DNA of 64,000 nt from Blautia sp. MSJ-19 (GTDB lineage: Bacteria > Bacillota > Clostridia > Lachnospirales > Lachnospiraceae): contig NZ_JAHLQA010000007.1 in NCBI RefSeq assembly GCF_018918125.1, forward strand, positions 248,001 to 312,000, written 5' to 3'. Below the pieces are notes generated by a model. The model searched no databases. It saw only the letters and a list, made by a program, of their open reading frames with translations, and had not been told where the DNA came from. Below are positions 1 to 64,000 of the stretch, piece by piece (the stretch's first letter is position 1; each line of letters begins with the position of its first letter). Made by a program: the position numbers and the translations under genes.

Positions 1-1
1 A

Positions 2-1219
2 GTGGTGCAGGGATCCAAGAATACGGTGCTGCCTCTGATGGCAGCTTCTTTACTTCATGCCGGGGTCAGCGTGCTGAGAGGATGCCCGCGGATCACAGAT
101 GTATTTTGTATGGAAGAGATCCTGCAGAGACTGGGAGCAGTTACCTGGTGGAAAGAACATGATCTGTATCTGGATTGCACGCGGGCGAATGGAACAGAAG
201 TACCGGAACAGTATGCCGGAAAAATGCGCTGTTCTGTAATCCTGCTGGGGGCTTTGCTGGGAAGATGGCAGAAAGGCGCTATCGGTTATCCGGGTGGCTG
301 TGTGATCGGAAAAAGACCGGTAGATCTGCATCTTTATGCCTTACGTTCTCTTGGCGCGGAGATCACAGAACAGGAGGGAATGCTTCATGCATCTGCCAGA
401 AAACTGAAAGGCGGAGAGATCTTTTTTGCAAAGAAGAGTGTGGGAGCGACAGAGCAGGCTGTACTGGCAGCGGTGCTTGCAGAGGGGAAGACTGTGATCA
501 GAAACTGTGCGGAAGAACCGGAAATTCTGTGGCTGTGCAGATATCTGCGCAGTATGGGCGCCAGGATCTGTGGAGAGGGAGGACCATGTATTGAGATAGA
601 AGGAGTGTCGGCACTTCAGGGTGGAGAGATGAAGATCCCGGCAGACCGGATCGTGACAGGAACCTATCTCTGTGCGGCTGCAGCAACGCGTGGGAAGGTC
701 ACGATTCCCAATGCCCCGGAAGGCGAACTGGACGCTTTCCTGGAAGTATATCGGAAAATGGGTGGACAATATGAATGGAAGAGTGGTAAACTAATAGCTA
801 ACGGAATGGGAATCCGTTTTCCGGTGGAATATCTGGAGACGGCAGTTTATCCTGGATTTCCGACAGATCTTCAGTCTCCGCTCCTTGCAGTTCTTGCAAC
901 AGTGGATGGAGAAAGCTGTATAAAAGAAAATATATTTGAAAACCGTTTCAGAATCTGTCAGGAACTCGCGGAAATGGGCGCGGAGGTACAGACTGACGGA
1001 CGCAAAGTAAAGATACGAGGTGGCAGACTTGCCGGATGCAGAGTGAGGGCAGGAGAGCTGAGAGGTGGAGCAGCGCTTGTGATCGCGGCACTGGCAGCAG
1101 AGGGATACTCGGTTGTTGAGGGCAATTCTTTCATCAGGCGTGGATATGAGAATCTCTGTGGAGATCTCAGAGCAGCAGGCGGTTTGATAACAGAGGATAC
1201 AGGTAGTATTTATATATGA
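2..1219 (+). CDS. murA: UDP-N-acetylglucosamine 1-carboxyvinyltransferase (MurA), 5' partial
   Basis: This enzyme transfers enolpyruvate from PEP to UDP-GlcNAc, the first committed step of cytoplasmic peptidoglycan precursor synthesis. About 405 residues are visible. The GSKN substrate-binding motif lies at visible residues 4-7, where the family normally has it near residue 20, so the true start is upstream of the window. The active-site loop PGGC at residues 97-100 keeps the cysteine that fosfomycin alkylates, and the catalytic aspartate is in FPTDLQ (D289). LRGGAALV near the C-terminus matches the conserved arginine region. The stop overlaps the ftsQ start in an ATGA, so the two are probably translationally coupled in a division and cell-wall cluster. 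Firmicutes often have two MurA paralogs, and I cannot tell which this is (murA or murAA/murAB naming). Confidence 0.93.
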   Translation: MVQGSKNTVLPLMAASLLHAGVSVLRGCPRITDVFCMEEILQRLGAVTWWKEHDLYLDCTRANGTEVPEQYAGKMRCSVILLGALLGRWQKGAIGYPGGCVIGKRPVDLHLYALRSLGAEITEQEGMLHASARKLKGGEIFFAKKSVGATEQAVLAAVLAEGKTVIRNCAEEPEILWLCRYLRSMGARICGEGGPCIEIEGVSALQGGEMKIPADRIVTGTYLCAAAATRGKVTIPNAPEGELDAFLEVYRKMGGQYEWKSGKLIANGMGIRFPVEYLETAVYPGFPTDLQSPLLAVLATVDGESCIKENIFENRFRICQELAEMGAEVQTDGRKVKIRGGRLAGCRVRAGELRGGAALVIAALAAEGYSVVEGNSFIRRGYENLCGDLRAAGGLITEDTGSIYI

Positions 1220-2445
1220 GAACATCCAATTACAGGAAATTTAAAATAACAAAACAAACGATCAGGACGATTCTGGGAGCAGCAGCGGTGGCAGTGCTTG
1301 CAGGAATCATTTTTTTCTTTGCTTATTTCCATGTTACAAAGGTTGAAGTGATGGAGAGTACGCATTACAGCAGTGATGAACTTAAAGAAATGATTCTGAC
1401 AGGAACGTTTTCTTCCAATTCCATTCTGGCACCGCTTACATGTTCCAGAGATCATGTAGAGGATATTCCGTATATTGAGGGATATTCAGTCAGTCGTTCT
1501 GGCAGAAACTCGATCGTGATCAGTGTTCGTGAAAAAAATATAGTCGGCTGCATTCCATATCTGGATAATTATATTTATTTTGATCGCAGTGGCATTTTTG
1601 TGGAAGGCGACAAAAACAGAGATGAGACAGTGCCGTTTTTTGACGGGATCGAAGTCAGGAAGGTAATCATGAATGAAAAACTTCCGATCAAGGATTCTGT
1701 TTTGAATACAGCGGTGGCACTTTCTACGATCTTTGCCAAAAATGATATGACGCCGGATCACATTGAGCTGGAAGAGGATTCTACGATCGATCTGGTTTAT
1801 GGGGATATCACGGTCAAACTTGGGAAGGATAAATATCTGGAGGACAAAATGAACAGAGCCATTGCGATCCTTCCGCAGATAGCCGGAGAAAAAGGTGTGC
1901 TTCATATGGAGAACATCACGGAAATTTCCAAGACAGTTACTTTTGAAAAAGAAGAGGAAGAGGTAACTGCGGAGAACTGGACCGGAGGCTATGATGAAAA
2001 CGGGGAATATACCGGTGATGGAGAATACGATGCAAATGGCAAATATGTAGGCGCCAAACCTATGACTGCACTGGATTATGCGGTTCAGAACTGGATCGGT
2101 GGTTATGATGAAGATGGAGATTATACGGGGTCAGGGGAATATGATGCGGATATGAATTACGTGGGACCTGCACCGACTCAGGATCTGATAGACAGTTTTG
2201 GAGACTGGAATGGCGGCTACAATGAATCTGGCGGATTTGACGGTGTGAGTGAATACGACAGAGAAGGGAATTATGTCGGTCCGATGCCGGGCAGTGAGGG
2301 AGCTGATTCCTCAGAAGATACTTCTGATGAGAGTGATGAAAGTACCGATGAAGAGACCGACAGCTACAGTGATTACAATGATTACAGCGATGAGTATTCA
2401 GAAGACTGGGGTCAGGATAACTACGATGAGGAATATTATGAATAG
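1216..2445 (+). CDS. ftsQ: Cell division protein FtsQ/DivIB with repeated acidic C-terminal tail
   Basis: A bitopic divisome protein that links FtsB/FtsL to the septal machinery outside the membrane. It has a short basic cytoplasmic N-terminus, one membrane helix at about residues 19-40, a POTRA-like segment starting HVTKVEV, and a beta domain to about residue 245. This is followed by an extension not found in textbook FtsQ: three units of 38 residues starting at residues 254, 292 and 330, each of the form (N/D)W-x-GGY(D/N)E-x-G followed by EYD and YVG, then a Ser/Glu/Asp/Tyr-rich acidic tail to residue 409. The start overlaps murA by 4 nt and ftsZ follows. The identification rests on topology, POTRA-like sequence and position; the tail has no function I recognise. 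Confidence 0.88.
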   Translation: MRTSNYRKFKITKQTIRTILGAAAVAVLAGIIFFFAYFHVTKVEVMESTHYSSDELKEMILTGTFSSNSILAPLTCSRDHVEDIPYIEGYSVSRSGRNSIVISVREKNIVGCIPYLDNYIYFDRSGIFVEGDKNRDETVPFFDGIEVRKVIMNEKLPIKDSVLNTAVALSTIFAKNDMTPDHIELEEDSTIDLVYGDITVKLGKDKYLEDKMNRAIAILPQIAGEKGVLHMENITEISKTVTFEKEEEEVTAENWTGGYDENGEYTGDGEYDANGKYVGAKPMTALDYAVQNWIGGYDEDGDYTGSGEYDADMNYVGPAPTQDLIDSFGDWNGGYNESGGFDGVSEYDREGNYVGPMPGSEGADSSEDTSDESDESTDEETDSYSDYNDYSDEYSEDWGQDNYDEEYYE

Positions 2446-2498
2446 CGGATTTCATGCCGAATAATCGTGAAAAAAGTATAAAAAAACAAAAATAGTAG

Positions 2499-2527
2499 TT
2501 GATTAATTTAAGAAAAAAATATATGAT
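2499..2527 (+). promoter_or_regulatory. Candidate sigma-A promoter for ftsZ
   Basis: TTGATT (2499-2504), a 17-nt spacer and TATGAT (2522-2527), lying in the AT-rich gap between ftsQ and ftsZ. It would let ftsZ be transcribed independently of the upstream cluster. Confidence 0.5.
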
Positions 2528-2582
2528 ATATCTATATGCAGCCTGATACGCTGATATTGGGTAAATAAAAGGAGGAAGTACA

Positions 2583-3749
2583 TTGTTAGAGATTATGTCA
2601 AATGAAGCCGAGTCCTCTGCAAAGATCATTGTGATCGGTGTAGGCGGTGCCGGTAATAATGCTGTCAACAGAATGGTGGAAGAGGCTATCGGAGGAGTTG
2701 AGTTTGTTGGTGTAAATACTGATAAACAGGCTCTGACACTTTGCAAAGCTCCAACAGTACTTCAGATTGGTGAAAAGATTACAAAGGGCCTCGGTGCCGG
2801 TGCACAGCCGGAAGTTGGACAGAAGGCCGCTGAAGAGAGCATAGAAGAAGTAAAACAGTTGATCGAAGGCGCAGATATGGTATTTGTTACCTGCGGTATG
2901 GGCGGTGGTACCGGTACTGGTGCAGCTCCTGTTATTGCAGCAGCAGCCAAGGAAATGGGAATCCTGACTGTAGGTGTAGTAACAAAACCGTTCCGTTTTG
3001 AGGCCAAAACACGTATGAACAATGCTCTTTCAGGAATCGAAAATCTGAAGAAAGCTGTTGATACGCTGATCGTTATCCCGAATGATAAATTACTGGAGAT
3101 CGTAGATCGCCGGACAACTATGCCGGAAGCTCTCCGCAAAGCGGATGAAGTTCTTCAGCAGGCAGTTCAGGGTATTACAGACCTGATCAATCTGCCGGCG
3201 CTGATCAATCTTGACTTCGCAGATGTTCAGACAGTTATGACAGACAAGGGTATTGCACATATTGGTATCGGTGAAGCAAGAGGAGACGACAAAGCCATGG
3301 AAGCTGTTCAGCAGGCGGTATCCTCCCCGCTTCTGGAAACGACCATCAAAGGTGCGACTCATGTTATCATCAATATTTCCGGAGATATTTCTCTTATGGA
3401 TGCAAATGATGCAGCAAGCTATGTACAGGAGCTGACAGGAGAAGATGCAAATATCATCTTTGGTGCAATGTATGATGATTCTGTAGCTGATTATGCAAGA
3501 ATCACAGTTATTGCAACAGGATTATCTGATGAAGCTGCAAAGACAACACCATTCGGTTCAAGAAGCAATGCCACACCATTTAATGTGCGCAAACCGGCAG
3601 CAGGTACATCTTCACCGGTTTCCGGTGGTATGACTATGCCGAGCTTCAGCCTTCCGACAATGAACAGTGGTTCTTATACAGGAAAGGTTCCGACAAGCAC
3701 AGTACAGAAAAAGGACATCCAGATTCCGGATTTTCTGAAAAACAGATAA
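2583..3749 (+). CDS. ftsZ: Cell division GTPase FtsZ
   Basis: A tubulin-like GTPase that polymerises into the Z ring. The nucleotide-binding region GVGGAGNN is near residue 20, the signature loop GGGTGTG is at residues 107-113, and the T7 synergy loop NLDFADV is at 209-215. A variable linker leads to the C-terminal peptide ending IPDFLKNR, the docking site for FtsA/SepF-type tethers. The length of 388 residues is normal. The start is a TTG placed 7 nt after GGAGG (2571-2575); the next ATG, at 2595, would be 19 nt away, so TTG is preferred. The gene is followed by a strong terminator, which makes it the last gene of the division cluster. Confidence 0.98.
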
Positions 3750-3763
3750 GAAATGCACATATA

Positions 3764-3794
3764 AAAAGACGCTGTTTGAGGCAGCGTCTTTTTT
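3764..3794 (+). terminator. Intrinsic terminator after ftsZ
   Basis: Stem AGACGCTG/CAGCGTCT (3768-3774 with 3782-3789) followed by a run of T. Confidence 0.9.
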
Positions 3795-3803
3795 GTGGAT
3801 ATG

Positions 3804-4127
3804 TCAGCACTTACATGCAAACGTACTGCATTTTGTTTCGTTGCAGCCATCAGTACTGCAGCCGGATACGTTGATCGCGGATGCGGTACAGTTACAGTGA
3901 TCATTGTAGGTACATTCCTGGGCTTTACAGTCGATGTTGATTTTTTCACATCCACAGTGCTGAGCTTCACTGTTCATCATGCCTGCTGTTGTACGGTCGC
4001 GGAAACTTCCGCAGTTGGTTTCATCAGCACGATGTGCGTTGTCGCCGGTGATCTCGATATCACCTTTTGAACAGAGCTCGTTTTCGTTGTAGATACATTT
4101 GGTTGCACTGCAATTCAGAATTGTCAT
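3804..4127 (-). CDS. DUF1540 protein, tandem Cys-rich domains
   Basis: A 107-residue protein of unknown function. It contains two copies of the DUF1540 pattern: CSATKCIYN...CSKGDIEITG...ADETNCGSF, then CKAQECTYN...CTASAINVSG...CNETKCSTF. The regular cysteines suggest a metal-binding role, but the family has no established biochemical function. The start at 4127 was chosen because GGAGG sits 8 nt upstream on the minus strand; the longer reading frame to 4247 has no ribosome binding site. It is convergent with ftsZ and divergent from infC. Confidence 0.85.
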   Translation of the reverse strand: MTILNCSATKCIYNENELCSKGDIEITGDNAHRADETNCGSFRDRTTAGMMNSEAQHCGCEKINIDCKAQECTYNDHCNCTASAINVSGCSTDGCNETKCSTFACKC

Positions 4128-4233
4128 AGTTGTAACCTCCTTATCAGATGATTCATGGATGCTGTACATCCATTCGGATACAGTATCTGCAGAATCCGGA
4201 AAAATATACGGATTAAAAAAATGAAAAAACTTC

Positions 4234-4262
4234 TTGACTTTGAACAAAACTCATGATAAATT
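4234..4262 (+). promoter_or_regulatory. Candidate sigma-A promoter for infC-rpmI-rplT
   Basis: TTGACT (4234-4239), 17 nt, TAAATT (4257-4262), about 245 nt upstream of infC. This leaves a long leader that contains an attenuator. Confidence 0.6.
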
Positions 4263-4267
4263 AATTG

Positions 4268-4445
4268 AGTACGTGAAGAAAACAAAGCAGAGTAACACTC
4301 TCACCTCAGCGCACAGGATGCGGCTCGGGTTGATATATCACAGCAAATCGTTTTAAAAACGAAGTTGTTGTACTGAATACGGAATATCGTTCCGTTATTG
4401 CAGGATATAGTAGAGTGTGGATTGCTGTCCATACTCTTTTTTGTT
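4268..4445 (+). promoter_or_regulatory. infC leader with attenuator (L20-leader type)
   Basis: The untranslated leader of the infC-rpmI-rplT operon. It contains a terminator hairpin AGAGTGTGGA (4412-4421)/TCCATACTCT (4428-4437) followed by T6, well before infC. In Bacillus, ribosomal protein L20 binds this leader and represses the operon by premature termination. The operon content and the position of the terminator match that arrangement, so the same autoregulation is inferred. The L20-binding fold itself was not modelled. Confidence 0.7.
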
Positions 4446-4507
4446 TCGGAAGTATGAGGGTGACAGAGAGTCAGGTTTATCATTTACAGGTATGGAGGTG
4501 TACTACA

Positions 4508-5014
4508 ATTAGCAATTTAATGATTAACGAACAGATCAGAGACAAAGAGGTACGTTTGATCGGGCCGGATGGAGCACAGCTTGGAATCGTTTCTTCCAGA
4601 GAAGCGTATGCAAAAGCACAGGAAGCCGGACTTGACCTTGTAAAAATCGCACCGCAGGCAAAGCCGCCGGTTTGTAAGATTATCGATTACGGCAAGTATC
4701 GTTATGAGCTCTCCCGTAAGGAAAAAGAAGCTAAGAAAAAACAGAAAACAATCGACATTAAGGAAGTACGTCTTTCTCCAAACATTGATACCAATGACTT
4801 AAAGACGAAGGTCAATGCAGCAAGAAAGTTCCTTTCCAAAGGAGACCGTGTAAAGGTTACTTTACGTTTCCGCGGAAGAGAAATGGCACATATGGCAAGC
4901 AGCAGACATGTGCTGGATGATTTCGCTGAACTTCTCACAGACATCGCAGTCGTAGAGAAGGCACCGAAGATCGAAGGCAGAAGCATGACAATGTTTCTGA
5001 GTGAAAAGCGTTAA
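4508..5014 (+). CDS. infC: Translation initiation factor IF-3
   Basis: IF-3 binds the 30S subunit and checks start codon and initiator-tRNA pairing. The protein of about 168 residues has the N-terminal domain (INEQIRDKEVRLIGPDG, GIVSSREA), a Lys-rich linker and a C-terminal domain with KEVRLSPNID and GDRVKVTLRFRGREM. The start is called at an ATT codon, 4508-4510, 9 nt after GGAGG (4494-4498). The first in-frame ATG (4520) is 21 nt from the same site. An AUU start is a known feature of infC and makes the gene sensitive to its own product. It is the first gene of an operon with L35 and L20. Confidence 0.95.
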   Translation: MSNLMINEQIRDKEVRLIGPDGAQLGIVSSREAYAKAQEAGLDLVKIAPQAKPPVCKIIDYGKYRYELSRKEKEAKKKQKTIDIKEVRLSPNIDTNDLKTKVNAARKFLSKGDRVKVTLRFRGREMAHMASSRHVLDDFAELLTDIAVVEKAPKIEGRSMTMFLSEKR

Positions 5015-5100
5015 GCAGTTATCACAGGTCGTGTGCCGTCGCACACATTTATGATAATATGAAATAAAAAACAGAACCACGAATCAAGGAGGAACTAATT

Positions 5101-5298
5101 ATGCCTAAGATTAAAACTTGTAGAGCAGCAGCAAAACGTTTCAAAAAGACCGGAACCGGAAAAATCATGAGAAATAAAGCTTATAAGAGCCATATCTTAA
5201 CAAAGAAATCTCAGAAGAGAAAGAGAAATCTGAGAAAAGCTACTGTTGTAGATTCTACAAACCTTAAGAACATTAAGAAAGCACTGCCTTATTTATAA
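5101..5298 (+). CDS. rpmI: 50S ribosomal protein L35
   Basis: A 65-residue basic protein beginning [21 protein letters not shown], the L35 signature, with an AGGAGG-type site before the ATG. It is the second gene of the infC operon. Confidence 0.97.
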
Positions 5299-5349
5299 GA
5301 ATAAGTAAGCAGCAGACGATATTGGAAGACAAACAGGAGGAAATAAGAA

Positions 5350-5706
5350 ATGGCAAGAATTAAAGGCGGATTAAACGCAAAGAAAAGACATAACCGTACA
5401 TTAAAACTGGCAAAGGGCTACAGAGGAGCTCGTTCCAAACAGTATAGAGTAGCAAAACAGTCTGTTATGAGAGCACTTGCAAGCTCTTATGCAGGACGTA
5501 AACAGAAAAAACGTCAGTTCAGACAGCTCTGGATCGCTCGTATCAATGCAGCAGCAAGAATGAACGGACTTTCCTACAGCAAAATGATGCACGGACTTAA
5601 AGTTGCAAACATCGACATCAACAGAAAGATGCTTGCAGAGATGGCAGTAAATGATGCAGAAGGTTTTGCAGCACTTGCTGAAATCGCTAAAAAAGCAGTT
5701 GCTTAA
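5350..5706 (+). CDS. rplT: 50S ribosomal protein L20
   Basis: A 118-residue primary 23S rRNA-binding protein ([26 protein letters not shown], with [13 protein letters not shown] in the middle). It assembles early into the large subunit and, in Bacillus, represses its own operon through the leader RNA. AGGAGG precedes the start and a strong terminator follows the gene. Confidence 0.97.
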
Positions 5707-5723
5707 TAGCAGATCATGAGACA

Positions 5724-5761
5724 AAAGACCGCAGCGCCGCGATCGGACTGCGGTTTTTTTA
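5724..5761 (+). terminator. Intrinsic terminator after rplT
   Basis: Stem GACCGCAG (5727-5734)/CTGCGGTT (5748-5755) followed by a T run. Confidence 0.9.
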
Positions 5762-5838
5762 TAACCTTTGTGTCCGCGTAAGAAAGACAACGGTTGCCTG
5801 AGAAAAAACAAATTCTTAAATAAATATAAAATTTTCTC

Positions 5839-5867
5839 TTGCAATCGGCTATGGCCAATGCTATAAT
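5839..5867 (+). promoter_or_regulatory. Sigma-A promoter for the liv operon
   Basis: TTGCAA (5839-5844), 17 nt, perfect TATAAT (5862-5867), about 100 nt before livJ. The rest of the 5762-5968 gap holds only the leader and the AAAGGAGG site. Confidence 0.8.
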
Positions 5868-5968
5868 CAAAAACATTAAAGCTTTAGCGAATGAAAGTGA
5901 TGTTGCTGTGAATGGACTGAGCAGTAACAGGTAACGCGGGCTAGAGGATAAAAAGGAGGAGCTTTATT

Positions 5969-7129
5969 ATGAGAAATTGGAAGAAAGCACTTAGCTTAAC
6001 AGCAGCAGTAGCAATGGCAGCGACAATGATGCCGGTATCTGCATTTGCAGCAGATGATGAGACCTTCAAGATCGGTGTGATCGGACCGATGACAGGTGAC
6101 AACGCACAGTATGGTCTTGGTGTATACCATGCAGCACAGGTTGCAGCAGAAGAAATTAACGCAAACGGCGGATTCAACGGATACAACGTTGAGATCCTTG
6201 ACGCTGGTGATGATCAGGCTGATCCGGAAAAAGCAGTCAACGCATACAACGACCTTCTTGACAAAGGAATGCAGATGCTTTGCGGTACCGTTACATCCGG
6301 TGCTTGTATCGCTGTAGGGGCAGAAGCAGCAGAGAGCACATTCCTGTTCACACCATCTGCAACAGCAGTAGACAGTATCACAGCCGGAAGCAATGAATTC
6401 CGTATGTGTTTCACAGACCCTGCACAGGGAACCAAATCCGCACAGTACATTGGTGAACATCAGCTGGCTACAAAAGTAGCAGTTCTTTATGATTCATCTG
6501 CAGACTACAACTCAGGTATCAACGATGCATTCGTTGCAGCAGCAGACGAAAACGGTCTGGAAGTTGTAGCTGACGAGGCATACACAGCAGACAGCAACAC
6601 AGACTTCTCTGTACAGCTTAAAAAGATCAAAGACAGTGGCGCAGAACTTCTGTTCCTTCCAAACTACTATGCAGACAATGCTCTGATCCTTCAGCAGGCA
6701 CATGACGCTGGAATGGATGATGTTAAGAAATTCGGTGTAGACGGTATGGATGGTATCCTTGGAGTAGAAAACTTCGATACATCCCTTGCAGAAGGCGTTA
6801 TGCTTCTGACACCATTCTCTGCAACAGCAGAAGACGAAAAATCTCAGGCATTTGTAAAAGCATACGAAGATGCAAACAAAGACGAAGTTCCGAACCAGTT
6901 CGCAGCAGATACATACGATGTTATCTACGCTATGAAAGAAGCAGCAGATGCAGCTGCAATCACACCGGATATGTCTAACGAAGACATCAGCGCAGCTATG
7001 TCTGAGGCAATGCTCAGTGTAGAACTTGATGGTCTTACCGGTAAAGCAAAATGGACAGAAGACGGCGAGTGCGATAAAGAGCCAAAAGCTTTCGAGATCC
7101 AGGACGGCGCTTACGTAGAAATGGAATAA
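5969..7129 (+). CDS. livJ: Branched-chain amino-acid ABC transporter, substrate-binding protein
   Basis: An extracytoplasmic type-1 binding protein (386 residues) that delivers Leu/Ile/Val or a related substrate to LivHM. The signal peptide has a basic start, a hydrophobic core and AFA-A at about residues 25-28. The mature domain opens FKIGVIGPMTGDNAQYG and contains LCGTVTSGACIAVGAEA. There is no lipobox cysteine, which is unusual because Gram-positive binding proteins are normally lipoproteins. A hairpin separates it from livH, which could raise its expression relative to the membrane components. The substrate is inferred from family and operon. Confidence 0.92.
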   Translation: MRNWKKALSLTAAVAMAATMMPVSAFAADDETFKIGVIGPMTGDNAQYGLGVYHAAQVAAEEINANGGFNGYNVEILDAGDDQADPEKAVNAYNDLLDKGMQMLCGTVTSGACIAVGAEAAESTFLFTPSATAVDSITAGSNEFRMCFTDPAQGTKSAQYIGEHQLATKVAVLYDSSADYNSGINDAFVAAADENGLEVVADEAYTADSNTDFSVQLKKIKDSGAELLFLPNYYADNALILQQAHDAGMDDVKKFGVDGMDGILGVENFDTSLAEGVMLLTPFSATAEDEKSQAFVKAYEDANKDEVPNQFAADTYDVIYAMKEAADAAAITPDMSNEDISAAMSEAMLSVELDGLTGKAKWTEDGECDKEPKAFEIQDGAYVEME

Positions 7130-7157
7130 TCACATTAAGATGAACTAATAAGAGGAC

Positions 7158-7199
7158 GGGGGACGGTTGCCTGTTATCACAGGGCCGTCCCCCTTTCTT
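7158..7199 (+). terminator. Intra-operon terminator-like hairpin between livJ and livH
   Basis: Perfect 9-bp stem GGGGGACGG (7158-7166)/CCGTCCCCC (7185-7193) with an inner CCTG/CAGG stem, followed by TTTCTT. It probably causes partial termination, so the binding-protein gene is transcribed more than the permeases. Confidence 0.65.
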
Positions 7200-7241
7200 G
7201 CACTAATAAGACAATCAGTTAATAATTTAAAGAGGTGCATT

Positions 7242-8126
7242 ATGAGCTTTATATCCTATTTAAAAGATGGAATCAGCCTGGGCAGTATCTATGCGATCAT
7301 TGCCCTGGGGTATACAATGGTATACGGTATCGCCAAAATGCTGAACTTCGCTCATGGTGATGTCATCATGGTCGGCGCATTTGTGATCCTTACCGCTGTT
7401 ACCAAAGGAGGTATGTCTCCGGTGCTGGCTATTGTACTTTCCGTAATCTTCTGTACCGTTCTTGGTATGGTGATCGAGAAAGTTGCTTACAGCCCGCTTC
7501 GTAAAGCTTCCTCCAACCTGGCAGTACTGATCACCGCGATCGGTGTCAGTTATCTGCTTCAGAACCTGGCATTACTGATCTTCGGTGCAGATGCCAAAAG
7601 TTTTGTAACTGTTATTGATGTGCCAACGTTGTCTTTGTTTGACGGACAGCTGGTTATCAAGGGAATTACGATCGTAACGATCCTGACCTGTATCGTGATC
7701 ATGGTCGGACTGATGTTCTTTGTTCAGAAGACAAAACCGGGACGTGCCATGCAGGCAGTTTCCGAAGACCGTGACGCTGCACAGCTGATGGGTGTCAATG
7801 TCAATGCAACGATATCCATGACATTTGCAATCGGTTCCGGACTTGCTGCAATCGCAGGACTTCTTCTCTGTCAGACTTATCCGACACTGACACCATACAC
7901 TGGTGCGATGCCTGGTATCAAAGCATTCGTTGCAGCCGTATTCGGTGGTATCGGATCTATTCCGGGAGCCATGGTCGGCGGTATTCTTCTTGGAGTGATC
8001 GAGATCTTTGGCAAAGCCTATATTTCTTCACAGGTTGCAGATGCAATCTGCTTTGCAGTTCTGATCGTGGTACTTCTTGTAAAACCTACCGGACTGTTCG
8101 GAAAGAACATCCAGGAGAAAGTATAA
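7242..8126 (+). CDS. livH: Branched-chain amino-acid ABC transporter permease LivH
   Basis: A 294-residue polytopic membrane protein of the LivH family, starting MSFISYLKDGISLGSIYAII, with the conserved GYTMVYGIAKMLNFAHGDVIM segment and a C-terminal GGIGSIPGAMVGGILLG loop that contacts the ATPases. The start at 7242 has an AAGAGGTG site 5-12 nt upstream. A longer in-frame extension to 7167 would run through the livJ-livH hairpin and is rejected. Confidence 0.94.
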   Translation: MSFISYLKDGISLGSIYAIIALGYTMVYGIAKMLNFAHGDVIMVGAFVILTAVTKGGMSPVLAIVLSVIFCTVLGMVIEKVAYSPLRKASSNLAVLITAIGVSYLLQNLALLIFGADAKSFVTVIDVPTLSLFDGQLVIKGITIVTILTCIVIMVGLMFFVQKTKPGRAMQAVSEDRDAAQLMGVNVNATISMTFAIGSGLAAIAGLLLCQTYPTLTPYTGAMPGIKAFVAAVFGGIGSIPGAMVGGILLGVIEIFGKAYISSQVADAICFAVLIVVLLVKPTGLFGKNIQEKV

Positions 8127-8138
8127 GGGGTGGCCGAA

Positions 8139-9209
8139 ATGAAAAAGACAATGAACAAAACAACAAGGAACAATCTGATCAACTATGGAATCGTGATCGC
8201 ACTTTTTGTGATCGTACAGATCCTTTCCGGAACAGGACATCTGTCCAGACTTCTTACCGGTCTTCTGGTTCCGCTGTGTGTGTATACAATTGCAGCGATT
8301 TCCCTGAACCTGGTAGTTGGTTTTTCCGGTGAACTGAGTCTTGGTCATGCAGGATTCATGTGTGTCGGCGCGTATTCCAGTGCATTATTTTCACATATTG
8401 CAAGCGATATCCCGCAGGTACCGAGATTTATCCTCGCAATCCTGATCGGTGCAGCAGTAGCCGCTGTATTTGGTGTGATCATCGGTATCCCGGTACTTCG
8501 CCTTCGTGGTGACTACCTTGCAATCGTAACACTGGCATTTGGTGAGATCATTAAGAACCTGATCAATATCCTGTACATCGGTTTTGATGAAAACGGACTT
8601 CACGTTGCAACAAGCGCCGCAAATCTGAAACTTGCGGCAGGCGGCAAGCAGATCCTGAAAGGTGCGCTTGGTATCTCCGGAACAGGTGCTCTTTATAAAG
8701 ATGTGAAGCATTATTTCTTCCCGATCGGAATCCTTCTGGTCCTGCTGACTCTGTTTATCGTACAGAACCTGGTAAACTCCAGAAGCGGACGTGCCATCAT
8801 GGCAACCAGAGATAACCGTATCGCAGCAGAATCCGTAGGTATCGACATTACAAAATTTAAACTTCTTGCATTTACGATTTCCGCAGCTCTCGCTGGTGTT
8901 GCAGGTGTTCTTTATGCACATAACCTTTCTATGTTAAAGGTATCCGGATTTGACTACAACATGTCTATCCTGATCCTGGTATATGTGGTACTTGGTGGAA
9001 TCGGAAATTTAAGAGGTTCTATGATCGCGACGATCATCCTCTATGCACTTCCGGAACTTCTCCGTGGATTTGCAAACTATCGTATGCTGATCTATGCGAT
9101 CGTCCTGATCGTGATGATGCTCTTTAACTGGGCACCGGCAGCAAGAAACTGGAGAGCACGTGTCATGGAAAAAATCAGAGGCACTAAGGGCAAAAAGGAG
9201 GCAGCTTAA
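8139..9209 (+). CDS. livM: Branched-chain amino-acid ABC transporter permease LivM
   Basis: The second membrane subunit, about 356 residues, with many hydrophobic helices. It carries the LivM-type motifs NLVVGFSGELSLGHAGFM and GVIIGIPVLRLRGDYLAIVTL (a 21-residue conserved block), and VLGGIGNLRGS near the end. AAGGGG (8125-8130) is 8 nt from the ATG at 8139; an in-frame GTG at 8130 is an alternative. It pairs with LivH to form the translocation pore. Confidence 0.94.
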   Translation: MKKTMNKTTRNNLINYGIVIALFVIVQILSGTGHLSRLLTGLLVPLCVYTIAAISLNLVVGFSGELSLGHAGFMCVGAYSSALFSHIASDIPQVPRFILAILIGAAVAAVFGVIIGIPVLRLRGDYLAIVTLAFGEIIKNLINILYIGFDENGLHVATSAANLKLAAGGKQILKGALGISGTGALYKDVKHYFFPIGILLVLLTLFIVQNLVNSRSGRAIMATRDNRIAAESVGIDITKFKLLAFTISAALAGVAGVLYAHNLSMLKVSGFDYNMSILILVYVVLGGIGNLRGSMIATIILYALPELLRGFANYRMLIYAIVLIVMMLFNWAPAARNWRARVMEKIRGTKGKKEAA

Positions 9210-9211
9210 CT

Positions 9212-9970
9212 ATGGCAATGTTGGAAGTAAATCATCTGGCAATCCAGTTCGGCGGTCTTCGTGCAGTTGACGGATTCAACGTATCTATCGAAAAAGGTCA
9301 GCTGTATGGTCTGATCGGACCGAACGGTGCAGGAAAAACAACAATCTTCAACCTTCTCACAGGTGTATACAAACCGACCGAAGGTATTATCAAACTGGAT
9401 GGACAGGATATCACAGGAAAGAGTACGATTGAGATCAACAAAGCCGGTATCGCAAGAACTTTCCAGAATATCCGCCTGTTCAAGGATATGCCGGTCCTTG
9501 ACAATGTCAAGGTCGGACTTCACAATCATCATGCGTATTCTACTCTGACAGGAATCTTACGACTTCCGAAATACTACAAAGTAGAAAAAGAAATGAACGA
9601 AAAAGCGATGGAGATCCTTAAGGTATTTGACCTTGACAAAGAAGCAGATACCCTTGCAGGAAATCTTCCATATGGTAAACAGCGTAAACTCGAGATCGCC
9701 AGAGCACTGGCAACCAATCCGAAGCTTCTTCTTCTGGATGAGCCGGCAGCAGGTATGAACCCGAATGAAACACAGGAACTGATGGATACCATCCGTTTCG
9801 TACAGAAACATTTTGATATGACTACTCTTCTGATCGAGCATGATATGAAGCTGGTCGGCGGTATCTGCGAAGAGGTAACTGTACTGAACTTCGGTCAGGT
9901 GCTCGCACAGGGCGAGACACAGAAAGTCCTGAAGGATCCGGCAGTTGTCACTGCATATCTGGGAGAATAG
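9212..9970 (+). CDS. livG: Branched-chain amino-acid ABC transporter ATP-binding protein LivG
   Basis: A 252-residue cytoplasmic ATPase. Walker A GPNGAGKTT is at residues 36-44, the LivG-type signature PYGKQRKLEIARAL replaces the canonical LSGGQ, and Walker B LLLLDEPAAGMN is followed by the switch histidine in LIEHDMKL. It starts 2 nt after livM. Confidence 0.95.
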   Translation: MAMLEVNHLAIQFGGLRAVDGFNVSIEKGQLYGLIGPNGAGKTTIFNLLTGVYKPTEGIIKLDGQDITGKSTIEINKAGIARTFQNIRLFKDMPVLDNVKVGLHNHHAYSTLTGILRLPKYYKVEKEMNEKAMEILKVFDLDKEADTLAGNLPYGKQRKLEIARALATNPKLLLLDEPAAGMNPNETQELMDTIRFVQKHFDMTTLLIEHDMKLVGGICEEVTVLNFGQVLAQGETQKVLKDPAVVTAYLGE

Positions 9971-9982
9971 GAGGAAAATCAA

Positions 9983-10693
9983 ATGTCAATGTTGGAAGTA
10001 AAAGATCTCCAGGTTTATTATGGTGTCATCCAGGCATTGAAGGGGATTTCCTTTCATGTAGAACAGGGAGAAGTTATCGCGCTGATCGGTGCGAACGGTG
10101 CTGGTAAGACAACGACTCTGCAGACACTGACCGGTATCATCCCGGCCAAAGCAGGAAGTATCATGTTTGGCGGCAAAGACCTTACAAAGACACCGGCACA
10201 TAAGATCGTAGAGATGGGTATGGCACATGTACCGGAAGGACGTCGTGTATTTGCAGATATGTCTGTATACGAAAACCTTCTGATGGGTGCTTACACAAGA
10301 AAAGATAAGAATGAGATTGCACAGAGCCTTGAGATGGTTTACAAGAGATTCCCACGTCTGAAAGAACGTACAGGACAGCGTGCCGGTACACTTTCCGGTG
10401 GTGAGCAGCAGATGCTTGCAATGGGACGTGCTCTTATGAGTAAACCGAGCATCATCCTGATGGATGAGCCGTCCATGGGTCTGTCTCCGATCTTTGTAAA
10501 TGAGATCTTTGATATTATCAAAGAAGTAAGTGAAAGCGGCACAACCGTTCTCCTCGTTGAGCAGAACGCAAAGAAAGCCCTTTCTATCGCTGACAGAGCA
10601 TATGTCCTGGAGACAGGAAGCATTACTCTGGAAGGAAAAGCAGATGATCTGCTTCATGATGAATCTGTCCAGAAAGCATATCTGGGAGAATAG
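9983..10693 (+). CDS. livF: Branched-chain amino-acid ABC transporter ATP-binding protein LivF
   Basis: The second ATPase of the transporter, 236 residues. Walker A GANGAGKTT is at about residues 36-44, the signature LSGGEQQMLAMGRAL is complete, and Walker B is LMDEPSMGLSP with VEQNAKKAL after it. It follows livG by 12 nt with a GGAGG site in the gap. Confidence 0.95.
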   Translation: MSMLEVKDLQVYYGVIQALKGISFHVEQGEVIALIGANGAGKTTTLQTLTGIIPAKAGSIMFGGKDLTKTPAHKIVEMGMAHVPEGRRVFADMSVYENLLMGAYTRKDKNEIAQSLEMVYKRFPRLKERTGQRAGTLSGGEQQMLAMGRALMSKPSIILMDEPSMGLSPIFVNEIFDIIKEVSESGTTVLLVEQNAKKALSIADRAYVLETGSITLEGKADDLLHDESVQKAYLGE

Positions 10694-10706
10694 GGAGGAA
10701 TCAATA

Positions 10707-11333
10707 ATGGATCAGGTTGTAATCACAATTGCAAGACAGTATGGAAGCGGCGGACGTACCGTCGGCAAAATGCTGGCAGAACGTCTGGGAATCTCTTTTT
10801 ATGACAAGCAGATCATTCAGATGGCATCCGATGAGAGTGGAATTGACGTAAAACTTTTTGGCAAGGTAGAAGCAGGAGATAAGATCAAAAGTTCACTTTT
10901 CGGAAGCAAAGAAAGTATCTACAAAGGAGACCTTCATCAGCCGGGCAGCAAGGACTTCATCTCTGATGAAAACCTTTTCAATTACCAGGCGAAGGTTGTC
11001 AATGATCTTGCGGAAAAAGAATCTTACGTGATCGTAGGACGCTGTGTCAACTATGTATTCAAGGATCGTCCGAATACCTTGCGTGTATTCATCCATGCAC
11101 CATGGGAATTCCGTGTAGAGCAGGCTTCCGAGAAGATCTCCGGATCAAGAGAAGATGTGGAGAAATTCCTTCTCAAGGATGACAAGCGCAAACAGGACTA
11201 CTACCGTAAATTTACAGGTGGTGTCTGGAACGATGCGACCAATTACGATCTCTGCCTGAACAGTGGTAAACTCGGATTTGAGAAATGCGTAGATGCGATT
11301 GAAGCGCAGTTAAAGATCATGCTGAACAAATAA
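10707..11333 (+). CDS. Cytidylate kinase-like protein
   Basis: A 208-residue protein of the cytidylate-kinase-like family common in Lachnospiraceae. It opens VVITIARQYGSGGRTVGKMLAERLG, a P-loop-like nucleotide-binding start, followed by SFYDKQII, and contains VIVGRCVNYVF and a later DKRKQDYYRKFTGG segment. This is not the canonical CMP kinase gene, and its real substrate is unknown. The start at 10707 has GGGAGG upstream overlapping the livF stop, so it may be co-transcribed with the liv genes, but no functional link is evident. Confidence 0.85.
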   Translation: MDQVVITIARQYGSGGRTVGKMLAERLGISFYDKQIIQMASDESGIDVKLFGKVEAGDKIKSSLFGSKESIYKGDLHQPGSKDFISDENLFNYQAKVVNDLAEKESYVIVGRCVNYVFKDRPNTLRVFIHAPWEFRVEQASEKISGSREDVEKFLLKDDKRKQDYYRKFTGGVWNDATNYDLCLNSGKLGFEKCVDAIEAQLKIMLNK

Positions 11334-11343
11334 GAACGAAAGA

Positions 11344-11388
11344 AGCATCGACAGTTTTGGGAAAACCAGAACTGCCGGTGCTTTTTTG
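11344..11388 (+). terminator. Intrinsic terminator of the liv/kinase operon
   Basis: A 17-position stem with 16 pairs, from AGCATCGACAGTTTTGG (11344-11360) to CCAGAACTGCCGGTGCT (11366-11382), then T6. Confidence 0.92.
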
Positions 11389-11436
11389 CATCAGGCTATC
11401 ATATATTGAAAAGAAGGAAAAGCTGAGAACCGGAAA

Positions 11437-12213
11437 ATGAAAAAAGGAAAGATTTTTTCTGCTGTGATCGCGACTGTCATTTTGGCAGCTGCCATGTGGA
11501 GCATAAAAAGTGATTCAGAAGCTGTGCGGACATCAGGAAGGGCTGTGGCGGAGACCATTGCCGGTCAGGGGATGCTGCGTCTGGTGGAACAGTCAATACA
11601 GGAAAAGCAGCTGTCAGAGACTGTGGTAACGGAAGGGTGTTCACTGGAAGAGCAACAGCATCCGCAGGCGGCGCTGACCTTCGATGACGGACCGGATGCG
11701 AGATATACACCGCTTTTGCTGGATGGTTTCAAAGAAAGAAATATAAAGGCCTCTTTTTTTCTGCTGGGAGAGAAGATCGAGAAGAACAAAGAACTGGTAA
11801 AGCGGATACAGGAAGAAGGGCATCTGGTTGGAAACCATACGTATCATCATGTACAGCTTGACAAGCTGAATGAAACAAAAGCACGGGAAGAAATACTGAA
11901 AACGAACAACGTCATTTTTGAGACGACCGGAAACTATCCGCAGTATATGCGTCCGCCGTTCGGGGCATGGAAAAAGAACCTGGAACTTTGTGTGGAGATG
12001 CTTCCGGTGTTCTGGACGATCGATACACTGGACTGGAAAGTACAGAATACCGAAAAAATCATCGGAACGGTGCAGGAACAGATCAAGGATGGTTCGATCA
12101 TCCTGATGCATGATGAATATGCGACAACAGTGGATGCAGCCCTGCGTGTAGCAGACAGCCTGAAAGAACAGGGATATGAACTGGTAACGGTAGATCAGCT
12201 GATCGTCCCATAG
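11437..12213 (+). CDS. Secreted or membrane-anchored polysaccharide deacetylase
   Basis: A NodB-homology deacetylase, 258 residues, with an N-terminal hydrophobic anchor at residues 5-22. All five catalytic motifs are present: TFDDG (81-85), HTYHH (134-138, metal histidines), RPPFG (172-176), DTLDW (196-200) and LMHD (H225). It therefore probably removes N-acetyl groups from cell-wall glycans (GlcNAc or MurNAc) outside the membrane, which often gives lysozyme resistance. The exact substrate cannot be told from sequence. The start has a weak upstream Shine-Dalgarno sequence. Confidence 0.9.
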   Translation: MKKGKIFSAVIATVILAAAMWSIKSDSEAVRTSGRAVAETIAGQGMLRLVEQSIQEKQLSETVVTEGCSLEEQQHPQAALTFDDGPDARYTPLLLDGFKERNIKASFFLLGEKIEKNKELVKRIQEEGHLVGNHTYHHVQLDKLNETKAREEILKTNNVIFETTGNYPQYMRPPFGAWKKNLELCVEMLPVFWTIDTLDWKVQNTEKIIGTVQEQIKDGSIILMHDEYATTVDAALRVADSLKEQGYELVTVDQLIVP

Positions 12214-12325
12214 AGAGAAAACAACTGTTTGGGTTTTGATTGCTTTTTTGAGAAAATTTCGTTATACTGTTAAGCAGAGACCGATGAAAGATCGGATGAA
12301 AAACGAGATAGAAGGAGCTGTGCAT

Positions 12326-12994
12326 ATGGGACGTTTTTTCAATATGGACAATAAGTTTTTTACATTTATGAATAAGGTGGCAGATCTGTTTATTTTAAAT
12401 ATCATCTGCGTGATCTGCTGTATTCCGATTGTTACTGCCGGAGCTTCCATTACAGCAATGTACTATGTGACGCTGAAAATGGTACGAAACGAGGAAGCAT
12501 ATATTGTGAGGAGTTTCTTTAAGTCCTTTAAAGAAAATTTCAAGCAGGCAACGGTCATTAACCTGATACTGATCGCGGTTGGTGTGATCCTGTATCTTGA
12601 CCTGAATGTGGCAAAATCCATGCCTGGCAGTGCCGGACAGATTCTGCATATCATCTTTATGGCATTTGCAATCATTTATTTTGTATTGTTTTTGTATGTG
12701 TATCCGATTCTTGCGAGATTTTATAATTCAACCAAAAATACGCTCAAGAATGCACTGTTCATGGCGATCCGTCATCTTCCATATACGGTGATCATGATCC
12801 TTATCGGGCTGTGTCCGCTGCTGATTCTGTTTGTGCAGTCTTATCAGCTGCAGTCCTCCCTGTTTGTTCTGTTTCTGTTTGTAGGATTTGGACTGATCGC
12901 ATACTGCAATTCGTTTTTCCTGGTAAAGATCTTTGACAATTATATGCCGAAGGAAACAGAAGAAGAGTCACAGAGTGAAGGCACCGCTGTATGA
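12326..12994 (+). CDS. DUF624 (YesL-like) membrane protein
   Basis: A 222-residue integral membrane protein with about five hydrophobic segments, starting MGRFFNMDNKFFTFMNKVADLFILN, which is the typical opening of the YesL/DUF624 family. The function of the family is unknown; members often sit near carbohydrate transport genes. GAAGGAG (12311-12317) is 8 nt before the ATG at 12326, so the longer frame from 12236 is rejected. The stop overlaps the next gene's ATG in an ATGA. Confidence 0.87.
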   Translation: MGRFFNMDNKFFTFMNKVADLFILNIICVICCIPIVTAGASITAMYYVTLKMVRNEEAYIVRSFFKSFKENFKQATVINLILIAVGVILYLDLNVAKSMPGSAGQILHIIFMAFAIIYFVLFLYVYPILARFYNSTKNTLKNALFMAIRHLPYTVIMILIGLCPLLILFVQSYQLQSSLFVLFLFVGFGLIAYCNSFFLVKIFDNYMPKETEEESQSEGTAV

Positions 12995-13935
12995 GAACGG
13001 AGATATCGATGCAGAAGAACTGGAACGGGAAGCCGTATCATTCCCTGGACTATATGCTGCGGGAGACCTTTGGAGAAAAAGTATACAAGGTTACGTTGAA
13101 TGGCGGAATGTCCTGCCCGAACCGTGACGGGAAACTTGGCAGCAGGGGATGCATCTTCTGCAGTGCAGGCGGAAGTGGAGACTTTGCTGCAGATGCGGCA
13201 TTGTCGGTGACAGAACAGATCGACAGCCAGATCGCGATTCTTTCTGCGAAACGGCCGATCCATAAGTATATTGCTTATTTTCAGGCATATACCAATACGT
13301 ATGCGCCTGTGGAATATCTGCGGAAGATTTTTACCGAGGCAATTGCACATCCATCGGTAGTTGCACTGTCGATCGGAACCAGACCGGACTGTCTGGGAGA
13401 TGAAGTGCTGGAACTTCTGGATGAACTGAATCAGGTAAAACCGGTATGGATAGAACTTGGACTGCAGACGATCCATGAAAAGACGGCACAGTATATTCGA
13501 AGAGGATATCGGCTGTCCTGTTTTGAAGAGGCTGTTCAAAACCTCAGAGAGCGCGGGATCGACGTGATCGTACACACGATACTGGGACTTCCGGGAGAAT
13601 CTGAAGAGGATATTCTGGAGACTATGAACTATTTGAACAGACAGAATATACAGGGAATCAAACTTCAGCTTTTGCATGTTCTGAAAGGAACCGATCTGGC
13701 AGATGATTATCTGAATGGGAAGTTTCAGGTTTACGAAAGAGAGGAATATCTCAATTTACTGATAGAGTGTCTGGAACATCTGGATCCCTCAATCGTGATT
13801 CACAGGATGACCGGCGACGGACCGGAGAAACTGCTGATTGCGCCACTGTGGGCCAGCCGGAAACGTGAAGTATTAAATTTACTGCATCATGAGATGAAGG
13901 TAAGAGACAGCTGGCAGGGGAAACGACTGCAGTAA
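12991..13935 (+). CDS. TIGR01212 family radical SAM protein (YhcC-like)
   Basis: A 314-residue radical SAM protein. The cluster-binding cysteines are in SCPNRDGKLGSRGCIFCSAGG, i.e. the CPNRDG...GCIFC pattern of the TIGR01212 family instead of CxxxCxxC. Other family motifs are YFQAYTNTYAP, SIGTRPDCL, ELGLQT and GLPGE. The enzyme's substrate is not established; RNA modification has been suggested for relatives. It overlaps the DUF624 gene by 4 nt. A second in-frame ATG at 13009 is possible. Confidence 0.9.
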   Translation: MRTEISMQKNWNGKPYHSLDYMLRETFGEKVYKVTLNGGMSCPNRDGKLGSRGCIFCSAGGSGDFAADAALSVTEQIDSQIAILSAKRPIHKYIAYFQAYTNTYAPVEYLRKIFTEAIAHPSVVALSIGTRPDCLGDEVLELLDELNQVKPVWIELGLQTIHEKTAQYIRRGYRLSCFEEAVQNLRERGIDVIVHTILGLPGESEEDILETMNYLNRQNIQGIKLQLLHVLKGTDLADDYLNGKFQVYEREEYLNLLIECLEHLDPSIVIHRMTGDGPEKLLIAPLWASRKREVLNLLHHEMKVRDSWQGKRLQ

Positions 13936-14000
13936 AGGCTGTGATACAGCAGAAGATCACAAAAGAAAAGCCTGACTTGTATGAGAAAGAGGTGATTGTA

Positions 14001-14513
14001 ATGGCAGAACCATTTACAACTTATAAACTGATTGTTTTATATATGGCGAAACATGCAAAAGAAACACTGACAAATTCTCAGATTTCAGAGTTCATACTGG
14101 ATCGGGAGTATACGGATTATTTTCAGCTCCAGAAAGTACTTTCAGAGCTGACAGAGACGGAACTTCTGAGAAAGCGGACAATTTCCAACAGTTCGTATTA
14201 TGAGATCACAGAAGAAGGAAGAAAAACACTTTCCTATTTTGAAAAGGAACTGTCCGGAGAGATCAAAAAAGAAGTAAAAGAGTATCTGCAGACTCATGGT
14301 GGTGAGGTGAAGGACAGAATCCTGACACCGGCAGACTATTATACCACGCCGCAGGGAAATTATGCGGTGCGCTGTCAGATCATTGAAAAAGATTCTACAG
14401 TGCTGGATCTGACGCTGGCGGCACCGGGACTGGAGGCAGCACAGGCGATGTGTCACAACTGGGCGAAGAAATCCCAGGACATTTATGGAATGTTGATGGG
14501 AGAGCTGATCTGA
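14001..14513 (+). CDS. DUF4364 protein (winged-helix-like)
   Basis: A 170-residue protein of the DUF4364 family found mainly in Clostridia. The N-terminal half (LTNSQISEFILDREYTDYFQLQKVLSELTETELL) reads as a winged helix, followed by a C-terminal alpha/beta portion with PQGNYAVRCQIIEKD. It may be a transcriptional regulator, but no target is known. The start at 14001 was chosen because AGAGGTG precedes it; the frame is open back to 13941. Confidence 0.85.
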   Translation: MAEPFTTYKLIVLYMAKHAKETLTNSQISEFILDREYTDYFQLQKVLSELTETELLRKRTISNSSYYEITEEGRKTLSYFEKELSGEIKKEVKEYLQTHGGEVKDRILTPADYYTTPQGNYAVRCQIIEKDSTVLDLTLAAPGLEAAQAMCHNWAKKSQDIYGMLMGELI

Positions 14514-14531
14514 AATAACAGACCAGATGAT

Positions 14532-14562
14532 AAAGGCGGGGAAATATTCCTCGCCTTTTGCC
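14532..14562. terminator. Bidirectional terminator between DUF4364 and rarA
   Basis: Stem AAAGGCGGGGAA (14533-14544)/TTCCTCGCCTTT with A- and T-rich flanks. It lies between convergent genes and can serve both. Confidence 0.8.
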
Positions 14563-14574
14563 ATGCAATAAAAG

Positions 14575-15888
14575 TTATCCTTTGATCTTTTTGAGATATT
14601 CTTTGAGTGTTTTTTCGTATCCGAGATCACCTGGTTCGTAGAAACGGGAGCCTTCGATCTCAGAAGGCAGATACTGCTGATCGACATAGTGATTCGGATA
14701 ATTGTGTGCATATTTGTAACCGATTCCCTTACCAAGCTTTTCGTGACCGCCGTAATGGGCATCCTGCAGATGGACAGGAACGGTTGTTTCGGTCTTCTTG
14801 ACAGAATCCATAGCTGCAAATATCGCATTGACAGCTGCATTGCTCTTTGGAGCACATGCCATATAAGTGACTGCCTGGGAGAGGATGATCTGGGACTCCG
14901 GCATACCGACACGTTCAACGGCCTGTGCGGCAGCAACTGCAACCTGGAGTGCCTGTGGATCTGCGTTTCCGATATCTTCCGAGGCGAGGATCATGATACG
15001 GCGTGCGATAAATTTCACATCTTCGCCGGCATAGAGCATCTTTGCAAGATAGTAAACGGCGGCATCCGGATCGGAACCACGCATACTCTTGATAAAGGCC
15101 GAAATGATATCGTAATGATTGTCACCTTTTTTATCATATTTAATGACTCGTTTCTGGATGCATTCGGAAGCAACATCCAGTGTCAGATGAATATAACCGT
15201 CTTCACTCTTTGGGGTGGTAAGGATACCCAGTTCTACCGCATTCAGGGCACTGCGGGCATCGCCGCCTGCCATATCAGCCAGAAATTCCAGTGCATCGTC
15301 ATCAATAACTGCCCCGTAGTTTCCCATACCCTTATCACAGTCATTTACTGCACGAAGAAGTAAGGTACGGATATTTTCATTGCTGAGCGGTTTTAGTTCG
15401 AAGATAATGGAACGGGAAAGAAGAGCTCCATTGACTTCAAAATAGGGATTTTCGGTAGTCGCACCGATCAGGATGATCGTGCCGTCTTCTACGAACGGGA
15501 GCAGGTAATCCTGCTGGCCTTTATTGAAGCGGTGGATCTCATCGATGAACAGGATTGTTTTTTTACCGTACATGCCGAGGCGATCCTGAGCTTCTTTGAC
15601 AACTTCTTCCATGTCTTTTTTTCCGGCGACAGTCGCATTGATCTGTGTAAAACTGGCACTGGTGGTGTTCGCGATCACCTTGGCAAGTGTGGTCTTGCCG
15701 GTTCCGGGCGGTCCGTAAAAAATGACAGAAGTCAGCTTGTCGGCTTTGATCGCACGATACAACAATTTGTCCCTGCCGACGATATGTTCCTGACCAACGA
15801 CTTCGTCCAGCGTAGTCGGGCGCAGGCGGGAGGCCAGCGGTGATTCACGGTCAAGTGTTTTTGATTTTGCATATTCAAATAAATCCAT
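14575..15888 (-). CDS. rarA: Replication-associated recombination protein RarA (MgsA)
   Basis: A 437-residue AAA+ ATPase of the RarA/WRNIP1 family that acts at stalled replication forks. The N-terminus ends in PLASRLRPTTLDEVVGQEHIVG, Walker A GPPGTGKTT is at residues 59-67, Walker B ILFIDEIHRF is at about 112-121, and sensor region GATTENPYFEVN is present. The C-terminal half is the tetramerisation region, ending with the characteristic PNHYVDQQYLP. GGAG is 8 nt before the ATG on the minus strand. Confidence 0.96.
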   Translation of the reverse strand: MDLFEYAKSKTLDRESPLASRLRPTTLDEVVGQEHIVGRDKLLYRAIKADKLTSVIFYGPPGTGKTTLAKVIANTTSASFTQINATVAGKKDMEEVVKEAQDRLGMYGKKTILFIDEIHRFNKGQQDYLLPFVEDGTIILIGATTENPYFEVNGALLSRSIIFELKPLSNENIRTLLLRAVNDCDKGMGNYGAVIDDDALEFLADMAGGDARSALNAVELGILTTPKSEDGYIHLTLDVASECIQKRVIKYDKKGDNHYDIISAFIKSMRGSDPDAAVYYLAKMLYAGEDVKFIARRIMILASEDIGNADPQALQVAVAAAQAVERVGMPESQIILSQAVTYMACAPKSNAAVNAIFAAMDSVKKTETTVPVHLQDAHYGGHEKLGKGIGYKYAHNYPNHYVDQQYLPSEIEGSRFYEPGDLGYEKTLKEYLKKIKG

Positions 15889-16090
15889 AACAGATACTCC
15901 ATTCTGAAAGCAATTAGATACTTCAAATCAGGCAAGAGAATACCCTGATTCAAATACGTACATTTGTTCTAAGTATACTTGATAAGAAAACAAAATTCAA
16001 GAAAAACGAAAGAAGGATTTCCTGAAAGCACGGGTTCTGAATTACTCCATTGGTGTATTGAGGAGACAGGTTAATGCATTAAATTAATCC

Positions 16091-16119
16091 TTGCTTTTCA
16101 CATGTTAAAGTGTTAAAAT
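16091..16119 (+). promoter_or_regulatory. Candidate promoter of the YerC-like gene, with upstream palindrome
   Basis: TTGCTT (16091-16096), 17 nt, TAAAAT (16114-16119). A perfect 12-bp palindrome TTAATGCATTAA (16071-16082) lies just upstream of the -35 and could be an operator. The 15889-16090 gap holds nothing else I recognise. Confidence 0.55.
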
Positions 16120-16167
16120 ACGATGTATATGAAACAGAACATAGAATGTAACTAAAGGAGCAGGGTT

Positions 16168-16482
16168 ATGGGTAAAAAAATCAGAACAGAAGAGGTTGAC
16201 CATTTATTTGAAGCAATCCTTTGTCTGAAGAATAAAGAAGAATGTTATACATTTTTTGAAGATGTATGTACGATCAATGAACTTCTTTCTCTGTCACAGC
16301 GTTTTGAAGTAGCAAAGATGCTGACAGACAAACGCACTTATCTGGATATTTCCGAGAAGACAGGTGCTTCCACAGCAACGATCAGCCGTGTAAATCGTTC
16401 GCTGAACTACGGAAATGACGGATACGAGATGGTCTTTTCCAGAATGAAGGAAAAAGAAGCAGCAGAAAAAACAGAAGATTAA
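16168..16482 (+). CDS. YerC/TrpR-like DNA-binding protein
   Basis: A 104-residue protein of the TrpR-related YerC/YecD family (TIGR02531). The core ELLSLSQRFEVAKMLTDKRTYLDISEKTGASTATISRVNRSL is a helix-turn-helix like that of Trp repressor. The regulated genes and the ligand, if any, are not known. GGAG precedes the ATG. Confidence 0.88.
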   Translation: MGKKIRTEEVDHLFEAILCLKNKEECYTFFEDVCTINELLSLSQRFEVAKMLTDKRTYLDISEKTGASTATISRVNRSLNYGNDGYEMVFSRMKEKEAAEKTED

Positions 16483-16510
16483 ACGATACAGAAAATACAA
16501 TAAAATACAA

Positions 16511-16555
16511 AAAAGAACAGGCGACGGAGTGATCCGGAGCACTGTTCTTTTTTGC
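16511..16555. terminator. Bidirectional terminator between convergent genes
   Basis: Stem AAAAGAACAG (16511-16520)/CTGTTCTTTT (16542-16551) with an inner paired region, flanked by A and T runs. Confidence 0.85.
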
Positions 16556-16566
16556 GTTATAGGAAA

Positions 16567-18273
16567 TTATTTTTGTTTTGTAGTCATATATGTATAGACA
16601 TCAGAAGAGATTTTTTTGATCGTATCCTGTGCGCTGGTATTGTTTTGAATATTGTTGGAGAGAACACAGAGCACATAAGGATGATCTTTGTCAAAAACGA
16701 TAGCAATATCATTTTCTACTACACCGAGTTTATCGGAAGCTGTAAGTTCGCCGGTTTTGTTGGCGGTTGCGATGCCGGAAGGGACACCTGCCGGAATCTT
16801 GGCTGTCTTGGTCTGAGCCTGAAGAAGTGCCAGCATCTCAGCAGATGCATCTGCATTTACAAGAGAATTGGTGTAGATTTCAGATAGCAGTCGGCAACAG
16901 TCGGAAGCACTGGTGTAATTGTCATCAGTCGGATCTTTTGCGAGAAATTCACGCCCAAGGTGTGTGGCTGTATAATTGTGCTCCTGACAGAATTCATTGA
17001 CGACGGCGGCACCTGCCTGAAAATCTCCTCCACCGAGTTTGCGGACCAGTTCGTTTGCTGCACTATTGTCACTGACGGTGATCATACTGGTGAGGAGTGG
17101 CTTCAGGGTACTTTCGTAATCAGATGAAATGGTGGTTCCTTCATCCGGATAAACCAGTCTGTCATAGACGGCTGCCATGATGAAGACTTTGATGACACTG
17201 GCTGACTGCATGGACTGTTCAGCGTGGATGGTGCTGTATGCCTGAGTGGTAAGGTCCATGGCAGCGATTGCCCATGTCTCACCCTTTGCTTCGAGCGGAT
17301 CGGTGTATGTCTTCTGCAGAGACTCTGTAAGTTCGGCAAGATGTTCGCCCATGGCAGCAATATCCGGTTCAACAGTCTGGAAATAAGCGTCAATTCCATC
17401 CGCGATGCCCTTGGCCATGGTTTCATGATTGGCAGAATTAGTGATATACAGGTCATCATTCTGATTGCTCATAAATCCCATTTCGAGGATTGTGACAGGA
17501 ACTGTACTCCAGTTGGTACCGGTCATGTTGTCGGCGGAGATGACACCTTTGTTGGCAAGACCGGTTGCAGCGCAGTAGCTGTTGATGATACAGGATGCGA
17601 GGGTATTGCTTTTTTCGATGAGATCCTGGTCCAGATACTGGTTGGAAGTGGTCGGTGCCATAGTCAGTGCACCGGCTGCGGAAGCACTGTTGTCACTGTT
17701 GGCGTGGATACGGACAGTGATATCAGCATTGGCTTCGGTTGCCAGTTCGGCACGCTCTTTGTTGCTGATTGCCTTGTCATTGTCTTCACGTGTCATAATG
17801 ACTTTATAACCGCGGCTTTCCAGCTCTTTCCGGAGAACAAGAGAAACCTGCAGATTGACTTCGTATTCCGGAACTTTGGAAAAATTGCCGCTTGTTCCGG
17901 TAGTGGCTTTATTTTTGGTCTGAGAAGAACCGGGTGCCATTGGCTCCTGAGCACTCATATCAACCCAGCTGCCCTGGTGTCCGGGATCGATGCAGACAAT
18001 GAATTGTCTGGAAGCGGATGTGGGCGTGCCGGCAGTGTTTGCAGCAGACCAGTCTATTCCGGAAGACGAGTCCGGGGCGCTGAGTGCCCCTTCTTCTTCA
18101 TCATCAGAAGCGGCATCATTGTCAGTGTCTGTCTTGTCTTTGGCTGAGGAAGGGGCTTTGATCATGGCCTGTCCCTGTTCGCTTTCGTAGGTGGTTCCTT
18201 CCGAAGCCCACACGGTGGCAGGAAGCATAAGAAGCAGACATCCTGCGAGAAATAGAGAAAAGATTTTACGCAT
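16567..18273 (-). CDS. Secreted N-acetylmuramoyl-L-alanine amidase fused to a serine beta-lactamase-like domain
   Basis: A 568-residue exported protein. It has a signal peptide to about residue 24, an acidic Ser/Asp linker, then an Amidase_3 domain (about 90-300): zinc ligands in CIDPGHQG (H99), EYEVN (E138) and RIHANS (H190), and the catalytic glutamate in TILEMGFMSN (E264). A second domain (about 330-565) has the class-A beta-lactamase/DD-peptidase motifs SVIK (S359-K362), SDN (401-403) and KTG (506-508). The first domain should cleave the MurNAc-L-Ala bond. The second could be a DD-peptidase, a beta-lactamase or an inactive binding domain. No Glu166-type omega loop was identified with confidence. 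The start has AGGAGG upstream. Confidence 0.9.
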   Translation of the reverse strand: MRKIFSLFLAGCLLLMLPATVWASEGTTYESEQGQAMIKAPSSAKDKTDTDNDAASDDEEEGALSAPDSSSGIDWSAANTAGTPTSASRQFIVCIDPGHQGSWVDMSAQEPMAPGSSQTKNKATTGTSGNFSKVPEYEVNLQVSLVLRKELESRGYKVIMTREDNDKAISNKERAELATEANADITVRIHANSDNSASAAGALTMAPTTSNQYLDQDLIEKSNTLASCIINSYCAATGLANKGVISADNMTGTNWSTVPVTILEMGFMSNQNDDLYITNSANHETMAKGIADGIDAYFQTVEPDIAAMGEHLAELTESLQKTYTDPLEAKGETWAIAAMDLTTQAYSTIHAEQSMQSASVIKVFIMAAVYDRLVYPDEGTTISSDYESTLKPLLTSMITVSDNSAANELVRKLGGGDFQAGAAVVNEFCQEHNYTATHLGREFLAKDPTDDNYTSASDCCRLLSEIYTNSLVNADASAEMLALLQAQTKTAKIPAGVPSGIATANKTGELTASDKLGVVENDIAIVFDKDHPYVLCVLSNNIQNNTSAQDTIKKISSDVYTYMTTKQK

Positions 18274-18400
18274 AAATTAGATCCTCCTGAAATAATGTAT
18301 TTTACAGAAAGTTGTTTTCTATATGATAAACTATAATAAAAAAAATGACAAGAACGCTTCAGGGTCAGAATATTTTGCAAAAGAAAAGGAGGGCAATATA

Positions 18401-19126
18401 ATGAAAAAAAGATTTTCCACAACACACAGGACAGATTTTATGAAAAAGTTTCTTGCGGTTCTTATGGTACTTGCACTTTCTCTGCCGGTAACGGCACAGA
18501 CAAGCCGGGCAGCCGGTACCTCTTATACGGTTACGGTAGCGAGTGGTTATCTTGCACTCCGTAATGCAAAGGCGTATGATGATGCAAATGAGATTGGCAA
18601 ACTGTATACCGGTGACACGGTTGAGGTGCAGGATTCCAGCGGAAGTACTTATTGGTATGTATATTCTTCCAAACTGAACAAATACGGATACACAGACAGG
18701 AGATATCTGACTAATCTTTCCAGTGAACGTACCGTAAGTGTAAAGAGTGGATACCTTGCACTCCGTAATGCAAAAGAATACAAAGCGTCCAATGAAATCG
18801 GAGAACTTTACACCGGTGACAAAGTGCAGATTGCAGATGCAAGCGACAGTACCTACTGGCTGGTGTTTGCACCGGGACTTTACAAAGGCGGATACGTTGA
18901 TAAGAACTATCTGATAAAAGAAGAAACTGTGACCAAAACAGTCAAAGTAGAGAGTGGTTATCTTGCACTTCGCAATGCAATGGCATATGACAGTGCCAAT
19001 GAGATCGGACAGCTGAACACTGGTGATACTGTTCAGGTCAAAGATTCCAGTGGAAAGACCTACTGGTATGTATACTCTTCCAGACTTGGAAAGAGCGGTT
19101 ATGTCAATAAAAATTACCTGCAGTGA
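18401..19126 (+). CDS. Secreted protein with three SH3-like repeats
   Basis: A 241-residue exported protein. The signal peptide runs through MKKFLAVLMVLALSLPVTAQ and is cleaved around ..SRA-AG. It is followed by three repeats of about 65 residues, each starting with a V-x-V-x-SGYLALRNA core and continuing NEIG-x-L-x-TGD, then TYW, a Gly-Tyr pair and a final K/R-x-YL. These resemble bacterial SH3 domains, which bind cell-wall peptide crosslinks or stems. No catalytic domain is attached, so it may be a wall-binding structural or inhibitory protein. GGAGGG is 7 nt before the ATG at 18401. The terminator stem overlaps the last codons. Confidence 0.85.
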   Translation: MKKRFSTTHRTDFMKKFLAVLMVLALSLPVTAQTSRAAGTSYTVTVASGYLALRNAKAYDDANEIGKLYTGDTVEVQDSSGSTYWYVYSSKLNKYGYTDRRYLTNLSSERTVSVKSGYLALRNAKEYKASNEIGELYTGDKVQIADASDSTYWLVFAPGLYKGGYVDKNYLIKEETVTKTVKVESGYLALRNAMAYDSANEIGQLNTGDTVQVKDSSGKTYWYVYSSRLGKSGYVNKNYLQ

Positions 19127-19140
19127 TGCAGGTAATTTTT
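19110..19140. terminator. Terminator overlapping the 3' end of the SH3-repeat gene
   Basis: Stem AATTACCTGCA (19113-19123)/TGCAGGTAATT (19127-19137), loop of 3 nt, then T run. The left arm is the last coding codons (..NYLQ), so the coding sequence and terminator were fitted together. It can also terminate the convergent DUF1836 gene. Confidence 0.9.
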
Positions 19141-19149
19141 TTGAAGATT

Positions 19150-19770
19150 TTATTTCTTTTTATGTCTGGGATCTGTATCGGCAGTGGCACGCAGATCATC
19201 GATCATCTGCTCGATCAGCATTTTTTTGACGTAAACATCAAAACTGAGAAGGCAGATAAAGGAAAATAATTTCAGAAAATCTTTATCTTCTTCAGGCGCA
19301 TCTTCAAAAGTGCCCTGCGCGATCTCGTAACGTTCCATAAGTTCTCTCTGGAGAGCTTCGATCTGACCTTTTTCCATACTGAATACTTCATTATAAATTG
19401 CCGTAAGATTCATATCTTCTTCGGATTTGAAATATTTATCCGTAAGAGGACCGAGCAGTGTCTGGATATCGTTGATCGATAAAATATTTTTGAAATAGTA
19501 GATAAAGATCAGAACCAGAAGGTGTTCTTTGGAATAACGCTTCTTTTCCGGTGAGGGAAGAAGATTATTTTTGGCATAATTGTTGATCATGGTTTTCGTA
19601 AGGATCTTGTCATCCTCATAGCGCTTGGAATGTGCGAGCTGTGCTTCCATAAAAGTAGTTACCTGATCCATATAAAGATCTATATTGGGAATGTCCTCCG
19701 GCTTTACGTAACCGATTCTGGAAACACGCTCCAGAATATTGCGGATCATAGATTCTGTATTGACTGACAT
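19150..19770 (-). CDS. DUF1836 protein (putative regulator)
   Basis: A 206-residue protein of the DUF1836 family. The region YEDDKILTKTMINNYAKNNLLPSPEKKRYSKEHLLVLIFIYYFK reads as a MerR-like winged helix-turn-helix, suggesting DNA binding. The C-terminal half is helical. Function and targets are unknown. GGAGATG precedes the ATG on the minus strand. Confidence 0.83.
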   Translation of the reverse strand: MSVNTESMIRNILERVSRIGYVKPEDIPNIDLYMDQVTTFMEAQLAHSKRYEDDKILTKTMINNYAKNNLLPSPEKKRYSKEHLLVLIFIYYFKNILSINDIQTLLGPLTDKYFKSEEDMNLTAIYNEVFSMEKGQIEALQRELMERYEIAQGTFEDAPEEDKDFLKLFSFICLLSFDVYVKKMLIEQMIDDLRATADTDPRHKKK

Positions 19771-19921
19771 ATGTTCATCTCCTTTGCCTGTTATGGCGGG
19801 CAGAATGGTACTTCTGTACCTGTACGCTCTATTATATAGTTTTAAATACTACTTGTAAATGGTTTTTGTAAATTAAGTTTTAAAAGTGTTACTGTTTGCA
19901 GGCAGTAATTTTTAAATATCC

Positions 19922-19950
19922 TTTACCCCATACAGGGATTCATGTATAAT
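19922..19950 (+). promoter_or_regulatory. Sigma-A promoter for pcrA
   Basis: TTTACC (19922-19927), 17 nt, perfect TATAAT (19945-19950), about 60 nt before the gene. Confidence 0.7.
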
Positions 19951-20012
19951 AGACAGATAACATGAAAACATCAGTTCGACATATATAACCATAAAGAAAC
20001 AGGAGAAGTTTA

Positions 20013-22247
20013 ATGAGCACAATTTATGATACGTTAAATGACCGACAGAAAGAAGCTGTTTTACATACAGAGGGACCACTTCTGATCCTGGCAGGAGCCG
20101 GATCAGGTAAAACCAGAGTCCTGACACACAGGATCGTTTATCTGATCTCAGAAAAAGGTGTGAATCCATGGAATATTCTGGCGATCACCTTTACCAACAA
20201 GGCTGCTCACGAGATGAGAGAGCGTGTGGACCGGATCGCAGGAAGTGAGGGTGGAAGTGTCTGGGTATCCACTTTCCATTCTACCTGTGTGCGTATCCTC
20301 AGAAGACACATTGACCGTCTGGGATATGACAACAACTTTACCATCTATGATACAGACGATCAAAAGACCCTGATCAAGGAAATCTGCCGCAAGATGGATA
20401 TTGATACCAAAAAAGTCAAAGAGAGAGCACTTCTGGCACAGATTTCCCATGCCAAGGATGAACTTATGAATCCGGATGAGATGGAGATGAATGCAGGAGC
20501 AGATTTTAACCAGAAAAGAGCGGCACAGGTCTATCGTGAATATCAGGCGGCACTTCGCAGAAATAATGCGCTGGATTTTGATGACCTGATCTGTAAGACG
20601 GTGGAGCTTTTTCAGAACTGTGGAGATGTGCTGCAGTATTATCAGGAACGTTTTCAGTATATTATGGTGGATGAGTACCAGGACACCAATACAGCACAGT
20701 TTAAGTTTGTCAGCCTTCTGGCATCACGATATGAAAATCTTTGCGTGGTCGGTGATGATGACCAGTCTATCTACAAATTCCGTGGAGCGAATATCGGAAA
20801 CATCCTTGGGTTTGAACGGGTATTCCCGAATGCAAAGGTCATCCGGCTGGAGCAGAATTACCGCTCTACACAGAATATCCTGAATGCGGCGAATGGCGTG
20901 ATCGCAAACAATACAGAACGTAAAGAAAAAACTCTCTGGACAGAAAATCCGGAGGGAGAAAAAATTCATTTTCGTCAGTTTATGAACGGTTACGAAGAAG
21001 CTGAGTATGTAGTTGGAGACATTGCGAAGCGACACAGGGAAGGAACAGCAGATTACCATGACTGTGCGGTTCTTTACCGTACCAATGCACAGTCACGTCT
21101 TTTTGAAGAAAAGTGCCTGCTTGCAAACATTCCGTACAAGATCGTGGGCGGGGTGAATTTCTATGCACGAAAAGAAATCAAGGATCTTTTGTGCTATCTG
21201 AAAACAGTGGATAATGCGGCAGATGATCTTGCGGTAAGAAGAATTCTTAATGTACCGAAGCGAGGAATCGGTGCGACGACAGTGGGCAGGATCCAGGACT
21301 ATGCAGACATGATGAATATCAGCTTTTATGATGCTCTTCGTGTGGCAGAGGAGGTTCCGGGAATCGGCAGAAGTCTGTCAAAAGTAGATGGTTTTGTGAC
21401 CTTTATGCAGTCACTCAAAAGCAAAGCACAGGCATATTCAGTATCCGAGCTTCTGGAAGAAATCATTGATCTGACTGGATATGTAGATGAACTTAAGGCA
21501 GAAGATACCGAAGAATCCAGAGCAAGAGTAGAAAATATCGATGAATTGATCTCCAAGACGGTTTCCTATGAGGAGGCAATGAAAGGCGAGGACCGGGAGG
21601 CGACGTTGTCTGGCTTCCTGGAAGAGATTGCCCTGATCGCCGACATTGATTCTGTAGATGAAAATCAGGATTATGTGATTCTGATGACATTGCACAGTGC
21701 AAAAGGACTGGAGTTTCCGTATGTGTATCTTGCAGGTATGGAGGATGGTATGTTCCCGAGCAGCATGTGTATCTTTTCCGGTGACCAGTCTGATATGGAA
21801 GAAGAGCGTCGTCTGTGTTATGTGGGAATCACCAGAGCCATGAAGGAACTGACACTGACCAGCGCACAGCAGCGCATGGTACGTGGTGAAACACAGTACA
21901 ATCGTGTATCCAGATTTGTCAGAGAGATTCCGCGTGAACTGGTTGACCTCGGACACACGGTACAGGAGCACAAACCGAAGATGCCGGAGACGAAATCACC
22001 TCTGAACAGCTATCTTCAGATGAAAAAGAATTTCCACACAAAGGCTTTTCAGCCACAGAACTTCAAAGTCACGAAAGCTGATACGTTGGATTATGCTGTA
22101 GGAGACACGGTACGCCATGTCAAATTTGGTGTCGGGATCGTTAAGGATATCGTAGAGGGCGGCAGAGATTATGAAGTCACCGTAGAATTTGACAAGGTCG
22201 GTGTCAAAAAGATGTTCGCAGCTTTTGCAAAGCTGAAGAAAATATAA
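20013..22247 (+). CDS. pcrA: ATP-dependent DNA helicase PcrA/UvrD
   Basis: A 744-residue superfamily 1A 3'-5' helicase needed for repair, rolling-circle replication and removal of RecA or stalled polymerase. Motifs seen: Q-motif LNDRQKEAV, Walker A GAGSGKT (28-34), Ia ITFTNKAAHEM, II VDEYQDTN, III VVGDDDQSIYKFRGA, IV LEQNYRST, V TLHSAKGLEFPYVY and VI VGITRAMKEL. The C-terminal VGDTVRHVKFGVGIV is the Tudor-like domain that contacts RNA polymerase in PcrA. Length and motif order are complete. Confidence 0.97.
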   Translation: MSTIYDTLNDRQKEAVLHTEGPLLILAGAGSGKTRVLTHRIVYLISEKGVNPWNILAITFTNKAAHEMRERVDRIAGSEGGSVWVSTFHSTCVRILRRHIDRLGYDNNFTIYDTDDQKTLIKEICRKMDIDTKKVKERALLAQISHAKDELMNPDEMEMNAGADFNQKRAAQVYREYQAALRRNNALDFDDLICKTVELFQNCGDVLQYYQERFQYIMVDEYQDTNTAQFKFVSLLASRYENLCVVGDDDQSIYKFRGANIGNILGFERVFPNAKVIRLEQNYRSTQNILNAANGVIANNTERKEKTLWTENPEGEKIHFRQFMNGYEEAEYVVGDIAKRHREGTADYHDCAVLYRTNAQSRLFEEKCLLANIPYKIVGGVNFYARKEIKDLLCYLKTVDNAADDLAVRRILNVPKRGIGATTVGRIQDYADMMNISFYDALRVAEEVPGIGRSLSKVDGFVTFMQSLKSKAQAYSVSELLEEIIDLTGYVDELKAEDTEESRARVENIDELISKTVSYEEAMKGEDREATLSGFLEEIALIADIDSVDENQDYVILMTLHSAKGLEFPYVYLAGMEDGMFPSSMCIFSGDQSDMEEERRLCYVGITRAMKELTLTSAQQRMVRGETQYNRVSRFVREIPRELVDLGHTVQEHKPKMPETKSPLNSYLQMKKNFHTKAFQPQNFKVTKADTLDYAVGDTVRHVKFGVGIVKDIVEGGRDYEVTVEFDKVGVKKMFAAFAKLKKI

Positions 22248-22309
22248 TTTTTTTCATATCCGCAATCATTATATTTTTCTTAAGAAATCTTAAAGTTTCC
22301 GTACTTTTG

Positions 22310-22338
22310 TTGTTTTACTATCTAAGGAATGCTATACT
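22310..22338 (+). promoter_or_regulatory. Candidate promoter of the phospholipid operon
   Basis: TTGTTT (22310-22315), 17 nt, TATACT (22333-22338), about 32 nt upstream of the PAP2 gene. Confidence 0.6.
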
Positions 22339-22369
22339 GAATATATGAAAAATCCGAAGGGAGTATAAG

Positions 22370-23062
22370 ATGAAAAAGATTTTGAAAGGTATCACCAGGA
22401 TACTCCCTGCATATGGAGTTTTTCCAGTTATTTTTTCTTTTATATTTAATTGTCTTGTTTATTCAGGCTCGAGGATGATTGCAGGCGGATGGCCGCATTA
22501 CAATATAGAAACCAGCGTGGACAAAGCACTTCCTTTTGTCCCGCAGTTTCTGGTGATCTATTTCGGCTGCTATCTTTTCTGGGCTGTCAATTACATTCTG
22601 ATTGCCAGGCAGGATCGACACAGTGTGTATCAGTTTTTTACAGGAGACTTTATATCAAGATGTATCTGCCTTGGTTTCTTTCTTTTGTATCCCACAACGA
22701 ATACAAGACCGGTGATCACAGATGGTGGATTATGGAATCAGCTTGCTTTGTGGCTGTACGCCGTTGATGCGGCTGATAATCTGTTCCCGTCGATTCATTG
22801 TCTGGTCAGCTGGTTCTGTTATCTGGGTATTCGCGGCAGGAAGGAGATTCCGGTCTGGTACCAGAGAGTTTCCATGGTGATCGCGATACTGGTATTTGCA
22901 TCCACCCTTTTGACAAAGCAGCATGTGATCGTGGATGTAGCAGGTGGAATCCTTCTGGCAGAGCTGTGTTTCTATATTGGCAGGAAGACAGAGTTATACA
23001 AAGCATATGAAAAAATCGGCAGCAGGATCGAACAGGCAATTCTAAGGATAACAGAAGGGTGA
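22370..23062 (+). CDS. PAP2-superfamily membrane phosphatase
   Basis: A 230-residue polytopic membrane protein with PAP2 motifs: a central FPSIHC (the SGH-type motif with the catalytic histidine) and, downstream, KQHVIVDVAGG with histidine and aspartate. The N-terminal KxxxxxxRP motif is less clear (NTRPVITDGG). It is likely to dephosphorylate a lipid phosphate (phosphatidate, PGP or undecaprenyl pyrophosphate) at the membrane. As the first gene of a four-gene operon with pssA and psd, a phospholipid substrate is most plausible. An exchange reaction such as inositol-lipid synthesis cannot be excluded. Confidence 0.82.
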   Translation: MKKILKGITRILPAYGVFPVIFSFIFNCLVYSGSRMIAGGWPHYNIETSVDKALPFVPQFLVIYFGCYLFWAVNYILIARQDRHSVYQFFTGDFISRCICLGFFLLYPTTNTRPVITDGGLWNQLALWLYAVDAADNLFPSIHCLVSWFCYLGIRGRKEIPVWYQRVSMVIAILVFASTLLTKQHVIVDVAGGILLAELCFYIGRKTELYKAYEKIGSRIEQAILRITEG

Positions 23063-23069
23063 GCTGCTT

Positions 23070-24116
23070 ATGAAAAAAAACAGAAAAGTGATTTTTAACG
23101 GAGTATTCCTGGTTGTTGTCTTTGTGCTCACACTCTATGGAGTATTCCATGGGGAAGACCTGGGGGCAATGATGGATGCCATTCGGAGTGCAGATAAGCG
23201 ATGGCTCTTACCGGGACTTGCTCTGGTGGCATTTTTTATCTGGGGCGAATCGATCATTATATGGTATATGATGCGTTCTTACGGAATCAAACTCAAAAAG
23301 AGTACCTGCTTTCTTTTTTCGTCAGTAGGATTCTTTTTCAGCTGTATTACGCCATCTGCAAGCGGCGGTCAGCCGATGCAGGCATACTATATGAAGAAGA
23401 AAAATATATCTATTCCGGTGTCGGCTGTTATACTGATGATCATTACGATCACATACAAACTGGTCCTGGTTGTGGTCGGTATCGGAGTTGCTGTATTCGG
23501 AAGAGGATTTCTGCATCAGTATCTGGAGGGTATCCTTCCTGTTTTTTATCTGGGCCTGGGACTGAATATCTTCTGTGTGACGTTTATGACGATTCTGGTC
23601 TTTCATCCGATGCTTGCCAGAACGTTTCTGGTATGGGGACATGGAATCCTGGAAAAACTTCATATCCTCCGCCACAAAGATGGCAGATTGAAACGCCTGG
23701 AAGATTCCATGGATACATACAGAGATACAGCGGCATATCTGAAGACACATCCGAGGGTGATCGTGAATGTCATTGCGATCACGTTTGTACAGCGAATGGC
23801 AATGTTTGCGGTAACATGGTTTGTATATAAAGCATTTTCGCTGTCAGGAACGGGGTTCTGGACAGTACTGTTCCTTCAGGCAGTGATTTCGGTTTCGGTA
23901 GATATGCTTCCGCTTCCAGGGGGGATGGGAATCAGCGAGACGCTGTTTCTGACAATTTTTACATCGGTATTCGGAGCACTGCTCCTGCCGGGTATGGTTC
24001 TCAGCAGAGGACTTGGTTATTATGGGGAGCTTTTGATCAGCGCACTTTTTACGGTTGTGGCACAACTTACGATCGGACAGGCGCATGGCAGTGAAAGTAA
24101 GGAGAAGTACGAATGA
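23070..24116 (+). CDS. Lysylphosphatidylglycerol-synthase-type transmembrane protein (flippase-like)
   Basis: A 348-residue protein with about eight membrane segments of the UPF0104/YbhN family, related to the flippase half of MprF. The motif SPSASGGQPMQAYYM is present here as TPSASGGQP, and DMLPLPGGMGISE is the conserved re-entrant region. It has no catalytic lysyltransferase domain, so it would move a lipid between leaflets rather than modify it. It starts 7 nt after the PAP2 gene and overlaps pssA by 4 nt. Confidence 0.85.
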   Translation: MKKNRKVIFNGVFLVVVFVLTLYGVFHGEDLGAMMDAIRSADKRWLLPGLALVAFFIWGESIIIWYMMRSYGIKLKKSTCFLFSSVGFFFSCITPSASGGQPMQAYYMKKKNISIPVSAVILMIITITYKLVLVVVGIGVAVFGRGFLHQYLEGILPVFYLGLGLNIFCVTFMTILVFHPMLARTFLVWGHGILEKLHILRHKDGRLKRLEDSMDTYRDTAAYLKTHPRVIVNVIAITFVQRMAMFAVTWFVYKAFSLSGTGFWTVLFLQAVISVSVDMLPLPGGMGISETLFLTIFTSVFGALLLPGMVLSRGLGYYGELLISALFTVVAQLTIGQAHGSESKEKYE

Positions 24117-24790
24117 TAGGATTTTACGATTATACAGTAGTTGTTACATATATCAGCCTGGTTTCATCGATTCTGGGAATGTTCTGTGCGATTGACGGGA
24201 AACTGAATCTGGCAGTTTTCTGTCTGGCTTTTTCAGGACTGTGTGATATGTTTGATGGAAAGATAGCCAGAACCAAGAAAAACAGGACCGATGATGAGAA
24301 ATCCTTTGGCATTCAGATCGATTCTCTCTGTGACATTGTCTGTTTCGGTATTTTTCCGATCATCCTCGGATACAAACTTGGGATGTGCAAAGCATACAGC
24401 ATTGCGATTCTGGCATTTTACGGACTTGCAGGTGTGATTCGTCTTGCGTATTTTAATGTAATGGAGGCAAAACGCCAGAGTGAGACATCTGAGAACCGCA
24501 AATACTATCAGGGACTTCCGATCACATCCATGTCTGTGATCATGCCTCTTCTGTTTGTGGCATCCATATTTTTCCCTGGATTTCGTTACTTCGTGGGTGT
24601 GCTTCATGCGGCGATGCTGATCGTTGGATTTCTGTTTATCTTTAATTTCCGGTTCCGTAAGCCAACCAATCAGGAGCTGGTAGTGCTGGTCGGCATTGTG
24701 GCAGTAGCAGTCCTGTTTATCCTTTTATATAAAGAAGGATGGTGGGCACATTACAGTGCCATGAGGAAACTGAAAGGAGCAGCAGTATGA
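24113..24790 (+). CDS. pssA: CDP-diacylglycerol-serine O-phosphatidyltransferase
   Basis: A 225-residue membrane enzyme of the CDP-alcohol phosphatidyltransferase family that makes phosphatidylserine from CDP-diacylglycerol and serine. The catalytic signature is D45-x2-D48-G-x2-A52-R53, then G66-x3-D70-x3-D74. The spacing between the arginine and glycine is 12 instead of the common 8, an insertion also known in related clostridial proteins. Serine as the acceptor is inferred from the immediately following psd gene. It overlaps both neighbours by 4 nt (ATGA). Confidence 0.9.
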   Translation: MIGFYDYTVVVTYISLVSSILGMFCAIDGKLNLAVFCLAFSGLCDMFDGKIARTKKNRTDDEKSFGIQIDSLCDIVCFGIFPIILGYKLGMCKAYSIAILAFYGLAGVIRLAYFNVMEAKRQSETSENRKYYQGLPITSMSVIMPLLFVASIFFPGFRYFVGVLHAAMLIVGFLFIFNFRFRKPTNQELVVLVGIVAVAVLFILLYKEGWWAHYSAMRKLKGAAV

Positions 24791-25668
24791 GTACTTATAC
24801 CGCAGACCGTCTGGGATATGTGCAGGAGAACGATTCTGCGCAGGACCGGATTCTGGAAAAACTGTATGGATCAGTGACAGGCAGGGCAATTTTGAAACCG
24901 CTTGTAAATCCTGTATTGTCTGAGCTGGGAGGGAGACTTCTGGATTCCAGGATATCTGCACTGGCAGTTCCTGTATTTATCCGGCATGCAGGGATCAATC
25001 TGTGGGAATATGAACCGCAGAGATATTGCTCCTATAATGAATTTTTTACCAGACAGATTCGGGAAGATGCCAGAAAGATCGATATGGTGCCGGAACATTT
25101 TGTCAGCCCGTGTGACAGCCGGGTAAGTGTGTATCCAATTGATGAGAAGTGCTGTGTAAAGATCAAACATACACCATATACAGTAGCTGAGCTTCTGAAG
25201 AATCCGGTTCTGGCAAAACGATACGAAGGCGGATATCTCTGGGTGTTCCGCCTGTGTGTGGATGATTATCATCATTATATTTATATTGATGACGGTTTTG
25301 AATCCAGAAGGGTTCATATCCCGGGAGTCCTGCATACAGTCAATCCGGTTGCAAATGATGTGTATCCGATCTACAAAGAGAACACACGGGAATATGCACT
25401 GCTTAAGACCATGAATTTTGGCACGGTCCTGATGATGGAAGTTGGTGCGCTCATGGTTGGAAGGATTGAGAATGTGCCACTTCGTGGAAGGGTCAGACGT
25501 GGAAAGGAAAAAGGTAATTTTGCCTTCGGAGGCTCAACGATCGTTCTGATGACACAGAAGAACCGTGTTATGCCGGATCCGGACATTTTTATCAATTCTG
25601 AAAAGGGAATTGAGACACGTGTGCGGCTGGGAGAAAAAATCGGTGTATCAGAAGTAAAGAATTCATAA
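24787..25668 (+). CDS. psd: Phosphatidylserine decarboxylase proenzyme
   Basis: A 293-residue pyruvoyl enzyme that converts phosphatidylserine to phosphatidylethanolamine. The self-cleavage site GGST is at residues 248-251, giving the pyruvoyl alpha chain from S250. Conserved DYHHYIYID (histidine pair at 162-163) and FGTVLMMEVGALMVGRI are present. The start at 24787 overlaps the pssA stop in ATGA; the longer frame to 24739 lies within pssA. Together the pair gives a complete two-step route to PE. Confidence 0.94.
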   Translation: MSTYTADRLGYVQENDSAQDRILEKLYGSVTGRAILKPLVNPVLSELGGRLLDSRISALAVPVFIRHAGINLWEYEPQRYCSYNEFFTRQIREDARKIDMVPEHFVSPCDSRVSVYPIDEKCCVKIKHTPYTVAELLKNPVLAKRYEGGYLWVFRLCVDDYHHYIYIDDGFESRRVHIPGVLHTVNPVANDVYPIYKENTREYALLKTMNFGTVLMMEVGALMVGRIENVPLRGRVRRGKEKGNFAFGGSTIVLMTQKNRVMPDPDIFINSEKGIETRVRLGEKIGVSEVKNS

Positions 25669-25746
25669 GGCAGATATGAAGGGAAAATTAGCTGACAGAA
25701 CGTCGTCGAAAATTTGTGAGAAAATATGGTAAAACAAAACAAATAG

Positions 25747-25755
25747 TGATATACT
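25747..25755 (+). promoter_or_regulatory. Extended -10 promoter for the small membrane-protein gene
   Basis: TGATATACT: a TGn extension followed by TATACT (25750-25755). No good -35 is present (TGGTAA at the expected place), as is usual for extended -10 promoters. Confidence 0.45.
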
Positions 25756-25797
25756 ATATGCTATAAAATGAGTATGAATGAGAGGAAGGTGCCCATC

Positions 25798-26040
25798 ATG
25801 AATCTGAACAATTTAAACCTGAACGAAAAAATTGAGGATTTACTTGCTGCCTTAAAGAAAAAAGAAGACGAAAAAGAAAAAAATACAGTCCTCTGGGTAC
25901 TGGCAATCATCGGTGCTGTTGCGGCAGTTGCAGGAATTGCGTTTGCAGTATATCGCTTCTTTGCTCCGGATTATCTGGAAGACTTTGAAGAAGATTTCGA
26001 TGATGACTTTGATGATTACTTTGAGGATGAAGAAGAGTAG
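25798..26040 (+). CDS. Small single-span membrane protein with acidic tail
   Basis: An 80-residue hypothetical protein. A short amphipathic Lys/Glu-rich start (NEKIEDLLAALKKKEDEKEK) is followed by one membrane helix (about residues 34-55) and a very acidic C-terminus of Asp, Glu, Phe and Tyr. Such proteins are widespread in Lachnospiraceae, but I know of no function. GAGGAAGG precedes the chosen ATG at 25798; an upstream in-frame ATG at 25768 lacks a ribosome site. Confidence 0.7.
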   Translation: MNLNNLNLNEKIEDLLAALKKKEDEKEKNTVLWVLAIIGAVAAVAGIAFAVYRFFAPDYLEDFEEDFDDDFDDYFEDEEE

Positions 26041-26091
26041 GATCACTGTTCGCAGAAGGAACAGCAGAGTAAGCGTAGCATGAATTTTGAG

Positions 26092-26120
26092 CAGCTCCGG
26101 CAGACAACCGGGGCTGTTTT
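26092..26120 (+). terminator. Intrinsic terminator
   Basis: Stem CAGCTCCGG (26092-26100)/CCGGGGCTG (26108-26116) followed by TTTT. Confidence 0.75.
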
Positions 26121-26195
26121 ACTGCTCTATCTTTGATAGCCGCAGTACGCTTTGTGAGGATGTGACCAGATGCAGTTGGAAAAGGAATAGATAAG

Positions 26196-27584
26196 ATGAA
26201 AAAAGGTGAAATTTACGAAGGTGTAATAGAAAAGGTAGACTTTCCAAATAAAGGATATGTCTATGTAGAAGATCAGAAGGTACTGATCAAAAATGGAATT
26301 CCGGGACAGAAAGTCCGGTTTATGATTCAGAAGAAACGTTCTGGCAGAGCACAGGGACGCATTATGGAAGTACTGGAAAAATCCCCATTGGAAACAAGAG
26401 AACCGGTATGCAGCAATTTCCCGGCATGTGGCGGCTGCATGTACCAGACGATGTCCTATGAGAATCAGCTCCAGATGAAAGAAACGCAGATCCGGGAGCT
26501 TCTGGAAGAAGCGCTGGTCCAGGGCGGTCAGGTTAAGACTGACGGAAGTGCAGACTTTGAATGGGAAGGCATCCATGGAAGTCCGATTGAATTTGGATAT
26601 CGGAACAAAATGGAGTTTTCTTTTGGCGACGAGTACAAAGACGGACCGCTTTCTCTTGGTCTGCACAAGAAGGGAAGCACGTATGATATCCTGAATACGG
26701 ATGACTGCAGACTGGTACACAGAGATATGACAGAAATCCTGACCTGTGTACGTGGATTTTTCCGCGAAAAAGGTGCTTCTTATTACAGAAAACTGCAGCA
26801 TACCGGCTACCTGCGTCATCTGATGCTGAGACGAGGTGTGACTTCCGGTGAGATTCTTGTGCATCTTGTAACGACTACACAGGAAGACTATGATCTGGAA
26901 CCATTGAAAGAGCGTCTTCTGGCATTGCCGCTGGAAGGGAAGATCGTTGGAATCATGCATATCCTTAATGATTCTCTTTCGGATGTGGTGCAGAGTGATG
27001 AGACAAAGATTCTGTATGGACAGGACTACTTTTATGAAACACTGCTCGGACTGAGATTTCGTATCAGTACGTTTTCGTTCTTTCAGCCGAATTCTCTGGC
27101 AGCCGAAGTGCTGTACAGTATTGTTCGCGATTATATCCAGAATACCAGTGGAATGGAAGTATTTGACCTTTACAGTGGAACAGGAACGATCGCACAGCTC
27201 CTTGCACCGGTGGCAAAAGAAGTCATTGGTGTTGAGATCGTAGAGGATGCTGTTGCTGCGGCGAGAGAGAATGCAAAACTGAATGGCCTTGATAACTGCA
27301 GGTTTATTGCGGGTGATGTCCTTAAAGTTCTTGACAATCTGACGGAAAAACCGGATGTGATCGTACTGGACCCGCCGCGTGATGGTATTCACCCGAAGGC
27401 ACTGCCAAAGATCCTTTCCTATGGTGTGAACCGTATCGTGTATGTGTCCTGTAAGGCAACCAGCCTCGCACGCGATCTTGAGGCATTTCTGCAGGCAGGA
27501 TATCGTCTTGAAAAAGCCTGTTGCGTAGATCAGTTCTGTGAAACGGTATGGACTGAGGCAGTGGCACTGCTGGTAAAGGAATAA
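26196..27584 (+). CDS. rlmD: 23S rRNA (uracil-5-)-methyltransferase, RlmD/RlmCD type
   Basis: A 462-residue m5U methyltransferase of the RumA/TrmA family. It has an N-terminal TRAM domain (1-65), [4Fe-4S] ligands C72, C78, C81 and C171 (CSNFPACGGC and DDCRLV), a SAM-binding motif VFDLYSGTGTIAQ, LDPPRDG, the nucleophilic cysteine in VYVSCKATSL (C419) and a general-base glutamate in CETVWTEAV. In Firmicutes this family is called RlmCD and can modify two uridines (U747 and U1939, E. coli numbering), so the symbol is approximate. Confidence 0.92.
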   Translation: MKKGEIYEGVIEKVDFPNKGYVYVEDQKVLIKNGIPGQKVRFMIQKKRSGRAQGRIMEVLEKSPLETREPVCSNFPACGGCMYQTMSYENQLQMKETQIRELLEEALVQGGQVKTDGSADFEWEGIHGSPIEFGYRNKMEFSFGDEYKDGPLSLGLHKKGSTYDILNTDDCRLVHRDMTEILTCVRGFFREKGASYYRKLQHTGYLRHLMLRRGVTSGEILVHLVTTTQEDYDLEPLKERLLALPLEGKIVGIMHILNDSLSDVVQSDETKILYGQDYFYETLLGLRFRISTFSFFQPNSLAAEVLYSIVRDYIQNTSGMEVFDLYSGTGTIAQLLAPVAKEVIGVEIVEDAVAAARENAKLNGLDNCRFIAGDVLKVLDNLTEKPDVIVLDPPRDGIHPKALPKILSYGVNRIVYVSCKATSLARDLEAFLQAGYRLEKACCVDQFCETVWTEAVALLVKE

Positions 27585-27592
27585 AATATAAG

Positions 27593-27631
27593 ATCTCTTC
27601 AGTATTTTGACGGTACTGAAGAGATTTTTTT
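27593..27631 (+). terminator. Intrinsic terminator after rlmD
   Basis: Perfect 12-bp stem ATCTCTTCAGTA (27593-27604)/TACTGAAGAGAT (27614-27625), then T run. Confidence 0.95.
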
Positions 27632-27676
27632 GATAAGAAATTATGCTGTTCTACCTGGAAATTTAAGCAAAACATA

Positions 27677-27704
27677 TTGACATCTGCATACGATATGCTA
27701 TAAT
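27677..27704 (+). promoter_or_regulatory. Consensus sigma-A promoter of the metal-efflux operon
   Basis: Perfect TTGACA (27677-27682), 16 nt, perfect TATAAT (27699-27704). Such a strong promoter is typical of a gene set held off by a repressor. Confidence 0.88.
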
Positions 27705-27713
27705 ACAAACAAA

Positions 27714-27735
27714 CATATGAATAATTGTTCATATG
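27714..27735 (+). promoter_or_regulatory. ArsR/SmtB-type operator palindrome
   Basis: Perfect 8-bp arms CATATGAA (27714-27721) and TTCATATG (27728-27735) around a 6-nt centre, just downstream of the -10 and so at the transcription start. The form TGAA-N6-TTCA with AT-rich flanks matches known SmtB/CzrA/CadC operators. The ArsR-family gene at 30103 is the obvious candidate to bind it. Confidence 0.78.
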
Positions 27736-27775
27736 AAAACGTGAATAAAAATTATATCAGAAGGAGATCACTACT

Positions 27776-27994
27776 ATGAAGAAATCTTACAAAATCGAAG
27801 TTGACTGTGCAAACTGTGCAAATAAAATGGAAGAAGCTGCCAAGAACACAGCTGGTGTTAAGGACGCAAGCGTAAACTTCATGATGCTCAAGATGAAGGT
27901 AGAATTTGAAGAAGGACAGGATCCGGAGAGTGTTATGAAAGAAGTCCTCAAGAACTGTAAAAAGGTAGAGGATGACTGTGAAATCTACTTATAA
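27776..27994 (+). CDS. Small HMA-domain metal-binding protein
   Basis: A 72-residue heavy-metal-associated domain. The metal-binding loop is DCANCANKM (CxxC, residues 10-17), followed by AGVKDASVNFMMLKM and a typical ferredoxin-like beta strand, and it ends with an extra DDCEIYL. The leading Asp before the CxxC and the neighbouring zinc/cadmium-type ATPase suggest Zn or Cd rather than Cu(I), where MxCxxC is usual. It probably serves as the missing N-terminal metal domain of the ATPase at 28118. AAGGAG precedes the ATG. Confidence 0.88.
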   Translation: MKKSYKIEVDCANCANKMEEAAKNTAGVKDASVNFMMLKMKVEFEEGQDPESVMKEVLKNCKKVEDDCEIYL

Positions 27995-28006
27995 GATGGA
28001 TGGAGA

Positions 28007-28040
28007 ATGCTCTGCTGCGGATGTGGCAGAGCATCTTTCT
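28007..28040 (+). terminator. Terminator-like hairpin between HMA gene and ATPase
   Basis: Perfect 9-bp stem ATGCTCTGC (28007-28015)/GCAGAGCAT (28026-28034) followed by CTTTCT. The weak T tract suggests partial termination, giving more carrier than pump. Confidence 0.6.
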
Positions 28041-28117
28041 CACTTTATAGGAACTCCGTAATGTTCCAATAAAGCAAAAATGCTCCGTGGGGATGCGATA
28101 GGTCAAGGAGAGAGAAG

Positions 28118-30004
28118 ATGAATAAAAAGCAGAAAAAAATGCTCACACGCATTATCATAGCGGCAGTACTTCTGATCGTACTGCATTTCATTCCGATTAC
28201 AGGAATCCCGAGATTTGCCTGTTATCTGGCCGTTTATCTGGTGATTGGTTATGACATTGTAAAGAAAGCGTTTAAAGGGATCAAAAACGGTCAGGTATTT
28301 GATGAGAATTTCCTGATGGCAGTTGCCACAATCGGCGCATTTGCACTGGCCGTTTATGAGAGAAGCGGTGATTATAATGAATCTATTTCTGTTATGTTGT
28401 TTTATCAGATAGGAGAACTCTTCCAGAGTTATGCGGTCGGCAAGAGCCGTCGGAACATCACCGAACTGATGGATATCCGTCCGGATTATGCCAATATCGA
28501 AAACGATGGAAAGCTGGAAAAAGTCGATCCGGATGAAGTCGAGATTGGTTCGATCATCGTTGTGCAGCCGGGAGAAAAAGTCCCTCTCGACGGTGTGATC
28601 GTAGAAGGAAACACAACGCTGAATACCAGTGCACTGACTGGTGAGAGCCTTCCGCGTAATGCAAAAGCAGGAGATGAGATCATCAGCGGATGCATCAATA
28701 TGACCGGTGTGCTCAAAATCAGGACAACCAAAGAATTTGATGAATCTACCGTTTCCAAAATTCTGGAACTGATCGAGGAATCCAGTTCCCGTAAATCCAG
28801 ATCCGAGAATTTTATTTCAAAATTTGCCCGTTATTATACACCGGCAGTCTGCTATGGAGCGCTTGCACTGGCAATTCTGCCACCACTCGTAAACCTTGTG
28901 CTGCTTCATAATCCTGCACAGTGGGGACAGTGGATCTACAGAGCACTGACGTTCCTGGTAATCAGCTGTCCGTGTGCACTGGTCATCAGTATTCCGCTCA
29001 GTTTCTTTGCAGGAATCGGTGGAGCCAGCAACGCGGGTGTTCTGGTCAAAGGTTCCAACTATCTGGAAACTCTGGCGGAGACAAAATATGTGGTATTCGA
29101 TAAAACCGGCACATTGACAAAAGGAGTATTTGAGGTAGCCGGTGTGCATCACAATACCATGGAACAGGAAAAGATCCTGGAATATGCGGCACTTGCAGAA
29201 AGCTTTTCCACACATCCGATCAGCCGCAGTCTCAAGAGTGCTTACGGCAAAGAGATTGATCAGAATCGTGTGACAGATGTAGAAGAAATCAGCGGAAACG
29301 GTGTGACTGCAAAAGTAGATGGTATTTCTGTTGCGGTCGGTAATACAAAGCTTATGAAACGAATCGGTGTAGAAGCGGTAGAATGCCATCAGGTAGGAAC
29401 GGTCATTCATGTGGCGATCGACGGTGTCTATGCCGGTCATATCCTGATTTCAGATGTGCCAAAACCGACATCAAGAGATGCAATCACAAGTCTCAGAAAG
29501 AATGGAATCAAAGAGACCGTTATGTTGACCGGTGACATTGACCGCGTGGCACAGCAGGTAGCAGGAGAACTTGGCGTGGACCGTGTTTACAGTGAACTTC
29601 TTCCGGCTGACAAGGTAAGCAAAGTAGAGGAACTTCTTGCGAAGAAGGCGGAAAAAGAAAAACTTGCGTTCGTCGGTGATGGTATCAATGATGCACCGGT
29701 ACTTTCCAGAGCAGATATCGGTATCGCAATGGGAGCTATGGGCTCTGATGCAGCAATTGAGGCTGCGGATGTTGTTCTGATGGACGATGATCCGATGAAG
29801 ATTGTCAAAGCGATCCGCATTGCCAGAAAATGTATGCGTATTGTTTATGAAAATATTTATTTTGCAATCGGTATCAAAGTACTTTGCCTGATTCTTGGTG
29901 CAGTCGGCATTGCCAATATGTGGGTGGCAATCTTTGCAGATGTAGGAGTCATGATACTTGCAGTGCTGAATGCAATCCGTACCCTGTTTGTAAAAAAACT
30001 GTAA
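28118..30004 (+). CDS. Zn/Cd/Pb-type P1B-2 ATPase (CadA/ZntA family) lacking an N-terminal HMA domain
   Basis: A 628-residue heavy-metal efflux ATPase of the cytoplasmic membrane. It contains the actuator TGES, the transmembrane CPC motif in SCPCALVIS, the phosphorylation site DKTGTLT, the nucleotide-binding HP (THPIS), MLTGD and GDGINDAPVL. The last helix has FADVGVMILAVLNAIR, whose aspartate corresponds to the Zn/Cd/Pb-specific residue of ZntA. It begins directly with a membrane helix; the metal domain is encoded separately at 27776. Export of Zn(II), Cd(II) or Pb(II) is inferred from the motifs. Confidence 0.94.
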   Translation: MNKKQKKMLTRIIIAAVLLIVLHFIPITGIPRFACYLAVYLVIGYDIVKKAFKGIKNGQVFDENFLMAVATIGAFALAVYERSGDYNESISVMLFYQIGELFQSYAVGKSRRNITELMDIRPDYANIENDGKLEKVDPDEVEIGSIIVVQPGEKVPLDGVIVEGNTTLNTSALTGESLPRNAKAGDEIISGCINMTGVLKIRTTKEFDESTVSKILELIEESSSRKSRSENFISKFARYYTPAVCYGALALAILPPLVNLVLLHNPAQWGQWIYRALTFLVISCPCALVISIPLSFFAGIGGASNAGVLVKGSNYLETLAETKYVVFDKTGTLTKGVFEVAGVHHNTMEQEKILEYAALAESFSTHPISRSLKSAYGKEIDQNRVTDVEEISGNGVTAKVDGISVAVGNTKLMKRIGVEAVECHQVGTVIHVAIDGVYAGHILISDVPKPTSRDAITSLRKNGIKETVMLTGDIDRVAQQVAGELGVDRVYSELLPADKVSKVEELLAKKAEKEKLAFVGDGINDAPVLSRADIGIAMGAMGSDAAIEAADVVLMDDDPMKIVKAIRIARKCMRIVYENIYFAIGIKVLCLILGAVGIANMWVAIFADVGVMILAVLNAIRTLFVKKL

Positions 30005-30009
30005 CTACA

Positions 30010-30069
30010 GGATACGAAGGTCAAGAATTCATTCGTGCTTGCACGATAAGAATTTTGAACTTTGTATCC
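30010..30069 (+). other. Long imperfect hairpin between ATPase and ArsR genes
   Basis: GGATAC (30010-30015) pairs with GTATCC (30064-30069), and the intervening 48 nt continue the pairing through GTCAA/TTGAA, AATTC/GAATT and CGTGC/GCACG. It has no T run, so it is more likely an mRNA-processing or stability structure than a terminator. Confidence 0.65.
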
Positions 30070-30102
30070 GCCCAAACATGAAAAAAAGAAAGAGAGACAG
30101 AT

Positions 30103-30465
30103 ATGGCAGAAGAAAGAGAAGAAATAGCCTGCGAATGTCAGGAGATTCACGAAGAACTGCTGCAGATCGTGAATGAGACTATGCCAGATGAAGAAGAATT
30201 ATATGATCTGGCAGATCTGTTCAAAGTATTTGCGGATTCTACCCGTATCCGTATTTTGTTTGTCCTGTTTGAGTCGGAAGTGTGCGTCTGCGATCTGGCA
30301 AAAGTCCTGAACATGACGCAGTCAGCAGTATCACATCAGCTTCGCATCCTGAAGCAGAACAAACTGGTAAAAAATCGAAGAGAAGGAAAATCTATTTTTT
30401 ACTCCCTGGCGGATGACCACGTGAGAACGATCATTTCCATGGGAAGAGAACATATCCTGGAATAA
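30103..30465 (+). CDS. ArsR/SmtB-family metal sensor repressor
   Basis: A 120-residue winged-helix repressor. The recognition helix region is LNMTQSAVSHQLRILKQNKLV. Two metal sites can be recognised. The alpha-3N site has cysteines in CVCDL plus an N-terminal CEC pair, as in CadC. The alpha-5 site has the pattern D-x-H-x10-H-x2-E in the last helix (DDH...REHILE), as in CzrA/SmtB. It should repress the 27776 operon from the palindrome at 27714 and release DNA when Zn, Cd or Pb binds. It is the last gene of the operon and ends at a terminator. Confidence 0.92.
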   Translation: MAEEREEIACECQEIHEELLQIVNETMPDEEELYDLADLFKVFADSTRIRILFVLFESEVCVCDLAKVLNMTQSAVSHQLRILKQNKLVKNRREGKSIFYSLADDHVRTIISMGREHILE

Positions 30466-30471
30466 AGCAGG

Positions 30472-30515
30472 TGCCGGTGCCGGTCTGACAGAAACAGACA
30501 TGCATCGGCATTTTT
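30472..30515 (+). terminator. Intrinsic terminator after the ArsR gene
   Basis: A 16-position stem (14 pairs) between 30472-30487 and 30495-30510, followed by T5. Confidence 0.85.
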
Positions 30516-30580
30516 GTGTGGTCAAAAGCAAAAGAATAAGGTAAGATATAAGTCAGAAATAACAGATAAGGAGGACCAGG

Positions 30581-31285
30581 ATGATAAAAGCAGTCATTTT
30601 TGATATAGATAATACGCTGTACAGTTATGATGAGAATCATATGTATGGTATGCAGGCACTGGCAGATTACTGCAACAGGACATTTGACATATCCGAAGAG
30701 GAGATGCGCAACTGCTATAAGAAGGCAGGTATTATCATGATCGATCGGATTGGAACAGATACAGCAGCGATCCACAGTCGTATGCTTCGTATGCTGTGCA
30801 TGCTGGAACTTCTGGGACAGCCGCTTTTTCCTCATGTACGAAATATGTATCACGCTTACTGGGATACGCTGATCGCACATGCAGTTCCTTCACCGGGGGT
30901 GCTGGAGTTTTTAAAAGAGCTAAAAGACAGAAATATCCGTATTGGGATAGGTACAGACATGACTGCATATATCCAGTACAAAAAACTTGAAGCGATCGGA
31001 GCAGCACCATACATTGACTTTATTGTGACAAGTGAGGAAGCGGGTATCGAAAAACCGGCCGGCCGCTTTTTTGAACTCTGTGTGGAAAAAGCCGGTGTAG
31101 CAGCAGAAGAATGTGCATTTATCGGAGACAATGTCAGAAAAGACATCGAAGGAGCCTGGGAGAATGGGCTGAAAGGAATCTGGTATACACAGGAAAAAGA
31201 ACCGGCAGAGAGCTGCGATTTCCCGACTCTGCGGTCATTTGTCGGAATTGATGTCGAGGAGTTTCTGAATGGTAACACTTTATAA
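30581..31285 (+). CDS. HAD-superfamily hydrolase (subfamily IA)
   Basis: A 234-residue phosphatase-like protein. Motif I is FDIDNTLY (nucleophile and acid-base Asp, residues 8-10), motif II is IGTDM, the motif III lysine is in IEKPAGRFF, and motif IV is FIGDNVRKDIEGA. It resembles YjjG/PPase-like HAD proteins that dephosphorylate small metabolites such as nucleotides. The substrate is unknown. AAGGAGG precedes the ATG. Confidence 0.88.
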   Translation: MIKAVIFDIDNTLYSYDENHMYGMQALADYCNRTFDISEEEMRNCYKKAGIIMIDRIGTDTAAIHSRMLRMLCMLELLGQPLFPHVRNMYHAYWDTLIAHAVPSPGVLEFLKELKDRNIRIGIGTDMTAYIQYKKLEAIGAAPYIDFIVTSEEAGIEKPAGRFFELCVEKAGVAAEECAFIGDNVRKDIEGAWENGLKGIWYTQEKEPAESCDFPTLRSFVGIDVEEFLNGNTL

Positions 31286-31359
31286 AGATTTTAATGAGAT
31301 AATAAACAACAAGAAGGGGCAGCCGGGAAATAACTGCCTCTAAAACGGGGAGGGAAAAC

Positions 31360-32400
31360 ATGAATCTTTTTGAACTATATAAGGTATTAAATGAAAATCA
31401 GCAGCAGAATAATAATTTCCTGGCAACAGTGATAGAGGGAGAAAACACAGGAAGCCGTTATTTTATGGAAAACGGAGAGATTCTGGCACAGTATGGAAAC
31501 AGAAAACTGACGGAAGAGGAACTGCAGACGCTGAAGCAGTCAGAAGAAAGTGGTATTGTAGAAACAGAAAACGGCAAATTTTTTATGGAAGCACTGAAAC
31601 AGCCGGCACATCTGGTGATCTGCGGAGCCGGACATGTGGCACAGCAGGTGATTCTTCTGGCAGCAAAAGTTGGGTTTAAAGTTACCGTACTGGAAGACCG
31701 TGTAAGTTTTGCGGGAGAGGCGAGAAGAGCCGGTGCGGATCAGGTTATCTGCGACAGTTTTGAAAATGCACTGAAACAGATTCCGGGAAGTGAGAATACT
31801 TATTTTCTGGTGGTGACCAGAGGACATCGATATGATCATGTATGCCTGAGCAGCATTCTCCGCAAACCACACTGTTATGTGGGAATGATGGCAAGCAGGG
31901 GGCGTTCGGCACTTCTTAAGAAACAGATGGAGGAAGAGGGCTTTGACAGGACAGTCCTTGATGAGATACATACACCGGTCGGAATGCAGATCCATGCAGA
32001 GACTCCCGAAGAAATTGCGGTGTCGATCGTTTCAGAACTGATCAAAGAAAAAAACAGTATCCGTAAGACCAGCGGTTATGATACGGAACTTATGGAATAT
32101 CTGACCGGACAGAAAGAGCCGGATATGCCAAAGGCACTGGCAACGATCGTGGCAAGAAGAGGTTCCGCACCGAGAGGAATCGGAACCAAGATGCTGGTTC
32201 TTGCTGATGGAAGGATCATCGGAACGATCGGTGGCGGATGTATGGAAAGTGAAGTACAGCATCTCTGTCTGCGCATGCTTCACGAAGAAAAGGCAGAAGG
32301 GAAACTTTTTACGGTAGATATGACCGCATCGCAGGCAGAGGAAGAAGGTCTGGTCTGCGGTGGAACGATCCGGGTATTTCTTGAAGTTCTCGGGGAATGA
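31360..32400 (+). CDS. XdhC/CoxI-like protein with permuted domain order
   Basis: A 346-residue protein related to XdhC, which handles the molybdenum cofactor for xanthine dehydrogenase-type enzymes. In this protein the Rossmann domain comes first (CGAGHVA at residues 88-94, VTRGHRYD, YVGMMASRGR at about 173-182). The CoxI-type segment with GSAPRGIGTKM (268-278) and IGGGCMESEV (290-299) is at the C-terminus, the reverse of classical XdhC. No molybdenum hydroxylase or cofactor gene lies nearby, so the partner enzyme is unknown. Confidence 0.87.
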   Translation: MNLFELYKVLNENQQQNNNFLATVIEGENTGSRYFMENGEILAQYGNRKLTEEELQTLKQSEESGIVETENGKFFMEALKQPAHLVICGAGHVAQQVILLAAKVGFKVTVLEDRVSFAGEARRAGADQVICDSFENALKQIPGSENTYFLVVTRGHRYDHVCLSSILRKPHCYVGMMASRGRSALLKKQMEEEGFDRTVLDEIHTPVGMQIHAETPEEIAVSIVSELIKEKNSIRKTSGYDTELMEYLTGQKEPDMPKALATIVARRGSAPRGIGTKMLVLADGRIIGTIGGGCMESEVQHLCLRMLHEEKAEGKLFTVDMTASQAEEEGLVCGGTIRVFLEVLGE

Positions 32401-32434
32401 AATAAAATTAAAAATACAATTACAGACAGATCTG

Positions 32435-32443
32435 TGCTATAAT
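32435..32443 (+). promoter_or_regulatory. Extended -10 promoter of the DUF1002 gene
   Basis: TGCTATAAT: TGn followed by perfect TATAAT (32438-32443). A 10-bp palindrome ACAGATCTGT (32426-32435) abuts it and could be an operator. Confidence 0.6.
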
Positions 32444-32526
32444 GCATGTATTAAATAAGAGCAGATGATTAGCCGGACGGAGGCAGAGGACACTTCCGGA
32501 TGGCATGAATGATGGAGGAAGAAAAC

Positions 32527-34266
32527 ATGAAAAAAAGAAATATCATAGTGGCGATGCTTTGCAGTATGTGTCTTGCAGTCAGCACACCGATTCCGGCAAT
32601 GGCAGATGCAACAAAGGTAGTAACACTTGGAGCAGATCTTACCGAAGATCAGAAGAATACCATGATGAATTATTTCAAGGCAGATTCCAGTCAGGTACAG
32701 ATCATTACTGTTACCAATCAGGATGAGCATAATCTCCTTGGTAAATATATTCCGAGTGCACAGATCGGAACAAGAACTTTAAGCTGTGCCTATGTCAAAC
32801 CTACACAGTCCGGCGGAATCAAAGTCCGTACTGCCAACTTAAATTATGTGACCTGCAATATGATCGCAACTGCACTTTCCACAGCAGGTGTAAATAACTG
32901 TGAAGTTGTTGCGGCATGCCCGTATGAAGTATCCGGTACCGGTGCACTGACCGGTGTCATGAAAGCTTACGAATCTGCAAGCGGACAGGAACTGGATTCT
33001 ACCAAGAAAGATCTGGCAGCCAAAGAAGTGGTTGTTACAGGAGATGTCGGACAGCAGGTAGGCCAGGATAATGCGACTAACATCATTAACCAGGCAAAGA
33101 TGCAGATCATCGGAGACAACATCCAGAATGCAGATGAGATCTACAATATCGTTAATAATATTGCTGTACAGAATGGGGTTTCCCTCAGTCAGGATGAACT
33201 GGATACGATCGTATCTCTGCTTCAGCAGATCGCACAGCAGAATTACGACATTCAGGAAATGAAACAGACTCTGGAAAATATCCAGCAGAATCTGGAACAG
33301 ACCAAGGCTCAGGAGGAAGGCCAGCCGACACCGACTCCGATTGAGAGCGATGTTGCCGATGAGGGCAATGACGGAGATGACATTACTGCCAATGTAGACA
33401 GTGGCGCACTTGGCGATGTCAAAGAAACTTCCACAGAGGATCCGGGCCTTGCAGAGCAGACAGGTGCAGATACCAACAATGCCGGAAGCAGTGAAAACAC
33501 AGATGGTTCTGATGAGAGCGGTATTCCGGAGGCAACCGAGGACGGAACGGTAGTCGATGAAGGCAGCGATACAGATGCGACAGAAACACCGGACGAAAGC
33601 GCAGACAGCAGCAACGAAGAAAATACAGACAGCAGTACCGATCAGATTCCGGAAGCAACTGAAGATGGCAGTGAAAGTGCGGACAATGCCGATACTGCTG
33701 ATACAGAGACACCGGATGAAAGCACATCTGAGGACAGCGACAGCACAGATGCATCTGAAGAAAGTGGCGAAGATACTCTGAATACAGATGCACTCAGTGA
33801 AGATGACAAAGCAAAATTCCAGCAGGCGCAGCAGTTCTGCCAGGGTGAGTATGAAGGTGACCTTGCGGTACTTCAGGGTGTCGTTGCGGATGTGACAGAA
33901 CTTCCTGTAACACTGGATGCTGAAACAGGCAGCAAGCTTACCAAGAAAGTTCTGGAAGGATATCTGGAGATCCTGAATGATGGAGGCGCTACCTATGTTC
34001 CGGCAGACACAGATATGTATCTGACAACGGCATTGAATATGCTTAATGCAGAACTCAAAACTGTATTCAGTATCGAGACAGAGCCGGCAGCAGATGATAT
34101 TCTGGTCAATGTAGATGCAGAGACAAGGCAGAAACTTTACAGCGATACCATGAAGTTCTTTGAGAAACTTTATGGAGAAGAAGCAGAAACATCTTCTGAT
34201 GAGGGTACCACACAGGAAAATACGGAAGAAACTTCCGGTGAAGAAAATACAGAAGAAGCTTACTAA
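32527..34266 (+). CDS. Secreted DUF1002 protein with long acidic linker
   Basis: A 579-residue exported protein. The signal peptide ends near PIPAMA-DA. The DUF1002 domain (about residues 25-270) contains TLGADLT, CAYVKPTQSGGIKV, NYVTC and ACPYEVSGTGALTGVMKAYE. Next comes a helical segment rich in Gln, then a long low-complexity stretch of Glu, Asp, Thr and Ser (about 270-430), and a helical C-terminal domain. The function is unknown; the family is limited to Firmicutes cell-surface proteins. GGAGGAA is 8 nt before the ATG at 32527. The acidic linker resembles a surface spacer. Confidence 0.85.
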   Translation: MKKRNIIVAMLCSMCLAVSTPIPAMADATKVVTLGADLTEDQKNTMMNYFKADSSQVQIITVTNQDEHNLLGKYIPSAQIGTRTLSCAYVKPTQSGGIKVRTANLNYVTCNMIATALSTAGVNNCEVVAACPYEVSGTGALTGVMKAYESASGQELDSTKKDLAAKEVVVTGDVGQQVGQDNATNIINQAKMQIIGDNIQNADEIYNIVNNIAVQNGVSLSQDELDTIVSLLQQIAQQNYDIQEMKQTLENIQQNLEQTKAQEEGQPTPTPIESDVADEGNDGDDITANVDSGALGDVKETSTEDPGLAEQTGADTNNAGSSENTDGSDESGIPEATEDGTVVDEGSDTDATETPDESADSSNEENTDSSTDQIPEATEDGSESADNADTADTETPDESTSEDSDSTDASEESGEDTLNTDALSEDDKAKFQQAQQFCQGEYEGDLAVLQGVVADVTELPVTLDAETGSKLTKKVLEGYLEILNDGGATYVPADTDMYLTTALNMLNAELKTVFSIETEPAADDILVNVDAETRQKLYSDTMKFFEKLYGEEAETSSDEGTTQENTEETSGEENTEEAY

Positions 34267-34278
34267 AGAGATCACAGG

Positions 34279-34312
34279 AAAAGGATGTTGCATTTTTGCA
34301 GCATCCTTTTTT
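34279..34312 (+). terminator. Intrinsic terminator after the DUF1002 gene
   Basis: Stem AAGGATG(T)TGCA with TGCAGCATCCTT (34281-34309) followed by T6. Confidence 0.9.
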
Positions 34313-34450
34313 GTCGGCTGTGAAGAGAGTGTGAAAAACTGGAAATCGTGAGATATCTGTGATAGAATAGAGGAAGTTTTACAGTTTCTGTGAACTGACG
34401 CAAAAGGGAAACTATATGATCAGAAAGAACAATCCGAAAGGGGAAACAAT

Positions 34451-35653
34451 ATGAGTCTTGCAGTGGTTACACTGAAAAAAGGAGAGGGCCGCCTTCTGAA
34501 ATCCGGCGGAATGTGGGTATTTGACAATGAAATTTCCACGATCATGGGAAGCTTTGTAAATGGTGATGTGGTTCTGATCCATGATTTTGACGGATATCCA
34601 CTGGGAAGGGGATTTATCAATACCAATTCCAAAATTACGGTCCGCCTGCTGACAAGAGATGAAAATCAGCGTATTGATGAGAAATTTCTTGAGAAACGTG
34701 TGCGCGATGCATGGGAGTACAGAAAGAAAGTAACAGATACATCCAGTTGTCGTGTGATTTTTGGCGAAGCAGATTTTCTTCCGGGTCTGGTAGTAGATAA
34801 ATTTTCCGATGTACTGGTAGTACAGTCTCTGGCAATGGGAATCGACCGTCTCAAGAATACAATTCTGGATCTCCTGAAAAAAGTTCTTGCCGGGGATGGA
34901 ATCGAAATCCGTGGTATTTATGAGAGAAGCGATGCCAAGGTGCGCAGACAGGAAGGCATGGAACTTTATAAAGGGTTTATCGGACCGGAATTTCCGACTC
35001 TGGTGGAAATCGTAGAAAATGGTGTGAAATATCAGGTGGATGTCAAGGACGGACAGAAGACGGGATTTTTCCTGGATCAGAAGTACAATCGCCTGGCAAT
35101 CCAGAAACTTTGTAAAGATGCAAGAGTTCTTGACTGTTTTACTCATACAGGATCTTTTGCTTTGAATGCAGGTATCGCAGGAGCAAAAGAAGTGACCGGA
35201 GTAGATGCTTCTCAGCTGGCAGTGAATCAGGCAGAAGCAAATGCAAAATTAAATGGACTGGACAAAACAGTGAAATTTATCTGCGAGGATGTATTTGAAC
35301 TGCTTCCAAAACTGGAAGAGCAGGGAGAAAAGTATGATGTGGTCATTCTGGATCCTCCGGCGTTTACAAAATCCCGCAGTTCAGTCAAAAATGCAGTAAA
35401 AGGATATCGGGAGATTAATCTCAGAGGTATGAAACTTGTCAAAGATGGCGGATTTCTGGCGACCTGTTCCTGTTCCCACTTTATGGAGTACGAATTGTTT
35501 ACCAAGACGATCGGTCAGGCAGCACGTAGTGCACACAAGAGACTGCGCCAGGTAGAATATCGTACACAGGCACCGGATCATCCGATTCTGTGGGCTTCTG
35601 ATGAATCGTATTATCTGAAATTCTATATTTTCCAGGTATGTGACGAGAAATAA
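34451..35653 (+). CDS. Class I rRNA large-subunit methyltransferase, RlmI-like
   Basis: A 400-residue protein with an N-terminal PUA domain (LKSGGMWVFDNEI...GDVVLIHDFDG) and a C-terminal Rossmann methyltransferase: VLDCFTHTGSFALNAG (motif I), GVDASQLAV, and ILDPPAFTKSR (motif IV). It matches RlmI/YccW, which makes 5-methylcytosine at C1962 of E. coli 23S rRNA, and the conserved cysteine is in CSCSHFM. The exact target here is inferred. Confidence 0.9.
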   Translation: MSLAVVTLKKGEGRLLKSGGMWVFDNEISTIMGSFVNGDVVLIHDFDGYPLGRGFINTNSKITVRLLTRDENQRIDEKFLEKRVRDAWEYRKKVTDTSSCRVIFGEADFLPGLVVDKFSDVLVVQSLAMGIDRLKNTILDLLKKVLAGDGIEIRGIYERSDAKVRRQEGMELYKGFIGPEFPTLVEIVENGVKYQVDVKDGQKTGFFLDQKYNRLAIQKLCKDARVLDCFTHTGSFALNAGIAGAKEVTGVDASQLAVNQAEANAKLNGLDKTVKFICEDVFELLPKLEEQGEKYDVVILDPPAFTKSRSSVKNAVKGYREINLRGMKLVKDGGFLATCSCSHFMEYELFTKTIGQAARSAHKRLRQVEYRTQAPDHPILWASDESYYLKFYIFQVCDEK

Positions 35654-35690
35654 CCAAAAGACCGGACAGTGAAAAGAAAGAAGGACTTAA

Positions 35691-36101
35691 ATGAGAGACA
35701 AGTTTAATAAATTTATGCAGGGACGTTACGGTGTGGATGCATTTGCGAGATTTACGATGGGAGTTGCGCTGGCAGCGATCATTCTGTCAATCTTTTTCCG
35801 GAGTGGAAGCCGTGTAGGCGCTTTGTTTGACACGATCGGACTGCTTGTGCTGCTGTATACATATTATCGTATGCTTTCCAGAGACATTCAGAAACGTTAC
35901 GCTGAGAATGAAAAATATCTTGCGTCGACTGCAAAGATCAGACAGCGGTTTAATCGGGAAAAAAGTATGATGAACCAGAGAAAGACACATCATATTTATA
36001 CTTGTCCAGGTTGTGGACAGAAGATCCGTATTCCAAGAAATAAAGGGAAAATTGAGATTGAATGTCCGAAATGCCATACAAAATTTATTAAAAGAAGCTG
36101 A
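35691..36101 (+). CDS. Small membrane protein with C-terminal zinc ribbon
   Basis: A 136-residue protein. Two membrane helices (about residues 20-36 and 44-60) are followed by a basic helical stretch and a zinc ribbon with CPGC and CPKC (residues 104-129). It is not a recognised enzyme. It lies 37 nt after the RlmI-like gene and 24 nt before the DUF5685 gene, suggesting one operon through the J-protein gene. Confidence 0.78.
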   Translation: MRDKFNKFMQGRYGVDAFARFTMGVALAAIILSIFFRSGSRVGALFDTIGLLVLLYTYYRMLSRDIQKRYAENEKYLASTAKIRQRFNREKSMMNQRKTHHIYTCPGCGQKIRIPRNKGKIEIECPKCHTKFIKRS

Positions 36102-36125
36102 TCAGAAACGATATGGAGTGTGCCT

Positions 36126-36971
36126 ATGTTTGGTTATGTGGTAATGAATAAGCCGGAAATAAAATGCAAAGATTTTGATATGTACCGCTCTTTTTACTGT
36201 GGATTGTGCAGGGAACTGAGAGAACGTTACGGAATCTCCGGGCAGATCACACTGAGTTATGATATGATATTTGTGATCCTTCTGCTCAGTGGCTTATATG
36301 AGCCACCTACCAGAAAGGGGACCACCAGATGTATTGTGCATCCGGTCTGCAAGCAGCAGGTACGCAAAAATACCATAACAGAATATGGTGCAGATATGAA
36401 TATCTTTCTTACTTATTATAAGTGCAAAGATGACTGGGAGGATGAAAAAAAGCTCCTCAGTCTTGTTTACGGGAAAGTGCTGGAGGGCAAAGAAAAAAAG
36501 AGCGAAAAACTCTGGCAGAAGAAGATTCAGGTGATCATAGAATGCCTGAATGAACTTTCCGAACTTGAAAAAGTACAGGAAACAGATATTGACAGAGTAT
36601 CCGGCTGTTTTGGACGGATCATGGCGGAAATTTTCGCATATCGGGAAGATGTGTGGGAATCTACACTGCGCCGTATGGGATTTTATTTCGGGAAATTTAT
36701 TTACCTGATGGATGCATACGATGATGTAGAAGAAGATGTCAAAAAAGGAAATTACAATCCTTTTGCAAAAGATTATATAATAAAAGGGTTCGACGACAGG
36801 GTAAAGGATATGCTTCTGATGATGATGTCGGAAACCTGTCGGGAATTTGAAAAACTTCCTATTATAAAATATGCAGACATTTTGCGGAATATTCTGTATT
36901 CCGGAGTGTGGTGCAGGTTTGAAAGCATATCCAAAAAGCGGAAGGAAGAGCAGGAGAAAGAGCATGTTTGA
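36126..36971 (+). CDS. DUF5685 protein
   Basis: A 281-residue protein of the DUF5685 family. The N-terminus [13 protein letters not shown] is followed by [24 protein letters not shown] and YYKCKDDW; these repeated cysteines could bind a metal or a cluster. [20 protein letters not shown] resembles the aspartate-rich motif of polyprenyl-type helical enzymes, but this is only a resemblance. The start at 36126 is 7 nt after GGAG; an upstream GTG at 36120 is less likely. It overlaps the J-protein gene by 8 nt. Confidence 0.82.
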
Positions 36972-37602
36972 TCCATACAGTGTTCTGGGGGTGTCCCGGG
37001 ATGCATCAGATGACGAAATCAAAAAAGCATACAGGAAACTGAGCCGCCGTTATCATCCGGATGCGAATATCAACAATCCGAATAAGGCACAGGCAGAAGA
37101 AAAATTCAAAGAAGTTCAGCAGGCATATGAGCAGATCATGAAGGAAAGGGAGTACGGTTCCTCGGGAACGAATGGTTCCTATGGAGGCTTCGGAGGTTTT
37201 GGAGGCCAGGGACAGACGACTTATCAGGATGAAGAAGCGGTGCGCCGGCAGGCGGCATTCAACTTTATCAACAGCAGACATTACCGGGAAGCCATGAATG
37301 TTCTGTCCTCACTGCAGCAGAAGAACGGTCAGTGGTATTACCTTTCTGCACTGGCAAACAATGGACTTGGAAATAATGTCAATGCATTGAATGATGCAAG
37401 GACTGCAGTCAATATGGAGCCGGACAATATGCAGTACCGGATGCTTCTGCAGAGACTGGAAGGCGGAGGAACCTGGTATCAGGAACAGCAGAATCCGTTT
37501 GGAGGAATGCCGACAGAAGGCGGAGATTACTGCATGAAACTCTGTCTGATGAATATGGCATGTAATCTCTGCTGTCCGGGAAGTGGTATGTTCTGTTGCT
37601 GA
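36964..37602 (+). CDS. J-domain protein with Cys-rich tail
   Basis: A 212-residue DnaJ-like co-chaperone. The J domain (residues 1-66) has the HPD tripeptide at 31-33, which stimulates DnaK ATPase. A Gly/Phe-rich linker follows, then a TPR-like helical region (about 100-170: [13 protein letters not shown]...[13 protein letters not shown]) and a tail ending [10 protein letters not shown] with earlier cysteines. It is not the canonical DnaJ, which has four CxxCxGxG repeats. The tail and the Cys-rich operon neighbours hint at a metal- or cluster-related client. The start overlaps the preceding gene by 8 nt. Confidence 0.87.
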
Positions 37603-37613
37603 TAAAAAATAAA

Positions 37614-37642
37614 TTGACAATTAACGATTGTGATATTATCAT
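37614..37642 (+). promoter_or_regulatory. Sigma-A promoter of ddh
   Basis: Perfect TTGACA (37614-37619), 17 nt, TATCAT (37637-37642). A leader of about 70 nt with a TTGCCA/TGGCAA hairpin (37653-37680) follows; it is far too short for a lysine riboswitch. Confidence 0.75.
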
Positions 37643-37720
37643 AATGGGTGTGTTGCCATGCTAAAGCGATGTAGTGGCAAAGGACAGCACTGCAGATTAT
37701 AACTACAGGAGGAAATCACA

Positions 37721-38707
37721 ATGAGTATTCGTATTGGTATTTTAGGTTACGGTAATCTTGGACGAGGTGTGGAATGTGCAATCAAACACAATCCGGATCT
37801 GGAGCTGGTTGCTGTATTTACACGTCGTGATCCTGCAACTGTAAAGATTCTTACAGAGACAGCAGCAGTTTATCATGTAGACGAAGCAGAAAAAATGAAA
37901 GATAAAATTGATGTTCTGATTCTTTGCGGAGGAAGTGCAACAGATCTTCCGGAACAGACACCAAAATATGCGCAGTGGTTCAATGTTGTAGACAGTTTTG
38001 ATACACATGCCAGAATTCCGGAGCATTTTGCAAATGTAGACAAAGCAGCATCTGAGAATGGCCATGTAGGAATCATCTCTGTTGGCTGGGACCCGGGAAT
38101 GTTCTCCCTCAACAGAATGTATGCAAATGCAATTCTTACAAACGGCAGGGATTATACATTCTGGGGCAAAGGAGTCAGCCAGGGACATTCTGATGCAATC
38201 CGCAGAATCGATGGAGTAAAAGACGGCAAACAGTATACCATTCCGGTTGAAGCAGCTCTTGAGTCTGTAAGAAACGGAGAGAATCCGGAACTGACTACCA
38301 GACAGAAACATACAAGAGAATGTTTCGTTGTAGCAGAAGAAGGTGCAGATCTTGCAAGAATTGAAAACGAGATCAAGACAATGCCAAACTACTTTGATGA
38401 GTATGACACAACAGTACATTTCATTTCCGAGGAAGAACTGAAACGTGACCACAGCGGAATTCCGCATGGTGGATTTGTGATTCGTACAGGAAAGACAGGC
38501 TGGAATGATGAAAACAGCCATGTGATCGAATACAGTCTGAAACTGGATTCCAACCCGGAATTTACATCTTCCGTAATCGTTGCATATGCAAGAGCTGCAT
38601 ATCGTATGAGCCAGGAAGGACAGAAAGGATGCAAGACAGTATTTGATGTTGCACCGGCATATTTAAGCGCACTTGATGGTGCTGAACTGAGAAAACATCT
38701 TCTGTAA
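37721..38707 (+). CDS. ddh: meso-Diaminopimelate D-dehydrogenase
   Basis: A 328-residue NADPH enzyme that makes meso-diaminopimelate from tetrahydrodipicolinate in one step, for lysine and peptidoglycan. The Rossmann motif GYGNLGRGVE is at residues 9-18. Family motifs are LCGGSATDLPEQTP, VDSFDTHARIPEH, VGWDPGMFSLNR and FWGKGVSQGHSDAIRRIDGV (a 20-residue conserved block). It is alone between a strong promoter and terminator. Confidence 0.95.
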   Translation: MSIRIGILGYGNLGRGVECAIKHNPDLELVAVFTRRDPATVKILTETAAVYHVDEAEKMKDKIDVLILCGGSATDLPEQTPKYAQWFNVVDSFDTHARIPEHFANVDKAASENGHVGIISVGWDPGMFSLNRMYANAILTNGRDYTFWGKGVSQGHSDAIRRIDGVKDGKQYTIPVEAALESVRNGENPELTTRQKHTRECFVVAEEGADLARIENEIKTMPNYFDEYDTTVHFISEEELKRDHSGIPHGGFVIRTGKTGWNDENSHVIEYSLKLDSNPEFTSSVIVAYARAAYRMSQEGQKGCKTVFDVAPAYLSALDGAELRKHLL

Positions 38708-38716
38708 TTAAACAGG

Positions 38717-38777
38717 TATGGGGGATAGAGTTAGTGGCCTTTTAAAATCACTTTAACTCTGTCCCCCATAGTTTTTA
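38717..38777 (+). terminator. Intrinsic terminator after ddh
   Basis: Stem TATGGGGGATAGAGTTA (38717-38733)/TAACTCTGTCCCCCATA (38754-38770), then T5. Confidence 0.9.
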
Positions 38778-38785
38778 CTTTTTTA

Positions 38786-38814
38786 TTGACGGAATTACAA
38801 ACATGGGATATAAT
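38786..38814 (+). promoter_or_regulatory. Sigma-A promoter of the cell-wall-binding hydrolase gene
   Basis: TTGACG (38786-38791), 17 nt, perfect TATAAT (38809-38814). Transcription should begin near 38821, just upstream of the WalR-like box. Confidence 0.82.
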
Positions 38815-38827
38815 ACCTACATACTAT

Positions 38828-38844
38828 TGTAACAAGATTGTAAA
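38828..38844 (+). promoter_or_regulatory. WalR-like operator
   Basis: TGTAAC-N5-TGTAAA fits the Bacillus WalR consensus TGTWAH-N5-TGTWAH exactly. It lies about +8 to +24 from the predicted start, a position at which WalR represses in Bacillus. The downstream gene is a cell-wall hydrolase, the class WalRK controls. No walRK gene is in this window. Confidence 0.6.
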
Positions 38845-38883
38845 AAATACGAATATAAATGTTCGCAGAAAGAGGTCATGTTT

Positions 38884-40557
38884 ATGGGAAAGGGATGTAA
38901 AAAGTCCTGGGTTTTTGGAATCTTTTTAGGTATTATGCTTTTTGCGGCAGGATTTGCATTTCAGTCTACAACGGTAGAGACGCAGGCTGCCACGACAGGA
39001 TTCCGTACAGTAAGTGGAAAGACTTATTACTATAAGAACGGCAAGAAGGTAAAGGGATGGCTGACACTTGGAGGCAAGAAATATTTCCTGAATACAAAGA
39101 CAGGAGTACTTCTTAAGGGATGGCAGAAAAGCTCCAAAGGTCCAAAACGCTATTTTGACTCCCGTACAGGAGTGATGTACACCGGCATGAAAAAGATTGG
39201 TGGCAAGTATTATTACTTTGATTATAAGACCGGCTACAGCAAGAGCGGCTTTGTAAAAGCAGCAAATGGAACTGTGGTACGGTATTTCAGTCCGTCTACT
39301 TATACGATGGCAACAGGCTGGATGACCAATTCCAAGAATCAGAAATGGTATTTTGCAAGTAACGGTAAGATGTATATGGGATTAAAAAAAGTTGGTAAAT
39401 ATTACTACTATTTCAACCCGAAAACCGGAATTGCAGCCAAAGGTTATGTTACTACAAGCGGCGAGACAAGGTACTTTAATTCCAAGTATTGCCGGATGGT
39501 TACCGGATGGACCAAATCATCTAAGGGCGAGTACCGTTATTTTGACAGTAAAGGTGTCATGTATAAGGGACTTAAAAAGGTTGGCAGCAGCTATTATTAC
39601 TTTAACACCAGCAACGGAATTGCAGCCGGCGGCTGGGTAACAATCAGTGGAAACAAATATTATTTTGATAAGACTTCCTTTAAGATGGTTACGGGAACCA
39701 AGACCATCGATGGAATTATTTATACGTTTAATTCCTCGGGTGTACTGACCAGTACGACAGATCCGAGCAAAGATGACAATAATAACAATAACAGTAATAA
39801 TACAAGCAATTCCTATTTTGCGAATGACCCGAAACCGGTCAAACAGACAGGAAGCAAGACCATTAAGAATTATCTTGCAGGAGCACTGATGCCGGTGGGA
39901 CAGGCACTGTATATCTGGGGCGGTGGATGGAATGATTCCACACTGAAGGGAGTCAAAGCCAACTGGCAGAACTTCTACCTGAGCCAGAGCAGCAGTTATA
40001 ACTATAATAACTACCGCGATCTCAGCATGGGTAACAGAGCCAAAGGTCTGGACTGTTCCGGGTTTGTAGGATGGGCTACGTATCAGGTAATGCAGACAAA
40101 GAGTGATGTAGGTTATGGATATACTGTTGTATCCGGAGACATCGGAAGCTACTATAAGGGAAAAGGATGGGGCTCCATTGTTAATCAGAACTATCTGTCT
40201 CAGACTAACTGGAAAGTATATCCGGGTGATATCGGTTATGATGAGGGACATACATGGATCATTCTTGGCCAGTGTTCAGATAAGAGTGCGGTGATCGTGC
40301 ATTCTACACCGAATGCAGGAGTTCAGATAGCAGGAACCTGCACGCCGTCCGGTAATTACAACAGCGAGGCGGTTGCTCTTGCGAAGAAATATATGTCCAG
40401 ATATGCAGGATATAAGAAATACACTTATAATACATCTACAAGCAATTATATCCGTCGTGGTAATTATCTGAGATGGTATTCCAGTACTTTATCCGATCCG
40501 GATGGTTACAAAAACAAAACAGCAGATGTGATTTTAAAAGATCTGTTTGGATTTTAA
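38884..40557 (+). CDS. Secreted cell-wall-binding repeat protein with NlpC/P60-like hydrolase domain
   Basis: A 557-residue exported protein. The signal peptide runs to about residue 36 (TQA-AT). About 10 choline- or glucan-binding-type repeats follow (about 40-290), with the pattern GW..xxGK.YYF...G.M..G. After an Asn-rich linker comes a hydrolase domain (about 330-500) with the NlpC/P60 triad-like residues: Cys391 in LDCSGF, His456 in EGHTWIIL and His473 in VHSTPN. It probably cleaves wall peptides while held by the repeats. AGAGG is 8 nt before the ATG at 38884; the ATG at 38878 is too close. The catalytic assignment is by motif only. Confidence 0.88.
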   Translation: MGKGCKKSWVFGIFLGIMLFAAGFAFQSTTVETQAATTGFRTVSGKTYYYKNGKKVKGWLTLGGKKYFLNTKTGVLLKGWQKSSKGPKRYFDSRTGVMYTGMKKIGGKYYYFDYKTGYSKSGFVKAANGTVVRYFSPSTYTMATGWMTNSKNQKWYFASNGKMYMGLKKVGKYYYYFNPKTGIAAKGYVTTSGETRYFNSKYCRMVTGWTKSSKGEYRYFDSKGVMYKGLKKVGSSYYYFNTSNGIAAGGWVTISGNKYYFDKTSFKMVTGTKTIDGIIYTFNSSGVLTSTTDPSKDDNNNNNSNNTSNSYFANDPKPVKQTGSKTIKNYLAGALMPVGQALYIWGGGWNDSTLKGVKANWQNFYLSQSSSYNYNNYRDLSMGNRAKGLDCSGFVGWATYQVMQTKSDVGYGYTVVSGDIGSYYKGKGWGSIVNQNYLSQTNWKVYPGDIGYDEGHTWIILGQCSDKSAVIVHSTPNAGVQIAGTCTPSGNYNSEAVALAKKYMSRYAGYKKYTYNTSTSNYIRRGNYLRWYSSTLSDPDGYKNKTADVILKDLFGF

Positions 40558-40575
40558 ATAAGAATGAAATGTTAC

Positions 40576-40611
40576 GGAGAAGTTTCTGTTGCCAGGAACT
40601 TCTCCTTTATT
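40576..40611 (+). terminator. Intrinsic terminator
   Basis: Stem GGAGAAGTTTC (40576-40586)/GGAACTTCTCC (40595-40605), then TTTATTTT. Confidence 0.85.
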
Positions 40612-40627
40612 TTGCAGAGTTTTTAAT

Positions 40628-40736
40628 AAATGTTACAAAATATTAAACTTTTTATCGATTTGGTCTTGCAAACATAAGAAGCATGTGTTAATATATACAA
40701 GAACTTAAGAAAGATATTTCGCAAATGTTACAAAAT
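40628..40736 (+). promoter_or_regulatory. Promoter with flanking 14-nt direct repeats, upstream of an NlpC/P60 gene
   Basis: TTGCAA (40666-40671), 17 nt, extended -10 TGTTAATAT (-10 at 40689-40694). The exact 14-mer AAATGTTACAAAAT occurs at 40628-40641 and again at 40723-40736, once upstream and once downstream of the promoter. Each contains TGTTAC, a WalR half-site. Confidence 0.6.
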
Positions 40737-40765
40737 AGAGTTAAAAAGATTATGAGGTGAGAAAC

Positions 40766-42193
40766 ATGAAAAAACGAATTGTTTGCCTGACGTTAGCAAT
40801 CATGATGACAGCAGCTCAGGTTGTCAGTGTAAGCGCATCAAGAGAAGATGAACTGAGAGAGGAGCAGGCGGCTACAAGCGCACAGCTGGATGCCACATAT
40901 GCACAGATCGATCAGCTTTATTCTGCAAAGCAGCAGCTTCAGAATGAGATCGCTACTCTGGATGCAAATCTTGTGAATGTCATGGTTTCCATTCAGACCC
41001 TGGAAGGGGATATCAGCAATAAAGAAGCAGACATCGAGCAGACACAGGCCGACCTGCAGAAAGCACAGAACGCAAAAGACAAACAGTACGAAGCAATGAA
41101 GCAGCGTATTCAGTATCTGTACGAAAAAGGTGGAAACGAAGCATGGTTCCAGATGATGATGAGTGCAGATAACCTTTCTGATCTTCTTACAAAAGCTGAA
41201 TATACACAGAAAATGTATGATTACGACAGAAAGAGCCTTGAGAAATATGCCAATACGATTGAACAGGTTACAAACCTCGGAAATCAGTACCAGCAGGAGA
41301 AATCCGAACTGGAAGGCATGAAACAGGAATACGAGGCAGAATCCGTAAATCTTCAGACTCAGATTGATACAAAGAAAGCAAATTCCGCAGATTGTGATAA
41401 TGAAATCGCATATGCACAGGAAATGGCAAATGAATATGCAAACCTGATTCAGGAACAGCAGGCAGAGATTGAACAGCTCGAAGCAGAGCGTATTGCAGCA
41501 GAAGAAGAGGCAAGACGTCAGGCAGAAGCAGAAGCTGCCGCAGCGGCTGCAGCAGCAGAGGAAGAGGCTGCACAGCAGGAAGAAGCAGAACAGGAAGATC
41601 AGACTGTTTATGATGAAGAAGGCAACGAAGTAGATGCTGAAGAAGCAGCAGAAAACGGAGATACCGTATACGATGAAGAAGGTAATGAAGTAGATCCGAG
41701 CGAAGTTGTTTCCAGTGATGACAGCTCCGGCAGCGATGATGTACAGTACGATGAGTATGGCAACGTGATTGACAGTGATAACACAGTAGATCCTGATGAT
41801 GTGGATTACTCTGATGATTCATCCAGCAGTTCTTCAAGCTCATCCAGCAGCTCAGGATCTGCTATCGTAGACTATGCTACACAGTTTGTTGGCAATCCAT
41901 ATGTATGGGGCGGCACAAGCCTTACAAGCGGTGCTGACTGCTCAGGATTCACACAGAGTGTTTATGCACAGTTTGGATACAGCCTTCCGAGAACATCCTA
42001 TGAGCAGCAGAACTGGGGAACAGAAGTTTCCTACGCAGATGCACAGCCAGGTGACCTGATCTGCTATGGTGGACACGTTGCAATCTACATGGGCAACGGA
42101 CAGATCGTTCATGCTTCCAACTCCCAGGATGGTATCAAGATCAGTAATGATGCTACTTACAGAACAATTCTTTCTGTAAGAAGACCTTCATAA
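40766..42193 (+). CDS. Secreted coiled-coil NlpC/P60 peptidoglycan endopeptidase
   Basis: A 475-residue exported protein of PcsB/CwlO-like layout. Signal peptide, a long coiled coil (about residues 25-260, with YLYEKGGNEAWFQMMMSADNLSDLL typical of PcsB), an Ala/Glu-rich stretch, three YDEEGNEVD-type acidic repeats, a poly-Ser linker and the NlpC/P60 domain (about 370-475) with Cys392 (ADCSGF), His437 (GGHVAIY) and His449 (IVHAS). It should cut D-Glu-mDAP-type stem bonds during growth or division, with the coiled coil acting as the control arm. The ATG at 40766 is preferred over an upstream GTG. Confidence 0.92.
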   Translation: MKKRIVCLTLAIMMTAAQVVSVSASREDELREEQAATSAQLDATYAQIDQLYSAKQQLQNEIATLDANLVNVMVSIQTLEGDISNKEADIEQTQADLQKAQNAKDKQYEAMKQRIQYLYEKGGNEAWFQMMMSADNLSDLLTKAEYTQKMYDYDRKSLEKYANTIEQVTNLGNQYQQEKSELEGMKQEYEAESVNLQTQIDTKKANSADCDNEIAYAQEMANEYANLIQEQQAEIEQLEAERIAAEEEARRQAEAEAAAAAAAAEEEAAQQEEAEQEDQTVYDEEGNEVDAEEAAENGDTVYDEEGNEVDPSEVVSSDDSSGSDDVQYDEYGNVIDSDNTVDPDDVDYSDDSSSSSSSSSSSSGSAIVDYATQFVGNPYVWGGTSLTSGADCSGFTQSVYAQFGYSLPRTSYEQQNWGTEVSYADAQPGDLICYGGHVAIYMGNGQIVHASNSQDGIKISNDATYRTILSVRRPS

Positions 42194-42216
42194 TTTTTTC
42201 AGAAAAAAGATATTTG

Positions 42217-42250
42217 TAAAAAACGGTGGTGTAAAAACTGCCGTTTTTTG
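42217..42250 (+). terminator. Intrinsic terminator after the NlpC/P60 gene
   Basis: Stem AAAAACGG...CCGTTTTT (about 42219-42248) followed by TTTTTTG. Confidence 0.8.
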
Positions 42251-42262
42251 TTTTTGGAAAAA

Positions 42263-42396
42263 GAGAAAACCGCAGAAGGGGCTTGGCCAGCCCCCTCTGC
42301 ACACCCCTCGGCTGAGTGTTTGACGGGAATTTGGTTTTGTGGGGTTTCCTTAGAAAAATTCTCCTGGTGTTTTAAGCCAGAACACCTTCGTATAAA
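42263..42396 (-). repeat. Dispersed hairpin repeat, copy A
   Basis: A 134-nt element that reads from 42396 to 42263 on the minus strand. It begins TTTATACGAA, contains CACCAGGAGAATTTTTC and GTCAAACACTCAGCC, and ends in a 12-bp hairpin at 42272-42300 with loop GGCCA. It is one of four copies in this window (others at 42606, 45889 and 54595). Confidence 0.85.
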
Positions 42397-42605
42397 TGGG
42401 GCGAAATTTGCACTGTGGCTCATATATCCTGCGTCTGCGACATACAGGAAGATATTGCTGTAAGATGCCATACTACTGGTGGAGTGTGACGTTGAATTTA
42501 TAAGAAGTATGTCACGTCATACCAACAGTATGTCTCCATACAGGACACACCCTGCTGCATAGCTTAGACCCGGCTTACGGAGACACGGTGCGACCTGAAG
42601 TCCAT
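42397..42605. other. Intergenic stretch without recognised gene
   Basis: About 210 nt between two oppositely oriented repeat copies. Small hairpins are visible (for example GTGACG...TCAC around 42487-42515), but there is no credible reading frame and no known RNA signature. Open frames that cross it are by-products of the repeat. Confidence 0.5.
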
Positions 42606-42735
42606 TCATACAAAAGTTTTCGGTTTTGTAAAACTAAGAGAAATTTTCAAAGCTACTGTCTTAGACAGAACTACATATTCCTTTTCTGCCCAGGGGTTTG
42701 CCAAGGGGACTGGCGAAGTCCCCTTGGTGGCCTTC
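42606..42735 (+). repeat. Dispersed hairpin repeat, copy D (diverged 5' half)
   Basis: The 3' half (42688-42735) matches the other copies clearly: GCCCAGGGG, then a 12-bp hairpin 42700-42711/42717-42728 with loop GGCGA, then GGCCTTC. The 5' half is only weakly similar (CATACAAAAG, AGAGAAATTTTCAAAG). Confidence 0.7.
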
Positions 42736-42811
42736 AAAGCATTTGAGGTTTCTACATTCCTAAATGTATAAATATGTGCATGCATTTGCTGTGCATATCC
42801 AGCAAAATATA

Positions 42812-42888
42812 TTGACTTTTAGAAGAAAAAGTATTACTATGACGTAAAGCGCAACGGAGCACTTCATGTTTCCGTGCGCTCTTTTTTT
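42812..42888 (+). promoter_or_regulatory. Promoter followed immediately by terminator hairpin (attenuator-like)
   Basis: TTGACT (42812-42817), 17 nt, TACTAT (42835-42840). The predicted start falls at the base of a hairpin AGCGCAACGGA (42848-42858)/TCCGTGCGCT (42871-42880) with T7 after it. A transcript would be only about 45 nt unless read-through reaches the amino-acid transporter at 43021. A second hairpin with a GAAA loop (42963-42983) sits just before that gene. Confidence 0.5.
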
Positions 42889-43020
42889 GTTACAAAGAAA
42901 AATTTTGTTTCCAGATTTCTTTTTATTACAAATTTTTTCGTAACAAAATTTAACTTACGGTGATATGTTCCGAAAGGACATATGGATGAAAAAATATATA
43001 TTATTTAGGAGGAAACGAAA

Positions 43021-43875
43021 ATGAGAAAGAGCAAAATGTGGAGAATGTTGACAGTCGCTGCAGTAGCAGCATCTATGACCTGTGGTATCGTGGGAGTACA
43101 GAGTGTCAGTGCGGATGATAAGAAAACTCTGAAAGTTGCAATGGAATGTGGATATGCGCCATATAACTGGACACAGCCGGATGATTCTAACGGAGCCGTA
43201 CAGATTTCCGGAAGTTCTGACTATGCATATGGTTACGACGTTATGATGGCAAAGAAGATCGCAGATGAACTTGGCTATGATCTTGAGATCGTCAAACTTG
43301 ACTGGGATTCCCTTGTACCGGCAGTACAGTCCGGACAGGTTGACTGTGTCATTGCAGGACAGTCCATCACCAAAGAACGTCAGCAGATGGTTGACTTCAC
43401 AGATCCATACTATTATGCATCAATCATCACTCTGGTAAAAGAGGATGGAGACTATAAAGACGCAGCAAGCGTAGAAGACCTTAAAGGGGCAACGGTTACT
43501 TCTCAGCAGAATACAATCTGGTATGATTCCTGCCTGCCGCAGATTCCGGACGGAAATATCCTTCCTGCACAGGAAAGCGCACCGGCAATGCTGGTAGCGC
43601 TGGAATCCGGTAAATGCGATGCAGTCGTAACAGATATGCCTACAGGAAAAGCTGCCTGCGTAGCTTATCCGGATTTCAAACTTCTTGATTTCACAGGAAC
43701 AGACGGAGAATTCGAAGTATCTGACGAGGACATCAACATCGGTATCTCCCTCAAAAAAGGTAACGATGAACTCAAAGATGCGATCAATGGTGTTTTAAGC
43801 GAGATGACAGAAGATGACTTCAACTCCATGATGGACGAAGCAATCTCCGTACAGCCGCTGTCCAGCGAGTCATAA
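43021..43875 (+). CDS. Polar amino-acid ABC transporter, substrate-binding protein
   Basis: A 284-residue exported type-2 binding protein (SBP_bac_3). The signal peptide ends near VSA-DD. The mature protein opens LKVAMECGYAPYNW, then YGYDVMMAKKIADELGYDLEIV, VDCVIAGQSITKERQQMVDFTDPYY, which are typical of Arg/Lys/His/Gln or cystine binders. The internal cysteine in ASMTCG is not in a proper lipobox. It heads a three-gene operon. The substrate cannot be fixed from sequence. AGGAGG precedes the ATG. Confidence 0.93.
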   Translation: MRKSKMWRMLTVAAVAASMTCGIVGVQSVSADDKKTLKVAMECGYAPYNWTQPDDSNGAVQISGSSDYAYGYDVMMAKKIADELGYDLEIVKLDWDSLVPAVQSGQVDCVIAGQSITKERQQMVDFTDPYYYASIITLVKEDGDYKDAASVEDLKGATVTSQQNTIWYDSCLPQIPDGNILPAQESAPAMLVALESGKCDAVVTDMPTGKAACVAYPDFKLLDFTGTDGEFEVSDEDINIGISLKKGNDELKDAINGVLSEMTEDDFNSMMDEAISVQPLSSES

Positions 43876-43887
43876 AGGAGGAGCAAA

Positions 43888-44682
43888 ATGCTGCCTGAAA
43901 GTTTTGGAGGAAGAATCATCTATCTTCTTCAGCAATATGGTCCCTCCTTTGCGAAGGGAGCCGGAGTCAGCATGTGGCTGGCACTGGTCGGAACGCTTTT
44001 TGGATGTATCATCGGTTTTCTCGTAGGTATTGTACAGACAATTCCAGTGGACAAAAACGATTCCACAGCCAAGAGGGTACTGATCAAAATCGTGAAATTT
44101 ATCCTTGCCTGCTATGTGGAGTTCTTCCGTGGAACTCCTATGATGGCACAGGCAATGTTCATCTACTTCGGTAGTGCATACCTGTTCAATATCAATATGT
44201 CCATGTGGTTTGCCGCAATCTTTATCGTATCCATCAATACCGGTGCATACATGGCAGAGACCGTCCGCGGAGGTATCCTTTCCATTGACCCGGGTCAGAC
44301 AGAGGGAGCCAAGGCAATCGGCATGACACATGTACAGACCATGATCAATGTTATCCTTCCGCAGGCACTGCGAAACATCATGCCGCAGATCGGCAATAAC
44401 CTGATCATCAACATCAAAGATACCTGTGTACTTTCCATCATCGGTACGGTAGAACTTTTTTACACGACCAAAGGTGTGGCAGGTGCACTGTATACATACT
44501 TTGAGTCCTTCACAATTGCCATGGTCATTTACTTTATTATGACCTTTACCTGTTCCAGGATCCTTCGCGTGATCGAGCGCAAGATGGACGGACCGGACAA
44601 CTATGACCTGGCAACCGCGGATACCCTGACACATACAAGTGGTATGTATTCTTATAAGGAAAGGAAGGACAGCAGAGAATGA
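43888..44682 (+). CDS. Polar amino-acid ABC transporter permease
   Basis: A 264-residue HisMQ/GlnP-type permease with about five helices. The conserved EFFRGTPMMAQAMF and the EAA loop (ETVRGGILSIDPGQTEGAKAIGM region) contact the ATPase. Only one permease gene is present, so it probably forms a homodimer. It starts 12 nt after the binding-protein gene with AAAGGAGG in the gap. Confidence 0.94.
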   Translation: MLPESFGGRIIYLLQQYGPSFAKGAGVSMWLALVGTLFGCIIGFLVGIVQTIPVDKNDSTAKRVLIKIVKFILACYVEFFRGTPMMAQAMFIYFGSAYLFNINMSMWFAAIFIVSINTGAYMAETVRGGILSIDPGQTEGAKAIGMTHVQTMINVILPQALRNIMPQIGNNLIINIKDTCVLSIIGTVELFYTTKGVAGALYTYFESFTIAMVIYFIMTFTCSRILRVIERKMDGPDNYDLATADTLTHTSGMYSYKERKDSRE

Positions 44683-45419
44683 GTGAAACGATCCTGGAAG
44701 TGCAGCACCTGGGAAAATCCTTCGGAACACATGAGATCCTGAGAGACATTGATTTCTCTGTAAAACCGAAAGACGTTACCTGCATCATCGGACCTTCCGG
44801 TTCCGGTAAATCCACATTGCTGCGCTGCATGAACCTTCTGGAGACACCGTCATCCGGCGAGATCCGCTACCACGGAACAAACATCATGGACAAACATGTG
44901 AACGTTCCGGAGTACCGCTCTAAAGTCGGTATGGTGTTCCAGAACTTTAACCTTTTTAACAATATGACAGTTCTCAAGAACTGCACAGTCGGACAGGAAA
45001 AAGTCCTCAAAAAAAGCAAAGAAGAGGCACATAAGAACGCGATGATGTATCTCGAAAAAGTCGGCATGGCTCCATACATCAACGCAAAGCCAAAACAGCT
45101 TTCCGGTGGACAGAAGCAGAGGGTAGCAATCGCAAGAGCCCTCGCCATGGAACCGGAGATCCTGCTCTTTGACGAGCCGACATCTGCCCTCGACCCACAG
45201 ATGGTCGGAGAGGTACTGGAAGTTATGAGAACCCTTGCCAAAGACGGACTGACAATGATCATTGTCACACATGAGATGGCATTTGCGAGAGACGTTGCAA
45301 AGCACGTGATCTTCATGGGTGATGGAGTCATCGTGGAGGAAGGAACCTCCCAGCAGATCTTTGAGAACCCACAAAAAGAAATGACAAAAGAATTCTTAAG
45401 CCGTTTCAGGAACGCGTGA
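44679..45419 (+). CDS. Polar amino-acid ABC transporter ATP-binding protein
   Basis: A 246-residue GlnQ/HisP-type ATPase. Walker A GPSGSGKSTLLRC is at about residues 37-45, the signature LSGGQKQRVAIARALAM is complete, Walker B is [13 protein letters not shown], and the switch histidine is in VTHEMAFA. It overlaps the permease by 4 nt (ATGA). Confidence 0.95.
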   Translation: MSETILEVQHLGKSFGTHEILRDIDFSVKPKDVTCIIGPSGSGKSTLLRCMNLLETPSSGEIRYHGTNIMDKHVNVPEYRSKVGMVFQNFNLFNNMTVLKNCTVGQEKVLKKSKEEAHKNAMMYLEKVGMAPYINAKPKQLSGGQKQRVAIARALAMEPEILLFDEPTSALDPQMVGEVLEVMRTLAKDGLTMIIVTHEMAFARDVAKHVIFMGDGVIVEEGTSQQIFENPQKEMTKEFLSRFRNA

Positions 45420-45421
45420 GC

Positions 45422-45745
45422 TGGGAACTACCCAGTGGCCCGTCAATAATTTGACAATGTTGGGAACTACCCAGCGGCCCGGTTGTTTGGCAAACATAAA
45501 ACCCTGAGGGGGAGCATCTCAAAGTTGCGAAGGCCGAAGCTCCCAAGCAGCGGACATTCGCAATCCGCATACGCTACTTGCTCATACACGCAATAGATTG
45601 CGTGTATACTCCCCCTGCTTGGCCACGCCTGGTGCATCAAGACGGAACAGTGTTGACGCCAACTGCTAGGGCTGTTTCGCTACGCGAAAAGCGCGATAGC
45701 TGGAGTTCCCGCGAGCACGCCGAAGGCGTGGTGTCGACGGGCCCG
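45422..45745. other. GC-rich, highly structured intergenic region
   Basis: About 325 nt with markedly more G and C than the surroundings and no credible gene. TGGGAACTACCCAG occurs twice (45422-45435 and 45461-45474, each followed by a GGCCCG-type sequence). There is a near-perfect palindrome ATACACGCAAT/ATTGCGTGTAT (45584-45607), CCAAGCAG paired with CTGCTTGG about 65 nt later, and CACGCC/GGCGTG near 45716-45730. It may be a non-coding RNA or the remains of acquired DNA. I recognise no known family. Confidence 0.5.
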
Positions 45746-45849
45746 TAGTATGTGATATTGCGGAAACATGTAGAATAAAAGAAATACGTAGGATTGGTTA
45801 GTTTCAGGTGCAAATCTGAACCATACAGAAAAACAACAACATAAGTAAG

Positions 45850-45885
45850 CGCAGACTCATGGGGTAACCGTGCAAGTCTGCGTTT
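45850..45885 (+). terminator. Hairpin preceding repeat copy B
   Basis: CGCAGACT (45850-45857) pairs with AGTCTGCG (45875-45882), followed by TTTATATTTA. It could end a transcript from the region upstream, or be the 5' part of the repeat element. Confidence 0.5.
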
Positions 45886-45888
45886 ATA

Positions 45889-46020
45889 TTTATACGAAAA
45901 TCTTCTGACTTGAAACACCAGGAGAATTTTTCAAAGGCCACCCCATAAAACAAAATTTCCGTCAAACACTCAGCCCAGGGGTGGGCGAGGGGACGGGCGA
46001 CGTCCCTTCGCGGTCTTCTT
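45889..46020 (+). repeat. Dispersed hairpin repeat, copy B
   Basis: A 132-nt copy in the plus orientation: TTTATACGAA, GAAACACCAGGAGAATTTTTC, GTCAAACACTCAGCCCAGGGG, then an 11-bp hairpin GCGAGGGGACG (45985-45995)/CGTCCCTTCGC (46001-46011), loop GGCGA, then GGTCTTCTT. Confidence 0.87.
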
Positions 46021-46103
46021 ACATGCCAATGTAAATTGTCGGGTGCATGGGAAGTTCCCATGTATTTGTATGGAAAAAAATACAATTTACGACAAAGCAT
46101 TTC

Positions 46104-46132
46104 TGGACAGAACAAAAAATATAAGATATAGT
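46104..46132 (+). promoter_or_regulatory. Promoter upstream of the cobalamin riboswitch
   Basis: TGGACA (46104-46109), 17 nt, TATAGT (46127-46132). Transcription would start near 46139, about 12 nt before riboswitch helix P1. Confidence 0.7.
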
Positions 46133-46150
46133 TAAAGTGTAAATAAATAA

Positions 46151-46350
46151 CATTTGTTGGTTTTGAACCAGCCTTTGTAAGTTCCGGTGCATTTCTGCAC
46201 ACGGATTAAAAGGGAAACCGGTGTAAATCCGGTACGATCCCGTCACTGTGATAGGGAGTTGCGAAACATATATCCACTGGAGTGGCATAAGCCAGTCTGG
46301 GAAGGAGTTTCGGAGCAAAGATCTTAAGTCAGGAGACCTGCTTACAAATG
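46151..46350 (+). ncRNA. Cobalamin riboswitch
   Basis: An adenosylcobalamin-type aptamer of about 200 nt. P1 is CATTTGT (46151-46157)/ACAAATG (46344-46350). The core has GGGAAACCGGTGTAAATCC, then GGTACGATCCCGTCACTGTGA, which fits the conserved GGGAA...GGTGnAAWTCC...CCCG(C/T)nRCTGTRA pattern. The 3' B12 box AGTCAGGAGACCTGC is at about 46327-46341. An intrinsic terminator follows at 46401, so cobalamin binding should end transcription and turn off the transporter operon. This identification is strong by consensus. Confidence 0.95.
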
Positions 46351-46400
46351 ATAAGATATGATTCTTACGGTAGATAGGAAGCATTGTTTTTTCGTGTGCA

Positions 46401-46436
46401 AACGTCCGTATTATGTTGTTTACGGATGTTTTTTTC
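46401..46436 (+). terminator. Riboswitch expression-platform terminator
   Basis: Stem AACGTCCGTA (46401-46410)/TACGGATGTT (46421-46430) with one G-U pair, followed by T5. It lies 50 nt after the aptamer and 105 nt before the first gene. Confidence 0.88.
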
Positions 46437-46540
46437 TGCGCTTTTTTGCGTCACATATCCAGGACGCGTATTTTCCCTGCCATTTTTTACAATTGAATCA
46501 TATCCGGTGAAGAACCTCTGCAATGTAGGAAGGAGAAACA

Positions 46541-47479
46541 ATGTCAAAAAAACAATTTGGAAAAAGGCTCCTGCAGCTCCTGATCGTTCTGATCGGTGTA
46601 AGTTTCTTTACATTTGGACTTACTTACCTTTCTCCAGGTGATCCGGCTGAGATTATGCTGACAGAGTGTGGTAACCTGCCAACACCGGAACTTCTGGAAC
46701 AGACGAGACATGAACTGGGCCTTGACCAGCCGTTTCTGGTGCAGTACGGCAACTGGGTAAAAGGAGTACTTACCGGAGACATGGGAACTTCATATGCATT
46801 TAAAGTTCCTGTAACTGAGAAACTGATGAAATGTTTTTGGCCGACTCTTCAGATGTCGCTCTTCGCGCTTTTGTTGATGATCCTGTTCTCCATACCATGC
46901 GGAATCCTCTCTGCGGTATATCAGAACAAGTGGCCGGATTATCTGATCCGAGGAATCACGTTCTTCGGAGTATCGATTCCGAGCTTCTGGATTGGCCTGA
47001 TTCTTCTGAGCATCTTTGGAGTGCAGCTTCGCTGGATCAACGTAGCAGGAGGTACGACCGACTTTAAGGCGATGATCCTGCCGTCTGTGACACTGGCACT
47101 GTCCATGTCCGCGAAGTACACCAGACAGGTGCGAAATGCAGTCCTTGAGGAACTGAGACAGGACTACGTGATCGGAGCCAGAATGCGAGGAATCAAAGAA
47201 AGTGCGATCCTCTGGAAACATGTACTTCCAAATGCAATGCTTCCGATTGTAACTCTGCTTGGTCTTTCCCTCGGCTCTCTGCTCGGAGGAACAGCAGTTG
47301 TTGAGATCATTTACAACTGGCCTGGAATGGGAAGCATGGCGATTAAGGCAATCGCCTGTCGCGACTACCCGATGGTACAGGCATATGTACTTATGATTGC
47401 GATCATGTACATGGTCATCAATATCATCGTTGATCTGTCCTATACATATCTGGATCCAAGAATAAAGGAGGTTAAGTAA
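46541..47479 (+). CDS. Nickel/peptide-type ABC transporter permease (NikB/DppB-like)
   Basis: A 312-residue permease of the DppB/NikB group. It starts KRLLQLLIVLIGVSFFTFGLTYLSPGDPAE, with the conserved SPGDPA, a later EAA-type loop (VIGARMRGIKESAILWKHVLPNAMLP) and about six helices. It is the first gene after a cobalamin riboswitch. The family carries di- and oligopeptides, Ni(II), opines or heme; the riboswitch suggests a cobalt- or corrinoid-related ligand, but this is inference. Confidence 0.92.
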   Translation: MSKKQFGKRLLQLLIVLIGVSFFTFGLTYLSPGDPAEIMLTECGNLPTPELLEQTRHELGLDQPFLVQYGNWVKGVLTGDMGTSYAFKVPVTEKLMKCFWPTLQMSLFALLLMILFSIPCGILSAVYQNKWPDYLIRGITFFGVSIPSFWIGLILLSIFGVQLRWINVAGGTTDFKAMILPSVTLALSMSAKYTRQVRNAVLEELRQDYVIGARMRGIKESAILWKHVLPNAMLPIVTLLGLSLGSLLGGTAVVEIIYNWPGMGSMAIKAIACRDYPMVQAYVLMIAIMYMVINIIVDLSYTYLDPRIKEVK

Positions 47480-47480
47480 A

Positions 47481-48305
47481 TTGAAGAAACAGAATTTTTT
47501 CCTGGCTCACAAACAGTTTACCTTATTCTTTATTCTGGCTCTCGCCGTTGTAGGTACAGCGATTTTTGCCCCGTGGATCGCACCGAAGGATCCGCTGGAG
47601 GCAGTGATGATTGATTCACTCAAAGCTCCGTGTGCGGAATACCCGCTTGGCGCTGACAAACTGGGACGAGACATTCTCTCCCGTGTGATCTATGGTACCA
47701 GAACTTCTCTGGTGTCTACCCTGATCCTTGTAGCAACAATTTTTGTTGTAGGTACTTTACTTGGAATCATTGCCGGATATTTTGGCGGCTGGATCGATCA
47801 GGTGATCATGCGAATCGCAGATATGATGATCTCTTTCCCGGGAATGATCCTGGCTATCGCAATCGCAGGTATGCTCGGACCAAGCCTTCGGAACGGAGTT
47901 ATCGCGATCACAGCGGTAAGCTGGACAAAATACGCGCGTCTGGCAAGAAGTATGGTTTTGAAAGTAAAACGTAATCTGTATGTGGAAGCTGCCATTGTAA
48001 ATGGTACGAGCACATTCAAAATCTTATGGAAACATATCCTTCCAAACATGCTGACGATCATGACAGTAACAGCTGCGGCAGATATGGGAACCATGATGCT
48101 TGAACTTGCATCTCTTTCTTTCCTGGGATTCGGAGCTGTGGCACCGACACCGGAATGGGGACTGATGCTGAATGAAGGAAGAACTTATATGGCAAAAGCA
48201 CCGTGGCTTATGATCGCACCGGGTATCGCCATCGTAATCGTAGTAATCATTTTCAATATGCTTGGTGACAGTATCCGAGATATTCTGGACCCAAGACAGG
48301 ACTAA
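47481..48305 (+). CDS. Nickel/peptide-type ABC transporter permease (NikC/DppC-like)
   Basis: A 274-residue permease with the DppC/NikC layout: FAPWIAPKDPLEA near the start, GADKLGRDILSRVIYGTRTSL, and the coupling loop YVEAAIVNGTSTFKILWKHILPN. It begins at a TTG 9 nt after AAAGGAGG, 1 nt after the preceding stop. It pairs with the 46541 product. Confidence 0.92.
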   Translation: MKKQNFFLAHKQFTLFFILALAVVGTAIFAPWIAPKDPLEAVMIDSLKAPCAEYPLGADKLGRDILSRVIYGTRTSLVSTLILVATIFVVGTLLGIIAGYFGGWIDQVIMRIADMMISFPGMILAIAIAGMLGPSLRNGVIAITAVSWTKYARLARSMVLKVKRNLYVEAAIVNGTSTFKILWKHILPNMLTIMTVTAAADMGTMMLELASLSFLGFGAVAPTPEWGLMLNEGRTYMAKAPWLMIAPGIAIVIVVIIFNMLGDSIRDILDPRQD

Positions 48306-48310
48306 TATAT

Positions 48311-48471
48311 AAGCTACCAGGGTGAAAAGAGATGAATCCACATGAGCCTGCTCATAAGTGGATGAAGAATCTTGGAACCCGCCCCGATATGAGCATAAAA
48401 GTGGGATGATAATCCCGCGATATGCGAAGAGAGGGTAGAATTGCGAGAGTTACTTGGTAACGGAGCAATTC
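48311..48471 (+). ncRNA. Structured leader upstream of the binding-protein gene (unassigned)
   Basis: A 210-nt gap inside the operon that folds well by eye. CTACC (48314-48318)/GGTAG (48434-48438) closes two arms: ATCCAC (48336-48341)/GTGGAT (48358-48363) with inner GAG/CTC, and GCATA (48393-48397)/TATGC (48421-48425) with inner GGGAT/ATCCC. A second hairpin follows, GAATTGC (48438-48444)/GCAATTC (48465-48471), with inner GTTAC/GTAAC. It resembles a three-way junction RNA but matches no class I know. It could be a riboswitch or an mRNA-stabilising 5' structure. Confidence 0.55.
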
Positions 48472-48515
48472 GTAAGTAGCGTAAACGACTGAAAAGTATA
48501 AAAGGAGAAAAATAT

Positions 48516-50063
48516 ATGAAAAACAGAATCGCAAAAAAAGTCTGTGCAGCAGCACTTGCAGGTCTTATGACAATGGCACTTGTTCCAACATCCGTATTTG
48601 CAGCAGGAACAATGACGATCGGTGTAACAAGCTTCGCTGATACACTGGAGCCGACAGAGCAGTATTTCAGCTGGGTTATCTCACGTTATGGCGTTGGACA
48701 GGGACTTACCAAATTTGATGAAGAAGGAAACATGGTACCATGTCTTGCAACAGAGTGGACCAACAGTGAAGACGGAAAAACATGGACATTTACGATTCGT
48801 GAGGGTGTTAAATTCTCTAACGGCAACGATATGACACCAGAGCTTGTAAAAGCATCTCTGGAGCGTACCATCGAAATGTCAAACCGTGTACCGGAGTTCT
48901 TTGATATAGACAGTATTGAAGTTGACGGACAGAACCTTATCTTCAATCTGAACAGAGCAAATGCAAACATGGCAGGATGTCTGGCAGACCCGCTGTTCCT
49001 GATCATGGATACAAGCATTGACAACTCCAACATCGCAATGGAAGGACCAGTATGTACAGGACCGTACGCATTCCAGTCTTTTGACCCGTCAGGCGACACC
49101 GTTGTTGTACGTAACGAGTACTACTGGGATGGAGAAGTTCCGAATGACAGCGTAACTCTTCGTATCATCGGCGACCAGACAACACGTTCCATGGCACTTC
49201 AGTCCGGTGAGATCGATGTTGCTTACAACTTAAAGACAGAGAACGTTTTTGAATTTGACGGAAACGACAACTACAACATCCAGTCTCTGGAATCCCTTCG
49301 TTCTACTTATGCATTCATGAACGAGAATGGAGCACTTGGTGATCTGGCACTTCGTCAGGCAGTTCTTCGTGGACTTGACAAAGAAACTTACACAAGCGTA
49401 CTTCTCGAAGGCGGCGCAACACCAGGAAAAGCACCGGTACCTCCGACACTGGACTATGGATATGACGAACTGAACGATGAGAACGCTTACGATCCGGATG
49501 GAGCAAAACAGGTTCTTGAAGATGCAGGATACAAAGATGTAGATGGTGACGGATATGTAGAAGATCCGGACGGAAACCCGGTAGAGCTTACTTTCGTATA
49601 CTATGACAGCCGTGCAGAACTCGGTGTATACGCACAGGCAGCACAGGCAAGCCTCAAAGAGATCGGAATCAACATCAAGCTTGACTGCGTATCTTATGAG
49701 ACACTTCTTGACCGCCGTGATTCTTCCCAGTACGATCTCCTGATCTGGAACGTACTCGTTGCAAACACAGGTGACCCGGAAAACTACCTTCGTGAGAACT
49801 GGTACAGCACATCTGCAAACAACACAGCAGGATATGCAAACGAAGATGTAGACAAATGGCTGGATGAACTGGCAGAAACAATTGATACAGATGCAAGAAA
49901 AGAACTGATCGTGAAGATCCAGCAGGCGATCATGGATGATGCAGCAACCGTATTCTTTGGATATGAAAACACTTTCCTTATCTCCAAAGCAGACGTAGAA
50001 GGACTTGTAATGTATCCAATGGATTATTACTGGGTAACTGCTGACATGAAGATGGCTGAATAA
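48516..50063 (+). CDS. Nickel/peptide-type ABC transporter, substrate-binding protein (SBP_bac_5)
   Basis: A 515-residue exported binding protein of the DppA/OppA/NikA class. The signal peptide ends at VFA-AG, with no lipobox cysteine. Family features are GQGLTKFDEEGNMVPCLATEW, WTFTIREGVKFSNG and TGPYAFQSFDPSGDTVVVRNEYYW. A Ca-binding-like acidic patch (DVDGDGYVEDPDG) is present in the C-terminal lobe. The ligand is unknown; peptide, nickel, cobalt chelate or a corrinoid are all possible. It has its own structured leader, suggesting separate control. Confidence 0.92.
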   Translation: MKNRIAKKVCAAALAGLMTMALVPTSVFAAGTMTIGVTSFADTLEPTEQYFSWVISRYGVGQGLTKFDEEGNMVPCLATEWTNSEDGKTWTFTIREGVKFSNGNDMTPELVKASLERTIEMSNRVPEFFDIDSIEVDGQNLIFNLNRANANMAGCLADPLFLIMDTSIDNSNIAMEGPVCTGPYAFQSFDPSGDTVVVRNEYYWDGEVPNDSVTLRIIGDQTTRSMALQSGEIDVAYNLKTENVFEFDGNDNYNIQSLESLRSTYAFMNENGALGDLALRQAVLRGLDKETYTSVLLEGGATPGKAPVPPTLDYGYDELNDENAYDPDGAKQVLEDAGYKDVDGDGYVEDPDGNPVELTFVYYDSRAELGVYAQAAQASLKEIGINIKLDCVSYETLLDRRDSSQYDLLIWNVLVANTGDPENYLRENWYSTSANNTAGYANEDVDKWLDELAETIDTDARKELIVKIQQAIMDDAATVFFGYENTFLISKADVEGLVMYPMDYYWVTADMKMAE

Positions 50064-50080
50064 TAAAGGAGTCTGTAAGA

Positions 50081-50866
50081 ATGCTGGAAATCAAAGATCT
50101 GGCTGTACAGTATGGTGATCAGGAACCTACGATTGAACATTTCAACCTTTCCATGAAAAAGGGCGAGATCATCAGTGTTGTAGGAGAGAGTGGAAGTGGA
50201 AAAACTACCGTGATCCGTGCTGTCCTCGGCGCACTGGCCGGGGCAGGACGTGTTACCAGTGGCGATATCCTCTTTCACGGGGAATCCCTTCTGAAAAACT
50301 CCAAAAACGACTGGAGAAAGATCCGTGGCAGCAAAATGTCCATGATCTTTCAGGACTGTGGAGGAACCCTGAATCCGATCCGCAAGATCGGCAGCCAATA
50401 TGTAGAATATATTCGCACACATGAGTCAATGCCAAAACAGGAAGCATGGCAGAAAGCTGTTACCATGCTCACCAAAATGCGTCTTCCGGATGCAGAAAAT
50501 ATCATGAACAGCTATCCATATCAGTTGTCCGGTGGTATGCGCCAGCGTGTCGGAATTGCCATGGCAATGACTTTTAACCCGGAACTCCTTCTGGCAGATG
50601 AGCCGACCAGTGCACTGGATGTAACAACACAGGCACAGATCGTCCGTCAGATGATGGAACTCCGTGATGATTTCGGAACAGGGATCATCATTGTTACACA
50701 CAACATCGGTGTGGCCGCTTATATGGCAGACCAGCTGATCGTTATGCACCACGGAAAGGTTGTAGATCATGGAACCAGAGAAGAGGTTCTGAACAATCCG
50801 ACCAGTGACTACACAAAGAAACTTCTGGAAGCAGTTCCGGAAATGGAGGGAAAACGATATGTCTGA
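50081..50866 (+). CDS. Nickel/peptide-type ABC transporter ATP-binding protein (NikD/DppD-like)
   Basis: A 261-residue ATPase. Walker [14 protein letters not shown] is at about residues 35-43, the signature is [15 protein letters not shown], Walker B is [13 protein letters not shown], and the switch histidine is in [14 protein letters not shown]. It is shorter than DppD because the C-terminal oligopeptide-transporter domain is missing; the next ATPase carries one. Confidence 0.93.
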
Positions 50867-51830
50867 AAATCATGAGATCGTCATGCAGGCAAAGCATATT
50901 GTAAAACAGTTCCCTGCTTCCCATGGCAGAACTTTAACTGCCTGCAATGATATCAACCTGACCATGTACAAAGGACGTACCCTTGGAATCGTAGGAGAGA
51001 GCGGCTGCGGCAAATCCACATTTGTCCGTATGGTAATTTCCCTTGATAAGCCGACAAGTGGTGAGATCCTTTATCATGGCAAAAACATCACAGGACTTTC
51101 AAAGAAAGAAACCTGGGAAAACCGTCAGAATCTTCAGATGGTTTTTCAGGACCCGCTTGCATCTTTTAACCCGAAGATGAAGATCGGGGACATTCTGACA
51201 GAGCCTCTGATGAATTACAAAAAGATCAAAAGAAACGAAAGAGATGCAAAGGCCAGAGAACTCCTCCGCATGGTTGAACTTCCGGAAGAGTTTGTAGACC
51301 GCTATCCTCATAACATGAGTGGTGGACAGCGTCAGAGAATCAGTATCGCAAGAGCACTTTCTCTGGAGCCGGAGATTCTGGTCTGCGATGAGGCAACTTC
51401 TGCACTGGACGTTTCTGTACAGGAGTCTGTTATTGAACTTCTGGTGCGCCTTCAGAAAGAAAAGAACATCTGTATGATCTTTATCTGCCATGACCTGGCA
51501 CTGATCCGTTCTTTCGCACATCAGATCGCAGTTATGTACCTGGGACACATTGTGGAGACGATTCCGGGTGAAGATGTTTCCGACCATGCAGTACATCCGT
51601 ACACCAAAGCACTGGTTGGGGCACAGTTCTCCGTTCATATGGATCCAGCCAAAAAGATCGAAAGCATCGAGAGCGAGGCACCAAGTCCACTGGATGTGCC
51701 GACAGGATGCCCATTCCAGAACCGCTGTGAACATTGTACAGAACAGTGTAAGAAAGAAATGCCGGAGCTTAAAGAAATTGCACCGGGTCATGAAGTTGCC
51801 TGCTTTTATGTGGAAAATATGAAAAAATAA
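50859..51830 (+). CDS. Nickel/peptide-type ABC transporter ATP-binding protein (NikE/DppF-like)
   Basis: A 323-residue ATPase. Walker A GESGCGKSTFVRM, signature MSGGQRQRISIARAL, Walker B LVCDEATSALDVS, and a C-terminal oligopeptide/dipeptide transporter motif with cysteines (PTGCPFQNRCEHCTEQCKK), often linked to an iron-sulfur site. The start at 50859 is 8 nt after GGAGGG and overlaps the previous gene by 8 nt. Confidence 0.93.
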   Translation: MSENHEIVMQAKHIVKQFPASHGRTLTACNDINLTMYKGRTLGIVGESGCGKSTFVRMVISLDKPTSGEILYHGKNITGLSKKETWENRQNLQMVFQDPLASFNPKMKIGDILTEPLMNYKKIKRNERDAKARELLRMVELPEEFVDRYPHNMSGGQRQRISIARALSLEPEILVCDEATSALDVSVQESVIELLVRLQKEKNICMIFICHDLALIRSFAHQIAVMYLGHIVETIPGEDVSDHAVHPYTKALVGAQFSVHMDPAKKIESIESEAPSPLDVPTGCPFQNRCEHCTEQCKKEMPELKEIAPGHEVACFYVENMKK

Positions 51831-51851
51831 ACAGAAGGAGGCAAGCAGTAG

Positions 51852-53093
51852 ATGAAGAAAAGAATACTCAGTCTGATGCTGGGTGCGGCACTTATCGCCG
51901 GAACTCAGAGTACTGTGTGGGCCGATGTAGAGAACTACTCAGACGGAGATGTTCATACCATCGGTGTAGCCCTGTATGATCCGGACTCTGCGGAGATGAA
52001 AATGTTTGCAGATTATTACCGTGATTATATCGAAGAAGGTTTTCCTGTAAAATTTATTTTTTCTGGAAAGCTTACGGATTCTGAGGCAGAAAAGGCATTC
52101 ATCGAGGAAGCCAAAGCAGAAGGTGCAGAGGGGATCATCTCTTTTGCCGGATATGCAGACGGTCTTGCGGACATCGTTAAAACCTGCGAAGAAGAGGAAA
52201 TCTACTATGCACTGGGTTCTAATACGGTAAGTGATGAAAACTACGATGCAGTCAAAGATAATCCATGGTACATGGGAAGTGTCGGACCGGATCTTGAGAC
52301 TGTTTATCAGGCCGGATGCGACATGGCAGAGTTTTTCCTGGATAAAGATGCCAGAAACATCGTGATCATGTCCGGTGGTGCATCTTCCGGAAACAGACTT
52401 CATCAGGTAAGAACCTGGGGAATGCTGAATACACTGGAAGAGAAATCCGGTCTTGTACTTGATAAAGATGCAGAGGAGCTTTCTGCGACAGATAAAGTGA
52501 CCGAACTCGCAGACAAGGACGGAAACTTACACGTTACGATCTGCCCGGGATATACCGAGGGTGGAGAGGGACTTGACAATCTGGAAACCGTATTTGCAGA
52601 AGGTGAATGCGACACCGTCATGAGTGCGTTCCATGTATCTTCTTACCTGGACAAGATCTCCGATAAGGAAAAAGAACAGGACAGCAACATTATGGTTGGC
52701 GCGATCGACAGTTTTACCGAGCAGAACTTTGAGATCTTCAAAGAAAAAGATTCTTTTGGAAACGCACCGATCGATTATGTACGTGGTAAATACGCTTCCA
52801 TGGCAGGCCCGGCATTTGCAATGATCTACAATGCGATCACCGGAACACCGGATGCAGTCGAGGAAGATGGTGTGGCAGTACGCCTGTACCAGAATCTCTG
52901 GACGGCGAAGTCCGAGGAAGAATATATTGAACTGTATGGTTATGCGACAGGTATTTACGAAAATGCGTATAGCTGTGATGACCTGATGGAGGTCATCGGA
53001 CAGTTTAGTGAGGATGCAAATCCGCAGAGCTTTAAGGAGTTGACGGAAGCGTCTGATGTGGAGAGCGTGAAAGAGAGGATTTTTGCTCACTAA
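51852..53093 (+). CDS. Exported type-1 periplasmic-binding-protein-like protein (orphan)
   Basis: A 413-residue exported protein. The signal peptide ends at VWA-DV with no lipobox. The mature part resembles the sugar/BMP-type type-1 fold: HTIGVALYDPDSAEMKMF, AEGAEGIISFAGYADGLADIV, NPWYMGSVGPDLETVYQAGCDMAEFF, NIVIMSGG. Its best-known relatives work with other ABC systems, but no matching permease is present. It lies 21 nt after the ATPase gene, in the same riboswitch-controlled operon. Its role (second ligand, sensor input or scavenging) is unknown. Confidence 0.82.
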   Translation: MKKRILSLMLGAALIAGTQSTVWADVENYSDGDVHTIGVALYDPDSAEMKMFADYYRDYIEEGFPVKFIFSGKLTDSEAEKAFIEEAKAEGAEGIISFAGYADGLADIVKTCEEEEIYYALGSNTVSDENYDAVKDNPWYMGSVGPDLETVYQAGCDMAEFFLDKDARNIVIMSGGASSGNRLHQVRTWGMLNTLEEKSGLVLDKDAEELSATDKVTELADKDGNLHVTICPGYTEGGEGLDNLETVFAEGECDTVMSAFHVSSYLDKISDKEKEQDSNIMVGAIDSFTEQNFEIFKEKDSFGNAPIDYVRGKYASMAGPAFAMIYNAITGTPDAVEEDGVAVRLYQNLWTAKSEEEYIELYGYATGIYENAYSCDDLMEVIGQFSEDANPQSFKELTEASDVESVKERIFAH

Positions 53094-53102
53094 AAATCTG
53101 GT

Positions 53103-53138
53103 AAAGGGGATGGAGTTTTTGGCGCCATCCCCTTTTTT
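53103..53138 (+). terminator. Intrinsic terminator ending the riboswitch operon
   Basis: Stem AAGGGGATGG (53104-53113)/CCATCCCC(TT) followed by T6. Confidence 0.9.
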
Positions 53139-53373
53139 CTTACATTCCAATATAAAAAAACAGCAGGGCAACTGCAAAACAAACAAATGCCAATACAATT
53201 TGACGGGGACAGGGGAAGTCCCCCAGTAATTTGTCGAACGATTCCTCTTGGAATTAAAACCAGAATATGTTAATCTAAAAACATCTTATAAAATATTTCT
53301 GATAAATTCTTTTGCTTCTGCTCAGAAGCACTATTCCATGAATATTGTTTATATTTGGATAAGGAGTTATTTG

Positions 53374-54405
53374 ATGAACACCAAATTAAAACAATACTTT
53401 CAAATGATACATACAAAAGAAGAAATCTTTCAGGAAATTGAAAAAAATGTAAAACTAACAGAAGAATTCTATAGCTGGCGCGAAGAACAACGAGAGGATT
53501 TCCTGGATTTCTGTACAGGAGTCAAAGGCGTGAAAATGCTGTATGATTCTTTTTTTAAAGAAATCATGAATCCCGAAACCGTACCAGAGCGGCCGGAAGA
53601 CTTTTTGAGTGTTCTTTTACAGAAAAAAGTAAAAATTGTCGAGGTACTGCCGGGAGACAGCACAAGACTTGCCGATGAGCAGTCACTGCTTATGATGGAC
53701 ATTCTGGTAAGGTTTGAGGATGGCTCTTACTGTAATGTGGAAGTCCAGAAAATAGGCTATGCATTTCCAGGAGAGAGATGCGCCTGCTACTCTTCTGATC
53801 TGTTATTGAGACAATATAAAAGTGCACGAAGCAAAAGAAAAAATGAATTTACGTATAAAGATGTGAAAGGTGTATATACAATTGTTCTGATTGACAAAAG
53901 TCAAGGAGAATTTCATAAATTTAAAGACATTTACAGACATGCTTTTGAACAAAAATCGGATACAGGACTCAAATTAAATCTGCTACAGAATTATGTTTTT
54001 ATTCCGCTTGACATATTCCGAAAAACCATGGAAAATAAAGGCATAAGCAATAAACTGGATGCATGGCTGGCATTCCTGAGCATGGATTCTCCGGAAATGA
54101 TTATGGAACTGTCCAACAAGTATCCAGAGTTTAGAGCAATGTATGAACATGTATATAACATATGTCAGAACGTGGAGAAGGTGATGGGTATGTATTCAGA
54201 AGAACTAAAAATCCTTGATCAGAATACGGTAAGATACATGGTAGACCAGATGCAGGAAGAAATAGACAGCCAGAAGAACCAGCTGGAAATAAAGGATAAA
54301 CAACTTGAGTGGCAAGAGAAGGAACTGAAACAGCAAGGAAAACAATTGGAACAACAGGAGAAAGAATTACAGAAGTTACGCCGGATGCTTGCGGAAAAAG
54401 GATAA
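53374..54405 (+). CDS. Rpn-family recombination-promoting nuclease / PD-(D/E)XK transposase-like protein
   Basis: A 343-residue protein of the Rpn/PD-(D/E)XK nuclease family (transposase-31-like). It contains FCTGVKGVKMLYDSFFKEIMNPE and the nuclease core MDILVRFEDGSYCNVEVQK with the Asp and Glu-x-Gln pattern, then RCACYSSDLLLRQY. The C-terminus is a Gln/Glu/Lys coiled coil. Such proteins promote RecA-independent recombination and are often scattered in Lachnospiraceae genomes. AAGGAG (53361-53366) is 7 nt before the ATG at 53374; the frame is open to 53248. A partial repeat-like hairpin is at 53208-53225. Confidence 0.85.
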   Translation: MNTKLKQYFQMIHTKEEIFQEIEKNVKLTEEFYSWREEQREDFLDFCTGVKGVKMLYDSFFKEIMNPETVPERPEDFLSVLLQKKVKIVEVLPGDSTRLADEQSLLMMDILVRFEDGSYCNVEVQKIGYAFPGERCACYSSDLLLRQYKSARSKRKNEFTYKDVKGVYTIVLIDKSQGEFHKFKDIYRHAFEQKSDTGLKLNLLQNYVFIPLDIFRKTMENKGISNKLDAWLAFLSMDSPEMIMELSNKYPEFRAMYEHVYNICQNVEKVMGMYSEELKILDQNTVRYMVDQMQEEIDSQKNQLEIKDKQLEWQEKELKQQGKQLEQQEKELQKLRRMLAEKG

Positions 54406-54422
54406 AATGGAGGCGGGTGCAA

Positions 54423-54488
54423 ATGGCAAAATTCTTTAACGTAAATGGAAACTGTGATAATAAATTTTTGATAGAAGCTATGGTCTGA
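54423..54488 (+). pseudogene. Truncated gene remnant, 21 codons (N-terminus of an AAA-ATPase-like family?)
   Basis: A GGAGG site (54410-54414) is 8 nt before an ATG that opens MAKFFNVNGNCDNKF and stops after 21 codons. The opening resembles that of clostridial AAA-ATPase-like/DUF1703 proteins (K-x-FNV-x-G-x-C). The full gene is absent, so it is probably a broken remnant. It could be an unrelated short peptide. Confidence 0.35.
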
Positions 54489-54526
54489 TATAAAGCCACC
54501 CTATCCCAATTAAATAATAGAATGAC

Positions 54527-54577
54527 AGAATAGCAGGATATCTTCTCCATGTGACTGTAGAAGAATCTTGCTATTCT
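54527..54577 (+). terminator. Hairpin preceding repeat copy C
   Basis: AATAGCAGGAT pairs with ATCTTGCTATT (about 54530-54575) with an inner TTCT/AGAA. It is followed by a T-containing stretch and may end the Rpn transcript. Confidence 0.6.
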
Positions 54578-54594
54578 TATATACTGCGATATTA

Positions 54595-54724
54595 TTTATA
54601 CGAAAAATTTATGACTTGAAACACCAGGAGAATTTTTCTAAGACTTCCATATAGAACAAAATTTTTGTCAAACACCCATCCCAGGGGTTGTCAGGGGACT
54701 GGCAAGTCCCTTGACGGTCTTCTT
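54595..54724 (+). repeat. Dispersed hairpin repeat, copy C
   Basis: A 130-nt copy in the plus orientation: TTTATACGAA, GAAACACCAGGAGAATTTTTC, GTCAAACACCCATCCCAGGGG, then an 11-bp hairpin GTCAGGGGACT (54690-54700)/AGTCCCTTGAC (54705-54715), loop GGCA, then GGTCTTCTT. Confidence 0.87.
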
Positions 54725-54952
54725 ACTCTCCGAGCAAGAGAAAAATATTTCTTTACATTTCATAAATGAAACAACTATTTCATTTTCTGCAATAGTTTTA
54801 TTATGTGATAAAAAAACATTTCATTTTTGATTCTTTTGCCAATAGAATTTTCCCCAAAATCTCGCTACAATAAGGACAGTTAGAGGTGCTGTGAACAGTA
54901 ACCGATCAAAACATGTAAACGATATTTGCAGAAGAATCAGGAGGAAATAACA
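54725..54952 (+). promoter_or_regulatory. garR upstream region with AT-rich repeated motifs
   Basis: No gene. TTTCATAAATGAAA (a palindrome at about 54758-54771), ATTTCATTTTCTGCAA and ACATTTCATTTTTGA occur in a row, then TACAAT (54866-54871) as a possible -10 without a good -35. The motif TTTCATTT with TGCA nearby recurs before gudD. Confidence 0.4.
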
Positions 54953-55840
54953 ATGAAAGTTGGATTTATTGGACTTGGAATCATGGGTAAACCGATGTGT
55001 AAAAACCTGATGAAAGCAGGTTATGAAATGGTTGTTACCACACATAATAAAGAAACTCTGAAAGAAATGGAAGCACTTGGTGCAAAAACTGTAACATGTG
55101 GACGTGAAGTTGCAGAAGAAGCAGATGTGATCATTACTATGCTTCCAAACTCCCCACAGGTAAGAGATGTTGCACTTGGTAAGGGCGGAATCATCGAAGG
55201 TGCAAAAGAAGGAAGCGTTCTGATTGACATGAGTTCTATTGATCCTACCGAAAGTAAAGCAATCTCTGCAGAACTTGCAAAGAAAGGTGTAGATATGCTC
55301 GATGCACCGGTATCAGGTGGAGAGCCAAAAGCAATCGATGGAACCATTTCTGTAATGGTTGGTGGTAAAAAAGAAACATTTGACAAATACTATGATCTGA
55401 TGATGGCTATGGCTGGTTCTGTAGTATATGTCGGACCGATTGGATCCGGAAATGTTGCAAAACTTGCAAACCAGATCATTGTAGCAGTCAATATCGCAGC
55501 TGTATCAGAAGCTCTTACTCTGGCTAAGAAAGCCGGAACTGATCCGGAACTTGTATACCAGGCAATCCGTGGCGGTCTTGCAGGATCAACCGTACTGGAT
55601 GCAAAAGCTCCTATGATGATGGACAGAAACTTCAAACCGGGATTCCGTATCGAACTGCATATCAAGGATCTGAATAATGCTCTGAATGCAGGTCATGCAG
55701 TAAGCGCAGCTCTTCCTCTTACAGGAGAACTGATGGAAATCATGCAGTCCCTCAAAGCAGATGGACTTGAAAAAGAAGACCACTCCAGCATTGTGAAATT
55801 CTACGAAAAAATGTCTAATGTAACCGTTACAAGAGACTAA
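54953..55840 (+). CDS. garR: 2-hydroxy-3-oxopropionate (tartronate semialdehyde) reductase
   Basis: A 295-residue beta-hydroxyacid dehydrogenase that reduces tartronate semialdehyde to D-glycerate. The Rossmann motif GFIGLGIMGKPM is at residues 4-15, with the substrate motif DAPVSGGEPKA and the catalytic lysine in GNVAKLANQ. The C-terminal DLNNALNAG is typical of GarR/GlxR. AGGAGG is 8 nt before the ATG at 54953. The genomic context with garD and gudD supports this function rather than a general 3-hydroxyisobutyrate dehydrogenase. Confidence 0.92.
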   Translation: MKVGFIGLGIMGKPMCKNLMKAGYEMVVTTHNKETLKEMEALGAKTVTCGREVAEEADVIITMLPNSPQVRDVALGKGGIIEGAKEGSVLIDMSSIDPTESKAISAELAKKGVDMLDAPVSGGEPKAIDGTISVMVGGKKETFDKYYDLMMAMAGSVVYVGPIGSGNVAKLANQIIVAVNIAAVSEALTLAKKAGTDPELVYQAIRGGLAGSTVLDAKAPMMMDRNFKPGFRIELHIKDLNNALNAGHAVSAALPLTGELMEIMQSLKADGLEKEDHSSIVKFYEKMSNVTVTRD

Positions 55841-55880
55841 GTTCTAGTATATAATAAAGGTAAGGTTTTTGCTAACCACG

Positions 55881-55920
55881 AAGCCTCGACAGGTTGCCAT
55901 GAGCCTGCCGGGGCTTTTTT
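55881..55920 (+). terminator. Intrinsic terminator after garR
   Basis: A 13-position stem AAGCCTCGACAGG (55881-55893)/CCTGCCGGGGCTT (55904-55916), then T. Confidence 0.9.
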
Positions 55921-55982
55921 GCTGCGGTGCATATCGAGAATGCGTCAGTGACGCGTCCGGGGACTGAGGAGGATCTTTTTAT

Positions 55983-57902
55983 ATGTCAAAAATAGCAATC
56001 TTACTTCCAAAAGAATATATGCTGGAACAGGCAAAACGTGTCATCGAGGAGGATGGTCTGGACATTGATATTCTGAAAGTGATCAAAACATCGGATTCTG
56101 TTTATGAGGCACGTCAGGCGGTAGAACTTGGTGCGGAGGTGATTCTTGCACGAGGTGTTCAGGCGGCGTTTATCCGACAGTATACCAATATTCCTGTTGC
56201 CGAGCTGACACTGACCGGTCAGGAGATCGGTCTGATGATCACCAGTGCAAAGAAAAAAGTGCCGGAGAAAAAACATCCGCGTATTGCATTGATCGGATTT
56301 CGAAATATGTTCAGTGACATGACTTATGCGGACGAGCTGTTTGATGTGGAATTGAAATTTTATAACATTACGGCAATTGAACAGGCAGCAGAAAAAGTAG
56401 ACCTTGCGATCAAAGAAGGCGCGGATATCCTGATGGGTGGTGATACAGTTAATGCATTGGCTGCACAGAATGGTTTTCCGGGACAGTTTATTGATTCTAC
56501 AGAAGAGTCCATTCGTTCAGCGATAACTGTTGCCAAAAAGATGATCCGGACCGCGGAAGCTGAGAAAAACTATATTGCACAGTTTGAGACTGTGCTGGAT
56601 AACTCCTACAATGGAATTCTCGAGATCAATGAACAGAAACAGATTATGATCGTCAACAAAGCCGGAGAAGATCTTTTCCGTAAAAAAGCGGAAGAACTCC
56701 AGGGTACTGCACTGGAAAAAGTACTGCCGGAACTTGAAGCACGATATATTGATGAAGTGCTGAGCGGAAAACGTGATGCTTTTATGACTTCGGTCTATGT
56801 TCAGGGCATGCCGATGATGCTTACGGCAGCACCGATTCAGTATGAAAACCGTATCCGGGGCGCGATTATTTCTGTTTATCGAAATACATCTGTGCGCAAA
56901 AATATAAATACAGAAGAATTGCATTCACATTATCTGAAAGGCTATGTGGCACATGCACATTTTTCAGACCTGCGTATCAACAGTAAGGAGATGGAATACT
57001 GTGTAGAGCTTTCAAAGATGTATGCGCTTTCCAGAAGGCCGGTGCTGATCATCGGAGAAGAGGGAACAGAAAAAGAGATTCTCGCACAGTGTATTCATAA
57101 CAACAGTTCATACAAAGCGGGACCATTTGTGACCATCAACTGCAGCGGTATGACAGAGCAGATGCAGATCGACCGTATTTTTGGAAATCCGAATGCAGAA
57201 GATGAGAGTCAGAAGAAAGGAGCTCTGGCAATCGGCGATCTGGGTACGATTCTGATCTCAGAGATTGAAAAACTGTCTCCGGTCTGCCAGTACCGTCTGT
57301 ATCGTGCGATCCGTTACGATTCTCTGATCCAGAATGATCTGGAACGGAGCCAGACGCTGGACAATCGTATGATTGCAACGACAACGGAAGATCTTTATAA
57401 ATGTGTGCAGGCAGGGACGTTCAGGGAAGATTTGTACTATCTGCTGAATGGTCTGGTTGTGGAAATTCCGCCGCTTCGCAAGCGTCAGGAAGATATTCGG
57501 ATGATTGTAGAAGAAAACCGTGCAAAATTTACGAGACGTTATGCGAAATTTCCACGTATTGCAGAAGATGCGATGGAGACAATGCTTGCTTATCCGTGGC
57601 CCGGAAATGAGATCCAGCTGGAGACATTCTGTGAGAGAATGATGCTGACAACGCCCAAAAAGACGATCACCAGTGACTTTGTACAGTTTTTGCTGGATGA
57701 CCTGTATCCGAGACAGGAACATAAAAGGGAGGACGGCACAACTGTGATCTATCAGCATCCGGAAGCGGCACGGCTCACGGAACTTCTGGAAAAGCATCAT
57801 GGAAACCGTTCTGCAGTGGCAAAAGAACTGGGAATCAGTACGACGACATTGTGGAGACATATGAAAAAATATGGTGTGATCAATAAATATGATTTAACTT
57901 AA
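55983..57902 (+). CDS. PrpR-N/PAS/Fis-type transcriptional regulator with degenerate AAA+ domain
   Basis: A 639-residue regulator. The PrpR-type sensor domain spans about residues 1-185, a PAS domain about 200-310, an AAA+ domain about 325-560, and a Fis-type HTH is at the end (HHGNRSAVAKELGISTTTLWRHM, 605-627). The AAA+ part is abnormal. Walker A reads GEEGTEKE (358-365) instead of GETGTGKE, Walker B reads ILISEIE instead of LFLDEIG, the GAFTGA loop is absent and the sensor-2 arginine is lost. It should not hydrolyse ATP or work with sigma-54 in the usual way. Its likely targets are the surrounding gar/gud genes. Confidence 0.88.
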   Translation: MSKIAILLPKEYMLEQAKRVIEEDGLDIDILKVIKTSDSVYEARQAVELGAEVILARGVQAAFIRQYTNIPVAELTLTGQEIGLMITSAKKKVPEKKHPRIALIGFRNMFSDMTYADELFDVELKFYNITAIEQAAEKVDLAIKEGADILMGGDTVNALAAQNGFPGQFIDSTEESIRSAITVAKKMIRTAEAEKNYIAQFETVLDNSYNGILEINEQKQIMIVNKAGEDLFRKKAEELQGTALEKVLPELEARYIDEVLSGKRDAFMTSVYVQGMPMMLTAAPIQYENRIRGAIISVYRNTSVRKNINTEELHSHYLKGYVAHAHFSDLRINSKEMEYCVELSKMYALSRRPVLIIGEEGTEKEILAQCIHNNSSYKAGPFVTINCSGMTEQMQIDRIFGNPNAEDESQKKGALAIGDLGTILISEIEKLSPVCQYRLYRAIRYDSLIQNDLERSQTLDNRMIATTTEDLYKCVQAGTFREDLYYLLNGLVVEIPPLRKRQEDIRMIVEENRAKFTRRYAKFPRIAEDAMETMLAYPWPGNEIQLETFCERMMLTTPKKTITSDFVQFLLDDLYPRQEHKREDGTTVIYQHPEAARLTELLEKHHGNRSAVAKELGISTTTLWRHMKKYGVINKYDLT

Positions 57903-57914
57903 GGAGGAACCATT

Positions 57915-59135
57915 ATGGCTATCCATATCATAGATGAGGCAAATCGCTGCCTGAACTGCAAGAAACCAAGATGTATGGAAGGCTGTCCGGTACACACACC
58001 GATTCCGCATATCATTCAGATGTTCAAAGAACATCAGGTAATGGATGCGGGAAAAGAACTGTTTCAAAACAATCCGATGTCTGTGATCTGTTCGATCGTC
58101 TGTGACCATGAGCAGCAGTGTGCAGGACATTGCGTATTGGGCAAAAAAGGAAATCCGGTGCATTTTTCCAGTATTGAAAATTATATTTCAGATACCTACC
58201 TGGACCGGATGAAGATTCAGGTTCCGGAAGAAAAAAAGAAACCGGTAGCTGTGATCGGAGCTGGTCCGGCGGGACTGACAGTGGCGATCATTCTGGCACA
58301 GCATGGATATAAAGTAACCATCTTTGAGCAGCAGGACAAGATCGGCGGCATTACCCGTTATGGCATTCCGGAATTCCGTCTGCCGAAATCCATTCTGGAT
58401 CGTCTGGAGAAACAGATTCTTGCAATGGGCATCCGGATTCGTCCACATACGGCAATCGGAACGGTGCTGACGATCGATGATCTTTTCCGTGATGGTTATG
58501 CAAGCGTGTTCGTGGGCACTGGCGTATGGAAAGCACGAAATCTGGGGATACCGGGAGAATGTCTTGCAAATGTGCATTTTGGAATTGACTATCTGGAAAA
58601 TCCGTCGGCATATGATCTGGGAGAAAAAGTTGCCATCATCGGAATGGGAAATGCCGCGATGGATGTTGCAAGGACCGCTCTTCGAAACGGAGCTTTGCAG
58701 GTGACATTGTATGCACGTGGAACACATGTGGCTGCCAACTCACATGAGATGGCATATGCAGAACTGGATGGAGCGCAGTTTGTATTTGGAAAGGCAATCG
58801 AGCGCATTACAGAAACCGGGCCGGTATTCAAGACTTCGATCATTGATGAGAATAACAAAGTTGTCGGATACGAAGAAGGTGAAGATCAGGTGGAAGCAGA
58901 TTCCACGATCATCGCCATCAGCCAGGGACCGAGAAACCGCCTGATCCGAACTACGGTGGGACTGGAAGGCTCCGACAAAGGTCTTCTCATCGTAGACGAA
59001 AACGAAATGACAACCAGAGAGGGTGTTTTTGCAGCCGGTGATGTTGTGCATGGCTCCAAGACAGTCGTACATGCCGTCGAAGAAGCAAAGAAAGCCGCCG
59101 CCGCGATGATCGCGTATATGGAAAAAGAGAGTTAA
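57915..59135 (+). CDS. GltD-like NAD(P)-dependent FAD oxidoreductase with iron-sulfur motifs
   Basis: A 406-residue flavoprotein like the glutamate synthase small subunit and the NfnB/DPYD beta unit. N-terminal cluster ligands are CLNCKKPRCMEGCP (12-25) and CSIVCDHEQQCAGHC. FAD binding is by GAGPAG, the GIPEFRLPK segment follows, then an NADPH site around GMGNAAMDVARTALR, and a final GVFAAGDVVHGSKTVVHAVEEAKKAA. No glutamate synthase large subunit is present, so it probably works with another partner or as a stand-alone electron-transfer enzyme. It is 12 nt after the regulator. Its role in sugar-acid use is unknown. Confidence 0.88.
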   Translation: MAIHIIDEANRCLNCKKPRCMEGCPVHTPIPHIIQMFKEHQVMDAGKELFQNNPMSVICSIVCDHEQQCAGHCVLGKKGNPVHFSSIENYISDTYLDRMKIQVPEEKKKPVAVIGAGPAGLTVAIILAQHGYKVTIFEQQDKIGGITRYGIPEFRLPKSILDRLEKQILAMGIRIRPHTAIGTVLTIDDLFRDGYASVFVGTGVWKARNLGIPGECLANVHFGIDYLENPSAYDLGEKVAIIGMGNAAMDVARTALRNGALQVTLYARGTHVAANSHEMAYAELDGAQFVFGKAIERITETGPVFKTSIIDENNKVVGYEEGEDQVEADSTIIAISQGPRNRLIRTTVGLEGSDKGLLIVDENEMTTREGVFAAGDVVHGSKTVVHAVEEAKKAAAAMIAYMEKES

Positions 59136-60049
59136 TAATCACTCCAGAATTCTGTGGCCAGAGATATGAAATCTCTGGCTGCTTTGCTTAAATAACGTTT
59201 TTTGTGAAAACAAGCCATTACATTCCAGCTAAGATTATCAGGAAGAGGGAAAAACTGTACATTTTTTTCATAACCTCTTGTGTAAAAGGATGGAATAAGC
59301 CCGCAACAGATTCCTGCATTAACCATTGTTGCAATGGTCGCGTTGCTGGATGTCTCAAAAAGTACATGAGGTTTAAATCCAGCTTCATGGAAGACATGAT
59401 CAGTGATTCCGCGCAGAGTAGATTCCTGATAGGTTAAAATAAATGGTTCTTCTCTGAGGTCGTAGAGAGTTACAGGTATATCCTTGAGTTGAGCGCGGGT
59501 TTTATCGGGATGTATTGCAAATAAATATTTGATTGGAATACCTAGAAGAATCTTTTCGGATGCGAGCGAAACGTAACTCAGAGCAGACTTCTGCTGTTCC
59601 GGAACAAGTGTCACAAATCCCAGATCCAACTCACCGGATATCAGGAGTTCCTGCTGCTTTTGTACACTCAGTTCCCGCGGTGTGACCTGGATATTTGGAT
59701 GCTGCCGGTGGAATTTCGGATATACATGTGAAAACATGGCAATGCCACGCCCAGGCGTAAAGCCAACACTGAGCTCCCCCTGCTGGATCTTTGCGAGATC
59801 ATGAATCCTGTGATAAGTGTCCTTCTTCAGCAACAGCATTTCCCGCGCAGCCTTCAGATAAATCTCCCCAGCCTCCGTAGGATGCCAGTCCGTCCGCGAA
59901 CGATGAAAAAGCTGTACACCGAGTTCCTTCTCAAGTTTAAGAAGCTGCTGGTTGAGCGCAGACTGCGTGATATAAAGCTTTTCTGCGGCACGCGTGATAT
60001 TGTTTTCTTCTGCGATGGCGACGATGTATTGTAATTGACGTAAATCCAT
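59132..60049 (-). CDS. LysR-family transcriptional regulator
   Basis: A 305-residue LysR regulator. The winged HTH (residues 1-60) reads MDLRQLQYIVAIAEENNITRAAEKLYITQSALNQQLLKLEKELG (a conserved LysR start), followed by an effector domain with two lobes (about 90-300). It is divergent from garD across a 735-nt gap that includes a long inverted repeat. It may regulate garD-gudD; the inducer is unknown. Its 3' end overlaps the flavoprotein gene by 4 nt. Confidence 0.92.
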   Translation of the reverse strand: MDLRQLQYIVAIAEENNITRAAEKLYITQSALNQQLLKLEKELGVQLFHRSRTDWHPTEAGEIYLKAAREMLLLKKDTYHRIHDLAKIQQGELSVGFTPGRGIAMFSHVYPKFHRQHPNIQVTPRELSVQKQQELLISGELDLGFVTLVPEQQKSALSYVSLASEKILLGIPIKYLFAIHPDKTRAQLKDIPVTLYDLREEPFILTYQESTLRGITDHVFHEAGFKPHVLFETSSNATIATMVNAGICCGLIPSFYTRGYEKNVQFFPLPDNLSWNVMACFHKKRYLSKAARDFISLATEFWSDY

Positions 60050-60072
60050 AAAAAACCTCCAGTTATTAAGAT

Positions 60073-60438
60073 GGGGTGAGGGAAAATAGATAGTTAAAAA
60101 ATGGTTTTGTTACGGCAGGGGAAAGAAGAATTATCCAAAGGCGGCTGTAATAGATATCTCATCCTTAAACGGCTTCGGTGTTAAGAATCTCTAAGTCATA
60201 TACAGTCAGTAAAAGACATTCAGAAAAAATGCAAACTCGCCGATGGCTCAGACAGTGCATTTTTTCTTCATAAAACTGCCTGTATATAACTAAGAGATTC
60301 TAAAACCCCTGCAGATGTTTACGGACGAGATATCTATTCAGCTCGCCTTTTTACAGTCATACAGCTCTTTTTATGTTCTTCCCCTGCCTGGGATTTCAAA
60401 CTTCAACTTTTTATTCTATTTACTTTTCCACCCACCCC
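60073..60438. repeat. Long imperfect inverted repeat (about 365 nt)
   Basis: The left arm from GGGGTG (60073) and the right arm ending CACCCC (60438) are reverse complements over about 170 nt each. Strong blocks are GGCAGGGG (60114)/CCCCTGCC (60381-60388), AATAGATATCTC/GAGATATCTATT, AGAATCTCT/AGAGATTCT, TATACAG/CTGTATA and GAAAAAATGCA/TGCATTTTTTC near the centre. It contains no credible gene. The arms match at roughly three in four positions by eye. It may be a MITE-like element, a long hairpin RNA or a replication or recombination site. Confidence 0.8.
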
Positions 60439-60726
60439 GATTTGAAAAAACTTCCGGTCGTAGCGGCACGCGCCGCTTGTTCGCCCGGTCCATGAAGCTC
60501 CGCAATCCTACTTGCATATAAGCATGTTTGAAGTGTGAGAAAAAACAGAAAACATGAATTATAGAGAGTTGATATTGTGGGACGATTTAGGTCAGGAACT
60601 GTTAGGCTATGGAGTGTGCAACATCTGCATTACATTTCTGTTTTTCTTCTACTTCAAAACTTTATATCCATCATACCATATTTTACTATAATAAGAAATA
60701 TTAAGAGAATTCTAATTACAATGAAT

Positions 60727-60755
60727 TTTACTTATACAACCTCCCGCGTTATAAT
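60727..60755 (+). promoter_or_regulatory. Candidate sigma-A promoter of garD
   Basis: TTTACT (60727-60732), 17 nt, TATAAT (60750-60755), giving a very short leader. The 60439-60726 stretch has another TATAAT (60687-60692) without a good -35 and no gene. Confidence 0.55.
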
Positions 60756-60785
60756 AACCTCAACAAAGCAAAGGAGGAATCCCAA

Positions 60786-62294
60786 ATGTCACTCTTAGTA
60801 AAAGTGAATCAGTCAGACAACGTAGCCATCGCTGTCCAGCCTCTGTCCGCGGGATCTGAAGTGGAAGGTATCCACATCAATCAGGATATCCCACAGGCAC
60901 ACAAAGTGGCACTTGCTGACATTCCGAAAGGAAGCCCGGTCATCCGCTACGGCGTAATTCTCGGATACGCTATGAACCCGATCAAACGCGGCGACTGGAT
61001 CAATGAATTCATGCTTGAACTTCCAACTCCGCCATCCGTAGATAATATGGAATTCGGCAAAAACATCGTCACAGATCTGCCTGAACCGCCAGTGACTACT
61101 TTTGAAGGATATGCGAATCCAGACGGCGGCTACGCAGGAACCAGAAACATCCTTGGAATCAGCACCACTGTACAGTGCGTAACCGGTGTCCTGAATGTAG
61201 CAGTCAAAAAAATGAAAGAAGAACTTCTTCCAAAATATCCAAACGTAGACGACATCGTTCCGATCAACCATGCCTACGGCTGTGGTGTGGCGATCAATGC
61301 ACCGGAAGCAAAAGTTCCGATCCGTGCACTGCGCAATCTTGCAAAACATCCGAACTTCGGCGGACAGCTGATGGTAGTCGGACTTGGATGTGAGAAATTC
61401 ACTGTACAGATGCTTCTTGATGAAGCTGACATCACTCCGGACAACGTGATCATTCTTCAGGAGAAGAAAGGCTTTGATGCCATAATCGATGCACTCATGG
61501 AAATGGCAGATAAGAAGCTTGCAATCCTGAATCAGAGAAAACGTGAGACCTTACCTCTTTCCAAACTCTGCATCGGTATGCAGTGCGGCGGAAGTGATGC
61601 ATTCTCCGGTGTGACTGCAAATCCATCAGCAGGATATGCGGCAGATATGCTGGTAAAAGGCGGTGCGACCGTTATGTTCTCCGAAGTAACAGAAGTTCGT
61701 GACGGAGTTCATTATCTTGCAGAACGCTGTGTCAGTGCAGAAGTAAGGGACAAACTTGCATCAGAAATGCGCTGGTATGACCATTACCTTGCAGAAGGAA
61801 ACGTAGACAGAAGCGCAAACCCGACACCTGGAAATAAAAAAGGCGGTCTTTGCAACATCGTAGAAAAAGCGATGGGATCCATTGCGAAATCCGGAACTTC
61901 ACCGATCGTGGAAGTACTTTCTCCGGCAGAGAAACCGAGCAAACATGGTCTGATCTATGCGGCAACACCGGCAAGTGATATTGTCTGTGGCCCGTGTCAG
62001 CTGGCTTCCGGTATCACCCTGCAGGTATTTATGACAGGACGAGGAACGCCATACGGACTGGCAGCAGCTCCGGTCATCAAAGTCTGTTCACGAAATGAAA
62101 TGAAGGCAATGTGGCAGGATCTGATCGATGTCAATGCAGGTCCGATCGCAACAGGTGAAGCTACGATTCAGGAGATCGGTACACAGCTGTTTAATAAGAT
62201 CATTGCAGTGGCAAGTGGAAAAGATCAGTCGTTTGCAGAGAAATACAAACTCCACAACGATCTGTGTATCTTCAACCCGGCCCCGATCACCTGA
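60786..62294 (+). CDS. garD: Galactarate dehydratase
   Basis: A 502-residue enzyme of the GarD/UxaA family that dehydrates galactarate to 5-dehydro-4-deoxy-glucarate, using Fe(II). An N-terminal SAF domain (about 1-85: VAIAVQPLSAGSEV...ALADIPKGSPVIRYG) is followed by the catalytic domains, with GYANPDGGYAGTRN, INHAYGCGVAI, VVGLGCE, and GMQCGGSDAFSGVTANPSAGYAADMLVKGG. AAAGGAGG precedes the ATG. It is followed by gudD, and the family's product feeds the shared aldolase route. Confidence 0.93.
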   Translation: MSLLVKVNQSDNVAIAVQPLSAGSEVEGIHINQDIPQAHKVALADIPKGSPVIRYGVILGYAMNPIKRGDWINEFMLELPTPPSVDNMEFGKNIVTDLPEPPVTTFEGYANPDGGYAGTRNILGISTTVQCVTGVLNVAVKKMKEELLPKYPNVDDIVPINHAYGCGVAINAPEAKVPIRALRNLAKHPNFGGQLMVVGLGCEKFTVQMLLDEADITPDNVIILQEKKGFDAIIDALMEMADKKLAILNQRKRETLPLSKLCIGMQCGGSDAFSGVTANPSAGYAADMLVKGGATVMFSEVTEVRDGVHYLAERCVSAEVRDKLASEMRWYDHYLAEGNVDRSANPTPGNKKGGLCNIVEKAMGSIAKSGTSPIVEVLSPAEKPSKHGLIYAATPASDIVCGPCQLASGITLQVFMTGRGTPYGLAAAPVIKVCSRNEMKAMWQDLIDVNAGPIATGEATIQEIGTQLFNKIIAVASGKDQSFAEKYKLHNDLCIFNPAPIT

Positions 62295-62326
62295 TATTAT
62301 TACCCCCTACACATATATGAAAAGAG

Positions 62327-62366
62327 ACACCAGTACTTTGATTTCAGGTACTGGTGTTTTCTTTTT
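62327..62366 (+). terminator. Intrinsic terminator after garD
   Basis: Perfect 10-bp stem ACACCAGTAC (62327-62336)/GTACTGGTGT (62348-62357) followed by TTTCTTTTT. Confidence 0.92.
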
Positions 62367-62576
62367 ATCACTATAGTTAAAAAAATATCAATTAAGAGCC
62401 GGATTTTATATTTAAGAAGAAAGATTTTCATTTATTTTTTATGAGATTCCAATAAAAACCACAAAAAATGAAAAAAGTGAAATAAAATGCAAAACAAATG
62501 AAACTATAATATTTCAAAAAATGCAAGATTCATTCATGTATAAAAAATGACGATCCTTTCTTGGGTATTCTGCGAA

Positions 62577-62604
62577 TTGAACAAAAACCAGGATTGTTTA
62601 TAAT
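62577..62604 (+). promoter_or_regulatory. Sigma-A promoter of gudD
   Basis: TTGAAC (62577-62582), 16 nt, TATAAT (62599-62604), about 72 nt before gudD. The preceding AT-rich stretch (62370-62576) has no gene; it contains TGCAAAACAAATGAAA (62489-62504), the motif shared with the garR region. Confidence 0.75.
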
Positions 62605-62676
62605 GAAGTACATACAAAACAAACAAAGAAAAACATTGAGGCCGCAATGATTTCAAATATTTTAGGAGGAAGAAAA

Positions 62677-64000
62677 ATGATACCTGTTGTAGAAAAAATG
62701 GAAGTTTTCCCGGTAGCCGGACATGACTGTATGGAATTAAATCTTTCCGGTGCACATGCACCTTACTTCACAAGAAACATCGTCATCCTGACAGATTCAA
62801 ACGGTGTGGAAGGTGTTGGAGAAGTTCCGGGAGGAGAGAAGATCACAAATGCACTTGAGCAGGTAAAAAATCTGGTAATCGGAACAAGCATTGCAGATTA
62901 CAAACAGACACTCAACAAAGTACGTAAATGGCTGGATGAAAATATTAAAGATGACGTGCGTGGATTACAGACATTCGACCTTCGTACAGGAGTACATGTA
63001 GTAACTGCAATCGAAGCACCGCTCCTTGACCTTCTCGGAAAATTCCTGGATGTGCCGGCAGCTGCACTGATGGGTGATGGAATCCAGAGAGAAAGAGTTC
63101 AGTTCTTAAGCTACCTGTTCTACATTGGAGACCGTAAGAAAACAGATCTTCCATATGAAGAAGAACCGGATGCAGAATGTGACTGGTACAGACTTCGTCA
63201 TGAAGAAGCACTTACTCCGGAAGCGATTGTTGCACTTGCAAAAGCAACCCATGAAAAATATGGTTTCGTAGATTTCAAACTCAAAGGCGGCGTACTTGCA
63301 CCAAAGGAAGAGCTGAAAGCAGTTCAGGCAATTAAGAAAGAATTCCCGGATGCAAGAGTTGACCTTGATCCGAACGGATGCTGGAGCCTCAAAGAAGCAC
63401 TGGAGATCGCTCCACAGCTGAAAGAATGCCTGGCTTACTGTGAAGACCCATGCGGTGCTGAAAATGGATTCTCCGGACGTGAAGTTATGGCAGAGTTCAG
63501 ACAGCTTTCCGGAATGCCGACAGCGACCAACATGATCAACACAGACTGGCGTCAGATGCATCACTGCCTGTCACTGCAGAGCGTAGACATCCCGCTTGCA
63601 GATCCACATTTCTGGACCATGAACGGTTCTGTTCGAGTAGGCCAGATGTGCAACGACTTCGGTATGATGTGGGGATGTCATTCCAATAACCACTTCGATG
63701 TCAGTCTTGCAATGGTTGTACAGTGTGCAGCTGCAATTCCTGGAAAGATGAACGGAATCGATACTCACTGGATCTGGCAGGAAGGACGTGAACGTCTGAC
63801 AAAACAGCCGATGGAAATCGTTGACGGATGCATCGATCTTCCAAAGAAAGGCGGTCTTGGCATCGAAGTTGACCGTGAACAGGTTCTTAAAGCACATAAA
63901 CTTTACATGGACAACTGCCTGGGAGCACGTGATGATGCAAAAGGTATGCAGTATCTGATCCCGGGATGGAAATTCGACAACAAACGTCCATGCCTTGTAA
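62677..64000 (+). CDS. gudD: Glucarate dehydratase, 3' end cut by window
   Basis: An enolase-superfamily enzyme that dehydrates D-glucarate to 5-dehydro-4-deoxy-glucarate, needing Mg(II). It starts [20 protein letters not shown] with AGGAGG upstream. Visible features: [11 protein letters not shown], the KLKGG segment (FKLKGGVL), metal ligands around [10 protein letters not shown] and [18 protein letters not shown] and [10 protein letters not shown] with the catalytic His and Asp region. 441 codons are present and the last visible residues, FDNKRPCLV, match the family C-terminus, so only one or two codons and the stop lie outside the window. Confidence 0.94.

Follow-up and report, generated by a model that had tools for sequence, protein, structure and literature searches.

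Vitamin B12-switched NikABCDE systems are already known as predicted cobalt importers. In an excerpt of PMC2667541, NikABCDE stands behind a B12 riboswitch in Clostridium tetani and Desulfitobacterium hafniense and is set apart from the nickel-specific systems, and an excerpt of PMC9600662 has the nikA riboswitch of Sporomusa ovata in use. The same regulatory slot under a cobalamin riboswitch can be filled by CbiMNQO, a cobalt ECF transporter, as in C. difficile, where three cobalamin riboswitches are assigned to CbiMNQO, to a system like BtuCDF and to the cbi/cob genes (PMC11477304). The operon that we examined lies in a 64,000-nt stretch of Blautia sp. MSJ-19 DNA (hereafter, the window) and resembles the first of these systems (PMC2667541, in part) in joining a riboswitch to a Nik-type ABC importer. 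It differs in encoding a second, sugar-fold binding protein (here SBP1), of which the excerpts of PMC2667541 and PMC9600662 make no mention. Among the literature matches listed, no title pointed to a protein of the sugar-binding fold encoded in a cobalt or nickel operon under B12 control, and neither the association with CbiD across the family nor the cbi-operon arrangement described below was found there.

All parts of the operon lie on the plus strand. A candidate promoter, TGGACA-17-TATAGT (46104..46132), agrees with the consensus at 10 of 12 bases, in a sequence in which promoter-like sites were no more numerous than in shuffled sequence. Downstream, an Rfam search placed a cobalamin riboswitch aptamer at 46162..46359, with a match to RF00174 that spans the full model (positions 1–189 of 189) and scores 115 bits against a cut-off of 31.5, so that the covariance-model check proposed in the earlier note came out in favor of a cobalamin riboswitch. 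A hairpin followed by a T-run at 46400..46432 (fold of 46360–46445, z −2.6) probably acts as the terminator of an OFF switch, and from this hairpin 3′ of the aptamer we infer that corrinoid would switch the operon off. The first two genes encode permeases, one of the NikB/Opp2B type (46541..47479; BPD_transp_1, 177 bits; NF045470, 392.5, cut-off 350) and one of the NikC/Opp2C type (47481..48305; NF045474, 331.1, cut-off 300), and are followed by the gene for SBP5, an SBP_bac_5 binding protein related to NikA (48516..50063; Pfam, 290 bits). Family-model matches identified the next two products as ATPases, the first OppD/NikD-like (50081..50866) and the second OppF/DppF-like with an oligo_HPY domain (50859..51830; the mechanical ORF starts at 50805, the ATG is at 50859, and the search query began one codon upstream of that ATG). 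The last gene (51852..53093) encodes SBP1, an exported sugar-type binding protein of the type-1 fold, and a terminator hairpin with a T-run closes the operon (53103..53138; −19.9 kcal/mol, z −3.2). Rfam, family models and folding confirmed the order given in the earlier note, that is, aptamer, two permeases, SBP_bac_5 protein, two ATPases, type-1-fold protein and terminator; the six genes are presumably co-transcribed. A possible second aptamer at about 45800–45918, which by eye bore a faint likeness to a B12 box, was discarded after a permissive Rfam search of 45400–53400 gave no further cobalamin match.

The gap that separates the NikC/Opp2C-type permease gene from the SBP5 gene, previously described as holding a structured leader, does contain a structured RNA element, which proved to be the dispersed repeat Clostridiales-1 (RF01699; 48312..48481, 108.8 bits, cut-off 48). 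We rejected the idea that this element is a leader specific to binding-protein genes: the five strong copies in the window's genome adjoin functionally unrelated genes, four in the same orientation as the next gene and one in the opposite orientation, and carry inverted ends (TGATACC...GGTATCA or variants). Where the window has this 170-base element, the relatives L229 and L070 have a gap of about 15 bases, and scans of 18 related SBP1-bearing loci, L027 among them, listed no RF01699 match that exceeded the cut-off. In a table, Weinberg et al. (2010; PMC2864571) mark Clostridiales-1 as y, n, n, which we took to refer to RNA, cis-regulatory and switch, respectively.

With two BPD_transp_1 permeases, two ATPases and an SBP_bac_5 protein, the operon encodes an ABC importer of the Nik/Opp type. 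Both permeases pass the NCBIfam cut-offs for the Opp2B and Opp2C nickel permeases, and both fall short of the equivalog cut-offs for E. coli-type NikB and NikC (326 vs. 447 and 302 vs. 358). The permeases thereby resemble the Opp2BC/Opp5A nickel system (NCBIfam names), which we take to be that of S. aureus, whereas SBP5 scores far under the Opp5A cut-off (310 vs. 600). Import of nickel, with a control by the riboswitch that would be indirect, would agree with the naming of both permeases as nickel permeases by the family models and with the nickel-binding label of 3t66, the solved structure closest to SBP5 in a sequence search of the PDB, but the binding protein itself has not kept the ligand residues of NikA. 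Those proposed for E. coli NikA in an excerpt of PMC2667541, namely Arg97, Arg137, Tyr402 and His416, align to Ser, Asp, Gly and Ser in SBP5, in an alignment with an indel next to the Arg137 position and with Ala at 97, 137 and 402 of the PDB NikA sequence, which we took for an engineered mutant. Among 54 SBP5 sequences, no His or Cys was found at positions conserved to at least 95%, and Cys293 is conserved to 90% in a 29-row alignment. Because the NikA ligand residues are absent and no His or Cys reaches the 95% level, the sequence of SBP5 suggests that a chelated metal is a more likely ligand than the bare ion.

Genome comparisons connected the transporter with corrin synthesis. The permease was found (E up to 1e-105) in 25 of 396 genomes of the family, and CbiD was present in all 25, as against 201 of the 371 others (Fisher p 6e-7, without correction for kinship; because the genomes are related, the Fisher tests given here overstate independence). 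The permease and CbiD counts were taken to refer to one and the same draw of genomes, since labels and numbers match. No such link was seen within the genus, in which nearly all genomes have CbiD (18/20 operon genomes vs. 39/44 others), and the two operon genomes without a CbiD match are assemblies that are 77 and 81% complete. The window's genome has a cbi cluster (CbiD, G, H, J/E/T and CobB) elsewhere than the operon, and a search of it for CbiM gave no match. In one relative (G146), the riboswitch heads a series on one strand that runs from SBP5 through both permeases and both ATPases directly to CbiD and on to CbiG, CbiH, CbiJ/E/T, CobB and CbiB, with a gap of about 0.7 kb 3′ of CbiD and without SBP1. 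Both elements of the context of a cobalt importer, corrin synthesis and B12 control, were found in this way, the window itself containing only the riboswitch.

The same comparisons bear on the cobalt- or corrinoid-related ligand that the earlier note had suggested: the CbiD counts and the transporter ahead of cbiD in G146 favor cobalt, and a corrinoid became less likely. If the operon imported corrinoids or corrinoid precursors (cobinamide, cobalamin) and SBP5 were the receptor, the control by the riboswitch would fit, and Opp-type importers are able to take large ligands. However, the window's genome carries three cobalamin riboswitches, and because another of them lies near genes of the BtuF/FecCD type, uptake of corrinoids by the present operon is less likely. 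That riboswitch precedes genes for a NEAT-like protein (below cut-off), a Peripla_BP_2 protein, FecCD and an ATPase, with about 1.6 kb of unassigned sequence between it and the first of these genes; Peripla_BP_2, FecCD and ATPase genes are the usual make-up of corrinoid uptake systems and are a better fit for that task. In addition, a corrinoid scavenger would also be useful to genomes without CbiD, yet in the family the permease was found only in genomes with CbiD, the caveat in the genus being the two operon genomes, both incomplete assemblies, that lack a match. We therefore regard corrinoid import by the operon as quite unlikely. In its set of cobalamin riboswitches, the window's genome resembles C. 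difficile (PMC11477304). The transporter is best read as probably a cobalt importer, and the metal would be taken up as a chelate. We put at roughly 70% the probability that the whole is a cobalt-uptake operon of a corrinoid-making organism, consisting of a riboswitch OFF switch, a Nik/Opp2-type importer with SBP5, and SBP1 as an accessory.

We also compared the operon with CbiMNQO, whose protein families are unrelated to those of the operon. Within the genus, one of the 20 operon genomes has short-form CbiM, compared with 18 of the 44 others (p 0.003); when only good-quality genomes were counted, the figures were 0 of 12 with the operon and 8 of 22 without it (p 0.03). This pattern is suggestive of a plain substitute for CbiMNQO, but we rejected that idea at the level of the family, where a CbiM-type gene accompanies the permease in at least 11 genomes, perhaps 13, out of 25 (assigned manually by match ends and frame length, with G252 and G396 not among the rows classed), so that the two systems are not general alternatives. 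Neither the operon nor CbiM was found in 26 of the 64 genus genomes, and other routes therefore exist. Of the 19 short-form CbiM genes of the genus, 17 have a riboswitch match in the region retrieved with them, and no such match was found beside its longer NikMN-form genes. These separate NikMN-type genes without a riboswitch match speak against nickel as the substrate of the operon, as do the riboswitch and the linkage to cbiD, and we consider nickel import very improbable.

The operon recurs widely together with SBP1. With SBP1 as the query, matches were obtained in 17 of 64 genus genomes, in 6 of a draw of 120 family genomes that included its own, and at 59 loci in named genomes; the 76 loci numbered L049–L124, less 10 same-contig duplicates and L065 (a second, distant (30%) SBP1 match of G144, without an operon), came to 65. 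All six genes were present in 54 of these 65 SBP1-found loci, while 9 were partial at contig ends and 2 had no full SBP1 match. An upstream riboswitch on the operon strand lay within 3.6 kb in 42 of the 46 full operons having at least 500 bases upstream, as detected with a profile built from 19 Rfam-found examples, some of them from these loci, which were themselves chosen by SBP1. The misses were L074, L078, L086 and L115; in L115 a riboswitch is present before SBP5 and escaped the script because another transporter sits upstream. These counts agree with the expectation that homologs of SBP1 would co-occur with the operon and its riboswitch. In 52 of the 54 operons SBP1 stands last; in the other 2 it comes first and has a riboswitch of its own.

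Starting from the permease instead, we found SBP1 in 16 of 20 genus operons (a set in which G137 was seen only at a contig end and from which the decayed operon of G182 was left out) and in 5 of the 23 operon genomes outside the genus, L236 being cut before the place; a riboswitch match was found in 18 of these 23, two of them weak. SBP1 is thus a frequent accessory and not a core part of the operon, and because many such operons are without it, it is not the main receptor of the importer. SBP1 distances track permease distances (r 0.81 over 51 loci), but over all loci SBP1 follows the core genes less closely (r 0.76–0.84) than most core genes follow one another (r 0.79–0.95), values for which species kinship alone could be enough.

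SBP1 has a two-lobe type-1 fold like that of ribose/glucose-binding proteins (Peripla_BP_4 kind), and its invariant His, Arg, Asp and Gln also occur in four distant relatives adjoining sugar-type permeases. Its score is below the Pfam cut-off for Peripla_BP_4 (27.2 vs. 35.1), and PF13407 is assigned to many of its close relatives. No match among PDB sequences was found with the single SBP1 sequence, and an SBP1 profile gave one weak match (E 0.038). Unlike Peripla_BP_4 systems, SBP1 stands behind a B12 riboswitch, and the operon encodes no sugar-type permease to go with it, which bears out its description as an orphan; its recurrence with the operon shows that its place there is not due to chance. 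The suggestion of a ligand imported in two forms did not hold up, as a second metal form is unlikely because of the sugar-type fold and the invariant residues shared with relatives beside sugar-type permeases. Our guess is that SBP1 is a scavenger or sensor, which would capture or sense a sugar-like compound. It might instead be a passenger, that is, a sugar-binding protein serving a sugar permease elsewhere, and this would be compatible with cobalt import by the rest of the operon; its fold, the sugar-type permeases adjoining its relatives and the many operons without it all agree with such a role, but its place and switch are constant in many genomes and L063 and L064 each provide it with a riboswitch of its own, and on balance we find this possibility doubtful. 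It is unlikely, in our estimate, that SBP1 works in corrinoid supply, as a repurposed sugar receptor that captures a ribose- or sugar-bearing compound (for example, alpha-ribazole, the lower-ligand nucleoside, or a sugar-type cobalt chelate) and, lacking a partner permease of its own type, passes the compound on or signals that it is there. A crude lipobox script, applied to SBP5 and SBP1 to see whether they have lost their lipid anchors together, found the motif in neither protein in 21 loci, in both in 17 and in a mixture in 12, while in 15 at least one of the two proteins was absent or unclassed; by eye, we judged several of the mixed calls to be wrong.

Around 63 SBP1 loci, the recurrent neighbors were P-type metal ATPases (30), AstE/AspA-type hydrolases (26) and MATE pumps (23), along with ArsR (7) and LysR (5) regulators; these counts were made without a background control, and all kinds but ArsR were checked on examples. 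Such neighbors fit metal handling, and P-type ATPases, AstE/AspA-type hydrolases, MATE pumps and LysR also adjoin operons without SBP1. A pattern search of neighboring P-type ATPases matched CPC in 15 of 32 and no motif in 17. In L085, a P-type ATPase gene is located between the riboswitch and SBP5. The AstE/AspA-type hydrolase was considered as a required partner and rejected, being present at 26 of the 63 loci and giving no match in the window's genome, in a search run without a positive control.

If the operon serves cobalt uptake as we propose, corrinoid scarcity would cause the riboswitch to let transcription pass the hairpin at 46400–46432, and the cell would then produce the Nik/Opp2-type ABC importer with its SBP5, which would probably take up cobalt chelated by a small organic ligand, while the last gene would supply SBP1 as an exported sugar-fold accessory protein. 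Gut corrinoid makers can supply cobamides to their neighbors, and corrinoid-making gut bacteria need cobalt for this supply. The operon is a concrete candidate for a cobalt importer in Blautia and its relatives, some of which are without CbiMNQO, and SBP1 is a recurrent second exported protein whose ligand is open to direct screening. Should the ligand of SBP1 turn out to be a cobalt complex or a building block of corrinoids, the sugar-binding fold would have gained a new use.

The gap between the second permease gene and the gene for SBP5, the SBP_bac_5 binding protein, holds a Clostridiales-1 element (RF01699; window positions 48312-48481), and at the equivalent place in two relatives only about 15 bases are found. 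The window's genome has 15 RF01699 matches, five of them above the cut-off; further copies lie in four other regions of this genome (L012, L013, L015 and L016), and inverted ends are present on its five strong copies. Despite being catalogued as an sRNA, Clostridiales-1 behaves like a dispersed repeat. A weak match below the cut-off (window positions 30002-30181) covers the gap after a heavy-metal P-type ATPase gene and the start of the next gene, which we judged by eye to be ArsR-like; the ATPase of this pair (window positions 28118-30465) carries a CPC motif.

At two loci in relatives, SBP1, the exported type-1-fold binding protein, is encoded by the first gene and has a separate cobalamin riboswitch of its own (L063 9658-9840; L064 309-491), with another cobalamin riboswitch upstream of SBP5. 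In genome G182 (locus L176), only permease and ATPase fragments of the operon are left, downstream of a well-scoring riboswitch, and in B. massiliensis (L124) the operon is there with only a short match to SBP1; both are decayed states.

We found no clear gene immediately 3′ of the aptamer of a second cobalamin riboswitch in the window's genome (L004 11425-11618; G000:C1:323425-323618), and a glycyl radical enzyme gene lies approximately 3.2 kb downstream. By analogy, this riboswitch could control a regulatory RNA; cobalamin riboswitches acting via regulatory RNAs are known for ethanolamine and propanediol genes. The third riboswitch and its downstream transporter genes (L005 5717-11744) are separated by approximately 1.6 kb, and these genes, which encode NEAT-like, Peripla_BP_2 receptor, FecCD permease and ATPase proteins, probably serve corrinoid uptake.
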